From Candidatus Omnitrophota bacterium (GTDB taxonomy: Bacteria; Omnitrophota; Omnitrophia; Omnitrophales; Aquincolibacteriaceae): 50,784 bases of DNA. The first letter of the stretch is position 1. Every line of letters begins with the position of its first letter. Shown here in pieces: positions 1-50,784 of the stretch. The stretch lies in assembly GCA_018883425.1 (NCBI GenBank), contig VFQY01000008.1:1-50784 (forward strand), given 5' to 3'. A program made the translations under genes and the position numbers. A model generated the notes under the pieces. It did not search any database and was not told where the DNA came from. It worked only from the letters and a program-made list of their open reading frames with translations.

Positions 1-159
1 GTCCAGAGCTTCGAATGTTTTCAGGTAGGTCAGATCAAAGGGGCGGCCGAACTCAAGAACCTCGGTATAGGCAGGCATCGACTGCTGTCTCATGGACGAA
101 CAGCCCGCCAGAGGGAGGGCCAGAAAACTCACCGCAAGGATTCCAAGAAGTTTCTTCAT
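1..159 (-). CDS. Lipoprotein, N-terminal 53 residues (cut by window edge)
   Basis: Reading leftward from an ATG at 159, the reverse strand stays open to the window edge. The first residues form a classical lipoprotein signal: two lysines, a hydrophobic stretch and a lipobox LAGC with Cys at about residue 20, followed by SSM. A strong Shine-Dalgarno (GGAGGAG) lies 7-8 nt upstream, inside the 20-nt gap after the giant outer-membrane gene, so it is probably the third gene of that operon. The mature part visible here starts with a Gln/Ser-rich segment and has no recognisable domain. It is most likely an outer- or inner-membrane-anchored partner of the two upstream envelope proteins; its function is unknown. 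Confidence 0.75.
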   Translation of the reverse strand, partial: MKKLLGILAVSFLALPLAGCSSMRQQSMPAYTEVLEFGRPFDLTYLKTFEALD

Positions 160-179
160 TTTAAAATTCTCCTCCGCCT

Positions 180-3100
180 TTAAAACTTGCCGCTCATCCT
201 GACAAAGGGACCGTGGCTGTCATAATCATTCGTGTTGCGGATGTCGTCGTCAAAATCGGTGAAATTATACCCCACTCCCAGGCGGACGTAATCATAAAAT
301 TCCCGGTCCAGCTCGATCAGCGCGCCTTGCTTCAGACTTTGGGCGACGTCAAACTGCCAGAGCATCCGGTACTCGAGCGCCAAATCCCATTTGCGGGTCA
401 CGTGCACGTTCACGCGGTGAACGGACAAAAAGGTGTGAAGGATCATCTCGTTACTGACCGAGGAATTGTAAACCGCATTCTTGTAGGCCAGTTTTTCAAC
501 AAGCCCAAAGTAGCGGTGAATGTCGTAGGCCAAGTCCACGGCCATGATATGTGCGGCTTCGTCGGTTTCAATCCCCTGAAATTGCGGGGAAAACTGAAAG
601 TCGTTGGACGAGTCCCGCAGGTAGGTGTAGCGCGTCAGGGCGTTGAACTTGTCATGCTCGACAGGCCGGAAGGCGAAACCTGACGTGAATTCCATAAAAT
701 CAGCGGGAGAGTCGCCCGGATCCAAAAAACGGCTCTTTCCGAAATCCAACTTTCCGAGAAAACGAAGGTCCTGGCTGATCCGGTATTCGAGATCGTTGCG
801 GGTGACCCACTGAAGCATTTTGGGGATATCCTGATCCCGCCGTCCCTCCAAGTAGGTTCGCACACGGAATTTTTCACCGCTTTTATAACCCAGAGCGCCT
901 GAGACCGTGTTGAACGTGTTGGTGCGGCGAAGAGTGCTGGCGGCCTCCTGATCGAGAAGACGCGACCCCGAGCCGTCGAGATGGCGTCTTTCATACCGCA
1001 GGTCATAATCCCAATTTTCATTGAGCTGACCCTCATAGCCGGTCACATCCGCCAAGCCGTCGATGGCCTCGTACGTCGACCTTTCTCTTTCCGAGTAAAT
1101 GCGCGACTGCTCGGTGAGCGAATACGAGCTTCCGACCGCACTCGAAAGCGTTTTGGTTCCGATCCCCTGATCACGCATCCGGATATTCGCGTAAGAACGC
1201 ATTTTTTCGTCGTGCTGTTTTTCCAGACCAAACAAGGTCGAATCCCCGATGGTTCCGAACATCTGCTCAACATAGGCAAACGTATTTTTCACCAGCTCGT
1301 AGCGCACGCCTCCGCCGACCTGAACGTTCCGCTCGTCGTGAATCGCCGTCTGAGCTTTGAGGTAGGGCAGAAAACCTTCGGTGACGTGATAGCCCAATTT
1401 CGCACCGATAATATGATCATAAGGATATTCCGAAAAAAGACTCGCGATCCGGGCCTCAGGAGTGTTGGGCAAATCGACCATCTGGCGCTGGTATTCAGCC
1501 TGCGCAAGCCATCGTCCGTTATCGTAAACAAGCTGCGCTGTGTGGCTGACTTTATTCTCGTACTCTGCACGGATGGCGGCAGACGTCAAGGGAAGCAGCT
1601 GTCCGATCACCTCCGCGTGATCGAAACGGTAACGGGCATAAAAGTTGTCTGTTATCTTGTAGCGGCTGGCGAGACCGTATTTTTTGGTTCCCTCCTGCGA
1701 TCGAAGATGGGTGTTGGAGAAACTCGGCTCGAGACCTTGAACATATCCGGAAATGTCCATGCTCTGGAACGGTTTGGTTTCACCCTTTACGAGATACGCA
1801 TTCTCACGAGGCCGTGTGTTTTCACCGCGCAGCAGATTGAGATCAGCAAAGGACATGCCGCCGTCAAAAGAAACGCCCTGCTCCCGCTGTTCCTGCTTCG
1901 TCTCGGCATATTCAGCTGTGACCTTGGTGCTGCGGCCTGCTTTGAACTGCAGGTCAAGACCCCGCATGTCGTAATTCCGGCCGTGGCCCAAATGACGTTC
2001 TTCCTGGACCGCGGTCCCCCCGATACGCAGGTGGTCGCCGAAATGCGTGTAGCCCCTCAGGCCCCGGTTCTTGCGTTCAAAAGCGCTGGCTCCCGGATCA
2101 AATTCGTAATCGACAGTGAGGTAGACTGGACTTCCGTCGAGAATGTCGGCTGAGATCAGCGTGTCGGAAGCCGCGACCGACGAGAGGGGCCTGGAGAGCA
2201 TAATGCGTCCCTGATCGTAATCGATCTCATAATCCGCGCCCTCCTTGAGGTCATAGCTGGCGATGGTCATGTTCTGGATCTTATCGCGGACTTCGACGCG
2301 GATCTGTTCGCTGCCCTGAATGACGTTGCGGTACCGCAGGTAATAGAGGGATCCCCCGGTCGCGGCGAATTCATTGTGATCAGCCTGATGACGAGCCTCC
2401 GCGCTGAAAAGTTTAAAGCCGCGCTTCGGGTCGCCGTAGGGCGTGCTTTGAAGGGATTCATAATTGACTTGGAGACCCGAAAGAGTGCGGTCATAGCTGG
2501 AAAGTTCGGTGTCGGTAAACCCCGTTTGAAAACTCCCCCACCGGGCAAAGGACCTGTCCATTTCAACGACCATGTAGAAACGCTGTCTCGTGTTCAGCCC
2601 CTCATAGTCCACGGTTGAATCGTCGCCGTAGACGGGATAATAATTTTCGGGATCAAGGTTCGTAAAGAGCGCCGTCCGTTTGTCCGAAGTGTCGTATTTG
2701 GACTTGAAAAGAAATTTCCCTTTGAGTTTTCCTTTCAAAAAATAGGAAAGACGCCCATCTTCGTAGAAGCTGTTCTTGTACTGCGGATCATTGGCGGCCG
2801 TCTCGAGATTTCCATCCGCGAAATTCATGCCCAGCTCTTCTTCGCCAAGCGCCACCATGAAGAAAGTGCTGTCCTTAATTTTCATGGATTTGCTGTAGGA
2901 CGTGACCTCGCCTTCCGGACTGACGGCTTCTACGTGGAAATCCTTGTCGCCCGGCCGGACATAAAATTCATGGTTGAATCGGCCGCTGTCCGCCTGCACA
3001 TCGATGGGCTGGCCGTTGACCGTCACCTTGTAACCCGGCTGAGTTTTCCCTTGGACACGCACCGTAGGTTTCGCGACGAGGGGGATACTGCTTTTCCCGT

Positions 3101-4835
3101 CTTTGAAAATATTAAAATCACCGATCGAAGGAATTTCGGCCAGTTTATGCTCCTGGGCCGCGGCATCCGCCTTGGCGATGACCCGAAAAAAACTAAGGGG
3201 AGTCCAATCCTGATGGCCTTGATGATCCTCCACTTTAAGCTGATAGGAGTAAACGCCGGGTTTGACGAGAAGCCCCCCCTCGGTCTGTCCGGCCCAACTG
3301 ACTTCGGAAGGCGGCGCCGAGGCTCCGAACCCCGTCCAGACTTCAAAGCCCAGTTCATCGCGCACTTCGAGATACCAAATCTTCACAAAGTCAGGGTAAT
3401 TGATTTTGAATTTGAAAACCGCATCTTTCTCAAGAAAACCCAAAGCCGTCTTCAGCACATGGGGCTCCATGGAAACCTGCAGCGTGGGCCGAGCCGCATC
3501 CAATCCCTGCGTAAAATTCACGGAGAGCGCGTCAGAAAACTCCTGCGGGATTTCCGATGGCGGAAGAAGGACTGCGAAATTAGCCTTGCTCATGACCCCG
3601 GGTGTGGTTTTAACAAGAAAAGTTTCTTCCGTAATAAACTTTGTTCCTTCCGGAAGAGAATGTCCGTCAATCTTCACCAAGTGACGTCCGGGACGCACCG
3701 CAGGAATGTGAAATCGGCCGTGCTCATCGGTCAAGACCGAAATACCTTCCTCTGTGACAAGCTTCACCCAAGGAACTCCTTTTTCACCGTCACGGCACTC
3801 TCCCTCGAGGCCCTTCTCCGGACACGGGTCCTGCACCCCGTTTTGGTTCGTGTCATGAAAGACCTTACCGATGATCGTTCCCTCATCGAAGACGGGGTCA
3901 AGTTCCGCGCGGATCTGTATTTTGAGTGTTTCCGACAGAGTGCCGCCCGAAGCAGAACGCGCCGTCACCGAAATCTCATAGGTTTTTCCGGGAACAACAC
4001 CGGAACTTAAAAGAATTGGGAACGTGAGAATCGTCTCAGCCGTCGCAGGCAGAGTTCCTATCGAAAAAATAACCGAACCTTCCCGGGAATTGACTTTCTG
4101 ACCCTGAAAGGAGGCATCCTCAGGGCGTATATTCAGACCTGCCTGAGGAACTGCCACAATTTCCACGCCGGTCAAAGGAGAACTGGTCGAGTTGTCTACC
4201 CGCACAATGGCAGTCGTCAAATCGCCGGGTGTGGCCGTGTCGGTGTTAACACCGCTGGAAAGAAAAATGGGGAAAGAAGAAAACGTCGCGATCAGATCAT
4301 CATAGTCGACCGTCGTTGTCCCCGCTCCGCCGGCTTCGGTATTTTGGACACGCAGGGTGAACGTGACCTGCGCCGTGCCCGAAGGCGCTATGCCGCTCAC
4401 AAAATGGCGGGTGAACGACGTCGTCGTAATCGATGATTCAACCGACGAGATGAAGGCGCCCGCCGAATTTTGAAATTCGATCCGGATCTCGCCGTCGTCG
4501 TCATCGGCGGGCTGGAGAGTTTCACGCGCCAAAGCACTCAAGGAAACACGGTCGCCGGGCCGCACGCCCGTAACCGTCTGAAACGTAAAGGAGAACTGCC
4601 CCAACGCGATTTGGCTTTCATCGAGGCGGAGGAATCGGCTGCCTTGAGGCGCTCCCGTGCTGATGACGGTAATGCCGCGGCCCGGGTCATTATTCCAATT
4701 GTTGGATCCACCGAGCGCAAGCTCAAAACCGGGATTGCTGAGCACGTTATCGAAGGATGCCGCAGCCTGCGGGGTGAGCCCCGAGAACACCAGAATCGCT
4801 GACGCTGTAAAGATTGTCAAACGCTTGAAGAGCAT
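180..4835 (-). CDS. Giant multidomain outer-membrane beta-barrel surface protein
   Basis: About 1551 aa. A signal peptide (LMLFKRLTIF..., then a hydrophobic run ending near ASF) is followed by these segments. Residues 30-190 look like a jelly-roll carbohydrate-binding-type domain (NPGFE start). Residues 195-315 look like a DUF11-type repeat. Residues 325-425 look like an SdrD-B/carboxypeptidase-regulatory-like domain with a Ca-binding-type DTNQNGVQD loop. Two more Ig-like segments extend to about 670. The last ~860 residues alternate polar and aromatic residues as in a beta-barrel and end in Phe (SGKF), the usual outer-membrane C-terminal signature. The ORF track starts at a TTG (4844); I prefer the ATG three codons later, 12 nt after GGGAG, but a TTG start cannot be excluded. 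It lies 25 bp downstream of another barrel-like gene. It resembles large DUF11/barrel proteins of unknown function; adhesion or envelope export is inference. Confidence 0.7.
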   Translation of the reverse strand: MLFKRLTIFTASAILVFSGLTPQAAASFDNVLSNPGFELALGGSNNWNNDPGRGITVISTGAPQGSRFLRLDESQIALGQFSFTFQTVTGVRPGDRVSLSALARETLQPADDDDGEIRIEFQNSAGAFISSVESSITTTSFTRHFVSGIAPSGTAQVTFTLRVQNTEAGGAGTTTVDYDDLIATFSSFPIFLSSGVNTDTATPGDLTTAIVRVDNSTSSPLTGVEIVAVPQAGLNIRPEDASFQGQKVNSREGSVIFSIGTLPATAETILTFPILLSSGVVPGKTYEISVTARSASGGTLSETLKIQIRAELDPVFDEGTIIGKVFHDTNQNGVQDPCPEKGLEGECRDGEKGVPWVKLVTEEGISVLTDEHGRFHIPAVRPGRHLVKIDGHSLPEGTKFITEETFLVKTTPGVMSKANFAVLLPPSEIPQEFSDALSVNFTQGLDAARPTLQVSMEPHVLKTALGFLEKDAVFKFKINYPDFVKIWYLEVRDELGFEVWTGFGASAPPSEVSWAGQTEGGLLVKPGVYSYQLKVEDHQGHQDWTPLSFFRVIAKADAAAQEHKLAEIPSIGDFNIFKDGKSSIPLVAKPTVRVQGKTQPGYKVTVNGQPIDVQADSGRFNHEFYVRPGDKDFHVEAVSPEGEVTSYSKSMKIKDSTFFMVALGEEELGMNFADGNLETAANDPQYKNSFYEDGRLSYFLKGKLKGKFLFKSKYDTSDKRTALFTNLDPENYYPVYGDDSTVDYEGLNTRQRFYMVVEMDRSFARWGSFQTGFTDTELSSYDRTLSGLQVNYESLQSTPYGDPKRGFKLFSAEARHQADHNEFAATGGSLYYLRYRNVIQGSEQIRVEVRDKIQNMTIASYDLKEGADYEIDYDQGRIMLSRPLSSVAASDTLISADILDGSPVYLTVDYEFDPGASAFERKNRGLRGYTHFGDHLRIGGTAVQEERHLGHGRNYDMRGLDLQFKAGRSTKVTAEYAETKQEQREQGVSFDGGMSFADLNLLRGENTRPRENAYLVKGETKPFQSMDISGYVQGLEPSFSNTHLRSQEGTKKYGLASRYKITDNFYARYRFDHAEVIGQLLPLTSAAIRAEYENKVSHTAQLVYDNGRWLAQAEYQRQMVDLPNTPEARIASLFSEYPYDHIIGAKLGYHVTEGFLPYLKAQTAIHDERNVQVGGGVRYELVKNTFAYVEQMFGTIGDSTLFGLEKQHDEKMRSYANIRMRDQGIGTKTLSSAVGSSYSLTEQSRIYSERERSTYEAIDGLADVTGYEGQLNENWDYDLRYERRHLDGSGSRLLDQEAASTLRRTNTFNTVSGALGYKSGEKFRVRTYLEGRRDQDIPKMLQWVTRNDLEYRISQDLRFLGKLDFGKSRFLDPGDSPADFMEFTSGFAFRPVEHDKFNALTRYTYLRDSSNDFQFSPQFQGIETDEAAHIMAVDLAYDIHRYFGLVEKLAYKNAVYNSSVSNEMILHTFLSVHRVNVHVTRKWDLALEYRMLWQFDVAQSLKQGALIELDREFYDYVRLGVGYNFTDFDDDIRNTNDYDSHGPFVRMSGKF

Positions 4836-4860
4836 CAAATCCAATAACTCCCGGAAGATT

Positions 4861-6807
4861 TTAAAAACGCCTGCTCGACATACTTACGCCGATCCGCCAA
4901 TCGTAACGCACGGCATTGGGAGCCTCGCCGTCCTGCTTGGCATGCTGAACATCGCCGACCCCCACATATTCACCGAAAACCTTGACCTTCGAGAGCCACT
5001 CGTTTTCCTTAAAACGGTAGGTCCTAAACGGCATCCACCGCATCCCGGCACCGACGAAGTACTGATTTTGAAAAGGAAAAGAAAAGCGGGTGTTGTTGAC
5101 ATGCTCAAAATGCATGTACGGCATCAGCACCAGTTCGTCGTTGATGGGATTGTGGGGAAGCGGAATTCCGGGCAGACGGAATCCCAGAATCAACGAAGAA
5201 TTGAGGATCCAGGCGTTGAAATCATCCTGCGTACCAAAATTCGTCTTTTCAACACGGTAGTTGCCGAAATATTCACCCCAGATGTATTCGCGCAGGTAAT
5301 CGGGGACGCCGGAGGGACCGGATTCTCCGGCCGGCGGAAGATCAGCTCCCCATTCGTAAAAAATCTGGGCTCCCCAAACCAAATCGGTGTCCGCGGGTCC
5401 GCCCTGAATCTCATCCTTGAGATTGATGTTTTCGCCGTACATGACGTAGAGACGGTAGTTACGGACCCACTCCAGAAGCGGCAAACCCCAGGGACGAAAA
5501 TTTAAAAGCGCGTAATTCTGAGAGAAGGGCCTCCACTCCAACCCTGCCCACAATTTCATGTTATCTTTGAAATCCTCGCCATTGGATTCCATCGCGACGG
5601 TAGACTCCACAAAGGGATCAATCGTACTCAGGGGCGCGCGGATGCCTTTGAAAAGAATTCGATTCGTCCAAAAACCGACCTGGGAATCGTAGCCTTCCGA
5701 GGCAAGATTAGTCATTCGCCAGGAAGTCTCGCCAAAAGATTGCCAAACAATCGATTCACCGGAAGCCTCGCCTTGAAAAGGGCCGAACAGCTCATTGCCG
5801 ATATCCAGAGAGTCCATCATTTTGAGAACGATCCGTTCCTGCTTTTCGAACTCCGCCGGAGTCAGCTGGACGGGGGGCTTCTCTTCGGGGAGCAGCGGAA
5901 CCGTCTGCGCCTCGGCCACCATGGCCGTGAAGCTGCCGCCTTGGGTTTCCACCGCTGTCTTTGCCATCGCAATCTCCGAAAAAGCTTTGTCCGAAGTCGC
6001 ATAGCTTCGGTTACCCACCCAGAAGATTTCCTTAGGCTGAGCTCCCGGATCGGCAGGCAATTTGAGTTTGCGGACTTCCACCCCTTCAAAGTTCTGCGAC
6101 TCGAGATTTTCCTTCAGCCATTTGCGCGCAGCTTCCAGATCTTCGTGAGGTCCTAACTTTTGCTTCCGAATCACATTCCCGCCGAACGCCGTGACCAGGG
6201 CATATTCAGGCCGGCCTCCGCGGCCCGGGCTTTCCGCAAAAAGAAAACCATCGACCTCCGTGATTTGGTGACGCAGCTTCAAATCGGGATTCATGTAAAA
6301 CTGCTCCGCGAAGAGATTCTTGTAGCGGGCGTTTAGGGCGGGACTCGGCGCCGAAGCAGGCGGTTCTTGCGGCTCGCTGACACTGGCCTGACCCGCCCCT
6401 GCCAGGGAGACACGTGAAGGCATGGCCATTGCGGAGGATGCCGCTGCTCCTCTTGACCCCGAGGGGCCTGCAGCGGCGGGCACAACAGGAATTGCGGCTC
6501 TTACGACTTTCGGGATCAGAACAGGCTCGAGCAGCGCGGGAGGCTTGTTCTCGAAAACCGGCGCTTTCTCCAGGCTCGATGAAGCATCCCCAGAGTCAGA
6601 CGCAACAGGTTCGGCAGCAGCCGGGGATTGGGTGCCGGCTGATCCAGCTGAAGGAACCGCGCCGGGCATTTGCTGCCCTGAAGATGAAGATTCTTCAGCC
6701 GCCCAGTTTTCGAGTTCGTCCCATCCCGGATCATCCGCCCGCAGGGATTGAAGAGGGAAAGCCGCGCAAAACAAAGTTAGACAAAACGCTAAACGTGAGG
6801 GAGTCAT
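4861..6807 (-). CDS. Secreted protein with Pro/Ala-rich linker and C-terminal barrel-like domain
   Basis: 648 aa with a clear signal peptide (ending near LRADD). An Ala/Pro/Ser-rich low-complexity stretch fills residues 30-140. A mixed alpha/beta region spans about 150-280. The C-terminal ~300 residues show alternating aromatic strands (WAGLEWRPF, LYVMYGENINL, YFVGAGMRW) and end in Phe (SSRRF). That C-terminal part vaguely recalls the barrel of phage N4 receptor NfrA, an outer-membrane exopolysaccharide-export protein, but I cannot confirm homology by eye. It is the first gene of the leftward envelope operon, preceded by GGCGGAGG just upstream of ATG. A probable outer-membrane or periplasmic partner of the giant protein; exact role unknown. 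Confidence 0.65.
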   Translation of the reverse strand: MTPSRLAFCLTLFCAAFPLQSLRADDPGWDELENWAAEESSSSGQQMPGAVPSAGSAGTQSPAAAEPVASDSGDASSSLEKAPVFENKPPALLEPVLIPKVVRAAIPVVPAAAGPSGSRGAAASSAMAMPSRVSLAGAGQASVSEPQEPPASAPSPALNARYKNLFAEQFYMNPDLKLRHQITEVDGFLFAESPGRGGRPEYALVTAFGGNVIRKQKLGPHEDLEAARKWLKENLESQNFEGVEVRKLKLPADPGAQPKEIFWVGNRSYATSDKAFSEIAMAKTAVETQGGSFTAMVAEAQTVPLLPEEKPPVQLTPAEFEKQERIVLKMMDSLDIGNELFGPFQGEASGESIVWQSFGETSWRMTNLASEGYDSQVGFWTNRILFKGIRAPLSTIDPFVESTVAMESNGEDFKDNMKLWAGLEWRPFSQNYALLNFRPWGLPLLEWVRNYRLYVMYGENINLKDEIQGGPADTDLVWGAQIFYEWGADLPPAGESGPSGVPDYLREYIWGEYFGNYRVEKTNFGTQDDFNAWILNSSLILGFRLPGIPLPHNPINDELVLMPYMHFEHVNNTRFSFPFQNQYFVGAGMRWMPFRTYRFKENEWLSKVKVFGEYVGVGDVQHAKQDGEAPNAVRYDWRIGVSMSSRRF

Positions 6808-6862
6808 GCCTCCGCCGTCAGGGTTTCTAAATTATGAAAAAAAGTATTCACACTTTTCTCCC

Positions 6863-6896
6863 AGAAAAGCATCTCTGCAACCGCCTAAGGAGATGC
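6863..6896 (-). terminator. Intrinsic terminator of the dapFAB operon
   Basis: Read on the minus strand just after dapB, GCATCTC pairs with GAGATGC around a 14-nt loop and is followed at once by TTTTCT. The stem is 7 bp and the U-tract is short, so efficiency is uncertain. It separates the lysine genes from the envelope operon. Confidence 0.55.
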
Positions 6897-6916
6897 ACCC
6901 GCGGGATGATTTTGGA

Positions 6917-7729
6917 TTATTTTAGACCGGAAATTCCAAGCACCTGCTGCATATCGTAAAGCCCTGATTTTCGGCCCACGATAAATTTTGCGGCGCGCAG
7001 AGCCCCTTGAGCAAAAGCATCTCGCGAGCTGGCCCGGTGCGTAAGTTCCAGACGCTCTCCGTCACCGAAGTAAAACACCGTGTGATCGCCGACCACATCG
7101 CCGCCCCGCATCGCCAGAACACCGATCTGACCGCGGGGACGGGCCCCGACTTCGCCGACACGTCCGTAAACCGTATCCTTGGCTATATTTTTTTTCCGGG
7201 CGTCAGCCAGAACTTCCAGAAGCTTCACGGCCGTTCCGCTCGGGGCGTCTTTCTTCATACGGTGGTGAGTTTCCGAGATTTCCAGATCATAACCTTCGTC
7301 GAGCGTCTTGGCCGCCAGCTCGGCGAGTTTGAAAAGCAGATTGACCCCCACGCTCATATTCGGAGACTGCACTACGGCAATCGACCTGGATGCCGCTCGA
7401 ATCGCTTTCAAGTGCTGATCATCCAACCCTGTCGTCCCCACAACGTAGCGCTTCTTTTTTTTGACGGCCTGACGCAGGTGGTCCTGCAAGGTCGAGTGAT
7501 GGGAAAAATCGATCACGACATCAGCCTTGGAAAACACCTTTTCGTCATCCGCCTCAATGCGCACGCCGAGAGGCTTGAGACCGAGGCATTGACCGATGTC
7601 TTGTCCCAGATGAGGATGCTCCGCGTGCTCAAGAGCACCCGTAATAATAAAATCCGGGTCCGCGGTGGCCAGCGTCAGGATCCGCCCGCCCATTCTTCCG
7701 GCCGCGCCTGCGACCGCTAACTTAATCAT
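6917..7729 (-). CDS. dapB: 4-hydroxy-tetrahydrodipicolinate reductase DapB
   Basis: 270 aa, the normal family length. It reduces the DapA product to tetrahydrodipicolinate with NAD(P)H in cytoplasmic lysine/diaminopimelate synthesis. The N-terminal Rossmann motif (GAAGRMGG, residues 8-15) and the signature with the catalytic His and Lys (THHRMKKDAPSGTA) are intact. Its ATG overlaps the dapA stop in an ATGA arrangement, so translation is probably coupled. It is the last gene of dapF-dapA-dapB and is followed by a probable terminator. The next step (dapL, or the dapD/C/E route) is not in this window. Confidence 0.97.
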   Translation of the reverse strand: MIKLAVAGAAGRMGGRILTLATADPDFIITGALEHAEHPHLGQDIGQCLGLKPLGVRIEADDEKVFSKADVVIDFSHHSTLQDHLRQAVKKKKRYVVGTTGLDDQHLKAIRAASRSIAVVQSPNMSVGVNLLFKLAELAAKTLDEGYDLEISETHHRMKKDAPSGTAVKLLEVLADARKKNIAKDTVYGRVGEVGARPRGQIGVLAMRGGDVVGDHTVFYFGDGERLELTHRASSRDAFAQGALRAAKFIVGRKSGLYDMQQVLGISGLK

Positions 7730-8613
7730 GACAGAACTCCCAGTTTTTTTAGAACCTGTTTCAGCCGGGCGGTATTTTCCGGCTTCATTTCACATAGCGG
7801 AAGACGCACTTCCGGGGTGATCATCTTCATCAATCCGAGAGCCGTTTTGACCGGTATGGGATTGGTTTCGATAAAAAGAACTTTGTTCAGCTCGTAAAGC
7901 TCGCGGTGAATCCTTCGGCCCTCATCAAACTGTCCGCGCAAGCCGGCCTCGACGAGACTTTTCACTTTGTCAGGAACCACATTGGCCGCAACCGAGATCA
8001 CACCCCTTGCGCCGATGGCGATCATGGGAAGCGTCAAAGCGTCATCCCCGGAAATAATCGTCAGGTCGCAAAGCTCGCGGATCTGATCGACCTGATCCAG
8101 GCTCCCGGAAGCTTCCTTGATCGCGACAACCTCGGGGAGTTTCGCCAGCCGGGCCGCCGTTTGAGGCGACATCGAAACACCTGTGCGGCCGGGAACGTTG
8201 TACAGAATGATCGGGATTTCCCCGTTGGCGGCAAGGTATTCGTAATGGCGGTAAAGCCCTTCCTGCGTAGGCTTGTTGTAATACGGAGTAACGACCAAAA
8301 CGCCGTCCGCCTTGATCTTTTTGGCATGCTTGATGAGTCCGAGAGCTTCGGCCGTATTGTTGGAACCCGCGCCGCAGACGACCGGCACGCGGCCCCTCGC
8401 ATAATCCACGACAAACGACATGACAGAGCGGTGTTCATCGTGCGAGAGCGTCGCTGATTCGCCCGTCGTCCCGCAAGGAATGAGAACATCCGTTCCGTTC
8501 TCAATCTGAAAATCAATCAGCTTCTGCAGGGTTTTGAAATCAACCTTACCTGCCTTAAAAGGCGTCACAAGTGCTGTCATCGAACCTTCGAAAGTAACTT
8601 TTTTAGTTTTCAT
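7726..8613 (-). CDS. dapA: 4-hydroxy-tetrahydrodipicolinate synthase DapA
   Basis: 295 aa TIM-barrel aldolase that condenses pyruvate with aspartate semialdehyde. Visible motifs are CGTTGESATL near the N-terminus, YNVPGRTG containing the active-site Tyr, and AIKEASG with the Schiff-base Lys. A Shine-Dalgarno (AGAGGAAAG) precedes the ATG and the gene lies 18 bp after dapF. Aspartate semialdehyde would come from asd, also in this window. Lysine feedback regulation cannot be judged by eye. Confidence 0.97.
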   Translation of the reverse strand: MKTKKVTFEGSMTALVTPFKAGKVDFKTLQKLIDFQIENGTDVLIPCGTTGESATLSHDEHRSVMSFVVDYARGRVPVVCGAGSNNTAEALGLIKHAKKIKADGVLVVTPYYNKPTQEGLYRHYEYLAANGEIPIILYNVPGRTGVSMSPQTAARLAKLPEVVAIKEASGSLDQVDQIRELCDLTIISGDDALTLPMIAIGARGVISVAANVVPDKVKSLVEAGLRGQFDEGRRIHRELYELNKVLFIETNPIPVKTALGLMKMITPEVRLPLCEMKPENTARLKQVLKKLGVLS

Positions 8614-8631
8614 GCTCTTTCCTCTGCCCGG

Positions 8632-9441
8632 TCAAACGCTGATTTTTCCCTCGAAGACGAAATGGGCTTCGCCCTCCAGGTCGACATCGGTAATGTCTTG
8701 GCCGTTGATTTTGAAGTCAATGTTAAGAATTTCTCCGCCCCGAGTGTGCACCTTGATCGGCGGCTTTGTATGCCCGCGCAAAGCACTCAGGATCGCAGAG
8801 GCCGTAGAACCCGTACCGCAAGCCTGGGTTTCCTGCTCGACGCCCCGCTCATAGGTCCTCACGCGGATCTCGCGGGAATTCTTGATTTCGACAAAATTCG
8901 CGTTGGTCCCCCTGGGTTTGAAGTCCTGATGCTCGCGGATAGCACGCCCAAGCGCGTTGACATCGATCCCGTCCAATCCCTGCGTAAAAACAACGGCATG
9001 CGGAACGCCTGTGTTGAGAAAGGAATACGGGAGCTTGCGTCCGCCGATGTTTAAATGCCCGCGTTCGCGCAGATCCTTGGGTTTGACCATGCGCACCCGG
9101 ACTCGCTTGCCCTTCACCGAGGCCTTCACGAGTCCCGCAAGCGTTTCAAACGTAAACGACGCCGGAAATCCCAGCTGGGCATGCGCGAAAAGTCCGATGC
9201 ATCGGAATCCGTTACCGCAGGCTTCCGCTTCGGAACCATCCGCATTGATAATTCTCATTTTAAAGTCCGCCTTACGGGACTTTTCGACGAGCAGGACTCC
9301 GTCCGCGCCGACGCCGGTATGAAGCGCGCAGACTTTGCGCGTAAACTCGGAGGATTTCTTAACGGCTTTTTTCCGGTTGTCGACGACAACGAAGTCGTTG
9401 CCGGATGCCTGCATCTTGAAAAAATTGAATGTCGAGGCCAT
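8632..9441 (-). CDS. dapF: Diaminopimelate epimerase DapF
   Basis: 269 aa from the ATG at 9441. It interconverts LL- and meso-diaminopimelate; the meso form serves lysine synthesis (LysA, nearby) and peptidoglycan. The catalytic cysteine pair is present in ACGNGFRC and QACGTGS. The ORF track uses a TTG at 9462, which adds MKKVKEL. The family normally starts close to the F-x-K-M-x-A-x-G-N-D-F motif, and AAGGAG lies just 3 nt before the 9441 ATG, so both starts remain possible. It is the first gene of dapF-A-B and is divergent from leuC. Confidence 0.95.
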   Translation of the reverse strand: MASTFNFFKMQASGNDFVVVDNRKKAVKKSSEFTRKVCALHTGVGADGVLLVEKSRKADFKMRIINADGSEAEACGNGFRCIGLFAHAQLGFPASFTFETLAGLVKASVKGKRVRVRMVKPKDLRERGHLNIGGRKLPYSFLNTGVPHAVVFTQGLDGIDVNALGRAIREHQDFKPRGTNANFVEIKNSREIRVRTYERGVEQETQACGTGSTASAILSALRGHTKPPIKVHTRGGEILNIDFKINGQDITDVDLEGEAHFVFEGKISV

Positions 9442-9493
9442 GAGCTCCTTCACTTTCTTCAACTCTTTTCAGCAGAATGTTTTGAAGCTCGGT

Positions 9494-9522
9494 ATCCTAC
9501 CATGAGCATGCGCCGTTGAAAA
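9494..9522 (-). promoter_or_regulatory. Probable promoter of dapFAB
   Basis: Minus-strand TTTTCA, a 17-bp spacer and TAGGAT (4/6 match to the -10 consensus). This would give a leader of about 45 nt before dapF. The match is moderate, but the position in the divergent dapF/leuC gap fits. Confidence 0.4.
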
Positions 9523-9580
9523 CAAAGGTTTTCGAAATTCACCGGCAAAAAAACAGCGTCCGAAACGGCCAGTTTTTTAG

Positions 9581-9608
9581 TTGGCATTCGAAAAAATCCG
9601 GCTATACT
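9581..9608 (+). promoter_or_regulatory. leuC promoter with -10 box 9 nt from the start codon
   Basis: TTGGCA, a 16-bp spacer and TATACT (both 5/6 to consensus). Only 9 nt separate the -10 box from the leuC ATG at 9618, and there is no Shine-Dalgarno there. Transcription would begin within about 0-3 nt of the start codon, predicting a leaderless or near-leaderless mRNA. Confidence 0.75.
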
Positions 9609-9617
9609 ACTCGGCCT

Positions 9618-11018
9618 ATGCCCAAAACCCTTTTCGAAAAAATCTGGGATTCCCACCAGGTCAAAACACTCAAAGACGGCACGGTCCTTCTGTACATCGA
9701 CCGCCATCTGATTCACGAGGTCACAAGCCCTCAAGCTTTCGAGGGGCTTCGCCTCACCGGGAGAAAAGTCCGCCGTCCCGATCTGACCTTCGCGACGATG
9801 GACCACAATGTGCCCACGGACGACCGGGAAAACATCAAAGACCCCATTTCTAAAGCCCAAATCGACACTCTCTCGGAGAACTGCCGGCAGTTTGGAGTCA
9901 AACTCTACGATCTGAAGAGCCGGGATCAGGGAATCGTGCACATCATCGGACCGGAACTGGGGCTGACGCTTCCGGGAACAACCATTGTTTGCGGAGATTC
10001 CCACACCTCGACGCACGGAGCCTTTGGCGCCCTCGCTTTCGGCATCGGGACTTCCGAGGTCGAGCACGTTCTGGCGACACAAACCCTGACCCAAACCAAA
10101 CCCAAGACTTTCCGCGTCGAGTTCAAGGGAAGCCCCGGCCCCGGTGTGACCGCTAAAGATCTGATTCTCAAGCTCATCGGCATCATCGGTACGGCCGGCG
10201 GGACGGGCTGTGTGTTCGAATACTGCGGCGAGGCCGTTCGGGCGCTCTCCATGGAAGGCCGCATGACCATGTGCAACATGAGCATCGAGGCAGGCGCCCG
10301 GGCCGGCCTGATCGCGCCGGATGAGGTGACCTTTGAATATCTTTCCAAGGGAGACCGCCCCTTCGCTCCGCGCGGGGAAGCCTTCGACAGGGCCGTCGCG
10401 GCTTGGAAAACCCTGCCTTCAGATCCGGGAGCAGTTTTTGACCGGGAACTCGTGATTGACGCCTCCTCGGTGGCGCCCCAGGTGACCTGGGGAACAAACC
10501 CCGGCATGGTGATGGATGTCAGCGGCAGGATACCCGCGCCGGGAGAGGTTCCGGGTTACAGCGCGAAAGACGTCGAGCAGGCGCTCGCGTACATGGGTCT
10601 CAAACCAGGGACCCCTTTGACCGAGGTCACAATCAACACCATCTTCATCGGCAGCTGCACCAACGGGCGCATCGAAGACCTGCGCGCAGCAGCCTCGATC
10701 TTGAAAGGCCGCAAAGTGGCCCCCGGAATTCGGACACTGATCGTGCCGGGTTCGCAGCGGGTCCGAAAGCAGGCCGAAGCCGAAGGCCTCGACATCATTT
10801 TCAAAGACTCCGGCTGTGACTGGCGCCAATCAGGATGCAGTATGTGCCTGGCCATGAATCCCGATCAGCTGAGCCCGGGAGAGCGCTGCGCCTCGACCTC
10901 AAACCGAAATTTTGAAGGCCGTCAAGGCAAGGGCGGCCGCACTCACCTTGTCAGTCCCCAGATGGCGGCAGCTGCGGCAATCGCGGGACATTTTGTCGAC
11001 ATCCGGACCTGGAGATAG
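9618..11018 (+). CDS. leuC: 3-isopropylmalate dehydratase large subunit LeuC
   Basis: 466 aa from the ATG at 9618, the same length as the E. coli enzyme. The ORF-track start at 9516 adds 34 residues not found in the family. It isomerises 2- to 3-isopropylmalate in leucine synthesis together with LeuD. It begins with the typical PKTLFEK segment and LLYIDRHL. The [4Fe-4S] ligands are seen in GSCTNGR and [11 protein letters not shown]. This is the long enterobacterial/Firmicute-type form rather than the ~420-aa form. The leuCD pair is the only plus-strand pair here, inserted between lysA and dapF, away from leuB. The start codon lies directly behind a strong promoter. Confidence 0.97.
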
Positions 11019-11024
11019 CACACG

Positions 11025-11672
11025 ATGCAGGCTTTCACCCATCACCGAGGTGTTCTAGCTTTGCTTGATACAGCAAACGTGGACACCGACCAGATTATCG
11101 CAAAACAATTTCTGAAATCCATCAAGCGCACGGGGTTCGGCGAGCATCTTTTTCATGACTGGCGCTATCATGCCGACGGCCGCTTGAACGAAACTTTCGC
11201 ACTTAACTCGAAAGAATTTCAAGGCGCGACGGTTCTAGTCACGCGGAACAATTTCGGCTGCGGGTCAAGCCGCGAACATGCGGTATGGGCAGTTCAGCAA
11301 TATGGATTCCGTGCGGTGATTGCTCCCTTCAAAGGCGAGGGGGACTCGCGCATCCCGGGATTCGCGGACATTTTCCGTAACAACTGCTCCAAAAACGGGC
11401 TTCTGACCATTGAGTTCTCGGAGAAGGAAGTCGATTCCATTTTCGAATCTGTATCGGCGCGGCCGGGGATCGAAGCCTCGATCGACCTTGAGAAGCAAAC
11501 CGTTGAGGTTCACGGCTCTCCTGCGCTTTCGCTGCATTTTGACATCAGTCCCGCCGTCAAGGCCCGTCTTCTGAGCGGCCTGGATGACATCGGAACAACG
11601 CTTCAGGAAGTCCAAGCAATCAGCGATTTTGAAAAGCGGCACAACGATCAGCTGTCAGCCTCGCCGCGCTGA
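11025..11672 (+). CDS. leuD: 3-isopropylmalate dehydratase small subunit LeuD
   Basis: 215 aa, the long form (about 200 aa) that pairs with 466-aa LeuC. It supplies the swivelling domain that completes the isomerase active site. The family signatures ANVDTDQIIAKQFLK and FGCGSSREHA are clear. It starts 6 bp after leuC, with GGAG at the end of leuC as its ribosome site. Its 3' end converges on lysA, 42 bp away, and I see no obvious terminator between them. Confidence 0.97.
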   Translation: MQAFTHHRGVLALLDTANVDTDQIIAKQFLKSIKRTGFGEHLFHDWRYHADGRLNETFALNSKEFQGATVLVTRNNFGCGSSREHAVWAVQQYGFRAVIAPFKGEGDSRIPGFADIFRNNCSKNGLLTIEFSEKEVDSIFESVSARPGIEASIDLEKQTVEVHGSPALSLHFDISPAVKARLLSGLDDIGTTLQEVQAISDFEKRHNDQLSASPR

Positions 11673-11714
11673 TCTCGCTTGCTCGGCTCTGCGCTTCGAG
11701 CCGGCATTCATCCT

Positions 11715-12971
11715 TCAAAAATTCGGGATCGTTTCCCCGGCGATGATCTGCGGGTAAGTTTCCCGTTTCCGGACAACTTCAAAACGGCTGCCCTTGACGA
11801 GAACTTCACAGGGTTTCAGGCGGGAATTATAGTTCGAGGCCATCACAAAGCCGTACGCTCCGGCGGTCATGAACGCGACATAATCACCGGCGTTCAGTTC
11901 CTGAAGATGGCGGTCCCGGGCCAGCACGTCCCCGCTCTCGCACACCGGCCCTACCACATCGTAAATCCACTTGCGGGCTTTGGGATTTTCCGTGAGCGGC
12001 AGAACCTCATGGTGCGCTTCATAAAGCGTCGGGCGGATGAGATCGTTCATGGCCGTGTCGGTGATGGCAAAATTCTTCACATTCGTCTGTTTGACGTAAA
12101 GCACCTTACCCGCCAAAATGCCTCCGTTAGCCGAGACAAAGCGCCCGGGCTCAAAAACCAGACGGAACTTGCGACCCTTGAAAAGCGGCAGGATTTTGCG
12201 CGCATAATCTTCCGCGGTCTGGGGTTTTTCGTTCTTGTAAACCGCAGCAAGCCCTCCGCCTAAATTGAGATATTCGATCTTTAGACGGTAGGTCTTTTCA
12301 ATGTCGTCGATGAACTTCAAAACCTTCTTGAAGGCCTTCACAAAAGGATCGCCGCTCACGATCTGGCTTCCGATGTGCACGTGGATCGCGCAGAAATCAA
12401 TGGCGGAATACTGCTTTTGACGGGAGAAAATTCCCTTGGCTGTCGCCAAATCAATTCCGAATTTACTTTCGGCTTTTCCGGTGGTGATGTGGTCATGGGT
12501 ATGCGCATCCACGTCCGGGTTAATGCGCAGGGAGACGCGTGCGCGCTTTTTCATGCTTTCGGCAATCTGGTGAATTAATTTCAGCTCAGGCTCGGACTCG
12601 ACATTGAAGAACAGAATTCCGTAGCGCAGCGCCGCCTCAATTTCTTCGGCGCTCTTGCCGACTCCGGCAAAAACAATTTTTTGGGGATGGCATCCCACGC
12701 GCTGCGCACGGTAGAGCTCTCCTCCGGAAACAATGTCCAGTCCCGCGCCTTTTTTAACCACAGCGTCCAAAATGGCCAGACTGGAATTAGCTTTCATCGA
12801 ATAGCAGATGAGCGGGTTAACGCTTTGAAACGCCTTTTGAATTTTTGCGATATGATCCGTGAAAGTCTTGTAGCTGTAAATATACGCGGGCGAGCCTACC
12901 TTTTCGACAATGTCCCGAACGCGCACTTTTTCACAGTAAAGCTCATGGCCGATGTATTTAAAGTCGTGCAT
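11715..12971 (-). CDS. lysA: Diaminopimelate decarboxylase LysA
   Basis: 418 aa PLP-dependent enzyme that makes lysine from meso-diaminopimelate. Motifs in order: CYSMKANS with the PLP lysine, HVHIGSQI, GGGLA, FEPGRF and GPVCESGDV with the substrate-binding cysteine. It starts 25 bp after argH with AGAGGAA as ribosome site, so it is the tail gene of the arginine operon. The usual continuation into dapF-A-B is broken here by leuCD. Confidence 0.97.
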   Translation of the reverse strand: MHDFKYIGHELYCEKVRVRDIVEKVGSPAYIYSYKTFTDHIAKIQKAFQSVNPLICYSMKANSSLAILDAVVKKGAGLDIVSGGELYRAQRVGCHPQKIVFAGVGKSAEEIEAALRYGILFFNVESEPELKLIHQIAESMKKRARVSLRINPDVDAHTHDHITTGKAESKFGIDLATAKGIFSRQKQYSAIDFCAIHVHIGSQIVSGDPFVKAFKKVLKFIDDIEKTYRLKIEYLNLGGGLAAVYKNEKPQTAEDYARKILPLFKGRKFRLVFEPGRFVSANGGILAGKVLYVKQTNVKNFAITDTAMNDLIRPTLYEAHHEVLPLTENPKARKWIYDVVGPVCESGDVLARDRHLQELNAGDYVAFMTAGAYGFVMASNYNSRLKPCEVLVKGSRFEVVRKRETYPQIIAGETIPNF

Positions 12972-12996
12972 AGATTCCTCTTCTGACGGCGGTCAA

Positions 12997-14424
12997 TTAA
13001 CGGCGTTTAGACGCCTTGCGGGCCGTAAGGCCGAGCGCTGTTTCCCATTTTTCAATTTCAAACGCGACATTTCCGGGGTGCGTACTGCCCCGGGTTTTTT
13101 TGGCCCGAACGGACGTTTCCGGATCAAAAATCAAATAAACATCCTCCTCAAAAAGATCTGAAAATCCCCGGAATTCACCCAGTGACAGCTCCCGCATCGG
13201 TTTGGAGTGCTCAAGCGCGTAATGAACAATCCTGCCCGAAATCACGTGGGCGTCGCTGAAAGCGACTTTTTTCCTCACGAGATAGTCCAGGATATCCGTC
13301 GCATAAAGAGTGTCCTCTTCAACCGACGCGCGCATCTTTTCAGGAACAAATTTCGCCGTCTGAACCGTCAGCGCCAGGAGATCGAGCGTGAGCTGGGTTT
13401 TATAGACCGCATCGAAAAGCTGCGGCTTATCCTCCTGAAGATCCCGGTTGTAGCTGAGCGGGAGACCTTTTTGAATCACGAGCATGGCCTGGAGATATCC
13501 AAAAATGACGCCGCTTCGGCCTCGAGTCAATTCGAAGACATCCGGATTCTTTTTTTGCGGCATCAGGCTGGATCCCGTAGAAAAAGAATCGTCGAGTTCG
13601 ACATAGCCGAAAGGTTCTGAATTCCAAAGAATGAAGTCCTCCGCGAGACGCGACAAATGCATCCAGAGGATGGCAAGCACCCCGAGGAACTCCGTCAGAA
13701 AGGCCCGGTCGCTTACGGCGGCCAGGCTGTTGGAGGTCACGCGGGAAAAACCCAGTTCGCGGGCGAGAAAATCCTGATCGATCGGCAGGCCGGATCCGGC
13801 GAGAGCCGCCGCACCCAGCGGCAGAACATCGAGGCGCTTCATGGAGTCCAGCAAACGGGCGTGATCTTCCTCGATCATCTCAACGTAAGCCAGAAGATGA
13901 TGCGCGAGAAGCACCGGCTGCGCCTTGCGCAAATGCGTGTAGCCGCTGATCATCGCGCCGCCTGCCGCTCTCGCCGCCGAGACAAGAGCGCTCTGGAGCC
14001 CTGTGATCGCCTCTGAGACAGCTACGGCTTTATGGCTGAGGTACAGCCGTGTGGAGGCAACAACAAGATCATTTCGGCTGCGGCCCGTGTGAATCTTCTT
14101 CCCGAGAACGCCTGTTTTCTTTTCAAGCAGAGTCTGAATCAGCGTGTGGATGTCCTCGTATTCGGTCATCCAGCCGTAGATCAATTCCGGCTTGGACATC
14201 CCGGCGCGGATCTCCGCTCCAGCCTCCTTGAGAGCGCGGACAAGCCGGGCCGACTCGTCCGCCGTGATCAGCCGAGCCCGCCCCAGCATCTTGGCCCATG
14301 CGATATCAATCGCAATCTCGGAATCGAGCAGTTCGATGTCCGTCGCAAGCGAATAACTGAACGTCTTAAGAAGCGGGTGCATGCCTTTTTTGAAGCGGCC
14401 GCCCCAGAGTCCTTTTTCAGCCAT
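12997..14424 (-). CDS. argH: Argininosuccinate lyase ArgH
   Basis: 475 aa, normal length. It cleaves argininosuccinate to arginine and fumarate, the last arginine step. The fumarase-superfamily signature GSSLMPQKKNPD is intact, as are the N-terminal LWGGRF and SRNDLVV segments. Its ATG lies 1 bp after the argG stop and the Shine-Dalgarno AAGGAA is inside the end of argG, so the two are translationally coupled. The C-terminal tail is basic (RKASKRR). Confidence 0.97.
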   Translation of the reverse strand: MAEKGLWGGRFKKGMHPLLKTFSYSLATDIELLDSEIAIDIAWAKMLGRARLITADESARLVRALKEAGAEIRAGMSKPELIYGWMTEYEDIHTLIQTLLEKKTGVLGKKIHTGRSRNDLVVASTRLYLSHKAVAVSEAITGLQSALVSAARAAGGAMISGYTHLRKAQPVLLAHHLLAYVEMIEEDHARLLDSMKRLDVLPLGAAALAGSGLPIDQDFLARELGFSRVTSNSLAAVSDRAFLTEFLGVLAILWMHLSRLAEDFILWNSEPFGYVELDDSFSTGSSLMPQKKNPDVFELTRGRSGVIFGYLQAMLVIQKGLPLSYNRDLQEDKPQLFDAVYKTQLTLDLLALTVQTAKFVPEKMRASVEEDTLYATDILDYLVRKKVAFSDAHVISGRIVHYALEHSKPMRELSLGEFRGFSDLFEEDVYLIFDPETSVRAKKTRGSTHPGNVAFEIEKWETALGLTARKASKRR

Positions 14425-14425
14425 G

Positions 14426-15616
14426 TTATTCCTTGTCCTTGAGCCCCTCGTAAGGAAGGCCCCACATTTTCAGAAAACCTTGGGCGGATTTATGGTCGAA
14501 GGCGTCCGCCGCAGAGTACGTGGCGAGTTTCTCGGAGTACAGAGAATACTTCGACTCGCGGCCCACGCAGACAGCGTGACCTTTTTCCAGCTTCATACGG
14601 ATCTTGCCTGTCACGCGCTTCTGATTTGATTGAAAGAACGCGTCCAGCGATTCCTTGAGCGGTGTGAACCAGTAGCCGAAATAAGTCAGCTGCGCGTACT
14701 TTTCCGATAGCAGCCGCTTGTAATGCAGGAACTCACGGTCCATCACCATTCCCTCCAGCTCCGTGTGAGCGCGCAAGAGAATCTCCGCCGCAGGGGCTTC
14801 GTACACCTCGCGGCTCTTGATGCCGACGAGACGGTTTTCGATCATGTCGAAACGGCCGACACCGTAAGTGCCCCCGATTTCGTTCAGCGATTCGATCATA
14901 TCGACAAGATTTTTCTTCACGCCGTTGAGCTTGACGGGAACCCCGTCAACAAAATCGATGACGATGTAGCGGGGCTGATCGGGTACTTTGTCCAAACTGC
15001 GCGTCATAACGTAAGCATCCTGAGGCGGCTCGGTCCAGGGATTTTCGAGAATTCCCGCTTCGATCGCGATGCCCCAAATATTCATGTCGATTGAATACGG
15101 GCTTGCCTTGGTCGCATCGACCGGAATTTTATGTTTTTTCGCATAATCGATTTCTTCTTCGCGCGACTTGAAATTCCACTCACGCAGAGGAGCAATGATC
15201 TTGATGTTGGGAGCCCATGTCCGCACGCCGACTTCGATGCGGACCTGATCGTTGCCTTTGCCCGTGCAGCCGTGCGCGACATAATCGGCTTTCTCAAGCT
15301 TGGCAACGCGGGCCAAATGCTTGGCAATCAGAGGACGGCCAAGCGCCGTGGCGAGTGGGTACTGGCCCTCGTAACGGGCATGCGCCCAAAGGGACGGAAG
15401 GATGTACTCGCGGGCGAATTCCTCTTTGAGATCCAGGATGTAGGCTTTTTTAGCTCCCGAGACCAGCGCCTTTTTTTCCAGTTTTTTCCGGTCTTTGACC
15501 TCGCCTATGAACGCCGAAAAACAGATCACATCGACATCGTACTGGTCCTGGAGCCAGCGGATCGCGCAGGATGTATCCAAACCGCCGGAGTATGCGAGCA
15601 CAACTTTCTTCTTCAT
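14426..15616 (-). CDS. argG: Argininosuccinate synthase ArgG
   Basis: 396 aa, the ~400-aa bacterial class. It joins citrulline and aspartate using ATP. The N-terminal PP-loop (AYSGGLDTS, residues 9-17) binds ATP; GCTGKGNDQVR and the SPYSIDMNIWG segment are also recognisable. It sits between argF (32-bp gap) and argH (1-bp gap) in the arginine operon. Confidence 0.97.
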   Translation of the reverse strand: MKKKVVLAYSGGLDTSCAIRWLQDQYDVDVICFSAFIGEVKDRKKLEKKALVSGAKKAYILDLKEEFAREYILPSLWAHARYEGQYPLATALGRPLIAKHLARVAKLEKADYVAHGCTGKGNDQVRIEVGVRTWAPNIKIIAPLREWNFKSREEEIDYAKKHKIPVDATKASPYSIDMNIWGIAIEAGILENPWTEPPQDAYVMTRSLDKVPDQPRYIVIDFVDGVPVKLNGVKKNLVDMIESLNEIGGTYGVGRFDMIENRLVGIKSREVYEAPAAEILLRAHTELEGMVMDREFLHYKRLLSEKYAQLTYFGYWFTPLKESLDAFFQSNQKRVTGKIRMKLEKGHAVCVGRESKYSLYSEKLATYSAADAFDHKSAQGFLKMWGLPYEGLKDKE

Positions 15617-15648
15617 CTTCTAATCCCCTTTATTGGTTAAAGGCCCTT

Positions 15649-16566
15649 TCAGGACCCCATCAAAAAAAGCATGACTGCCTTTTGAACATGCAAACGGTTT
15701 TCAGCCTGATCGAAAACAACAGAGTTTTTACCTTCCATGATCTCCTCCGTGATTTCCTCACCTCGATGCGCGGGCAGACAGTGCATCACCAGCGCTTTCT
15801 TCTTGGCTCCGGCCATGAGCCGGGCATTGAGCTGAAACCCTTTAAACTGCTTGAGCTTTTGGTCGCGGATTTTTTCTTCCCCCATACTGACCCAGACATC
15901 CGTGTAAACAGCATCCGCTCCGTTAACCGCGTCGGCGGGCTTGTGAGAACCTTCGATCCTGGCGCCTGTCGATAACGCCGTCTTGCGGGCAGACGCGAGA
16001 ACGGACGGATGGGGTTCAAGACCTTTGGGCGTGGCATAGCGGAGAACAGCTCCAAGCCGCGCAGCAAGATAGACGAGAGAAGTTAAAACATTGTTGCCGT
16101 CGCCGACATACGCGAGAACGGGCTTGGACGCAGAGCCGCAATGTTCCTGAATTGTAAAATAATCGGCAAGCGCCTGACAGGGATGCTCGCGGTCGCTCAG
16201 CCCGTTGATCACGGGCTTGGTGAAGTATTGCTGAAACTCCGTGATGGTTTCATGGGCGAACGTCCGCATGACGACACCCGACAGATACCTGTCAAGAACG
16301 CGCGCGACATCACGCGTTTCTTCGCGCTCACCCAGCTTGATGTCCCCCGGACCAAGGTAGACGGAACTGCCGCCAAGCTGGAAAATTCCAGTCTCAAAAG
16401 AGACCCAGGTGCGGGTCGAAGGTTTCTCGAAGATCAAGGCGAATTTATGTCCGCGCAGGGCATTCTGAAAGCTTTCGGGCGAGCGCTTGAGCTCCTCGGT
16501 CAAAGAAAAAATCTTTTTAATGTCGCGAAGACTCAGATCTTCGATGGAAATCAGATGCCGGCCCAT
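15649..16566 (-). CDS. argF: Ornithine carbamoyltransferase ArgF with unusual STRTW motif
   Basis: 305 aa, usual length. It makes citrulline from ornithine and carbamoyl phosphate. The ornithine-side motif HCLPAHRGEE and the HPCQALADY segment are canonical. The carbamoyl-phosphate loop reads STRTW (residues 50-54) where the family consensus is STRTR; the codon is TGG, one base from CGG. The remaining residues argue for ordinary OTCase rather than the acetyl- or succinylornithine variants, and argJ upstream provides free ornithine. Its start overlaps the argD stop by one base (positions shared at 16566). Confidence 0.93.
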   Translation of the reverse strand: MGRHLISIEDLSLRDIKKIFSLTEELKRSPESFQNALRGHKFALIFEKPSTRTWVSFETGIFQLGGSSVYLGPGDIKLGEREETRDVARVLDRYLSGVVMRTFAHETITEFQQYFTKPVINGLSDREHPCQALADYFTIQEHCGSASKPVLAYVGDGNNVLTSLVYLAARLGAVLRYATPKGLEPHPSVLASARKTALSTGARIEGSHKPADAVNGADAVYTDVWVSMGEEKIRDQKLKQFKGFQLNARLMAGAKKKALVMHCLPAHRGEEITEEIMEGKNSVVFDQAENRLHVQKAVMLFLMGS

Positions 16567-17768
16567 CAGACGTTTCCCTCAGGCTTCCACTCAGCAAAAA
16601 CACTATCCAGGATGTTCAGAGCTCTATCCAAAATGCGTTTCGACACCGTCATGGCCGGCATGATGCGCAGCGTTTTTTCCTGCGTGCAGTTGATCAAAAG
16701 TCCCCGCGAGCGCGCAGCTTCCACGACAAAGGCTCCGGGCGCGCTTAGCTCGAGAGCGCACATCAGTCCCACACCGCGCGCCTCCGTGATCACAGGATAC
16801 CTATCCTTCAGGGCCTTGAGCTTTTCAAGCAGATAGCCCCCCATTTCGCAGGTGGCGCTGAGCAGTTTCTTTTTCCGGATCACTTTGAAGACGGCAAGGG
16901 CCGCAGCACAAACCAGCGGGTTACCGCCGTAGGTCGAGCCGTGACTTCCCGGCCCAAGAACGCCCGGTTCAACTCTCCGGTGAACAGCAAGCGCTCCTAT
17001 CGGAACTCCTGCGCCCAAAGACTTGGCAAGCGTCATAATGTCCGGCTCAATGCCGTAGTGCTGATAGGCGAACATCTTGCCGGTTCTTCCCATGCCCGAC
17101 TGAACTTCATCGACCATGAGGAGCAAACCGCGCTCATCACAAATTTTTCTCAGCCCCGTCATAAACTCCTGGGTCGCGATACGCACGCCGCCCTCACCCT
17201 GGACAGGCTCCAGGAAAATAGCGGCTGTTTTGTCGCGGATCAGAGCTTTGACGGAATCCAGATCATTGAATTCGGCATACTGAAATCCTTGGGGAAGCGG
17301 ATCAAAACCCTGATGGATCCTTTCCTGGCCCGTTGCGGTCAGTGCCCCCAGAGTTCTTCCGTGAAAAGATTTGCGGAAGGTGATGATCTCGAAGCGGCCG
17401 TCTTTCTGTCCGAAGCGGCGGGCAAACTTGATCGCTCCCTCACTGGCTTCAGCGCCGCTGTTGCAGAAAAAAACTTTACAAGGAAAGCTGTTTTGGCTGA
17501 TTTCGCGGGCAAGCTCTCCCTGCTTCAAGTTCAAAAAGTTGTTGGAAACATGAAGGATCTTGCGGGCCTGATGCCGAAGCGCGCTGACCACATCCGGATG
17601 ACAATGCCCGATGCCGGAAACGGCCCACCCGGGGAAAAAATCAATGTATTCGCGTCCCTCAATATCCCAAACCTTGGACCCCTTGCCCTTCACGAGGCAA
17701 ATGGGAATCTGCGTGTACGTTGGGAGAACAAATTCGCTGTAAAGCTTTTGGACTTCCTGGGTTTTCAT
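16566..17768 (-). CDS. argD: Acetylornithine aminotransferase ArgD
   Basis: 400 aa class-III PLP aminotransferase converting N-acetylglutamate semialdehyde to N-acetylornithine. Key segments are FCNSGAEASEGAIKFAR, MVDEVQSGMGRTG with the PLP-binding Asp, and LAKSLGAGVPIGA with the Schiff-base Lys. The operon position between argB and argF fixes the role, although the family can also act as succinyl-DAP aminotransferase (DapC). Such a second role is possible here because no dapC or dapL is visible. Confidence 0.95.
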   Translation of the reverse strand: MKTQEVQKLYSEFVLPTYTQIPICLVKGKGSKVWDIEGREYIDFFPGWAVSGIGHCHPDVVSALRHQARKILHVSNNFLNLKQGELAREISQNSFPCKVFFCNSGAEASEGAIKFARRFGQKDGRFEIITFRKSFHGRTLGALTATGQERIHQGFDPLPQGFQYAEFNDLDSVKALIRDKTAAIFLEPVQGEGGVRIATQEFMTGLRKICDERGLLLMVDEVQSGMGRTGKMFAYQHYGIEPDIMTLAKSLGAGVPIGALAVHRRVEPGVLGPGSHGSTYGGNPLVCAAALAVFKVIRKKKLLSATCEMGGYLLEKLKALKDRYPVITEARGVGLMCALELSAPGAFVVEAARSRGLLINCTQEKTLRIMPAMTVSKRILDRALNILDSVFAEWKPEGNV

Positions 17769-17806
17769 ATACGGGTCCGGTTCCGCAAACCGTTCGGGGG
17801 ATACGG

Positions 17807-18661
17807 CTAGATGCTGATCTCGGTTCCAATTCCTTTGTCGGTAAAAATCTCGAGGAGGAGCGAATGCTTGATTCTGCCGTCAATGATGTGGGCCTTTTTG
17901 ACTCCGCCTTCAAGCGCGGCCATGCAGGCTTTCACTTTGGGAATCATGCCGCCGGTGATGACCTTCTTCTGAATGAGATCCTGAACATCCCGGGCGTGCA
18001 GCGATGAGATGAGGGATTCTTCATCCTCAGGGTTTCTCATGATACCCTGGACATTGGTCAGGACAACGAGTTTTTGGACCCCCATCGCGGCAGCAACCTT
18101 TGCGGCAGCCTCGTCGGCGTTGACGTTGTAGGACTCTCCGGATTCATCGATCCCAATCGGGTAAATCACAGGGATGATGTTGAACTCCGTCAGTTCTTTT
18201 AACGGGAAGACGTTGACATGGTGAACATCGCCGACATAACCGACATCCCCGCCCTCCGTGTGTTTTGTCACGTGCAGAATGTCGGCATCGTGTCCCGAAA
18301 GACCGATTGCGCGGGCTCCGAAGCGGTTGATGTCATGCACGATTCCTTTGTTGATATCGGCAAGCGTATCGATCACGACATCAATAGTCGCTTTGTCAGT
18401 CACGCGGAGTCCGTTGACGAAGCGGCTCTGGACACCCTTCTTTTTCAAGTTCTCGGTGATGTACTGCCCCCCGCCGTGAATCAAAATCGGGTTGATGCCC
18501 ACATAGTTCATGAACACGAGATCATGCAGAACATTATCCCGAATGCTGTCGTAGGTCAGCGCGGCGCCGCCGTATTTGATCAAAACTTCCTTACCCCGAA
18601 AGCGTTTAATGTAGGGAAGAGCTTCAATGAGGATATCTGCTTTTTCGACCAGATCTTGCAT
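17807..18661 (-). CDS. argB: Acetylglutamate kinase ArgB
   Basis: 284 aa. It phosphorylates N-acetylglutamate, the usual control point of the pathway. Motifs are KYGGAAL near residue 29 (Gly-rich ATP loop), LIHGGGQ and INGRIKHSLLLEIFT near the C-terminus. The extra N-terminal helix before the first strand (about 24 residues) is the feature associated with arginine-sensitive enzymes, so feedback inhibition is plausible but inferred. It is separated from argJ by 100 bp that hold a possible promoter and a hairpin. Confidence 0.96.
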   Translation of the reverse strand: MQDLVEKADILIEALPYIKRFRGKEVLIKYGGAALTYDSIRDNVLHDLVFMNYVGINPILIHGGGQYITENLKKKGVQSRFVNGLRVTDKATIDVVIDTLADINKGIVHDINRFGARAIGLSGHDADILHVTKHTEGGDVGYVGDVHHVNVFPLKELTEFNIIPVIYPIGIDESGESYNVNADEAAAKVAAAMGVQKLVVLTNVQGIMRNPEDEESLISSLHARDVQDLIQKKVITGGMIPKVKACMAALEGGVKKAHIIDGRIKHSLLLEIFTDKGIGTEISI

Positions 18662-18673
18662 GGATCTCCCGTT

Positions 18674-18692
18674 AAAGAACCCGGAAACCGGG
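18674..18692 (-). promoter_or_regulatory. Hairpin plus U-rich tail in the argB leader (possible attenuator)
   Basis: On the minus strand CCCGG-TTT-CCGGG, extendable by G-U and A-U pairs to 7 bp, is followed by TTCTTT. It ends about 12 nt before the argB start and could act as a weak terminator/attenuator between argJ and argB, or simply trim read-through. The stem is short and the tail is not a pure U-run. Confidence 0.3.
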
Positions 18693-18736
18693 CTGTTTAG
18701 TGACCTGTTGGGCTGGAAAAATTCAAGAAAAGAGTG

Positions 18737-18765
18737 TCTTTACCAAAGTGCGGGGATGTTGTCAA
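18737..18765 (-). promoter_or_regulatory. Possible internal promoter for argB
   Basis: Minus-strand TTGACA (6/6) overlapping the argJ stop codon, a 17-bp spacer, then TAAAGA (3/6). The -35 is perfect and the -10 weak. It would give a leader of about 70 nt containing the hairpin at 18674-18692. Confidence 0.4.
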
Positions 18766-19988
18766 GAATAGGATCCATTTATCATCACATACTTGGTCGT
18801 CAGGTCGGATGTGATGAATTCCGCCTTGCCTCGTCCTTTGCCGACGGTGACGTCAATCGTGTATTCGCGCTTCTGAAGGACGCGGCGGGCCTTGGGGAGA
18901 TTCAGGGCCCGTATTTTACCGTGATGGACCACCACGACGTCTCCAAAAGAGATATTCAAGTGATCGGGATTGAGGTTGAGGCCGCTGGCGCCGATGGCGG
19001 CCGCGATGCGTCCCCAGTTGGGATCGGAACCCGCCAGCATGGTCTTGAAGAGCATGGAGTTGGCGATCTGACGTGCGGCTCTCTCCGCTTCGCTGGGACT
19101 TTTGGCGCCGCTGAGGCGCAAAGTACAGACATGGGTCACCCCCTCACCGTCGCGGATCATCTCGTAAGCCATGATGCGGCAAACCTCTTCGAGAGCTTCC
19201 CGGAACAGGTGATAGTGACTGTCTACTTTCTGGAGAAGCGGGTTAGCGGCTTCTCCGTTGGCAAGGACAAACGCCATATCGTTGGTGCTCATGTCGTTGT
19301 CGATGGCAATCTGATTGAAGGTATCATCCACCGCATGCCTCAGGGCCCTTTTGAGCAGAGGCTTGGTGATGGCGCAATCGGTCGTGATGAAGGCCAGCAT
19401 GGTCGCCATGTTGGGATGTACCATTCCGGCTCCCTTGCTGATGGCGCCGATCGTCACCTTCTTGCCCTGGAGCATAAAAGAAAGGGCGACTTGTTTGAGC
19501 GTCTTGTCCGTCGTCACAATCCCCTTGGCCGCTGAGCGTCCCCCGCTGTCCTCTTCAGAAAGACGTTTAACCAGGCTGGGAAGCGAGCGCTTCAGCCGCT
19601 GGGTCGGAAACTCAATACCGATGAGGCCTGTCTGGGCCACCAGGATAGAGTCCCTTTCGATATTGAGAATCGAGCCGAGTTCCGCGACACATTCTTCAAT
19701 GGCCGTCTTGCCCTGAGGACCATTGATGCAGTTGGCGTTGCCGCTTGAGGCCAGGATGGCATGATGTTTCTGCGCTTCCACCGATTTCATCGAGTGAAGG
19801 ACGCACCAGGCCTTGACCTTGTTGGTCGTGAACGTGCCTGCCGCCGTGCAGGGTTTTTTTGAGTAGATCAGGGAAGCATCATACTTGCGCTTGTTGCGCT
19901 TGATGCCGCAGTAAAGACCGCTGGCAGAAAATCCCAGGGGAGTCGTCACGGTGCCTTTTTTCCTGCGTTCCCAGAAAGGTTTTACCAT
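18762..19988 (-). CDS. argJ: Bifunctional ornithine acetyltransferase / N-acetylglutamate synthase ArgJ
   Basis: 408 aa from the ATG at 19988; the track start at 20024 adds 12 non-family residues. It transfers the acetyl group from acetylornithine to glutamate, making the pathway cyclic. The self-cleavage site Ala-Thr lies in GAGMVHPNMATMLAF, where Thr is the nucleophile of the beta chain. The C-terminal GSYS tail is typical of the family. The start overlaps the argC stop by 7 bp. Whether it also uses acetyl-CoA (bifunctional type) cannot be decided from sequence alone. Confidence 0.95.
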   Translation of the reverse strand: MVKPFWERRKKGTVTTPLGFSASGLYCGIKRNKRKYDASLIYSKKPCTAAGTFTTNKVKAWCVLHSMKSVEAQKHHAILASSGNANCINGPQGKTAIEECVAELGSILNIERDSILVAQTGLIGIEFPTQRLKRSLPSLVKRLSEEDSGGRSAAKGIVTTDKTLKQVALSFMLQGKKVTIGAISKGAGMVHPNMATMLAFITTDCAITKPLLKRALRHAVDDTFNQIAIDNDMSTNDMAFVLANGEAANPLLQKVDSHYHLFREALEEVCRIMAYEMIRDGEGVTHVCTLRLSGAKSPSEAERAARQIANSMLFKTMLAGSDPNWGRIAAAIGASGLNLNPDHLNISFGDVVVVHHGKIRALNLPKARRVLQKREYTIDVTVGKGRGKAEFITSDLTTKYVMINGSYS

Positions 19989-21010
19989 AGTCCCAATCCT
20001 TCTTGCTCGGGAAAACCGAGGCAAACGTTCATGTTCTGGACCGCCTGGCCGGAGGCCCCTTTTAAGAGATTGTCAATCGCCGTAACGACGATCAGTTGAT
20101 CCGTGCGCGCATCGAAATGAAAACCGATATCGCAGTAGTTCGTCTGCTGCACATCTTTCAGAGCCGGAAACTGCTTGGCTCCCTTGAAACGGACGAAAGG
20201 CTCTTTATCATAAGCTTTGCGGAACGATTGTTCAATGCGTTCCTGGGTTACCCCTTTTTTCCTTCTAAGATAGATCGTCGAAAGAATCCCGCGCTTGAGC
20301 GGTAAAAGATGCGGGGTGAAAGAAACTGCGGTTTTCCTGCCCGAGGCCCAGGAGAGCGTCTGCTCGATTTCAGGCGTATGCTGATGCTGTCCCACTTTGT
20401 AGGCATAGAAATTCTCATCGAGCTCAGCAAAGTGACTTGAGAGACTCAGCTTCTTGCCGGCTCCGCTCACGCCGGACTTTGAATCAATAATAATCCCCTC
20501 CTTTTCGACTAACCCGTCACGGAGAAGCGGCACAATCCCGAGAGCCGCGCCCGTCGGATAGCATCCGGGATTGGCGATGAGTTTGGCGCCTCGAATCGAG
20601 TCTCGAAAAAATTCGGTCAGTCCGTAAACAGCTTCCTGAATTCTCGCGGTGTTGCGGTGTTTCACACCGTACCAGAACTCATAGGCCGAGGCATCTTTTA
20701 AACGGAAGTCGGCGGACAAATCGATCACGATTTTGCCGGCACCGCGGAGTTTTTCAACGGTCTCCATAGCCTCCGTATGGGGTAGACACAGAAAAAAAAG
20801 ATCTGACGATTTTTTTAATTCGACAAAAGAATGCGGCCTGATCACCAGATCAATATCTTTCGGGAGACTTGGGATCAGCGTTTGAACGGGTAGGGCTTCT
20901 TTTTGGCGGGTCGTCAGCGCACTGATGCGCACATAGGAGTGTTTCAGCAGTATCTTGATCAGTTCCATTCCGGTGTAGCCGGTGGCCCCGATCACGGCGC
21001 AATTGAGCAT
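19982..21010 (-). CDS. argC: N-acetyl-gamma-glutamyl-phosphate reductase ArgC
   Basis: 342 aa, normal length. NADPH-dependent reduction of acetylglutamyl phosphate. The Rossmann motif GATGYTGMEL (residues 8-17) and the catalytic cysteine in NPGCYPTGA are present. It is the first full gene of argC-J-B-D-F-G-H-lysA and is served by a perfect-consensus promoter. Its ATG directly follows the stop of a 9-codon upstream ORF. The nearest Shine-Dalgarno (GGAG) is 12 nt away inside that ORF, so translation is probably coupled to it. Confidence 0.97.
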   Translation of the reverse strand: MLNCAVIGATGYTGMELIKILLKHSYVRISALTTRQKEALPVQTLIPSLPKDIDLVIRPHSFVELKKSSDLFFLCLPHTEAMETVEKLRGAGKIVIDLSADFRLKDASAYEFWYGVKHRNTARIQEAVYGLTEFFRDSIRGAKLIANPGCYPTGAALGIVPLLRDGLVEKEGIIIDSKSGVSGAGKKLSLSSHFAELDENFYAYKVGQHQHTPEIEQTLSWASGRKTAVSFTPHLLPLKRGILSTIYLRRKKGVTQERIEQSFRKAYDKEPFVRFKGAKQFPALKDVQQTNYCDIGFHFDARTDQLIVVTAIDNLLKGASGQAVQNMNVCLGFPEQEGLGLW

Positions 21011-21040
21011 TTAGTAGTCATTCTCCAGATAAGCGCTCAT
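21011..21040 (-). CDS. 9-residue upstream ORF (leader peptide) of argC
   Basis: An ATG at 21040 has an excellent Shine-Dalgarno (AGAAGGA, 7-nt spacing). It opens a frame coding MSAYLENDY that ends in TAA with zero bases before the argC ATG. It contains no arginine codons, so it is not a classical arginine attenuator peptide. Ribosomes ending here would be placed exactly on the argC start, suggesting translational coupling. Too short for the ORF track; translation is inferred from the ribosome site. Confidence 0.5.
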   Translation of the reverse strand: MSAYLENDY

Positions 21041-21068
21041 CAAAACGTCCTTCTAATTTAGAGCGCGG

Positions 21069-21097
21069 ATTATAGGAAAACCCCCGGGGGTTGTCAA
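21069..21097 (-). promoter_or_regulatory. argC operon promoter, perfect sigma-70 consensus
   Basis: Minus-strand TTGACA (6/6), exactly 17-bp spacer, TATAAT (6/6). The expected start point gives a leader of about 50 nt. A 14-bp perfect palindrome fills most of the spacer. A fully consensus promoter usually needs restraint by a repressor, consistent with an operator in the spacer (inference). Confidence 0.85.
21079..21092. repeat. 14-bp perfect palindrome AACCCCCGGGGGTT inside the argC promoter
   Basis: Every base pairs with its mirror; it lies between the -35 and -10 boxes and overlaps the end of the -35. It is unlike the AT-rich ArgR boxes known from E. coli and Bacillus. It may be an operator for another repressor, or a very short hairpin (AACCC/GGGTT followed by TT) ending upstream transcription. 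Confidence 0.7.
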
Positions 21098-21144
21098 TTT
21101 TCTCCGCGCCGGCAGAGCCAGGGTTCAGCCGAGGCAATCCTGGC

Positions 21145-23679
21145 CTAGTTTGAAGCTGAAGCTTTGAAAAAATCTTCTGATAGAAAATTATCGAGCGCCC
21201 GGTAGCGTTTGCTTGCCAGAAGCTGCTTAAAAATCTGGGGTATTTGCGCCGGATCCAACTTGACATCAGGCTTTGAAAACTCCCCGGAGACAAGAAGCGC
21301 TACGGGACCGATCATGCCCTCTTCTTTGAGAGACTCCGACAATGCCGTCGGATCCAGCGCCATTTGTCTGGGATCCAGGTACACCTGAAGCCGGCCGTTG
21401 ACGGCGCCGTCGAAGGTCAATGAGCCCCCGCCGTCGGCCTGAAAGCCCTCTCCTAAAAGCATCATCTTATCGGCAGTGATCCGTCTGCCGGAAATTCTGT
21501 ATTCCGCCTGCAGATCGTTGAAAAGAGTCGAATCTCCGCTGGGCGCTTTAAAGACCTCCGAAAAATCCGGGACCGCCGTCAGGGCACCCATGAGACTCAG
21601 GGTTCTCAGATCGCCGTTCGTGATCAGAAAAAGCCCTTCGCCTTCAAGCCTGTCGAGCCAAGGCTCCGTGCCTCCGGCAGGGATGCGCAGATGAGATTCC
21701 AGAAAAAGGTTGCCCTCCACAGGTCCCTCCTTGCGGCCCCCGCGCTTGCCGTAGAGCGCCAGACTCAGCCGGTCCGCCTTGATATCCCAACGGCCCCCTT
21801 GGTCTTCACCGAAAGAAACTCCCTCGCCTTGGGCATTCACACTGCCCTGATAGGCGTCAAAATTGAGAACAGGCACCTGCCAGGCTCCGCTCTCACGGGT
21901 CCACTCCAAGGTCATTTTTTTCCAGTTCTCGCCGGAAGGGAACAGATACGCCAAAGAGGCTCGCCCCTCATCCCAGGCAGCTCGCAGAGACTCGGCCAGC
22001 CAGGGCCGGGCAAGATCGTCCAGCGTTTCAGCAAGGCGTGAGACATCCACCTGATCGGCCTTCAGCGAAAGCTGGGTGACGGGATTGACCAGGAGATTGT
22101 AAGCCCGAAAACTGCCCGTGACACTGTCTTCGCCCGACTTGAACGACGTCCCACGGACTTCAAGGCCCAGAGGGCTGAGGTCCAGCGACGTCGTAATCTC
22201 GGTGAGCTCCCGGCCTCGAGGGCCGGCGACGCGGCCTTTTTCGAGCGTGATGTTGAACATCGGTTTCGTTTCATAAAGCTTCTGGAGGTTCCCCTTAAAA
22301 TTCGCAAGCGCTTTCATCTGTCCATCGAGTTTATAACCTTCGAAGACGGGGATGAACTTTTCCCAGTCCTTGATCTGAAACTTATTGGTGATGACATTGA
22401 GCTGTCCCGCCCCGCTCATCAGATCAAGATCGGTCAAAGATCCCTTCATCGTCATATCCTTGAAGCGGATCGAAAAATCTCCGTTAAGAATTTTTCCATG
22501 CTGAAACTCGTAATCAAAAACAACGTCAAAAGGCAGGTCCTTGGGCTTGGAAAAATAACGGGCATAGGTCAGAAGGGCCTGCGTTAAATCAAGCTTGGCA
22601 TTGACGCTTAAAAGATCCCGGCTGCCGGAGATGGACATCTCCAGGCGGCTGAGTCCCGAGAATCCGATGTTGTAGGGGATTGCATCTTTGAGCGCAGAGA
22701 AGTATTGGGGAATACTCTCCAAAACAATTTCGGAGGCTGTTACCCGGACATCCTGAAGGCCCTCTTCGGCACCCAGGAGATTTCCGCTGACCTCAACCCG
22801 GCCAATCGGGGTCGTCAGCGTGGCCGACTGGACGTTCATCGTGTTGGTCACGGGATTCCAATGAATCTGATACCGGAACCCGAGATCCACAGCGGGGGGC
22901 AGATTCTCAACCGGGTTCTGCCGGAACCGGTAGGAGAATCCGCGGGCGTTGCCTTCAGCATGGGCCTTCACGACATCCCCGCCCGGCTCTTTACGGAACG
23001 TCCACTGACCGCCGAAAGTTCCCTGGATAATTTCCGAGCGGAGGTAGCGGTCCAAGCTCTTTTCCAAAAGTTTGATGGGAATATCCTGAAGATTGACGGC
23101 GGCATCCAGCGAGGTTCCCGTCCACTCCAGCTTCTCGAGAGACTTGACCCGCAGAACAGCCCGGGCTGAAAGCACTCCTGGAATTCCGTTGATGGAACCC
23201 GCAAAAAAAGCCTTGATAGGCTTCTCGGCTTTTAACGGACCCGTGCGGAAAGCGGCATCATGAACTCTCACCGTTTCCAAGACGGAACCGTCCTTGTCCG
23301 GGATAGGAATACCGCAAGCCACGCGGCTTAAATGGATGCCCGCGATTTCAAGTTTTCCGATGAGAAAAGGGATTCTTGCCAGACGAATCCTGAGTTCGGC
23401 AGCTTCGAAAACCCATGGCCGCGGGCCTTCAATGCGGATTCTCACGTCTTTGAAGCGGGCTGTCAGAAAGGGGAAATAGGAGAACTGCGCCTGACCGGAT
23501 TCGATCACAGCACCCGTCATTTTGCGGATTTCCTGCGTGATAAGCTGATCTGCAGGAGAAGACCGCAAAAGGATGGGCGGTGCAGCGAAAGCCGCAACAA
23601 GACCTAGGACCGACGCAATCAGGAATAATTTCAGGATATTTCTCATGCCCGGGGAAGAACCTTTATGGTTAGCAGACAT
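21145..23679 (-). CDS. AsmA-family envelope protein
   Basis: 844 aa. One N-terminal transmembrane anchor (MRNILKLFLIASVLG then hydrophobic to about residue 35), then a long periplasmic region of repeated beta-strand segments as in AsmA/TamB/YhdP proteins. It includes an AsmA-like C-terminal part (ADKMMLLGEGFQADGGGSLTFDGAVNG) around residue 750. The family forms periplasm-spanning bridges for lipid transport to the outer membrane. The start may instead be the ATG at 23646 (MRNILK); neither start has a strong ribosome site. It lies between rpsI plus the small lipoprotein and argC. The precise member of the family is not resolved. Confidence 0.75.
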   Translation of the reverse strand: MSANHKGSSPGMRNILKLFLIASVLGLVAAFAAPPILLRSSPADQLITQEIRKMTGAVIESGQAQFSYFPFLTARFKDVRIRIEGPRPWVFEAAELRIRLARIPFLIGKLEIAGIHLSRVACGIPIPDKDGSVLETVRVHDAAFRTGPLKAEKPIKAFFAGSINGIPGVLSARAVLRVKSLEKLEWTGTSLDAAVNLQDIPIKLLEKSLDRYLRSEIIQGTFGGQWTFRKEPGGDVVKAHAEGNARGFSYRFRQNPVENLPPAVDLGFRYQIHWNPVTNTMNVQSATLTTPIGRVEVSGNLLGAEEGLQDVRVTASEIVLESIPQYFSALKDAIPYNIGFSGLSRLEMSISGSRDLLSVNAKLDLTQALLTYARYFSKPKDLPFDVVFDYEFQHGKILNGDFSIRFKDMTMKGSLTDLDLMSGAGQLNVITNKFQIKDWEKFIPVFEGYKLDGQMKALANFKGNLQKLYETKPMFNITLEKGRVAGPRGRELTEITTSLDLSPLGLEVRGTSFKSGEDSVTGSFRAYNLLVNPVTQLSLKADQVDVSRLAETLDDLARPWLAESLRAAWDEGRASLAYLFPSGENWKKMTLEWTRESGAWQVPVLNFDAYQGSVNAQGEGVSFGEDQGGRWDIKADRLSLALYGKRGGRKEGPVEGNLFLESHLRIPAGGTEPWLDRLEGEGLFLITNGDLRTLSLMGALTAVPDFSEVFKAPSGDSTLFNDLQAEYRISGRRITADKMMLLGEGFQADGGGSLTFDGAVNGRLQVYLDPRQMALDPTALSESLKEEGMIGPVALLVSGEFSKPDVKLDPAQIPQIFKQLLASKRYRALDNFLSEDFFKASASN

Positions 23680-23737
23680 CTTCTTCGGCTGAACAGCTTA
23701 CTGCGCGCCGCAGAATCCGCCTAAAGGCAGGGCGGGG

Positions 23738-23854
23738 TCACGAGGCCGTCGAAGACAGGGGTGCGTAACTGTAATCTTCCAGAAAGGCCTGACAACCCGA
23801 CAAGGTCAAAGCCCCTGCCAAAATAAGGAGGGAACAAAAAAGAGAGCGCACCAT
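23738..23854 (-). CDS. Small lipoprotein (38 aa), absent from the ORF track
   Basis: ATG 3 bp after the rpsI stop, ending in TGA. The peptide has a basic N-terminus (MVRS), a hydrophobic stretch and a lipobox LSGC at residues 18-21, leaving an 18-residue mature tail (CQAFLEDYSYAPL...). There is no Shine-Dalgarno, so translation would depend on coupling to rpsI. It stands immediately before an AsmA-like envelope gene. The lipobox is too regular to ignore, but size and start are uncertain; it could be a degenerate remnant of a longer lipoprotein. Confidence 0.5.
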   Translation of the reverse strand: MVRSLFCSLLILAGALTLSGCQAFLEDYSYAPLSSTAS

Positions 23855-23857
23855 TTT

Positions 23858-24256
23858 TTAACGTTTGGTGAACTGGAACTTTCTGCGGGCGCCCTTGCGG
23901 CCGTACTTCTTACGTTCCTTCTCTCTGGGATCACGCGTCATAAAGCCGCCTTGACGGAGAGGTGAGCGGAACTTTTCATCGCAGCTGACGAGAGCCCGGG
24001 CTATTCCCAAACTGATGGCATCGGCCTGACCGGAAAGACCTCCCCCGACGACGTTAACTCGGACCCGGAACTGATCATCAAGACGAAGATTTTTCAGAGG
24101 CATTTCGGCGAGCATCTGCAGGCTCTTGCGCTGCAAGTAATCCGCCGTCGAACGGCCATTGATGCTGAAGCCTTTTTGTCCGGGGAAAATCCAAACCCGG
24201 GCAATCGCCGATTTTCTTCTTCCGGTACCGTAATAAGAGGATGCTTTCGTCGTCAT
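23858..24256 (-). CDS. rpsI: 30S ribosomal protein S9
   Basis: 132 aa, complete. Begins with the conserved YYGTGRRKSAIARVW segment and ends in the basic tail GARRKFQFTKR, whose C-terminus reaches the ribosomal P site. Follows rplM by 20 bp in the universal rplM-rpsI pair and is transcribed from the rplM promoter. Confidence 0.98.
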   Translation of the reverse strand: MTTKASSYYGTGRRKSAIARVWIFPGQKGFSINGRSTADYLQRKSLQMLAEMPLKNLRLDDQFRVRVNVVGGGLSGQADAISLGIARALVSCDEKFRSPLRQGGFMTRDPREKERKKYGRKGARRKFQFTKR

Positions 24257-24276
24257 AGTCCTTCTATCTCGCTTCG

Positions 24277-24705
24277 TTAAAAATTGGCCGGCTCGGGCTT
24301 TTGAGCCTGCTGCTCGTGCTTGTCTCCGGCATAGACCCGGAGTCTGCGCAGCATTTCAGTGCCGAGCTTGTTCTTAGGGAGCATCCTCGAAACCGCCCGG
24401 GTGATAATCTCTTCGGGTTTTCTTTCGATGAGCTTTTCAAAGGTAAAAGACCGAAGACCGCCCGGATATCCGGTGTAGTGGGTGTACACCTTGTCCTGGG
24501 CCTTGCGGCCGCTGATGTGGACTTTAGCAGCATTGATCACAACCACCTGATCACCGCAAATCATGTCATGCGTGTAAAAGGTTTTGCCCTTGCCGTTGAG
24601 CACTTGGGCAATTTCGGTCGCGAGCCGGCCGAGAGTTTTTCCGGCGGCATCATAGAGATAGGTTTTTCTTTCGTAACTGTCAGGCTTGGGTCTGTATGTT
24701 TTCAT
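24277..24705 (-). CDS. rplM: 50S ribosomal protein L13
   Basis: 142 aa, complete. Signature segments are DAAGKTLGRLATEIA, YTHDMICGDQVVVINA and MLPKNKLGTEMLRRLRVYAG. Preceded by an own promoter and a leader of about 30 nt ending in the Shine-Dalgarno GAGGAAAG. truA lies upstream. Confidence 0.98.
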   Translation of the reverse strand: MKTYRPKPDSYERKTYLYDAAGKTLGRLATEIAQVLNGKGKTFYTHDMICGDQVVVINAAKVHISGRKAQDKVYTHYTGYPGGLRSFTFEKLIERKPEEIITRAVSRMLPKNKLGTEMLRRLRVYAGDKHEQQAQKPEPANF

Positions 24706-24739
24706 GGATCTTCTTTCCTCAGGGGTATAAAGAGCCGGG

Positions 24740-24769
24740 ATTGTAACAACGTTTCCCGGTCAGTGTCAA
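24740..24769 (-). promoter_or_regulatory. rplM-rpsI promoter
   Basis: Minus-strand TTGACA (6/6), 18-bp spacer, TACAAT (5/6), located in the truA-rplM gap. The -35 is about 13 bp past the truA stop. The leader is about 30 nt and carries a ribosome site, so this is an ordinary leadered unit. Confidence 0.8.
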
Positions 24770-24781
24770 AGCCTTTTCTTG

Positions 24782-25567
24782 TTATCTTTTCAGCCGGACC
24801 GCAGGATACTTGACAGAAATCAGCATAAGTCCTTGCGCCGGCATAGTTTTAGGAGCTAGCCTTCGATCTTTTGCCTGCAAAATTTCACGTGTGCGGGCTG
24901 GCGAAATCCGCCCCAATCCCGCCTCAACGAGCATCCCCGCGATATTACGCACCATGCGGTAAAGAAACCCGTCGGCCTCCACCCGGATGAGCACCATCGA
25001 ACCTTCACGGCGCACGCTCAGCTTGCGAATCGTACGCACGCTGTTGCGTTCCCCTTTGCGGGAGGCATCCTGCGCCGATAGAGATCGAAAATCATGGCGC
25101 CCCTTCAGGACCTTGGCGGATCTTCTCATTGCCGCGATGTCGAGCTTTCGCATGACGTGACAGCTCTGAGCCGCTCTCAGAGGCGAACGCACCGGAGAGT
25201 TCCAAATGCGGTACTCGTAGGTTTTTCCGGCCGCCCCGAACCGCGCGTGAAAATCCTGTGCAGCCTCGCGCACTTCTTTTACCGCAATGGCTGGCGGAAG
25301 AATACCGTTCAGCGCTTTGCGGATCGCGCCGCACGCCATCGGACTCGACGTCCTGAAATTCACTGTCTGCGCGCGCGCGTGAACGCCCGTGTCTGTCCGC
25401 CCGCTCGCAGATTCGATTTTGAGCGGCTGATCGAAAAGCCGGCTGAGTGCGTTTTCAAGAGTTTCCTGGACCGTAGCGTGCCGAGGCTGTCTCTGAAAAC
25501 CAAAAAAAGCGGCGCCGTCATATTCGAGAACCAGCTTGATATTGCGCCGCAATTCCGGCCCCCGCAT
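24782..25567 (-). CDS. truA: tRNA pseudouridine(38-40) synthase TruA
   Basis: 261 aa. Modifies uridines 38-40 of the tRNA anticodon arm. The catalytic Asp lies in SGRTDTGVHARAQ (about residue 60), and LEYDGAAFFGFQRQ near the N-terminus and FLYRMVRNIAGMLVEAG near the C-terminus are family signatures. Lies 6 bp after asd and upstream of the rplM promoter, the order seen in many leuB-asd-truA-rplM-rpsI clusters. Confidence 0.96.
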   Translation of the reverse strand: MRGPELRRNIKLVLEYDGAAFFGFQRQPRHATVQETLENALSRLFDQPLKIESASGRTDTGVHARAQTVNFRTSSPMACGAIRKALNGILPPAIAVKEVREAAQDFHARFGAAGKTYEYRIWNSPVRSPLRAAQSCHVMRKLDIAAMRRSAKVLKGRHDFRSLSAQDASRKGERNSVRTIRKLSVRREGSMVLIRVEADGFLYRMVRNIAGMLVEAGLGRISPARTREILQAKDRRLAPKTMPAQGLMLISVKYPAVRLKR

Positions 25568-25573
25568 TCGAAC

Positions 25574-26599
25574 CTAAACGTTCACGGACGATGCCGTGCG
25601 CGCCCAAATCTCAGCGATCTGAACGGCATTGAGCGCCGCCCCCTTGCGGATTTGATCGCCGCTGACGAAGAGGCAGACTTCCTGGGGCCGCTTGTCGTTC
25701 ACGCGAATCCGGCCCGCGAGAATTTCGTCCTTGCCGCTCGCTTCGATCGGCATAGGAAAATAGTTGTTCTTGCGGTCATCAATCAGCTTCACACCCTCCG
25801 CGCCGGCAAGCGCACGGCGGACCTCGTCGACCGACAGCGGCTTTTCAAATTCAGCGTAAATCGACTCCGAGTGAGCTCGGTAAACCGGCACGCGCACGGT
25901 CGTCGGAAGAACTTCGATCGAGGGATCGTGAAAAATTTTCCTTGTTTCCTGGACCATCTTTTTTTCTTCGTCGCAAAAACCGGTGGCCTCATCCATCTCG
26001 CTGTTATGCGAGAAAAGGTTAAAGGCGATCTGGTGAGGGAAAACCTGCTTGGTCGGCTCCTTGCCTTCGAGAACTTCGCGCGCCTGATTTTCGAGCTCAA
26101 GCATCGCTTTCGCGCCTGCCCCGCTCGCGGACTGATATGTAGAAACGATCACGCGCTTCAATCGGGCAATTTTGTGCAGCGGAAAAAGAGGCACGAGCAT
26201 GATAATTGTCGAGCAGTTGGGGTTGGCGATCACACCCTTGTGACGGCGGATGTCCTCGGGGTTGATCTCCGGAACAACCAGCGGCACATCCGGTTCCATG
26301 CGGAAAGCGCTGGTGTTATCCACGACGAGCGCGCCGGCCTTGACGGCATGGGGCACAAGTTTCTTGGAAATCGATCCCCCGGCGCTGGACAGCACCAGGT
26401 CAATTCCTTCAAAGGAGTCTTCGCGAGCCTCTTCGATCGTGATCGGCTGACCTCGAAATTTGATTTTGCTTCCGGCCGATTTTGCCGAGGCAAGCGCTTT
26501 GAGCGAGGCGATAGGAAATCGGCGTTCTTCGAGAAGCTCAAGAAGCTCCTGCCCTACGGCTCCGGTAACACCCAAAATAGCGACATTCAGAGGTTTCAT
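25574..26599 (-). CDS. asd: Aspartate-semialdehyde dehydrogenase
   Basis: 341 aa from the ATG at 26599, which has AAAGG 8 nt upstream; the track start is a GTG three codons earlier. Reduces aspartyl phosphate to aspartate semialdehyde, feeding DapA. N-terminal GVTGAVGQELLELL (NADP binding) and the catalytic cysteine in ANPNCSTI are intact. Sits between leuB and truA, away from the dap genes, as in several other phyla. Confidence 0.96.
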   Translation of the reverse strand: MKPLNVAILGVTGAVGQELLELLEERRFPIASLKALASAKSAGSKIKFRGQPITIEEAREDSFEGIDLVLSSAGGSISKKLVPHAVKAGALVVDNTSAFRMEPDVPLVVPEINPEDIRRHKGVIANPNCSTIIMLVPLFPLHKIARLKRVIVSTYQSASGAGAKAMLELENQAREVLEGKEPTKQVFPHQIAFNLFSHNSEMDEATGFCDEEKKMVQETRKIFHDPSIEVLPTTVRVPVYRAHSESIYAEFEKPLSVDEVRRALAGAEGVKLIDDRKNNYFPMPIEASGKDEILAGRIRVNDKRPQEVCLFVSGDQIRKGAALNAVQIAEIWARTASSVNV

Positions 26600-26638
26600 C
26601 GTTTGCACCTTTCCCCGGTGTGGCCGGGCCCTTTCAGA

Positions 26639-27715
26639 CTACGCGCTCAGATTGTGAAGAACCCGTGATCCCATGTCAGAGCAGGAAACGCGGTTCATGC
26701 CTTGCTCGAAAATGTCCGCCGTGCGGAACCCCTCTGCGAGCGTTTTGACGACAGCCTTCTCAACCGCATGCGCGACCTCATGCAGATTGAAGCTGTATTC
26801 AAGCATCATGGCCACCGAAAGAATGGCCGCCAAAGGATTGGCGATATTTTTTCCGGCGATATCCGGGGCCGAACCATGAACAGGTTCATAGAGGGCGGCT
26901 CCTGCACCCACCGAAGCCGAAGGCAGCATGCCGATGGATCCGGTCAGCATCGCGGCCTCATCGCTCAAGATGTCGCCGAACATGTTGGTCGTCACCATCA
27001 CGTCGAACTGCCGGGGATTGCGGATCAGCTGCATGGCGCAGTCGTCCACGTAGCGGTGATCCAGAGTCACGTCCGGATAATCTTTGTGCACCTCCACGAC
27101 AACCTTGCGCCAGAGACGGCTCGACTCAAGCACATTCGCTTTGTCGACCGAGGTCACTTTGCGGCCTCTGCGGCGGGCAAGCTCAAAAGCCTTGCGGGCA
27201 ATGCGCTCGATCTCGGGCGTTGTATAAACTTCCGTATTGATGCCTTTTTCACCGCGGCCGTCCGCGAGCGTCGAGATCCCGCGGGGTTCCCCGAAATAAA
27301 TTCCTCCGGTGAGCTCACGCACGATGACAAAATCAAGCCCCCGAACGACCTCTTCTTTGAGCGTGGAAATCCGGGCAAGATCCCCGAGCACCTTCACCGG
27401 CCTGAGATTGGCAAAAGCTCCCAGCCCTTTCCGGAGGGCCAGCAATCCTTTTTCGGGGCGAAGCGACGGGTCCACATCATCCCACTTCGGCCCTCCGACC
27501 GCGCCCAGATAAACCGCATCCGCGTTCTGCGCACGTTTGAGCGCCTCGGGTGTCAGCGGAGCACCGTGACGGTCGATGGAGCAGCCGCCCAAAAGGTCCT
27601 CTTCGATTTCAAAAACGAGGTGGAAACTCTCTCCGATCTTGCGGATGAGGCGCAGCGCCTGTTCAGTCACTTCAGGACCAATCCCGTCTCCGGGGAAAAG
27701 CAGAATCTTGTACAT
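26639..27715 (-). CDS. leuB: 3-isopropylmalate dehydrogenase LeuB
   Basis: 358 aa from the ATG at 27715 (start [13 protein letters not shown]); the 32 extra residues in the track are not family sequence. Oxidatively decarboxylates 3-isopropylmalate. The motifs [48 protein letters not shown] and [13 protein letters not shown] are intact. It lies between thiG and asd; its pathway partners leuCD are some 16 kb away on the other strand. Confidence 0.97.
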
Positions 27716-27737
27716 AGCCGAATACCCTTTGTTCAGT

Positions 27738-28520
27738 TTAAGATTTGAGAGCGAGCCCTTCCTGAGGACTCGAGGCCGACGCGTAATCACGAACCGGCAT
27801 GCGCCCGGCAAGGTAAGCCTTGCGGCCCGCGCTGACGGCTTCGCGCATCGCGTGAGCCATTAAGACAGGATCTTGAGCTTGAGCAATCGCCGTGTTCATG
27901 AGCACGCCGGCCGCTCCGAGCTCCATACAGACTGCCGCATCCGAGGCCGTACCGACCCCCGCATCGACAATCACGGGACACTTGACCGCCTCCAGGATAA
28001 ACTGAAGATTCAGACGGTTCTGAATGCCCCGTCCCGATCCGATCGGGCCAGCCAGAGGCATGACGCATGCCGCCCCCGCTTCCTCAAGCCGCTTGGCCAT
28101 CACCGGATCGTCATTGGTGTAGGGCATAACCGTGAAACCTTCCCGAACCAAAATTTCTGTCGCCTCAAGCAGCCCGATCACATCAGGCATCAGGGTCTTC
28201 TTATCCCCGATCACTTCCACTTTCACCAGATCACCGCATCCGGCCGAGCGCCCCATTCGGGCGATCCGCACAGCATCCTTGGCGGTGTAGGCCCCCGCCG
28301 TGTTGGGCAGAAGCACCATGCGGCTGCGGTCAATGTAATCCAGAATATTTTTTCCGCTTTTATTTTCTAAGTCGACACGGCCGATCGCGACCGTAATCAT
28401 CTCTGCTCCCGATGCCGCAACCGCCTCGGCCATCTGTTCGAGAGTCGCGTATTTTCCCGTGCCGACGATCAGACGCGAGGCAATTTCGAATGAACCTATC
28501 TTGAGTTTTGCGTCCTGCAT
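27738..28520 (-). CDS. thiG: Thiazole synthase ThiG
   Basis: 260 aa TIM barrel. Forms the thiazole phosphate of thiamine from DXP, ThiS-thiocarboxylate and dehydroglycine. Recognised by [36 protein letters not shown] with the Schiff-base Lys, and the phosphate-binding GSGRGIQN and [11 protein letters not shown]. No thiS, thiH/thiO, thiF or thiE lies nearby, so it is an orphan inside the glgA-leuB run. AGGCAGGA precedes the ATG. Confidence 0.96.
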
Positions 28521-28559
28521 AGAATCCTGCCTTTTTAGAGATTTCCAGATCAGGGGAGG

Positions 28560-30032
28560 TTACTTTTCGGAACCTTTGAGCTTGCCGCGGGAAACACCCT
28601 GGTAAATTTCGATGTATTTCTTGGCGGAGGATGTCCAGGAAAAATCAGCGGCCATCGCATTCCGGACCAAAATCTGCCAGCTGTCCTGATTCTGATAAAC
28701 TTTCAGTGCCCGCGTCAGGGTCTGAAGGAGCGCCTCGGTCGTGTATTCTTCGAAGACAAAACCCGTCCCCTTACCCGTCTTGACGCTGAATTCCTGAATG
28801 GTGTCTGCCAGCCCCCCCGTCGCGCGCACGAGCGGCACCCCGCCGTAGCGCAGAGCAATCATCTGCCCCAAACCGCAGGGCTCGTAGAACGAGGGCATCA
28901 AAAAAAGGTCGCACCCTGCATAGATGCGCTTGGCCATCCGGCCGTCGAAGACAATGTGAATCCCGAACCGGTCTTTATGTTTCTTGGCAATGTCGCGGAG
29001 GATTTTATGATATTTTTCTTCGCCGGTTCCAAGCAAAACCAGCTGGAGATCGCGCTCAGCCATGGCTTCAAGAGCGGGGATCAGAATGTCTAATCCCTTT
29101 TGATCGACCAGTCTTGTGATCATCCCGATGACCGGCACTTCGGGACGGGGCTTGAAAGCGTTCTCTTTCTGAAGGGCCGCCTTGCAGACTTTTTTTCCTT
29201 CCAGCGAAGCGGCCGAATAGTGCTGAACGATGTCGGCATCAGTCTCGGGGTTCCACTCACGGTAGTCGATCCCGTTAAGGACGCCGTAAAGGGTCTCTTT
29301 GCGGCCGCCTAAAACATTCTCCATCCCGCAGCCGAACTGCTTGGTTTGGATCTCGCGGGCATACCGCTCGCTGACGGTCGTTACCGCATCAGAGTACACG
29401 AGACCGCCCTTCATGAAGCTGACTTTGCCGTAGAACTCCAGCTTTTCGAGTCTGAACTCATCCCAGGAAAGACCCGTCAGAGGCAGTGAGTCCGGCGGAA
29501 AGTTTCCCTGATAGGCCAGGTTATGAATCGTAAAAACAGAGCGCGTTTTTTTGAATAGCGGATCACGTGCGTAGAGGGTTTTCAGGTAAGCGGAAATCAG
29601 GCCGGTCTGCCAATCGTGGCCGTGAAGAATATCCGGCGAAATTTCGAGGGCGCGGAGCGTCTCGAAGACAGCGCGCTGAAAAAAGATGAATCGCCGGTCA
29701 TTATCGGGGTAATCGGACATCGGCGTTCCGTAAAGATGTTCTCTTTGAAAGAAGGCGGGATGATCAATCCAATAGACCTGAACGCCCTTCTCGTCGATCC
29801 CGTGGTAGACGCGTCCATATTCTTTTTCGCTGCCCAGGTCAACGGTGAGCCGTTCCACAGCGGTCTTGAAACCGCTTTTCTGAACGTCCATGCCTCGGTA
29901 GCGAGGCAAAAAGGCCAGCACCTCATGACCGAGCGCCCGGAGTTCGTGGTTCAGAGTGCCGACCACGTCTGCCAGTCCGCCGGTCTTAGCATACGGAATC
30001 ATCTCCGATGCCGCCGAAACGATTTTCATCAT
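28560..30032 (-). CDS. glgA: Glycogen synthase GlgA (ADP-glucose type)
   Basis: About 490 aa, GT5 family, normal length. Elongates alpha-1,4-glucan from ADP-glucose. The N-terminal EMIPYAKTGGLADV binds the donor; HGHDWQTGL, VFTIHNLAYQG and the C-terminal MPSFYEPCGLGQM are also canonical. The track starts at a TTG; the tandem ATG codons at 30032 and 30029 are more likely. It lies 33 bp downstream of a glycogen-binding-domain gene, so both are probably one unit from the promoter at 30385-30413. Confidence 0.95.
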   Translation of the reverse strand: MMKIVSAASEMIPYAKTGGLADVVGTLNHELRALGHEVLAFLPRYRGMDVQKSGFKTAVERLTVDLGSEKEYGRVYHGIDEKGVQVYWIDHPAFFQREHLYGTPMSDYPDNDRRFIFFQRAVFETLRALEISPDILHGHDWQTGLISAYLKTLYARDPLFKKTRSVFTIHNLAYQGNFPPDSLPLTGLSWDEFRLEKLEFYGKVSFMKGGLVYSDAVTTVSERYAREIQTKQFGCGMENVLGGRKETLYGVLNGIDYREWNPETDADIVQHYSAASLEGKKVCKAALQKENAFKPRPEVPVIGMITRLVDQKGLDILIPALEAMAERDLQLVLLGTGEEKYHKILRDIAKKHKDRFGIHIVFDGRMAKRIYAGCDLFLMPSFYEPCGLGQMIALRYGGVPLVRATGGLADTIQEFSVKTGKGTGFVFEEYTTEALLQTLTRALKVYQNQDSWQILVRNAMAADFSWTSSAKKYIEIYQGVSRGKLKGSEK

Positions 30033-30065
30033 TTTTTTTCTCAAGGCTGTTTTTTTTCGATGAGG

Positions 30066-30350
30066 TCAGGAAACTGTGATGACGCAGTTCCAGGTTCCGA
30101 AGGCATTCGGGACGCACTCGACCGGATTTTGATCGTTATGCCAAGCGCCGTCGGCCCAAAACCGGTATTCGTAACGTCCGGGAGCCAGTTTGAGACTCAC
30201 GCTCCAACGGCCTCCCTTGGATTCCTTCATGGGCGTAAGAGCCGGGTTCCAGCCATTAAACGACCCGGCCAAAAAAACACCCTCGGATACAGGAGCAAAG
30301 TATTCAAACGAAACTTCACGCTCGGAATTCCGGGAATTTTGGGACGCCAT
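30066..30350 (-). CDS. Small CBM48/AMPK-type glycogen-binding-domain protein
   Basis: 94 aa, essentially one CBM48 (E-set) domain: the FLAGSFNGWNP hairpin, a WSVSLKLAPGRYEYRFWADG core and a C-terminal NPVECVPNAFGTWNCVITV strand pair. The Trp residues match the starch/glycogen-binding sites of AMPK-beta. Free-standing domains of this type are found in many bacteria; binding glycogen and targeting GlgA, next in the operon, is a reasonable inference. It has its own strong promoter, back-to-back with that of rpmB. Confidence 0.85.
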   Translation of the reverse strand: MASQNSRNSEREVSFEYFAPVSEGVFLAGSFNGWNPALTPMKESKGGRWSVSLKLAPGRYEYRFWADGAWHNDQNPVECVPNAFGTWNCVITVS

Positions 30351-30384
30351 CAGGTCCGCCTTCGTTCATGAATCAGGGTCGGCG

Positions 30385-30413
30385 AGTATAGCCCAGAAAA
30401 AAGGGCTTGCCAA
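30385..30413 (-). promoter_or_regulatory. Promoter of the glycogen-binding protein and glgA
   Basis: Minus-strand TTGGCA (5/6), 17-bp spacer, TATACT (5/6). The leader is about 28-30 nt with AGGCGGA shortly before the ATG. Its -35 covers 30408-30413, almost coincident with the rpmB -35 on the other strand. Confidence 0.75.
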
Positions 30414-30435
30414 GGGACATCTTATTGCCTATTAT
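30407..30435 (+). promoter_or_regulatory. rpmB promoter with -10 box 8 nt from the start codon
   Basis: TTGCCA (5/6), 17-bp spacer, TATTAT (5/6), then 8 nt to the rpmB ATG with no Shine-Dalgarno. Predicts a leaderless or near-leaderless mRNA. The -35 shares bases 30408-30412 with the divergent promoter. Confidence 0.75.
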
Positions 30436-30443
30436 CCACGGCC

Positions 30444-30725
30444 ATGAACCGCTGTGCTATCTCTGGTAAAAAACCTATCGTCGGCAATTCGATCGCTCGC
30501 CGCGGTCTAGCCAAGAAATCCGGCGGAGTCGGTAAGAAAACTACGGGCATTACGCGCCGCCGTTTCTATCCGAATCTCCAGCGCGTCAAGGTCGTTCTCC
30601 CGAACGGCACTGTCAAACGGATCTGGGTAGCCGCGTCGATGATTCAGGCGGGCAAAGTCAAGAAGGCAGTGAATCACCGCAAAGCTTATCTGGCAAAAGC
30701 TAAAGCGGCTAAAACTGCGGCTTGA
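30444..30725 (+). CDS. rpmB: 50S ribosomal protein L28
   Basis: 93 aa with the L28 signatures [25 protein letters not shown] and a basic Lys/Ala C-terminus. A monocistronic gene on the plus strand. Its ATG lies 8 nt after a -10 box without a ribosome site. Its 3' end overlaps the 3' end of recJ tail-to-tail by 17 bp, leaving no room for a separate terminator. Confidence 0.95.
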
Positions 30726-32376
30726 TCTCCTTCGCTTCAAGAACCACGCGCTCTCTTCCTTCCCAAGATTTAATCTTCAAGGAATAAGAGAGGTCGAATG
30801 TCTTCCCCTGCTGAAGGGTTCTGAGAGTGCTTTCACTTTCGGGGCTTTCATGAGGGGATTTCTCTGTCCACAAAGCCTCGTAGACAAAGACTCCGTCCGT
30901 GACATAGAACTGATGCGTCATCGGACTTAACCGCACCGGCTTCGTCTTCAGCTGAAGGGCCTCGGTTCGGAAAACAGGTCTGGGGTTGCCCATGCCGTGC
31001 GGTTCCATCATTTTCAATTCCTGCACAAACGGCGAGGTCAAGTCTTCGAGCTGAAGTTGCAGATCGACGGGAACCGTTTTGATCAGATCCGCCGGATTCA
31101 TTTTCTCGCGAGCATAATCATTGATGCGGGCTCGGAAGGCGCCCAGGTTGCTGTCCATCATGGAAAGCCCCGCAGCCTGAGCATGTCCGCCGAATTCGAG
31201 AAATAAGTCCTGAGAATGACTCAAAGCTTCGTATAAGTTAAAGCCTTTGATCGATCGGCCCGAGCCTTTGCCCTTGCCGTTCTCGAAAGCAATCACGATG
31301 GCGGGACGGTGAAAACGATCCACCAGACGCGACGCGACAATTCCTATGACACCCTGATGCCAGCCTTCGGAACCCACGACAATCACGCGGTCACGGCTGA
31401 AATTCATCGTGCGTTCGACTTCCCGCACAGCGTCCTTCACGGTCTGCCTCTCTTCGCGTTGGCGCGCCTTATTCTCCTCATCCAGAACCTTGGCAAGGCT
31501 TTCAGCTTCGCGGGGGCTTTCGCTCATCAGAAGTCTTAGGGCAATTTCGGGACTGCTCATGCGTCCGGCTGCATTGATGCGGGGGCCGAACGCAAATCCG
31601 ATATGTCCGACGTTCATTTCGGGACCGTTGATCTTGGCCACTTCACAGAGCGCTTTAAAACCCAAGCTCGTTCGCTGAGCAAGAAGCTTGAGACCTTTAC
31701 GGACGATCACCCGGTTTTCATCCTGAAGGGGCGCAACATCGCACACCGTCGAAACTGCGGCAAGATCCAGAAACTGATAGGCCCGGACCCCTAGCAGAGC
31801 TTGGCTGAACTTAAAGGCCAACCCCCCAGCCGAAAGCTCCTTAAACGGATAGCTGCAGTCTGAGCGCAGAGGATTCAGAATGGCGTCGGCCTCAGGAAGT
31901 CCTTCGGCCGGAATTCTGTGGTGATCGATGATGATCACGCTCATGCCGAGCCGCCGCGCCAGCGCGATTTTACTGCCGGCTGCCACGCCGCAATCCACGG
32001 TGATCAGCAGTTTCTCTCCCGCCGCTGCTCCTTCGCGGATCGCGCGTTCGCTCACACCGTATCCATCCTCGGACCGGTTCGGCAGAAAAACACGGTGTTC
32101 CACGCCTAAAAGCCTAAGAGTTTTTGCCGTTATGCTGGCGCCTGTGACTCCGTCCACGTCATAGTCACCGTGAATCATCACGCGGCCTCCCTGAGCGGCC
32201 GTTTTTTGGACGAGTGCGCAGGCTTCGGCCATGTCTTTCATGCGGAACGGATCGGTCAAATCCGGGAGATCGGCTTTGAGAAAAGCTTCGACAGCCTTAG
32301 GTTCTTCCAGCCCCCGCAATTTCAGGAGCTGGAGGAACCGCGGCGTGTAAGAGTTGTTCTGGAGAATTGAGTTCAA
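30709..32376 (-). CDS. recJ: Single-strand-specific exonuclease RecJ
   Basis: 555 aa, 5'-3' ssDNA exonuclease of the DHH family used in recombination and repair. DHH motifs are visible: [26 protein letters not shown], and [11 protein letters not shown] of the DHHA1 part, followed by an OB-like C-terminal region. It starts with TTG overlapping the secDF stop, with AAGGCG upstream, and is the last gene of the queA-tgt-yajC-secDF-recJ unit. Confidence 0.95.
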
Positions 32377-34541
32377 CGCGCCTTCATGTCCACAATGATG
32401 GAATTTGCGACGAAGATCGTGGAATAAATACCGACAAAGAATCCGATCAGCATCGTAAAAGCAAAATCATTGATCGCCGCGCCGCCGAAGAGAAACAGGG
32501 CCAGCGTGGTCAAGATCACGGTCAGACTGGTCAGAATAGTCCGGCTGAGGGTTTGGTTGATACTGAGATTCACCACATCCTCGAATTTGGCGCGGCGCAT
32601 CAGTTTCATGTTGTCGCGTACACGGTCGAACGTCACGATCGTGTCATTGACCGAATAACCCATGATCGTCAGAATGGCCGCGATTGTAGGCAGATTGATC
32701 TCACGGCCGCTGAGAGAATAAACGCCGAAGGTGAAGACCGTGTCGTGGATAAGAGCCACAACAGCAGCAAAGGCAAACTTCCACTCGAAACGCCAGCCCA
32801 CGTAAATCAAAATCCCGAGCGAGGAGAGCGCAACGGCCACGAGCGCCTTCTTGGTCAAATCATCACTCACCGAAGCGCCGATTCGATCCACTCTTTGCAG
32901 CTGATACTTTCCTGACGCAAGCTGGCCTGCGACCGCTTCAATTTTTTCTGTGTCCGGCTCAGCGACCTTGATGATGAATTGATTATCCGAACGGTCGCCG
33001 TAATGCTGAATAACCGCGCCGCGCAAACCGGCTTTTTCAAGACCGCCGCGAAGATCCGCGATATCCACACTCTCCGCGAATTGAATCTGGGCGAGAGTTC
33101 CGCCCGTAAATTCAACGCCGAGATTCTCGTTCCCGCGGTAGAGAATCGTCACAACGCCCAAGGCCAGAACGACGAAAGAAAAACCATAGGCAAGCACGCG
33201 GCCTTTAAGAAACGCAAAATGAGTCACACCGATAATCTTCATCATCTTGAGATTGAGATTAGCGTTGTGATGACTCAGAAAATCAAAAAGAACGCGCGTG
33301 ATGAAAATTGCCGAAAACATGCTGGCGATAATACCCAGCGTCAGCGTCACAGCGAATCCCTTGATGGGCCCCGTTCCAAAGATGAACAGAATCACGGAGG
33401 TCAAAATCGTCGTTAGATTGGAATCGAGAATCGCCGAGAAGGCCTTGTGATAACCCGCAGCAATTGCGCCGCGCGAGGTCTTACCCGCCTCCTTCTCTTC
33501 CCGAATTCTTTCAAAAATCAGCACGTTGGCGTCAACGGCCATACCGATCGAGAGCACAAAACCCGCGATACCGGGCAGCGTCAAGGATGCCCCGAAAGCC
33601 GCAAGAGATCCCAGGAGGAAGAGACCGTAGAGAAACAAACCGACCACGGCCACGACACCCGGGAGAAGGTAGTAAATGGGCATGAAGACGAACACAAGCA
33701 GAGTGCCTATCAATCCCGCATAAACGCCCTTCTGAACGGAATCTTGACCCAGGCTTGAACCGACGGTTCGCTCCTCGATGATTTTCACAGGGGCCGGAAG
33801 CGCACCGGCCCGCAGGATGAGAGACAGGTCGCTGGCCTCTTCCGGAGTGAAATTTCCGGAAATCACGCCCTGCCCGTTCGGAATGCGGTCGCGGATCACG
33901 GGTGCGGAATGCACCTTACCGTCCAAAACGATGGCGAGCTGACGCCCGATGTTCTGAAATGTAATCTGATCAAAAAGCTTTGCGCCGTCATGATCAAATT
34001 GGAGCTGAACCGTCGCTTCGCCCATCTGACCGAATCCCACCCAGGCCTTGGTCAAATGCTCACCGGTGAGAAGAGCTTTGGAATCCAGCAGCAGCTTGCT
34101 GGATCCGAAGGCGTCTTGAACCTCCTTGTACTCATAGCCTTCGGGAATCTTGCCCTGTTCGGCCTGCGTCGCAAGACTGGTGTCATTGGAGACTAATTTA
34201 AATTCCAAATGCGCCGTCTTACCGACGATTTCCTTGGCCCGTTCGCGGTCTGTCACGCCGGGAAGCTGAACCACGACGTTCAAACTGCCCTGTTTGGTGA
34301 TGACCGGCTCGCGGACGCCGAATTCATCGATACGGTTGCGGATAATTTCAACCACCCGGTCCGTCGCATCTTCGCGCGCGTCCTCAGAGAGGTTAGCCGC
34401 ATCGACCTCCAGGACGAGCTGCATGCCTCCCTGAAGATCCAATCCCATATTGATTTTTTGGCTCGGCGGATAGAAGCTCCAGAGGGAATAGGCGACGGCA
34501 GCTATGATCAGGAGAACTTTCCACTTGTAGTATTTACCCAT
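32373..34541 (-). CDS. secDF: Fused protein-export membrane protein SecDF
   Basis: 722 aa single polypeptide. SecD occupies about residues 1-430 (first TM, periplasmic domain with GLDLQGGMQLVLEV, then five TMs with GMAVDANVLIFERIREE). SecF occupies about 440-722 (VEFTGGTLAQIQF, then TMs with GYSVNDTIVTFDRVRDN). It uses proton flow to pull secreted proteins from the Sec channel. Separate secD and secF are more common; fusion is known in Bacillus and Bacteroidetes. Strong AAGGAGAGG ribosome site; yajC lies 9 bp upstream. Confidence 0.96.
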   Translation of the reverse strand: MGKYYKWKVLLIIAAVAYSLWSFYPPSQKINMGLDLQGGMQLVLEVDAANLSEDAREDATDRVVEIIRNRIDEFGVREPVITKQGSLNVVVQLPGVTDRERAKEIVGKTAHLEFKLVSNDTSLATQAEQGKIPEGYEYKEVQDAFGSSKLLLDSKALLTGEHLTKAWVGFGQMGEATVQLQFDHDGAKLFDQITFQNIGRQLAIVLDGKVHSAPVIRDRIPNGQGVISGNFTPEEASDLSLILRAGALPAPVKIIEERTVGSSLGQDSVQKGVYAGLIGTLLVFVFMPIYYLLPGVVAVVGLFLYGLFLLGSLAAFGASLTLPGIAGFVLSIGMAVDANVLIFERIREEKEAGKTSRGAIAAGYHKAFSAILDSNLTTILTSVILFIFGTGPIKGFAVTLTLGIIASMFSAIFITRVLFDFLSHHNANLNLKMMKIIGVTHFAFLKGRVLAYGFSFVVLALGVVTILYRGNENLGVEFTGGTLAQIQFAESVDIADLRGGLEKAGLRGAVIQHYGDRSDNQFIIKVAEPDTEKIEAVAGQLASGKYQLQRVDRIGASVSDDLTKKALVAVALSSLGILIYVGWRFEWKFAFAAVVALIHDTVFTFGVYSLSGREINLPTIAAILTIMGYSVNDTIVTFDRVRDNMKLMRRAKFEDVVNLSINQTLSRTILTSLTVILTTLALFLFGGAAINDFAFTMLIGFFVGIYSTIFVANSIIVDMKAR

Positions 34542-34550
34542 ATCCTCTCC

Positions 34551-34868
34551 TTACTCTTTTCTCAAGGCGCTGATGGCCGTTTTGAGAACTTCCATCTTGG
34601 TGTTGTCACTGTCTCCGGTTTTGAGAACCACATAATCCTTCTGAATCCCCGCAATGGTGCCGATGATGCCGCCGATCGTTTCAACGCGGTCTCCTTTTTT
34701 CAGAGCCTCGACCATCTGCTGAAGTTCCCGCCTTTGTTTTTGCTGCGGGCGGAGAATGAAAAAATACATCACGGCGAACACCAGGATGAAGGGGAAGAAG
34801 AGACTGAGCGGATTCGCTTCGGGACCCGCCGCCTGAACCGCAAAAACTGAAAATAAGGCGTCTGACAT
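34551..34868 (-). CDS. yajC: Preprotein translocase subunit YajC
   Basis: 105 aa, one TM helix (FFPFILVFAVMYFFI), then the family motif RPQQKQRRELQQMVEALKKGD and VETIGGIIGTI. Accessory subunit of SecDF. A CGGAGG ribosome site is 9 nt from the ATG. Lies between tgt and secDF as in most bacteria. Confidence 0.95.
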   Translation of the reverse strand: MSDALFSVFAVQAAGPEANPLSLFFPFILVFAVMYFFILRPQQKQRRELQQMVEALKKGDRVETIGGIIGTIAGIQKDYVVLKTGDSDNTKMEVLKTAISALRKE

Positions 34869-34901
34869 AACTTAAAACCTCCGATTAAATGTTGACCTAG
34901 A

Positions 34902-36041
34902 TTATCGGCAGCCTGGATCAAAGCTGTCGGTAAATTTTCTCTTAAATTCCAGAAAGCCTCCAGCCTCAATGGCTGTCCGCATGGCTTTGAGAAAGTGCAC
35001 AAAAAAATAAACGTTATGCAGCGACACCAGCTGAAGCCCGAGCATCTCGTCGGTATTAAACAGATGCCGCAGGTAGCTTCGCGAAAAATTTCGACAAGTA
35101 TAACAGCCGCACGTCTCGTCCAGAGGTAAAAAATCAGCGTGGTACTTCCCGTTACGGACCACAATCAGCCCCCGCGACGTAAAGGCCGTGCCGTTTCGGC
35201 CGTAGCGCGTAGGGGTCACGCAGTCAAACATATCCGCTCCCTGCTCGACGGCCTCGAGAAAATCGATCGGTGTCCCGATTCCCATCATGTAACGGGGCTT
35301 ATTTTCGGGCATCGCGGGAATCACTTCCCGGAAGATCCTGAACGTATCGTCCTTGTTTTCACCGACACAGAGCCCGCCGAGAGCATAGCCGTCGAAATCA
35401 AGATCGGTGATCCGCTGAAGGTGCTCGAGCCTCAACTCGGGAAAAACGCCTCCCTGAATAATGCCGAAAAGCGCCTGTGACTTCAGCCGATGATGCTTCT
35501 TCGCCCGCTCGGCCCAGCGCGTTGTCAGCTCGCAGGCCTGGCGTATACGGGCCTGATCCAGCGTGGGCGGAGGACATTCGTCAAAGATCATGGCGATGTC
35601 GCTTCCAATAGCCTCCTGGATATCCATGACCACCTCCGGCCCCAGAAAAATCTCCTTCCCATCGACATGCGAACGGAAGGTCACGCCCTTCTCCGTAATC
35701 TCCCGCAAGCGGCTGAGCGAAAAAACTTGGTACCCTCCGCTGTCGGTCAAAATGGGCGCGGACCACCCCATGAAGCGGTGCAGCCCCTGCGCCTTGAGCA
35801 GAATGTCTACGCCTGGACGGATGAAAAGGTGGTAGGTGTTCGACAGGATAATTTCCGCCTGAAGGTCGTGCAGATCCCGCGGCAGAAGACCTTTGACGGT
35901 TCCTTGAGTACCGACCGGCATAAAAACCGGAGTCAAGAAGTCTCCATGGGCCGTCCGGACACGCCCGGTCCTAGCGCCGCAGGACGGATCTTTGGCTAAA
36001 ACCTCGAAGCCGAACTGTTTTTTTTCTGTCGCCGTATTCAA
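34902..36041 (-). CDS. tgt: Queuine tRNA-guanine transglycosylase Tgt
   Basis: 379 aa from a TTG at 36041 (NTATEKKQFGFEV), which has AAAGGA 6 nt upstream and begins 11 bp after queA; the longer track ORF would overlap queA. Exchanges guanine-34 for preQ1. The catalytic Asp regions LTDSGGYQVFSL and RYMMGIGTP and the zinc site CGCYTCRNFSRSYLRHL are intact. Works with QueA and probably with the QueD homologue at 49341 in queuosine synthesis. Confidence 0.95.
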   Translation of the reverse strand: MNTATEKKQFGFEVLAKDPSCGARTGRVRTAHGDFLTPVFMPVGTQGTVKGLLPRDLHDLQAEIILSNTYHLFIRPGVDILLKAQGLHRFMGWSAPILTDSGGYQVFSLSRLREITEKGVTFRSHVDGKEIFLGPEVVMDIQEAIGSDIAMIFDECPPPTLDQARIRQACELTTRWAERAKKHHRLKSQALFGIIQGGVFPELRLEHLQRITDLDFDGYALGGLCVGENKDDTFRIFREVIPAMPENKPRYMMGIGTPIDFLEAVEQGADMFDCVTPTRYGRNGTAFTSRGLIVVRNGKYHADFLPLDETCGCYTCRNFSRSYLRHLFNTDEMLGLQLVSLHNVYFFVHFLKAMRTAIEAGGFLEFKRKFTDSFDPGCR

Positions 36042-36052
36042 GGGCAGTCCTT

Positions 36053-37108
36053 TCAAAGAATGATCATGGCATCGCCATAACTGTAAAAACGATAACGCAG
36101 GCGCACGGCCTCGGCATAAGCTTGTCGCATTAAGCCGGCTCCGCAAAAGGCATCGACAAGCATCAAGAGCGTGCTCTTGGGAAGATGAAAATTTGTAATC
36201 AATCCGTCCGTCACCTTGAAGCTGTAGGGCGGGTGTATGAAAAGTGACGTTCTTGCCGAGCCTGCGCGGACTCCGCCTGCCGGCTCGGCCGCGGACTCAA
36301 GCGCTCTCACCGAGGTCGTGCCGCAGGCAATCACCCGCCGGCCCGACGATTTCGCCGCGGTGAGCGCCGCCGCCGCCTCGGGCGAGATGATAAAAAACTC
36401 CTCCAGCATGCGGTGCTCCAGAATATTCTCGGCCGTCACCGGCTGAAAAGTCCCGTAGCCCGTGTGAAGGGTAATCGTCACAATCTCGACACCCTCACTT
36501 TTTAAGGCATCCAGAAGCGGCTGATCAAAATGCAGGCCCGCGGTCGGCGCGGCTATGGCTCCCTCGTGACGGGCATAAACCGTTTGGTAATCCTCGCGGT
36601 CTGAGGGAACATCGCCGCGGCGTATGTACGGGGGCAGAGGGATATGTCCGATCTGGCGGATCGCATCTTTGGGATCCGGTGTCAGAAAACGGATCCGCCG
36701 CGTTCCGCTGCCCTCACGGGGGCCGTCAAGGATCTCGGCCTCAAGAGATTTTTCTCCCGATGAGAAACTCAGTTTTTCTCCGGCGGCCATGCGCCCTGCA
36801 GGTTTCAGCAGAGCATCCCAAGTCCCATCCTCAAACTCTGTGAGGAGAAGCGCTTCAGCCTTGGCACCCGATTTTCTCTTACCGAAAAGGCGTGCCGGCA
36901 GGACCTTCGTGTCGTTCAGAACAAGAACATCCCCTTTCTTGAGAATCTTCTGAACCTCATGAAAGTACCCGTGTTCCATCTCCCGCCCGGAGCGGAAAAG
37001 CTTCAGGAGTCTCGCCTCCGGCCTTTTCGCAAGCGGGAATTCGGCAATCAGCTCCTGCGGGAGATCGTAGTCGTAATCAGAGAGTGTCCTGGGGAATTCA
37101 GTCATCAT
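36053..37108 (-). CDS. queA: S-adenosylmethionine:tRNA ribosyltransferase-isomerase QueA
   Basis: 351 aa, normal length. Converts preQ1-tRNA to epoxyqueuosine-tRNA using the ribosyl part of SAM. Recognised by LSDYDYDLPQELIA near the N-terminus, VLVLNDTKVLPARLFG, AAPTAGLHFDQ and TNFHLPKSTLLMLVDAF. AGGAG lies about 10 nt upstream of the first of two tandem Met codons. Followed closely by tgt. Confidence 0.96.
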   Translation of the reverse strand: MMTEFPRTLSDYDYDLPQELIAEFPLAKRPEARLLKLFRSGREMEHGYFHEVQKILKKGDVLVLNDTKVLPARLFGKRKSGAKAEALLLTEFEDGTWDALLKPAGRMAAGEKLSFSSGEKSLEAEILDGPREGSGTRRIRFLTPDPKDAIRQIGHIPLPPYIRRGDVPSDREDYQTVYARHEGAIAAPTAGLHFDQPLLDALKSEGVEIVTITLHTGYGTFQPVTAENILEHRMLEEFFIISPEAAAALTAAKSSGRRVIACGTTSVRALESAAEPAGGVRAGSARTSLFIHPPYSFKVTDGLITNFHLPKSTLLMLVDAFCGAGLMRQAYAEAVRLRYRFYSYGDAMIIL

Positions 37109-37132
37109 TCAAGAGGATCTCCTGCCAGAGAT

Positions 37133-37807
37133 CTAAACCCTTTCGCCTTTGAGAATTTCGGGAATGGGTCTTGTGTCGATTCTCAGGCCGCCGTCGTGTT
37201 CGATCGAAAGCGTGTAAATCGTTCCCGGAACAAAGATGGATCCCGGCGCTTCGATCTGAGCGCTTTTGATTCCCATGGATTCCCTGCGCGACGGATCCAG
37301 CGCATAATCCCAAAACGACTCCCACAGCCGCGCCTCGAACTCCGAGCGGACCTCATCCGTCTTGTACCCTTGCGGAACCTGACGCATCTTGGTGATTTCA
37401 AACTCCTGGGTCTTTGCCCCGTCCAGCACAAACGCCTTCATAAAAAGATAGGCGCTCTTTCCCTTGAGTTTATCGCCGCCCTTGACGAAGCGGTCATCAA
37501 ACCGGATGACGAGGGACTGAAACTGGAGGATATTTCCGTAAAAGGTAAAGTATTTCGGCGCGAGACTGACGCCCTTGGCGTCATATTCAAGGAACTTGAG
37601 CGTGGTCTGGATTTTCTGGGTTTGCTCATTGAATTCGCTTTTGGTCACGAGTACTTCGGCTGCCCGCGAATCCGCAGAAAGTCTTTCGACGACCTTGCGC
37701 AGAACCCGCGCCTCTTCCAGCCAGCGGTTCACCCAGAAAGCCCCCATCAGGAGGGATACCGCCGTGACCGCGCAGAGGAGGAAATTTACAACAGCAGAGG
37801 TTTTCAT
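37133..37807 (-). CDS. Unknown single-pass membrane protein
   Basis: 224 aa from the ATG at 37807 (MKTSAVVNFLL): a TM helix at about residues 7-27, a short coiled coil (WLEEARVLRKVVERLSAD), then a soluble domain with no family I recognise. The longer track ORF starts at 37858, but that ATG shares its A with the 3' terminal CCA of tRNA-Arg, so tRNA maturation would destroy that start. No strong Shine-Dalgarno is visible. It lies between the tRNA and queA on the same strand. Unknown function, probably facing the periplasm. Confidence 0.65.
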   Translation of the reverse strand: MKTSAVVNFLLCAVTAVSLLMGAFWVNRWLEEARVLRKVVERLSADSRAAEVLVTKSEFNEQTQKIQTTLKFLEYDAKGVSLAPKYFTFYGNILQFQSLVIRFDDRFVKGGDKLKGKSAYLFMKAFVLDGAKTQEFEITKMRQVPQGYKTDEVRSEFEARLWESFWDYALDPSRRESMGIKSAQIEAPGSIFVPGTIYTLSIEHDGGLRIDTRPIPEILKGERV

Positions 37808-37857
37808 AGCGAAGACAAATTCCAGGAAGATTTTTTTGAATTTTTTTGGCGCCTTCA

Positions 37858-37934
37858 TGGTGCGCCCGACTGGGGTCGAACCAGTAACCTTCGCCTCCGG
37901 AGGGCGACGCTCTATCCAATTGAGCTACGGGCGC
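37858..37934 (-). tRNA. tRNA-Arg (anticodon CCG)
   Basis: A 77-nt cloverleaf reads on the minus strand: acceptor GCGCCCG/CGGGCGC, D-arm GCTC...GAGC, anticodon stem TCGCC/GGCGA with loop CTCCGGA (anticodon CCG, codon CGG), and T-arm ACTGG/CCAGT with TTCGACC. CCA is encoded in the DNA. Its last A is also the A of the ATG used by the long version of the next ORF. It lies between the SpoIID-like gene and the membrane-protein/queA unit. Confidence 0.95.
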
Positions 37935-38119
37935 CTAAAAGCTTCATGCGTCATCACGGTGCCCAGAGTTTCAAGGGCTTCCAGCAGACTGCCGGCATCA
38001 AGTTCTTTTGAAGGAGCCTAATATCGTAAGCAGCGGGGTATTCCGACTCGAAACTCCCAGCGCCTCGGCGGGCCGCCCCGCGTCTGCCTCAAAACTTTGT
38101 GTTCCGCAGATAAGTAGCC
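37935..38119 (-). other. 185-bp gap upstream of tRNA-Arg; no ORF, GC-rich
   Basis: Between the promoter-like site at 38120-38148 and the tRNA there is no supportable ORF. The minus strand holds a GC-rich self-complementary stretch (GGGGCGGCCCGCC) and could be an untranslated leader processed off the tRNA, or a small RNA. It matches no RNA family I recognise. Confidence 0.4.
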
Positions 38120-38148
38120 AGTATGACAAATTCTTCCCGGGGATTCAA
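38120..38148 (-). promoter_or_regulatory. Promoter-like site downstream of the SpoIID gene
   Basis: Minus-strand TTGAAT (4/6), 17-bp spacer, CATACT (4/6), starting just past the spoIID-like stop codon. It could drive the tRNA-Arg and queA operon with a leader of about 180 nt. Confidence 0.45.
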
Positions 38149-38153
38149 CCGCT

Positions 38154-39377
38154 TTAAAGACCTCTTTCGGCCTTTCTGCCGGGATAGAGCCGGGTAATGC
38201 CCGCGTTGGGATAATAGAAATCCAGAATCTGCCGATGGCTGTAGCCGAGCTCGGCCAGCTTTTTCGCACCGTACTGGCAGAACCCCACGCCGTGGCCCCA
38301 CCCCTTGCCCCGGAAGCGGTAGCCCCCGTCGGTTTTCTGGATCTCCGTGATCAGCGTGCTTTTAAAATGAGAGGGCCCCAGGAACATGCGGAGTCCGTTG
38401 GAAGAAATCTTTTTTTCTCCCCGAGCCGTATCGATCCCAAAACTCAGCACCCGGCCGCTTGCATCACGCCCCTGCGCCGACAAGCCCTTGACCCCGACAG
38501 CATTAAATCCGTTTTTCTTGAGCCTGGCCTCGATCTGTTTTAGGGTAAAAACTCCGTCCCATCGGTAATGTCGAGACCCTTTACAGAAATCGCACTTCAC
38601 GCCCATCAAGCAAGGGTGCTTTTCAAGGGTCCATACCTGATCAGCTCTTGTGGTAGCGCCGCCGCAGGTCGAGTGAAAATAGGCCGGGAAAATCTTCTTC
38701 TGATACGTCAGCACCTGACCGGCCGTGTCGTCAACAGCCGCATCCGTCCTAGGGTCATGCGTGCCCAAACCTCCGTAGACCTGACTGGAAACATCCGCCG
38801 CAACGTCATAAGGGAGCCCCTCTTTTTCGAGAATGTTGAAAAGCGCATAGGTCCTGGAGACGATGGCATGGGCCCGCAGCGACTCCATCGGCCAAGAGGG
38901 GCTGGCCTCAACCGGAAGAACGCCTTTGAGATATTCCTCCATCGACAGTTCGCTGACTGCCTTCAGGAGTCCTTGATCGTTCTTCAGGATGTCGAGGACA
39001 TGGTAATACTTTCTTCTGCCGACCACGATCTCGCCCTCCTGAATCGAAAGCCGCAGACTCCGCGTTTTGAAAGTCTGGCGGCCGAAGCGAATTCCTTCAG
39101 GCGCAGGCGTCACCCGGGTCGAAACAATCCGGTCGCCTCGGAAGAGCAGCTGGTCATTCTGATCTAAAAGTTCATAGGGAGAATTTGTTCCCACCTCAAG
39201 AGACGGACTGGGTTTCTGCACCATCACCCGGATGAGCTCGTATTTTTCGGGTTCGGCAGGAAGCTCTATCTGGGATTTTTTAATTTCATTTTTTTTGGGA
39301 GACGGAACCTGGGCGGCCGTCAGGGGCTGAGCCGCCAGCATCAAGCAGAAAAGGAGAGAAGAAACTCGGAAATTCAT
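38154..39377 (-). CDS. SpoIID/LytB-domain secreted protein
   Basis: 407 aa with a signal peptide (SLLFCLMLAAQPLTAA). The SpoIID domain spans about residues 140-400: SMEEYLKGVLPVEAS with the catalytic-type Glu region, LRAHAIVSRTYAL, then KGWGHGVGFCQYGAKKLAE and ILDFYYPN at the end. The family are peptidoglycan lytic transglycosylases or amidase enhancers and occur in non-sporulating diderms. Two Cys (LMGVKCDFCKG) may be a disulfide or metal site. The ATG lies 5 nt after a -10 box with no Shine-Dalgarno. Confidence 0.9.
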   Translation of the reverse strand: MNFRVSSLLFCLMLAAQPLTAAQVPSPKKNEIKKSQIELPAEPEKYELIRVMVQKPSPSLEVGTNSPYELLDQNDQLLFRGDRIVSTRVTPAPEGIRFGRQTFKTRSLRLSIQEGEIVVGRRKYYHVLDILKNDQGLLKAVSELSMEEYLKGVLPVEASPSWPMESLRAHAIVSRTYALFNILEKEGLPYDVAADVSSQVYGGLGTHDPRTDAAVDDTAGQVLTYQKKIFPAYFHSTCGGATTRADQVWTLEKHPCLMGVKCDFCKGSRHYRWDGVFTLKQIEARLKKNGFNAVGVKGLSAQGRDASGRVLSFGIDTARGEKKISSNGLRMFLGPSHFKSTLITEIQKTDGGYRFRGKGWGHGVGFCQYGAKKLAELGYSHRQILDFYYPNAGITRLYPGRKAERGL

Positions 39378-39382
39378 GACGC

Positions 39383-39412
39383 ATTGTAACAGCGTCCCGC
39401 ACGGAACCGCAA
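39383..39412 (-). promoter_or_regulatory. Promoter of the SpoIID-like gene, -10 box 5 nt from the ATG
   Basis: Minus-strand TTGCGG (3/6), 18-bp spacer, TACAAT (5/6), then 5 nt to the ATG. The -35 is weak. Transcription would start at or within a base of the start codon, a further possible leaderless gene. Confidence 0.5.
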
Positions 39413-39423
39413 GCGGACGGTTT

Positions 39424-40008
39424 TTAATCGAGACGTCCGATCAGGACACCGTCATGATTTCGAAGGACCGTGCGGGTATCCGCGATCGAGCAATCCAGGA
39501 TGGGATAGGCGCAAAGCAGAATACAGGGTATAGAGCGAAGCGCGTGAGGAATTTTCTCTTCGTAGGCGTGAAGCTCTGCCCATTGTTCGTGAGGAATAGC
39601 CGCCGCGTCACCCGCGCCCCGCAGGCGCTCACAACCCAACCGATGGATTCCTGACGCAGCTTCGGCGGCGAGCCGGAGGGCTTGATCCTCATCAAAACGT
39701 CCATCGCGCAAGTACCATTTTTCCGCAGAGAGAAGCTGCATGCGGCCGCTCGCCGCATAGTTCTCAAACCCAGGAATGTTTTCGAGAAGATGCTGGCGGA
39801 CGCGGGAGATACCCATTTTTTCAGAGATGAGCCAGATGCAGGCGTCGCCTTTTTCCAAGCCCGAAGAGAAAAAATCTGTCAGGATGTTTAAATAATCTTT
39901 CGGGCTCTTATAGAACTGGTACAGATGACGTCCCGTTTCGACACCATGCAAAAAGTCAAAGTCGGCTTTTTTCAAATTCGCCCTCCCGCGAGCAATCACC
40001 ATAACCAT
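39424..40008 (-). CDS. MEDS-domain protein (sensor-like), stand-alone
   Basis: 194 aa, almost entirely one MEDS (DcmR-sensory) domain: HLYQFYKSPKDYLNILTDFFSSGLEKGDACIWL, a long middle part, and HALRSIPCILLCAYPILDC. In other proteins this RecA/KaiC-like domain senses hydrocarbon derivatives or precedes HTH or kinase modules; here no output domain is present. A second Met at residue 3 is an alternative start. Monocistronic, with its own possible promoter upstream. Ligand and partner unknown. Confidence 0.8.
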   Translation of the reverse strand: MVMVIARGRANLKKADFDFLHGVETGRHLYQFYKSPKDYLNILTDFFSSGLEKGDACIWLISEKMGISRVRQHLLENIPGFENYAASGRMQLLSAEKWYLRDGRFDEDQALRLAAEAASGIHRLGCERLRGAGDAAAIPHEQWAELHAYEEKIPHALRSIPCILLCAYPILDCSIADTRTVLRNHDGVLIGRLD

Positions 40009-40035
40009 GAAGACTTTTGAATCAGCGACTCTTTT

Positions 40036-40065
40036 AGTCTAACACGCTTTGTGTGACGGAACCAA
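40036..40065 (-). promoter_or_regulatory. Possible promoter of the MEDS gene
   Basis: Minus-strand TTGGTT (4/6), 18-bp spacer, TAGACT (4/6), about 28 nt before the start codon, just after the strong terminator at 40076-40107. Confidence 0.4.
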
Positions 40066-40075
40066 CAACGGAATC

Positions 40076-40107
40076 AAAAAAAACCCCCGGGCTTTTAGGC
40101 CCGGGGG
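40076..40107 (-). terminator. Strong intrinsic terminator of the 40132-40626 gene
   Basis: Minus-strand perfect 9-bp stem CCCCCGGGC / GCCCGGGGG around a 6-nt loop, followed by a run of 8 T. Starts 24 bp after the stop of the peptidoglycan-binding lipoprotein. The other strand lacks a U-run, so it acts in one direction only. Confidence 0.92.
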
Positions 40108-40131
40108 TTATATTCTAACCTTCCGATTTTC

Positions 40132-40626
40132 TTAAGCGCCAGCCGTGAACGACTTGAGCTTGCTCCACGTCTTGCGTCCGACCACGCCGTCCGCAGAAAG
40201 ACCATTATCCCGCTGGAAAGCTTCGATCGCCTTGCGTGTTCCCGGGCCGATCTTTCCGTCCACAGCACCCTGATAGTAACCTGCATTCTTGAGTGCCTTC
40301 TGAATGCTGGCTGAGGGAAGCTCGAAGCCCGAAGGCGTGCGGTAGATGCCGCGGATCACGGATTCTTCTTCGCGAAGAGAGCCGATACGCGCACTGGATT
40401 GGGAAAGCTGGCTGTTCAATTCAGAGCGGCGGTTTTCTTCTTCCTGAAGCGCCGTGCGGGTGGACTGCAGGGCGTCATCAAGGCGGATGACCTCATCCGT
40501 CAGAACTCCAACCTGCGCCTGGAGGGCGTTGATCTGCTTGGTCGTGCCTTTCTTCGACGCGCAGCCTGTAAGGGTCATCATGACCAGGACGAGACCCATG
40601 AAACTCATCATCACGCTTCTTGCCAT
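40132..40626 (-). CDS. Lipoprotein with coiled coil and peptidoglycan-binding domain
   Basis: 164 aa. Lipoprotein signal ending in LTGC (Cys about residue 22), a coiled coil at about 32-85 (INALQAQVGVLTDEVIRLDDAL..., LREEES), then a PG_binding_1 domain at about 100-160 (IQKALKNAGYYQGAVDGKIGPGTRKAIEAFQRDNGL). It resembles a Braun-lipoprotein-like tether built from a different module: membrane anchor, spacer, non-covalent peptidoglycan binding. Excellent AAGGAG ribosome site 7 nt upstream, own promoter and strong terminator: monocistronic and probably highly expressed. Confidence 0.9.
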   Translation of the reverse strand: MARSVMMSFMGLVLVMMTLTGCASKKGTTKQINALQAQVGVLTDEVIRLDDALQSTRTALQEEENRRSELNSQLSQSSARIGSLREEESVIRGIYRTPSGFELPSASIQKALKNAGYYQGAVDGKIGPGTRKAIEAFQRDNGLSADGVVGRKTWSKLKSFTAGA

Positions 40627-40698
40627 TGTTATTCTCCTTGATTTTACTCTTTGGTGTCAGGTTGAAGAGATTGTCTCGGGATCAGTGCGAGTGGGCGG

Positions 40699-40727
40699 AG
40701 TTTAACAAAAGACAGCTTTAAAATCAA
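40699..40727 (-). promoter_or_regulatory. Promoter of the peptidoglycan-binding lipoprotein
   Basis: Minus-strand TTGATT (4/6), 17-bp spacer, TAAACT (4/6). Gives a leader of about 65 nt that ends in the AAGGAG ribosome site. Confidence 0.5.
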
Positions 40728-40765
40728 CCCCTTCGCGGTTAAAAAATGAAGGTCTGACAAGCTTT

Positions 40766-41590
40766 TCAAGCCGGCTTGACGGCAAAAACGAGAAACTCGG
40801 TGTGGGAGACCATCCTCTGCACAGGCCTGGTTTTTCCCTCGCGTGCAAGAATTTCGCGTTCCAGAAGCTCGAGACTTTCGACCAGTAGAAAACCCTCACG
40901 CCGCAGAGCCTCCGCCATACGCTCGATCTGATTGAATGTCGGGTTGAGGCTCACCAGTCTTCCGCTTCCTTTCAGCGCCTTCTTCACCACGGCAACTTCC
41001 TCCCAGGGCGTGGGAATATCCAAGATGACCGCGTCAAAACCTTCTTCAGGAAGCGGCTCTCCGGAAACCCTCTGAGAAAAGACCACATAAGGCCCGAGAC
41101 CCGCACGGGTCACGTTTTTATGCGCATTCTGCGGAAGATCCAGCCTGCGGTCAAAGGTCCAGACACAGCCGTGAGGCCGGACGGCGCTCGCCAAAGCCGT
41201 CGTCAGAGATCCTGAACCTGTTCCGATCTCGAGGACTTTCGACCCGGGGCCGATACCCGCTTTCATCATCAAAAAAGCCGCATCCTTGGGGTAGATGATG
41301 CCGCTCTCCCGGGAAGCCTTCATCATCAGGTCTTCGACGGTCGGTTTGAGAAGGTACCCCTCCGCGTGTTCGCAAATAATTTTAGTTCCGAATTCCTTGC
41401 CGAGCCATTCATCCACCGCGAGGGGTTTACCGCAGTGAATACCCACTTTTCTTCCCGGAATGACCTCGACCAAATAACTGACCTTCTCGAACCAAAGCAG
41501 AACGAGATCCCGTTCGCAAATCAGGGCGTTTCTTCCCGACCCTGCCCGGCCCGCAGCCGCATCCATCAGTCCTCGATCAACAGATTCCAT
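40766..41590 (-). CDS. trmI: tRNA (adenine-58-N1)-methyltransferase, TrmI family
   Basis: 274 aa. A beta-rich N-terminal domain (about 1-85) precedes a Rossmann SAM domain: IIYPKDAAFLMMKAGI, VLEIGTGSGSLTTALA (SAM loop), VWTFDRR, and VILDIPTPWEEV with the catalytic-type Asp-x-Pro motif. The family makes m1A58 in the T-loop of tRNA. AAAGGAAAG lies 6 nt upstream. Follows the HAD phosphatase by 15 bp in a rightmost-to-left operon headed by the receiver protein. Confidence 0.88.
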   Translation of the reverse strand: MESVDRGLMDAAAGRAGSGRNALICERDLVLLWFEKVSYLVEVIPGRKVGIHCGKPLAVDEWLGKEFGTKIICEHAEGYLLKPTVEDLMMKASRESGIIYPKDAAFLMMKAGIGPGSKVLEIGTGSGSLTTALASAVRPHGCVWTFDRRLDLPQNAHKNVTRAGLGPYVVFSQRVSGEPLPEEGFDAVILDIPTPWEEVAVVKKALKGSGRLVSLNPTFNQIERMAEALRREGFLLVESLELLEREILAREGKTRPVQRMVSHTEFLVFAVKPA

Positions 41591-41605
41591 TTCAGACTTT
41601 CCTTT

Positions 41606-42256
41606 CTACCACGATTGTTTGAGGGCGAGCTGCAAAAGTTCTTCGAAATTGTCAACCAGCCACTTCGGGGACAGGGATTCTAACTTATCCCGGGAAACAA
41701 ATCCATGAGCGATCAGGACAGCATCGATTCCGGCCGAGCAGGCTGTCTGAAAGTCCACCTCGCTATCGCCGACAAAAAGCGCCTCCTCCGGCAGGATTTT
41801 TTCCTTCTCCAAGACTTCCAGAATCGCGGAAGGATCCGGCTTGGGGGGATGTTTGGAACTGCCGGTGACGATGCCGCAGAGAAAATCAGCAGCGCCCAAA
41901 CTTTCAAGCATCTGTTCCGAAAAGGGGCTTGGCTTATTGGTCACGACCGCCTGCTTCCGGTCCTTAAAGTGATGGAGAACTTTCATAGCTCCGGGGTAAA
42001 GCAGGGTATGATCCATCATGTGTTCACTGTAATAGCGGCGGTAGATCCGCGCGCCGCGTCCGATTTCTTTCTCGTCACGCGTTCCCAGGCAGCTTTGAAT
42101 CAAATCAAAGAGACCTCGGCCCACATAACTGTGAATCGTCTCGGCCGCAAGCAGCGGACGCCCCATCGCGCTCAGCATGTGATTGGCCGAAAGGACGATG
42201 TCTTGCCGGGTGTCCACGAGGGTTCCGTCCAGATCATAGGCTATCAGCTTTTTCAA
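41606..42256 (-). CDS. HAD-family phosphatase, phosphoglycolate-phosphatase-like
   Basis: 216 aa from a TTG at 42256 (LKKLIAYDLDGTLVDT), which has GAGAGG 6 nt upstream. The track ORF starts at another TTG 20 codons earlier, overlapping the receiver gene, and its extra segment (PAPVPPDSFPGH) looks non-family. HAD motifs I (DLDGTLVDT), II (VVTNK), III (KPDPSAI) and IV (FVGDSEVDF) are intact with a helical cap. Most similar in layout to Gph, which removes 2-phosphoglycolate, including that from DNA-end repair, but substrate cannot be read from motifs. Confidence 0.85.
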   Translation of the reverse strand: MKKLIAYDLDGTLVDTRQDIVLSANHMLSAMGRPLLAAETIHSYVGRGLFDLIQSCLGTRDEKEIGRGARIYRRYYSEHMMDHTLLYPGAMKVLHHFKDRKQAVVTNKPSPFSEQMLESLGAADFLCGIVTGSSKHPPKPDPSAILEVLEKEKILPEEALFVGDSEVDFQTACSAGIDAVLIAHGFVSRDKLESLSPKWLVDNFEELLQLALKQSW

Positions 42257-42312
42257 GGGATCCCTCTCGAGGTGTCCGGGGAAACTATCCGGCGGGACAG
42301 GGGCCGGGATGT

Positions 42313-42672
42313 TCAAGCACCGATCAGCTTGACCAGCTCTGTCTCCAGGTAAGCAAGACTGAAGGGCTTCAGGATGTAGTGACGGGCTCCGAGCTGCTTT
42401 GATTTTTCAACGCTAACGTCATCATTAAGCGCCGTCAGCATGATGACTTTCGCCGAGGGATTTTTTTTCAGAAGTTTCTCGAGGCATTCAAGACCGTTCA
42501 TTCCCGGCATCATGAGGTCCAGCAGAACAATGTCGGGAGGATTCTTTTCGGCGATTTCAAGCGCTTCCTCGCCGGAAGCTGCCGAGGAAACGTCCAGGCG
42601 TCTCTCCTCAAGAAAATCCTGAAGGAAGAGCCGCACATCATCCTCATCGTCGACGATCAGCACTTTTTTCAC
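42313..42672 (-). CDS. Stand-alone receiver-domain response regulator
   Basis: 119 aa, a single CheY-like REC domain: acidic pocket VDDED (residues 7-11), phospho-acceptor Asp52 in LLDLMMPGMNG, Thr in MLTA, and Lys in LKPFS. No DNA-binding or output domain. Starts with GTG, with AAGGA just upstream. Lies 63 bp after addA and its stop region abuts the HAD gene. No histidine kinase is in the window, so partner and output are unknown. Confidence 0.93.
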   Translation of the reverse strand: MKKVLIVDDEDDVRLFLQDFLEERRLDVSSAASGEEALEIAEKNPPDIVLLDLMMPGMNGLECLEKLLKKNPSAKVIMLTALNDDVSVEKSKQLGARHYILKPFSLAYLETELVKLIGA

Positions 42673-42735
42673 AGGGTCCTTAGCTCGTTTTACCGGGTGA
42701 ACACTCTGTTTTTTAACACAGACGCCGTGCGCATG

Positions 42736-45700
42736 TCACTTGAAAATTTCCCGCGATGAACAGGCCATCATCTGATCCTGCAGAAGCCCGACCTCGTTTT
42801 CCAAAAGGAACTTGTCCTCGGCACTGAAAAGCGTCCGATGCTCCCAGGCATTCTTGAGAAAATAAAGGATTCCGCTCGCAGGAGCACGGCCCAACAGCTG
42901 AAAAACCGCGTGCGCATAAATACGAATCTGCGTGACATAGCCGCTTTGAGCAAGTTTTTCGGGAGATCCTTCCGCGGTTTTATAGTCCAGCACGTGCCAG
43001 TCGCCGCGGGCATCCTGGAAAAGAACGTCGATCACGCCGTGGATCATCCCGTGTTTCTCACGGAGCACAAAGGGGATTTCGCGGTGAACCCGCTTAGCCT
43101 GGGCGAGACGCTTGAAAACATCGCTGGCCCTAAAAAAATCAAGCAGTCCTCGCCCCTGACTCTGCACCTCCGGTGAAAAAGCCCGAAAAGCCTCTCTCGC
43201 AGCGCGGTCGAGCTCCTCGGCATCAGCCTTGCGGAAGTCTAAAACCTCAAGCGCGCGGTGCATCGCCGTGCCGAAGTCCGCAGGACTGGGCGAATCTTCC
43301 GGCAAGAGCAGCGCGGTTTCCGCGGGTTTTTCCTCCAGATCCTCAGAAAGTCCGACCTCATAGGCCCGCCAATACTCATGAGGGTCTTTGGCATAGGCGG
43401 CATAAGCAGAGACGGGCAAATGAAGCATGCGCTCGGAGCGCTGTTCCAGAGGTTTGATCCTTTCAAGGATTTCGGAGGCCTCGGCATCCATTTGCCGGCG
43501 GATTGACCCTGGGATTCTTTCGCGCAAAACTGCGGCGTCAAAACCCCCGAAAGCTTTCTGTAATTCGAGTTTTTCGGCAAGCGGTTTCTCCGCTTCCGCC
43601 CTCCCGGAACGTACCCCCTCGATCACTTCAAGGCCATCCCACGCCCTGCCGAGCAGGACCTGCATCCAGCTCTGGGCGTGATCCTTGTCTTTTTCTTTCT
43701 TGCCGTTCCGTGCGGGCTCTTTGAAAAACCCGCTCAAAATCAGCCTCTTTTTGGCCCGGGTCATCGCCACATAAAGGAGCCGCTCGCGCTCCTGGCTGTC
43801 CTTGGCTTCAAGACGCGAATCAGCCAAAAGCCAGCCCGCCGGAGATTCGAGTTCGCCTGTGAGAGGGTTGAGAATTTTCATTTCATAGCCGCGCCGAGAC
43901 TCCGACAAAAAAGTTTTGCTCTCCGGAGCATGCTTCTCCCGGCCGATATCGGCGGCAAATACGGTTTCAAACTCAAGTCCCTTGGCGCGGTGAATCGTCA
44001 AAATCCTTACCGCGTCGCCGCCGGACTCGGTTTCTATCTGCGCCTCCGACTCCCGGACTCCTTGAGTTTCCAGACGCCTCACGGACGCCAGGAAAGCTCC
44101 CAGAGGCAGCGGCTCAAAAGCCTCGGATTGGCGCGCAAGACTCATCAGTTTGCGGAGATTGGCATAGCGGCGCGCGCCGCGCGGATCGCTCAGCAAAGTC
44201 AATTCATAAGAGGTTCTCTCCAGAATTCTATCGAAAAGCTCCGTCAGTTTCAGACGGTCTTTAAGCCCCAGCAGTTCTCCGGTGACGCTTTGAAAAAAAC
44301 GGATCTTGGCAGCTTCCTCCGTCCGGAGCCGGCCTGACTCGAGCGCCTTGGACACACCTCCATAAAGAGGACTGGATGACGTTTTTCCAGAGTCTGAGGA
44401 CTTGGCCGACTCGGCGATCCAGAACAAGCTGTCATCGCTGACCTGAAAGAGGGGCGATCTCAAAGCGGCAGCCAGAGGAATGTCCGCCAGAGGATTTTCA
44501 AGAAACGCCAGGTAACTCATCATGTCCTTAATTTCAGGCTGGTGGTAAAAACCGCCGCCGGCCATGACATACGAGGGAATTCCACGGTGTTTGAGGGCCT
44601 GTTCGTAAAGAGCTACATGCGTCATGGATTGGAGCAAAATAGCCATGTGCCCGAAAGGCTGGCCGCTGCCCCGCAGTTCGAGAATCTTCAGAGCCAACTG
44701 ATCGGCTTCACGCATTCTTGCCGAAGCGGCGGATTCTTTATCTCCCTGACGGATCACGAGCAGTTCGGCCTTGCCCGGATCGGGATGATCCCCCGAGGCC
44801 GCGAGAGGTTCAAAAGCTTTTTGGGCATCCTCCCCCCAAAGAGAAGAGAAGAATTGGTTCACAAAATCCAGGATGCGGTACGAGGTTCTGAAATTCTCAT
44901 TGAGAGGGATAAAAACGCCTTCGCCGCCTTCCGCTTTGTGCTCGAGTTCTTTATTCCGGAACAGCTCCGGCTCGGCTCCGCGGAAAGCGTAGATCGACTG
45001 TTTGTAGTCCCCGACAAAAAAAAGATTGCCTCCTGCGGAGAGACAATGAATGAGCTTCATCTGCAACGCATTCGTATCCTGGAATTCGTCGATCAAAATG
45101 TGCTTGAATTTGCGCCGGTAACGGTCAAGAAGCTTGGCGTGAACCGGCGTAGGCCTCGAAAAAAGACGCACGGCACCGATCTCCAGGTCATCAAAATCAA
45201 GCAGTCCGCGCTCCCGTTTTTTGGCTTCGTAAGCCGCCTCAAAAAAGACAGCAAGTTCTTCGAAGCACGCCCGTAAGGGCGCTGCTGCTTCCTCCAGCCG
45301 AAGGGCATACCAATGATCCGATGCCTCCTTGATGCCGCTCCAATAATTCTCGCCTTTCTTGCCTTTCTTTCTGGAGAAACCGCTTCTCCAGGACTTGAAG
45401 TCCTGCGCGGCCTGCCAATTCCAGGACGGCGCGCACGCCCTGATCTTTTCCCAGATTTCGAGCCGCTGGGTTTCACCAAGATGAAGAAGATTTTGAGCGA
45501 TCAGGCGGGCTGCCTCTTCCGACTCCTCGAGGGCGGGGCGAGCGGCCCGCTGGACGAAAAACTCGGACATCTTTAAACCTGCCTGGCGGGCGGCCTCATC
45601 AACGCTGAGAATTCCTGAGCGCAGGCCGGCATCGCCAAAATTACGGAGAAGGTCAAAAAAACGGCTTCCCTGGCGGCAGTGCTCCTCAAAGAGGCTGTCG

Positions 45701-46083
45701 AGAATTTGCTCCTTGAGACTCTCGGATTCCTCAGCCTCAATAACGCGGAAATCCGGATCGATCCCGGCCTCGACCGGGTGCTCGCGGAGTACTCGGGCGG
45801 CAAAAGCATGCAGCGTCGAAATGTAGGCCGACTCGAGACTTCTCCGCTCGCTCTCCATCCCCAGTTCTGAACAGCGGTCCAAAATTCTCTGCTTCATCTC
45901 GTTGGCAGCTTTTTCCGTGAACGTCAGCGCGAGGATTTCCGTGACACTCGCCTCGCCTTGTTCAACGAAGTGCAGGAAGCGCTCGACCAGAACGCGGGTT
46001 TTCCCCGTTCCGGCTCCCGCTGAGACCAGGATATTCTTTCCCTTGGCGCGCACCGCCAACTCCTGAAAACGATTGAGCTTCAT
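42736..46083 (-). CDS. addA: AddA-like helicase-nuclease subunit
   Basis: 1115 aa, UvrD/RecB superfamily. Walker A SAGAGTGKTRVLVERF (about 21-36), Walker B LIDEFQDTN (about 334-342), later helicase motifs TIHRAKGLEFETVF and YVAMTRAKKRL, and a C-terminal PD-(D/E)XK nuclease with GTAMHRALEVLD and HVLDYKTAEG. With AddB it resects double-strand DNA ends for RecA. Start and addB stop overlap as ATGA, showing tight coupling. Length and fusion of nuclease to helicase fit AddA; RecB is the alternative, but addB next door decides. Confidence 0.93.
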   Translation of the reverse strand: MKLNRFQELAVRAKGKNILVSAGAGTGKTRVLVERFLHFVEQGEASVTEILALTFTEKAANEMKQRILDRCSELGMESERRSLESAYISTLHAFAARVLREHPVEAGIDPDFRVIEAEESESLKEQILDSLFEEHCRQGSRFFDLLRNFGDAGLRSGILSVDEAARQAGLKMSEFFVQRAARPALEESEEAARLIAQNLLHLGETQRLEIWEKIRACAPSWNWQAAQDFKSWRSGFSRKKGKKGENYWSGIKEASDHWYALRLEEAAAPLRACFEELAVFFEAAYEAKKRERGLLDFDDLEIGAVRLFSRPTPVHAKLLDRYRRKFKHILIDEFQDTNALQMKLIHCLSAGGNLFFVGDYKQSIYAFRGAEPELFRNKELEHKAEGGEGVFIPLNENFRTSYRILDFVNQFFSSLWGEDAQKAFEPLAASGDHPDPGKAELLVIRQGDKESAASARMREADQLALKILELRGSGQPFGHMAILLQSMTHVALYEQALKHRGIPSYVMAGGGFYHQPEIKDMMSYLAFLENPLADIPLAAALRSPLFQVSDDSLFWIAESAKSSDSGKTSSSPLYGGVSKALESGRLRTEEAAKIRFFQSVTGELLGLKDRLKLTELFDRILERTSYELTLLSDPRGARRYANLRKLMSLARQSEAFEPLPLGAFLASVRRLETQGVRESEAQIETESGGDAVRILTIHRAKGLEFETVFAADIGREKHAPESKTFLSESRRGYEMKILNPLTGELESPAGWLLADSRLEAKDSQERERLLYVAMTRAKKRLILSGFFKEPARNGKKEKDKDHAQSWMQVLLGRAWDGLEVIEGVRSGRAEAEKPLAEKLELQKAFGGFDAAVLRERIPGSIRRQMDAEASEILERIKPLEQRSERMLHLPVSAYAAYAKDPHEYWRAYEVGLSEDLEEKPAETALLLPEDSPSPADFGTAMHRALEVLDFRKADAEELDRAAREAFRAFSPEVQSQGRGLLDFFRASDVFKRLAQAKRVHREIPFVLREKHGMIHGVIDVLFQDARGDWHVLDYKTAEGSPEKLAQSGYVTQIRIYAHAVFQLLGRAPASGILYFLKNAWEHRTLFSAEDKFLLENEVGLLQDQMMACSSREIFK

Positions 46084-49000
46084 AGCGCGCTCCCGGAATC
46101 TTCGCCGGCTTCATTTTTTTTCTCAGGCATGCGGGATTTTCCGTTCTCATCGAAGAAACGCGGCATAGCGGCGGCGTCAGAGGCCTTAATTTCACCTTCG
46201 ATGGTTTCAAGCTTCCATTTCTGAACCCGGCAGACGCTGTCGTAAGCGCAGAAACGCCTGCAGGTCATAAGATCCCGCGGGCGCGGTTCAAAACGCATCG
46301 CTTCGCGCTGCTGCGTGAAGCGCTCAATAAAGGCTTCGGCCCGGTCAAGGACAAACGCATAGCCGTCTTCCTCCAGCGTTTTCTTCCTCGAGAAGAATCC
46401 CTCGGGAAACAGATCTTTTGCGGATTCCCGGTAAAAACCGCTCCTTTTCCCTTCGGTGAGACTGTAGAGTTCCGCTCCCTCGGAGCGGATTTTGAGCACC
46501 CTCTCCAGGACCAGCGAATAGATCGGCAGCTGAAGGAGCGTCCCCGCTTCAAGCGTCTTGTCTGAAAATTTCGCCGTTCTTTTATAATCCAAAACCGTCC
46601 CTCGCCGCCTCCCGCTATCCAAGTCGATCCTGTCGATCTTGCCTCCGATCTCGACAGACTTTCCCCCTCGGACTGCAATAGCGAGCGGCGGAAATTCGCT
46701 GCCCGGAAGACCGAAAGCCAGCTCAAAAAATGCCGGCTTGAGCCAAGAGTCCCGCATCCGGGGGATCTCAAGGTTCAGAAAAAAAGCGAGCGTATCTTTA
46801 AGTTCAGAAATTTCGAGCTCATACTGGTAGCGGCGGAAGCAGAGCAGCGGAAACTCACGAAGCGCTTTTTCGAGAAGCTGATACGCCTCCTGGAGAGCCC
46901 TTTCAGGATGAAGAAAAATCTCGGGGCGGCCCGTCCAGCTTCGCAACGCGTGCTCCAAAACATAATGGAGAATATTTCCGCGGGCTTTGACGTTGCGGTC
47001 CTCCTCGGGGTCCTCCAGGCGGAGAACTCGGCCGGCATAATATTTGAACGAGCATTTGGCGTAATCCTCCAGAGCACTTGAACTGGTGCGCCAGGGACGG
47101 AACGGTTCTTTTTTGCGGATCTCAGGATCTGTCAGCTCATCGCGGACTTCAAAAAAGGCCTTACGGATCTTTTCGCGGGAAACAGGGCTCTCCAGAAGCT
47201 TTGCGGCTGTCTCCAGAAGAAGCGGTGCGGCTTGGCCTGAACTCTTCAGCGGGTCCCAAAATCCGCCCATCAAGGACATTTCCGCTTCCCGCAGATTCAC
47301 GGCTTCATCGAGCTCCGGAAAAGGTCTTGAAAGGCGCTGGCGCGTTTCGGGCAGCGCCTCTTGAAAAAGAGCGCGAACCTCCGCGACATAAAAAGATGCG
47401 AGCGCCGACTTCCCCTCCAGATCCAGCTTGGGATAGCTCAGAAACAACCGCCGGCGGGCGCGCGTCACGGCCATATAAAAAAGATAGCGTTCGAGGGACT
47501 GACTGGGGAGACGCTCTTTAAGACACGCCTCTGTCCCAAGACCGTTGAAGAGTTTCCTCTCCCAGTCCGACAAGAGCGGATCTTCTTTGATCTGAACGGG
47601 GAATTTTTTTTCGAGCAGTCCCGCGGCAAAAACCACTTCATACTCTTTCTGCCTGGCTAGCGAGACATTGTAAACCTGGACGCGGTTGCGGTCATGATCA
47701 TGCAGGGAATAAAGATCCAGCTCGAGGAGCCTGAAGAAACGCTCCGCCAGAGCCTCGATCTCCAGGGCCTCTCCCCTCGCCGAATTCTCAATTTCGTCGA
47801 GCAGGGAAATAAAGCGCCGATGGCTTGCGGCATCGCGCCGCACATGCTCTTGGGAAGTATCCGGCGTTTGAAAGATCCTGAAAGTTCTTTCCGCAGCCTC
47901 GCGCAGAATACCCTTCTGCTCCGCGAAAGAACGCGATGACCGCAACCGGTCTTCGACGGAGGCCAGCAGCGAAAGTTTTCCAAGCCGCTCCTGTTCGAAC
48001 GCTCCGCTCTGCCAATCCTGAAGCCAGCCCTCGCGGCCCTCCAGGATTTTCCGCCGCAGAGCTTCGTTCTCAAGCGCGGAGGCCCACTCCAGGCTGTCCG
48101 AGCTATCTGTCTCGGTCCGCACATAACCCGATTTAAAGAAGGTCATAAGGTCCTGGATCTTCCAGCCTTCGCTGAAGATCCTCAAGAGGGCAGCGACGGG
48201 CCTCATCGCAGGAGCAAAAGACAGCTTTTCACGCTCATGAATTTCAAACGGGATGCCGTAGCGGGGAAACGTCGAACGGATCACGGTTTCATATTCGCCG
48301 ATATTGCGCAGCAGGACCGCAAAATCACTGAAACGCAGGTCCTGGCTCCGCCGGAGCTGTTCGATCTTGCGGGCGATCATCTCGACTTCGCCTTCGACGC
48401 CGACAGCCTCTAAAATCTGCAGATCCTGCGAGGGAATTCCCGGCCGCTTAGCGGGTGCCGGGCTTTCAAAAAGATGCCTTTCGACGACCGACAGCGCCTG
48501 AGGAAATCCGTCGCGCTCCCGGGCGGGAAGGACCTGTTTTTCAAAACCTCGCTGCATCAGGAGAGTTTGAGTTCTCAGGGCCGTTTCAAAAAGTTCGGCG
48601 CGCTCAGGCCGGTCATCCAGGGTCAGCGTGACCGTCACTTCCTCGCTGAGCTCGCAAAGCTCATCAATATAGGCCGCCTGCAATTCCGAAAAATCGAAGA
48701 ATCCGTCGATCCAGAGTTTCCGGATTTTTCGCGGCCTTGGATTTTTTTGATTTTTAATCCGCTCGCGGTAAACCGCCAAGGCATCCTGAGGATCGCGCAG
48801 GCCGCGCCGTTTGAGTTCATTTTCATAATACTCGAACAATCCCGCCAAGGCCTCGTACTTCGAGGCCAAGTCGGGCTCAAGCCTTTTGAGGGCATTCATG
48901 CGCGTTCGAAAAAGCTCTGCAGGCACCAGAGACTCTTTCAGTTCGGTCACAAAACCCAGCAGAAGATTGAGGAACCCCGGTGTATCCTGAACTTCTCTGA

Positions 49001-49322
49001 AATAGTCCTGAGGAGATGCCGCAAGATGTTCTTTAAGAAAAAGATAGCGCGTTACATGGGTCGCCGTTCCTTCATCCCCGACGCCGAAAAGCATCTGGAT
49101 CAGTCTTGAGAGCGTCGTCACTCTTCGGTAAAAAAAACCTTTAAGCTGATCCTGCAGAACGAGCGTCATGACGCGTTCGGTATGCTCCGCCGACGGCAGA
49201 ACCAGGAAAACATCCTCACTGAGAGGATCGTGAGATTCTCGAAGAGTCCGCTGAAACTCCCTGAGAATGGAATAGGTCTTTCCCGAACCTGCGGGACCTG
49301 TCAGAAGAATTTTTCGGGTCAT
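46080..49322 (-). CDS. addB: AddB-like nuclease/helicase-like subunit
   Basis: 1080 aa. N-terminal Walker A LLTGPAGSGKTYSIL (about 6-20), a degenerate helicase-like body with YMAVTRARRRLFLS, and a C-terminal PD-(D/E)XK nuclease (GNILHYVLEHAL, IDRIDLDSG, VLDYKRTAKF). Four Cys expected for the AddB iron-sulfur staple are present: one in YAKCSFKYYAG and three in CRRFCAYDSVCR (spacing C-x3-C-x5-C). Forms AddAB with the next gene. 18 bp after the QueD-like gene, so the repair enzyme appears co-transcribed with pterin-type genes. Confidence 0.92.
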   Translation of the reverse strand: MTRKILLTGPAGSGKTYSILREFQRTLRESHDPLSEDVFLVLPSAEHTERVMTLVLQDQLKGFFYRRVTTLSRLIQMLFGVGDEGTATHVTRYLFLKEHLAASPQDYFREVQDTPGFLNLLLGFVTELKESLVPAELFRTRMNALKRLEPDLASKYEALAGLFEYYENELKRRGLRDPQDALAVYRERIKNQKNPRPRKIRKLWIDGFFDFSELQAAYIDELCELSEEVTVTLTLDDRPERAELFETALRTQTLLMQRGFEKQVLPARERDGFPQALSVVERHLFESPAPAKRPGIPSQDLQILEAVGVEGEVEMIARKIEQLRRSQDLRFSDFAVLLRNIGEYETVIRSTFPRYGIPFEIHEREKLSFAPAMRPVAALLRIFSEGWKIQDLMTFFKSGYVRTETDSSDSLEWASALENEALRRKILEGREGWLQDWQSGAFEQERLGKLSLLASVEDRLRSSRSFAEQKGILREAAERTFRIFQTPDTSQEHVRRDAASHRRFISLLDEIENSARGEALEIEALAERFFRLLELDLYSLHDHDRNRVQVYNVSLARQKEYEVVFAAGLLEKKFPVQIKEDPLLSDWERKLFNGLGTEACLKERLPSQSLERYLFYMAVTRARRRLFLSYPKLDLEGKSALASFYVAEVRALFQEALPETRQRLSRPFPELDEAVNLREAEMSLMGGFWDPLKSSGQAAPLLLETAAKLLESPVSREKIRKAFFEVRDELTDPEIRKKEPFRPWRTSSSALEDYAKCSFKYYAGRVLRLEDPEEDRNVKARGNILHYVLEHALRSWTGRPEIFLHPERALQEAYQLLEKALREFPLLCFRRYQYELEISELKDTLAFFLNLEIPRMRDSWLKPAFFELAFGLPGSEFPPLAIAVRGGKSVEIGGKIDRIDLDSGRRRGTVLDYKRTAKFSDKTLEAGTLLQLPIYSLVLERVLKIRSEGAELYSLTEGKRSGFYRESAKDLFPEGFFSRKKTLEEDGYAFVLDRAEAFIERFTQQREAMRFEPRPRDLMTCRRFCAYDSVCRVQKWKLETIEGEIKASDAAAMPRFFDENGKSRMPEKKNEAGEDSGSAL

Positions 49323-49340
49323 GGCTGAAGATCCGGAATT

Positions 49341-49754
49341 TCAGCGCGGCTGAAGTTCTTCGTAAACGGCGAAGGAATTTTCAGTTTCCCAGAGCGTCAC
49401 TTTCACGACAGGAAGCCCCATCGCCTTAGCCTCGCGGAAGATCCAGCGCGCAAGGGCTTCCGCTGTAGGGTTTTCGTCCATCAGCGCGACCGGCTCCCCG
49501 TTCTGAATCAAGAGTTCCGCCAGCGGATCTTTTCTGGAGAGAATCATGCGGTGATCAAGTTTTGAATTAATCCAGGCGCCCAGGGTCGATTTGATCTCGA
49601 AAAAATCCATCACCATGCCTTTTGCATCGAGGGTCGGACTGGCCAGTTCAACGACCGCCCGGCCGTTGTGGCCGTGCAAATGGGCGCATTTACCCACATA
49701 ATCTCTCAGGCGGTGTCCGTAACTAAAGTGAATCTCTCGGCCCACGGTGTACAT
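49341..49754 (-). CDS. queD: 6-carboxytetrahydropterin synthase QueD / PTPS family
   Basis: 137 aa (E. coli QueD is 121). Zinc ligands His14, His27 and His29 with catalytic Cys23 in CAHLHGHN: the C-x3-HGH pattern typical of QueD/PTPS rather than the Glu-type PTPS-III. The second catalytic pair Asp-His is in KLDHRMILS. Converts dihydroneopterin triphosphate to carboxytetrahydropterin (queuosine route, matching queA and tgt) or to pyruvoyltetrahydropterin. Coupled by a 9-bp gap to a pteridine-reductase-like SDR upstream, which makes a pterin role also possible. Confidence 0.88.
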   Translation of the reverse strand: MYTVGREIHFSYGHRLRDYVGKCAHLHGHNGRAVVELASPTLDAKGMVMDFFEIKSTLGAWINSKLDHRMILSRKDPLAELLIQNGEPVALMDENPTAEALARWIFREAKAMGLPVVKVTLWETENSFAVYEELQPR

Positions 49755-49763
49755 AAGAACGCG

Positions 49764-50513
49764 CTAAGCGGCGCTGCATCCCCCGTCCACCGGCAGACAA
49801 ACACCCGTCACAAAGTCTGCGGATTCGCAAAAATAACGCACGGCTTCGCTGATATCAGAGGCCGATCCGAACCGTCCCAGAAGGGTTTTGGCCGCAGCGG
49901 CTTTCTCCCCGGCCGCAGTCATTCCTTTGGCTTTCAGAATGGGCCCGGGAGCGATACCGTTCACTTGAACGTGAGGCGCGAGTGCTTTCGCGAGACCCTG
50001 AGTCATCGAGACCAGCCCCGCTTTGGAGATCGCATAGGGCAGGTAGCGCGGATCCGGCCGCCAGGCCGTCCAATCCGCGAGATTGATGATTTTCCCCGCG
50101 CGCCGGCGGCACATGCGGAGTCCGAATTCGCGCGCCAAAAAAAAGGGTACCTTGAGATTTACCGTCTGAAAATCGTCCCAGTCTTTCTCGGTCAAGGATT
50201 CCAACGGGGTGGGATAAAAAATCGAGGCGTTATTGACCAGAATATCCACGGGAGGACACTTGCGGTCGAGATCACGGGCAAGATCCCGAATCTTTTTTTC
50301 AACACGTCCCTGGCGGAGATTAAACTCTGCGCGCACGGTCCAAGCGCTTCCGCCGGTCTTTTTAATTTTGACTTTCAAATTTTCGGCATCCTGCCAGGAT
50401 TGATTGGCATGAAGGATAACGCCGGCCCCTCGCGAGGCAAACATCAGCGCCGTCTCGCGTCCAAGACGTTTCGCCGCACCCGTGATAAAAACAGTTTTTC
50501 CTAGGAGGTTCAT
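49764..50513 (-). CDS. Pteridine-reductase-like short-chain dehydrogenase (PTR1/FolM type)
   Basis: 249 aa SDR. The nucleotide loop TGAAKRLGR (11-19) is the form found in pteridine reductases. In the catalytic set Asp147-Tyr160-Lys164, Asp replaces the usual Ser exactly 13 residues before Tyr, as in Leishmania PTR1. NNAS lies at 94-97 and PVDGG closes the C-terminus. Expected to reduce dihydropterin or dihydrofolate with NADPH. First gene of the SDR-queD-addB-addA unit; ATG lies 6 nt after a -10 box with no Shine-Dalgarno. A general SDR acting on another substrate remains possible. Confidence 0.85.
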   Translation of the reverse strand: MNLLGKTVFITGAAKRLGRETALMFASRGAGVILHANQSWQDAENLKVKIKKTGGSAWTVRAEFNLRQGRVEKKIRDLARDLDRKCPPVDILVNNASIFYPTPLESLTEKDWDDFQTVNLKVPFFLAREFGLRMCRRRAGKIINLADWTAWRPDPRYLPYAISKAGLVSMTQGLAKALAPHVQVNGIAPGPILKAKGMTAAGEKAAAAKTLLGRFGSASDISEAVRYFCESADFVTGVCLPVDGGCSAA

Positions 50514-50519
50514 TCCCGC

Positions 50520-50548
50520 ATGCTAGGGATTTCACACCCAAGAGTCAA
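50520..50548 (-). promoter_or_regulatory. Promoter of the SDR-queD-addBA operon, -10 box 6 nt from the ATG
   Basis: Minus-strand TTGACT (5/6), 17-bp spacer, TAGCAT (4/6, fits TAnnnT), then only 6 nt to the start codon. Transcription is expected on the A of ATG: a clear leaderless arrangement. Confidence 0.75.
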
Positions 50549-50587
50549 GCACCGAGGAGACCTTTGTAAAGATCGTGGAAAAACGCA

Positions 50588-50784
50588 TTAGCCTCCCATG
50601 ACTGTGTGATCTTCCCACCAGGAAAGGACCTTGGCTTCGGGAGTGCCGGAACCTGCGATCTGCGTCATCGCCTTGTCAAAGTGGAGATTCCCTGAGCCGG
50701 TTTGCGAATAATTATTGGCGACTACGGCCCCATAAAAACTTCCCGAGCCAGAAACCGAAACATTCGAAAGCGGCGCGTAAACCC
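50588..50784 (-). CDS. C-terminal 65 residues of a surface or pilus-associated protein (cut by window edge)
   Basis: The minus strand is open from the window edge to a TAA at 50588. The tail is Gly/Ser/Asn-rich with beta-type segments (NVSVSGSGSFYGAVVANNYS, then GNLHFDKAM) and ends SWWEDHTVMGG. The pattern 'sGsGsFyGaVvA...sGngnlHfDkam' recalls the C-terminus of PilX/DUF7305-type proteins of Gram-negative pili. Only a fragment is visible, so the assignment is tentative. Confidence 0.5.
   Translation of the reverse strand, partial: VYAPLSNVSVSGSGSFYGAVVANNYSQTGSGNLHFDKAMTQIAGSGTPEAKVLSWWEDHTVMGG

Follow-up and report, generated by a model that had tools for sequence, protein, structure and literature searches.

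Genes and promoter elements at the locus

The DNA analysed here, a 50,784-nt stretch that we refer to as the window, comes from a genome of Candidatus Omnitrophota (2.18 Mb, 156 contigs). It carries rpmB, the gene for ribosomal protein L28, which lies divergent from a gene for a small glycogen-binding protein with a CBM48/AMPK1_CBM domain. The latter is followed by glgA, the sole GT5 gene found in the source genome. The coordinates of the genes and of the elements between them are listed in Table 1.

Table 1. Genes and promoter features around the rpmB/CBM48-glgA intergenic region (positions in the window)
Feature	Position	Strand	Remarks
thiG-like, leuB, asd, truA	24782..28520	-	The leftward operon probably extends through these genes
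glgA, glycogen synthase	28560..30044	-	TIGR02095, 581 bits; one PF08323 match
Small CBM48/AMPK1_CBM glycogen-binding protein, 94 aa	30066..30350	-	PF16561, 1.4e-12; PF02922, 1.9e-12
Shine-Dalgarno-like GAAGGCGG	30356..30363	-	Upstream of the CBM48 start
Putative CBM48-glgA promoter, -10 hexamer TATACT	30385..30390	-	Family variation only at hexamer positions 5 (C/A) and 3 (once)
A6 tract	30397..30402	+	UP-element-like position for the rpmB promoter, inside the leftward spacer; 0-1 changes per site
Shared near-palindromic -35 core CTTGCCAAG	30406..30414	both	Bases 1-8 invariant; last G in 25/26 relatives
Putative rpmB promoter, -35 hexamer TTGCCA	30407..30412	+	Identical in 26/26 family genomes
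Putative CBM48-glgA promoter, -35 hexamer TTGGCA	30408..30413	-	Identical in 26/26 family genomes
CATCT patch in the rpmB spacer	30418..30422		Conserved; mirrors the A6 tract about the core centre
Putative rpmB promoter, -10 hexamer TATTAT	30430..30435	+	TATAAT with a 16-bp spacer in 25 relatives
GC-rich discriminator CCACGGCC	30436..30443	+	Separates the rpmB -10 from the ATG
rpmB, ribosomal protein L28	30444..30725	+	PF00830, 5.2e-12; TIGR00009 above cut-off
recJ	30709..32376	-	Convergent with rpmB

Each strand of the intergenic region carries hexamers at the spacing of sigma-70-type promoters (16-18 bp), upstream of a gene. Rightward, TTGCCA-17-TATTAT (10/12 matches) stands ahead of the rpmB ATG at 30444; leftward, TTGGCA-17-TATACT (10/12 matches) stands ahead of the ATG of the CBM48 protein at 30350, with glgA next. 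Direct reading of the sequence places the overlap of the two -35 hexamers at 30408-30412, that is, five of six bases, and opposite core elements thus fall on the same base pairs, as is general for overlapping divergent promoters. A sequence-only reading of this DNA had proposed precisely this arrangement, with TTGCCAA and TTGGCAA on opposite strands, a -10 at 17-bp spacing on each, and a 5-base overlap, and it was right base for base.

As a description of the family, the 17-bp spacing has to be amended on one side. The leftward spacer is 17 bp in all 26 family genomes that could be compared, and the promoter reads TTGGCA-17-TATACT or TATAAT in 25 of them and TACAAT in one. On the rpmB side, however, the 17-bp spacer and TATTAT are peculiar to the source species, whereas a 16-bp spacer and TATAAT are seen in the remaining 25 relatives, so that the distance from -10 to -10 is 38 bp in the family and 39 bp in the source species. 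The feature that is conserved comprises CTTGCCAAG, both -10s, the A6 tract, and the CATCT patch. From its position, the A6 tract may act as an UP element of the rpmB promoter; no sigma contact or known promoter element accounts for CATCT.

The block occurs once per genome throughout the family

We sampled 27 genomes of the family; rpmB was detectable in 26, which span 17 genera. The block AGTATATATCAGAAAAAAnnnCTTGCCAAGnnnCATCTnnnnnCTATAAT was found in all 26, and in 24 of them the rpmB ATG follows 8-10 nt further on. When a model built from the sequence of the block was searched, it found one full-length copy per genome, always at rpmB, in 26/26 genomes, and none among 357 Omnitrophota genomes outside the family. 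At a tolerance of one mismatch, the two-way pattern had a single match in the 2.18-Mb source genome, namely the rpmB locus, and its reversed control had 0 matches there; the two-way pattern is not due to chance. Across 49 genomes of the class, the form with the 16-bp spacer gave 24 exact matches at rpmB and one exact match elsewhere. A wider pattern scan gave, among the matches listed, three from the family, all at this same locus, and none of the others listed also carried the left -10.

The gene context is kept as well. The CBM48 gene is divergent from rpmB in all 26 genomes, with glgA directly in its place in one (G024), and recJ is convergent downstream of rpmB in most family genomes whose contig extends that far. 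Taken together, the fused form of the promoters is likely a family trait, judging from these genome comparisons.

Constraint follows the outline of two promoters

We then counted changes per base by parsimony, using a protein tree for the 26 species. The flanks of the block show about 8-16 changes per base, with about 12 typical. The count drops from 11 at the last free base to 0 at the adjoining, outermost base of the leftward -10; along that hexamer, which is T-A-T-A-C/A-T in its own direction, it is 0, 0, 1, 0, 3, and 0. A hexamer in which positions 1, 2, and 6 are the most important should show such a pattern; positions 3 and 5 are weakly conserved in -10 elements. The CTTGCCAAG core has 0 changes save 1 at the last G. 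The rightward -10 hexamer has 1 change at each position because of the one-base spacer shift in the source species. In the rpmB spacer, the five bases of CATCT have 5, 0, 6, 2, and 1 changes, compared to about 12 in the flanks.

For comparison, we took the rpsT promoters (L186-L208) from these genomes as a control. They have an invariant TTGACA, a 17-bp spacer, and mostly a TGTG(T/C)TACATT-like extended -10, and rpsT itself mostly has a leader of the Shine-Dalgarno (SD) type in the family genomes. Their hexamers are constrained, their spacer is mostly free, and the DNA upstream is free; over the upstream stretch, rpsT has 9.8 changes per site versus 1.2 for rpmB. This set of rpsT promoters is also a useful promoter reference for Omnitrophota.

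These data bear on an alternative in which rpmB has a strong promoter, the left part of the block, AGTATATATCAGAAAAAA, is only its UP element, and there is no leftward promoter at all. Relative to the rpmB promoter, AGTATATATCAGAAAAAA does occupy about -57 to -38; it is AT-rich, and by comparison with the UP consensus its A6 tract resembles the proximal UP subsite. However, this reading does not fit the constraint on the left hexamer, which carries the signature of a -10 and ends in a sharp outer edge. Nor does it fit the source species and G020, in which the bases adjoining the leftward hexamer are altered (TATATC to TAGCCC) and the hexamer is nevertheless retained; the rpsT promoter, moreover, does without such a block, and the leftward promoter seen in other families lies at no fixed distance from that of rpmB. 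We therefore rejected the UP-element-only reading, which we regard as very improbable, on the shape of the constraint, the varying leftward distance in relatives, and the rpsT control.

A second alternative takes CTTGCCAAG as the operator of a dimeric regulator, by which both genes would be co-regulated rather than reciprocally regulated. The core is palindromic, it is constrained beyond what a -35 needs, and extra conserved patches flank it on both sides, all of which favours an operator. Yet each genome has one full copy of the block and elsewhere only weak partial matches, the locus has no linked regulator gene, and we consider an operator improbable. An operator serving a wider regulon was rejected, as a second full copy is absent from every family genome.

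Instead, it is very likely, from the pattern of conservation, that the block consists of two real promoters that share the CTTGCCAAG core.

Predicted transcripts from the shared core

Rightward, the CTTGCCAAG core would drive an rpmB mRNA that is probably leaderless. The distance from the rpmB -10 to the ATG is 8-10 nt in 24/26 genomes, the discriminator between them is 79% GC across the family, and the start of the mRNA is predicted to fall within 0-3 nt of the ATG. The two exceptions (G003 and G016) carry an 83-nt inverted-repeat-rich element between the rpmB -10 and the ATG (L006 and L009; G003:C171:12847-12929 and G016:C1:44859-44941), and the promoter block is intact in both. The element is repeated at dispersed sites, at times in tandem; genus g2 has dozens of copies, and a few occur in g11 and g16. 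It had resembled a structured leader RNA, a reading that was rejected given so many copies. A search of the whole window against Rfam returned one tRNA and nothing else.

Leftward, the same core would drive an SD-led mRNA of CBM48-glgA, probably with thiG, leuB, asd, and truA. In nearly all relatives, an SD-like leader is present on the leftward side, and 23-96 nt separate the -10 from the start codon. Between glgA and truA, the one leftward promoter-like site in the scan is weak (9/12, within leuB), and the next strong one (11/12) lies just past truA; the leftward transcript therefore probably continues through glgA, the thiG-like gene, leuB, asd, and truA. A similar downstream gene order was seen in 11 relatives inspected, although thiG is missing in some and the number of LeuB-like genes varies. 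The thiG-like gene is called so from its family; no NCBIfam equivalog reached the cut-off. If the leftward unit is this broad, the programme that opposes rpmB comprises storage together with amino-acid, cofactor, and tRNA modification genes, and not glycogen alone.

The ends of recJ and rpmB overlap by 17 nt in the source genome (30709-30725) and by 4 nt in many relatives. With a convergent recJ directly after it, rpmB is probably monocistronic and would be antisense within the leftward gene series. We found no leftward intrinsic terminator between recJ and CBM48-glgA. The position of rpmB, antisense between recJ and CBM48-glgA, resembles what would be seen in a possible non-contiguous operon.

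Elsewhere in the order, the gene pair usually has separate promoters

In other families of the order, the gene pair usually has a separate rpmB-type and glgA-type promoter, with 31-291 bp between the -10s: 31 bp in f4, about 57 bp in f8 (L037), about 70-77 bp in much of f3, 135 bp in f5, and 291 bp in f7. The leftward promoter of these families has a 17-bp spacing and a -10 of the TATACT or TATAAT type, typically TATACT with TTGCAA, TTGAAA, or TTGAAT, and their rpmB promoter usually has a 16-bp spacer. Promoters were scored across families with a simple in-house matrix, which one f4 locus (L040) fits poorly. At two loci CBM48/glgA lies about 1.2 kb off, and neither showed a TATACT-type promoter. 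From this comparison, the two promoters appear to be fused in the family studied here.

The sequence-only reading had looked to conservation of the core wherever the gene pair is kept. Within the family this is borne out in 26/26 genomes; across the order it does not hold, since other families keep the pair with separate or offset promoters, and the overlap is thus unnecessary for the gene pair to work.

This comparison leaves room for a neutral history, to which we give about an even chance. In it, drift in the ancestor of the family brought two real promoters into overlap, after which the shared core froze because any change would damage both promoters; one polymerase would still exclude the other, but with no regulatory purpose. 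The promoter anatomy is the same as in the explanation that we prefer, and the two differ only on purpose. Such a double constraint is expected to be self-locking, and the separate promoters of other families indicate that no function demands the overlap. Lock-in alone, however, leaves the A6 tract and the CATCT patch, both outside the hexamers, unexplained; an UP element or a separate factor could explain them.

In the sister family f3, four loci (L030, L035, L036, and L042) have separate promoters with a near-constant 75-77 bp between the -10s, and at two of them (L035 and L036) there is some sequence similarity between the two -35s.

Probable mutual exclusion and its possible use

The explanation that we prefer, and consider likely as a whole, is a compact bidirectional sigma-70-type promoter in which one -35 core serves both strands and the two directions exclude each other. 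Geometry supports the exclusion well, as does work on other overlapping promoters, and it is probable in its own right: sigma region 4 would need the same base pairs in opposite orientations, and one RNA polymerase would therefore exclude the other. In simple scoring, the rpmB side reaches 14.4 versus 12.8 for the leftward side in the relatives, and 13.0 versus 12.8 in the source species. Given the higher rpmB score of the relatives and the A-tract in UP position, rpmB would be the restraining direction. Firing of rpmB would hold down the leftward operon, and a fall in rpmB initiation would release it. For E. coli bidirectional promoters, which share the -10, little competition has been reported at basal strength, but the opposite direction was strongly repressed when one direction had been improved or activated (PMC12825309).

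Whether exclusion serves a purpose is another matter. The sequence-only reading had linked ribosome production reciprocally to glycogen synthesis, an interpretation that is supported in part but goes beyond the evidence: a single ribosomal protein gene lies on one side, and the leftward unit on the other is probably broader than glycogen synthesis. That related families hold the gene pair with non-overlapping -35s also speaks against exclusion having been selected, as it implies that exclusion is not essential. We think it rather doubtful that reciprocal regulation was selected as such, and the use of exclusion as a growth/storage switch is speculative.

A stringent-type version of such a switch would have ppGpp shut the rpmB promoter at its GC-rich discriminator and thereby free the glgA promoter. 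The 79% GC of the discriminator suits this idea, but a stringently controlled promoter needs ppGpp made in the cell, and the RelA/SpoT domain (PF04607) was not detected in 25 of the 27 family genomes, the source included (a sequence-based absence in draft genomes). The exceptions are G020 and G009, and 11 of 14 controls were positive. This disfavours stringent control, and we hold the ppGpp switch to be extremely improbable. As a separate observation, the absence of RelA/SpoT suggests a loss of ppGpp signalling in this family of Omnitrophota.

A switch built into the shared promoter itself would have the polymerase act as the reciprocal switch between a ribosomal protein and an operon for glycogen and amino-acid/cofactor genes, in a family apparently without ppGpp synthetases. 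We judge this unlikely. It would perhaps be read via promoter-specific initiation at a leaderless rpmB start with a GC discriminator. If exclusion is true and used, production of a ribosome part would be coupled to storage without a regulator protein, and this in a lineage that seems to lack ppGpp, the customary signal of growth rate.

Comparison with known overlapping promoters

The block resembles the bidirectional promoters with a symmetric -10 known from E. coli and other bacteria in that a short DNA stretch serves divergent transcription with one polymerase orientation at a time, and in those promoters competition is demonstrable when one direction is strong. They are, however, defined by -10 symmetry, with a shared -10 and start sites 7-25 bp apart, and the rpmB/glgA block falls outside this definition, as it shares the -35 and has inferred starts about 65 bp apart. 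It also differs in its deep conservation at a single locus.

The overlapping divergent promoters Pc and Pr of plasmid pLS20 are alike in that the polymerase is argued to be a switch between different programmes (PMC4207663). There, the -10 of one promoter is proposed to be the -35 of the other, whereas in the rpmB/glgA block the -35s coincide; direction in pLS20 is set by the regulator RcoLS20 (PMC4207663), and no regulator is known for the rpmB/glgA block. Ordinary back-to-back divergent promoters, the form seen in most other families of the order, have the same gene orientation but separate -35s, no overlap of core elements, and no necessary exclusion. Our literature search returned no described divergent promoter with a shared -35, in a field where '-35' phrases are poorly searchable and with incomplete journal coverage. 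With a shared -35 instead of a shared -10, and unusually deep conservation, the block is a new form of bidirectional promoter. Its conservation across 17 genera, set against the separate promoters of the sister families, provides a natural comparison series for asking if promoter overlap serves regulation or is an evolutionary trap.
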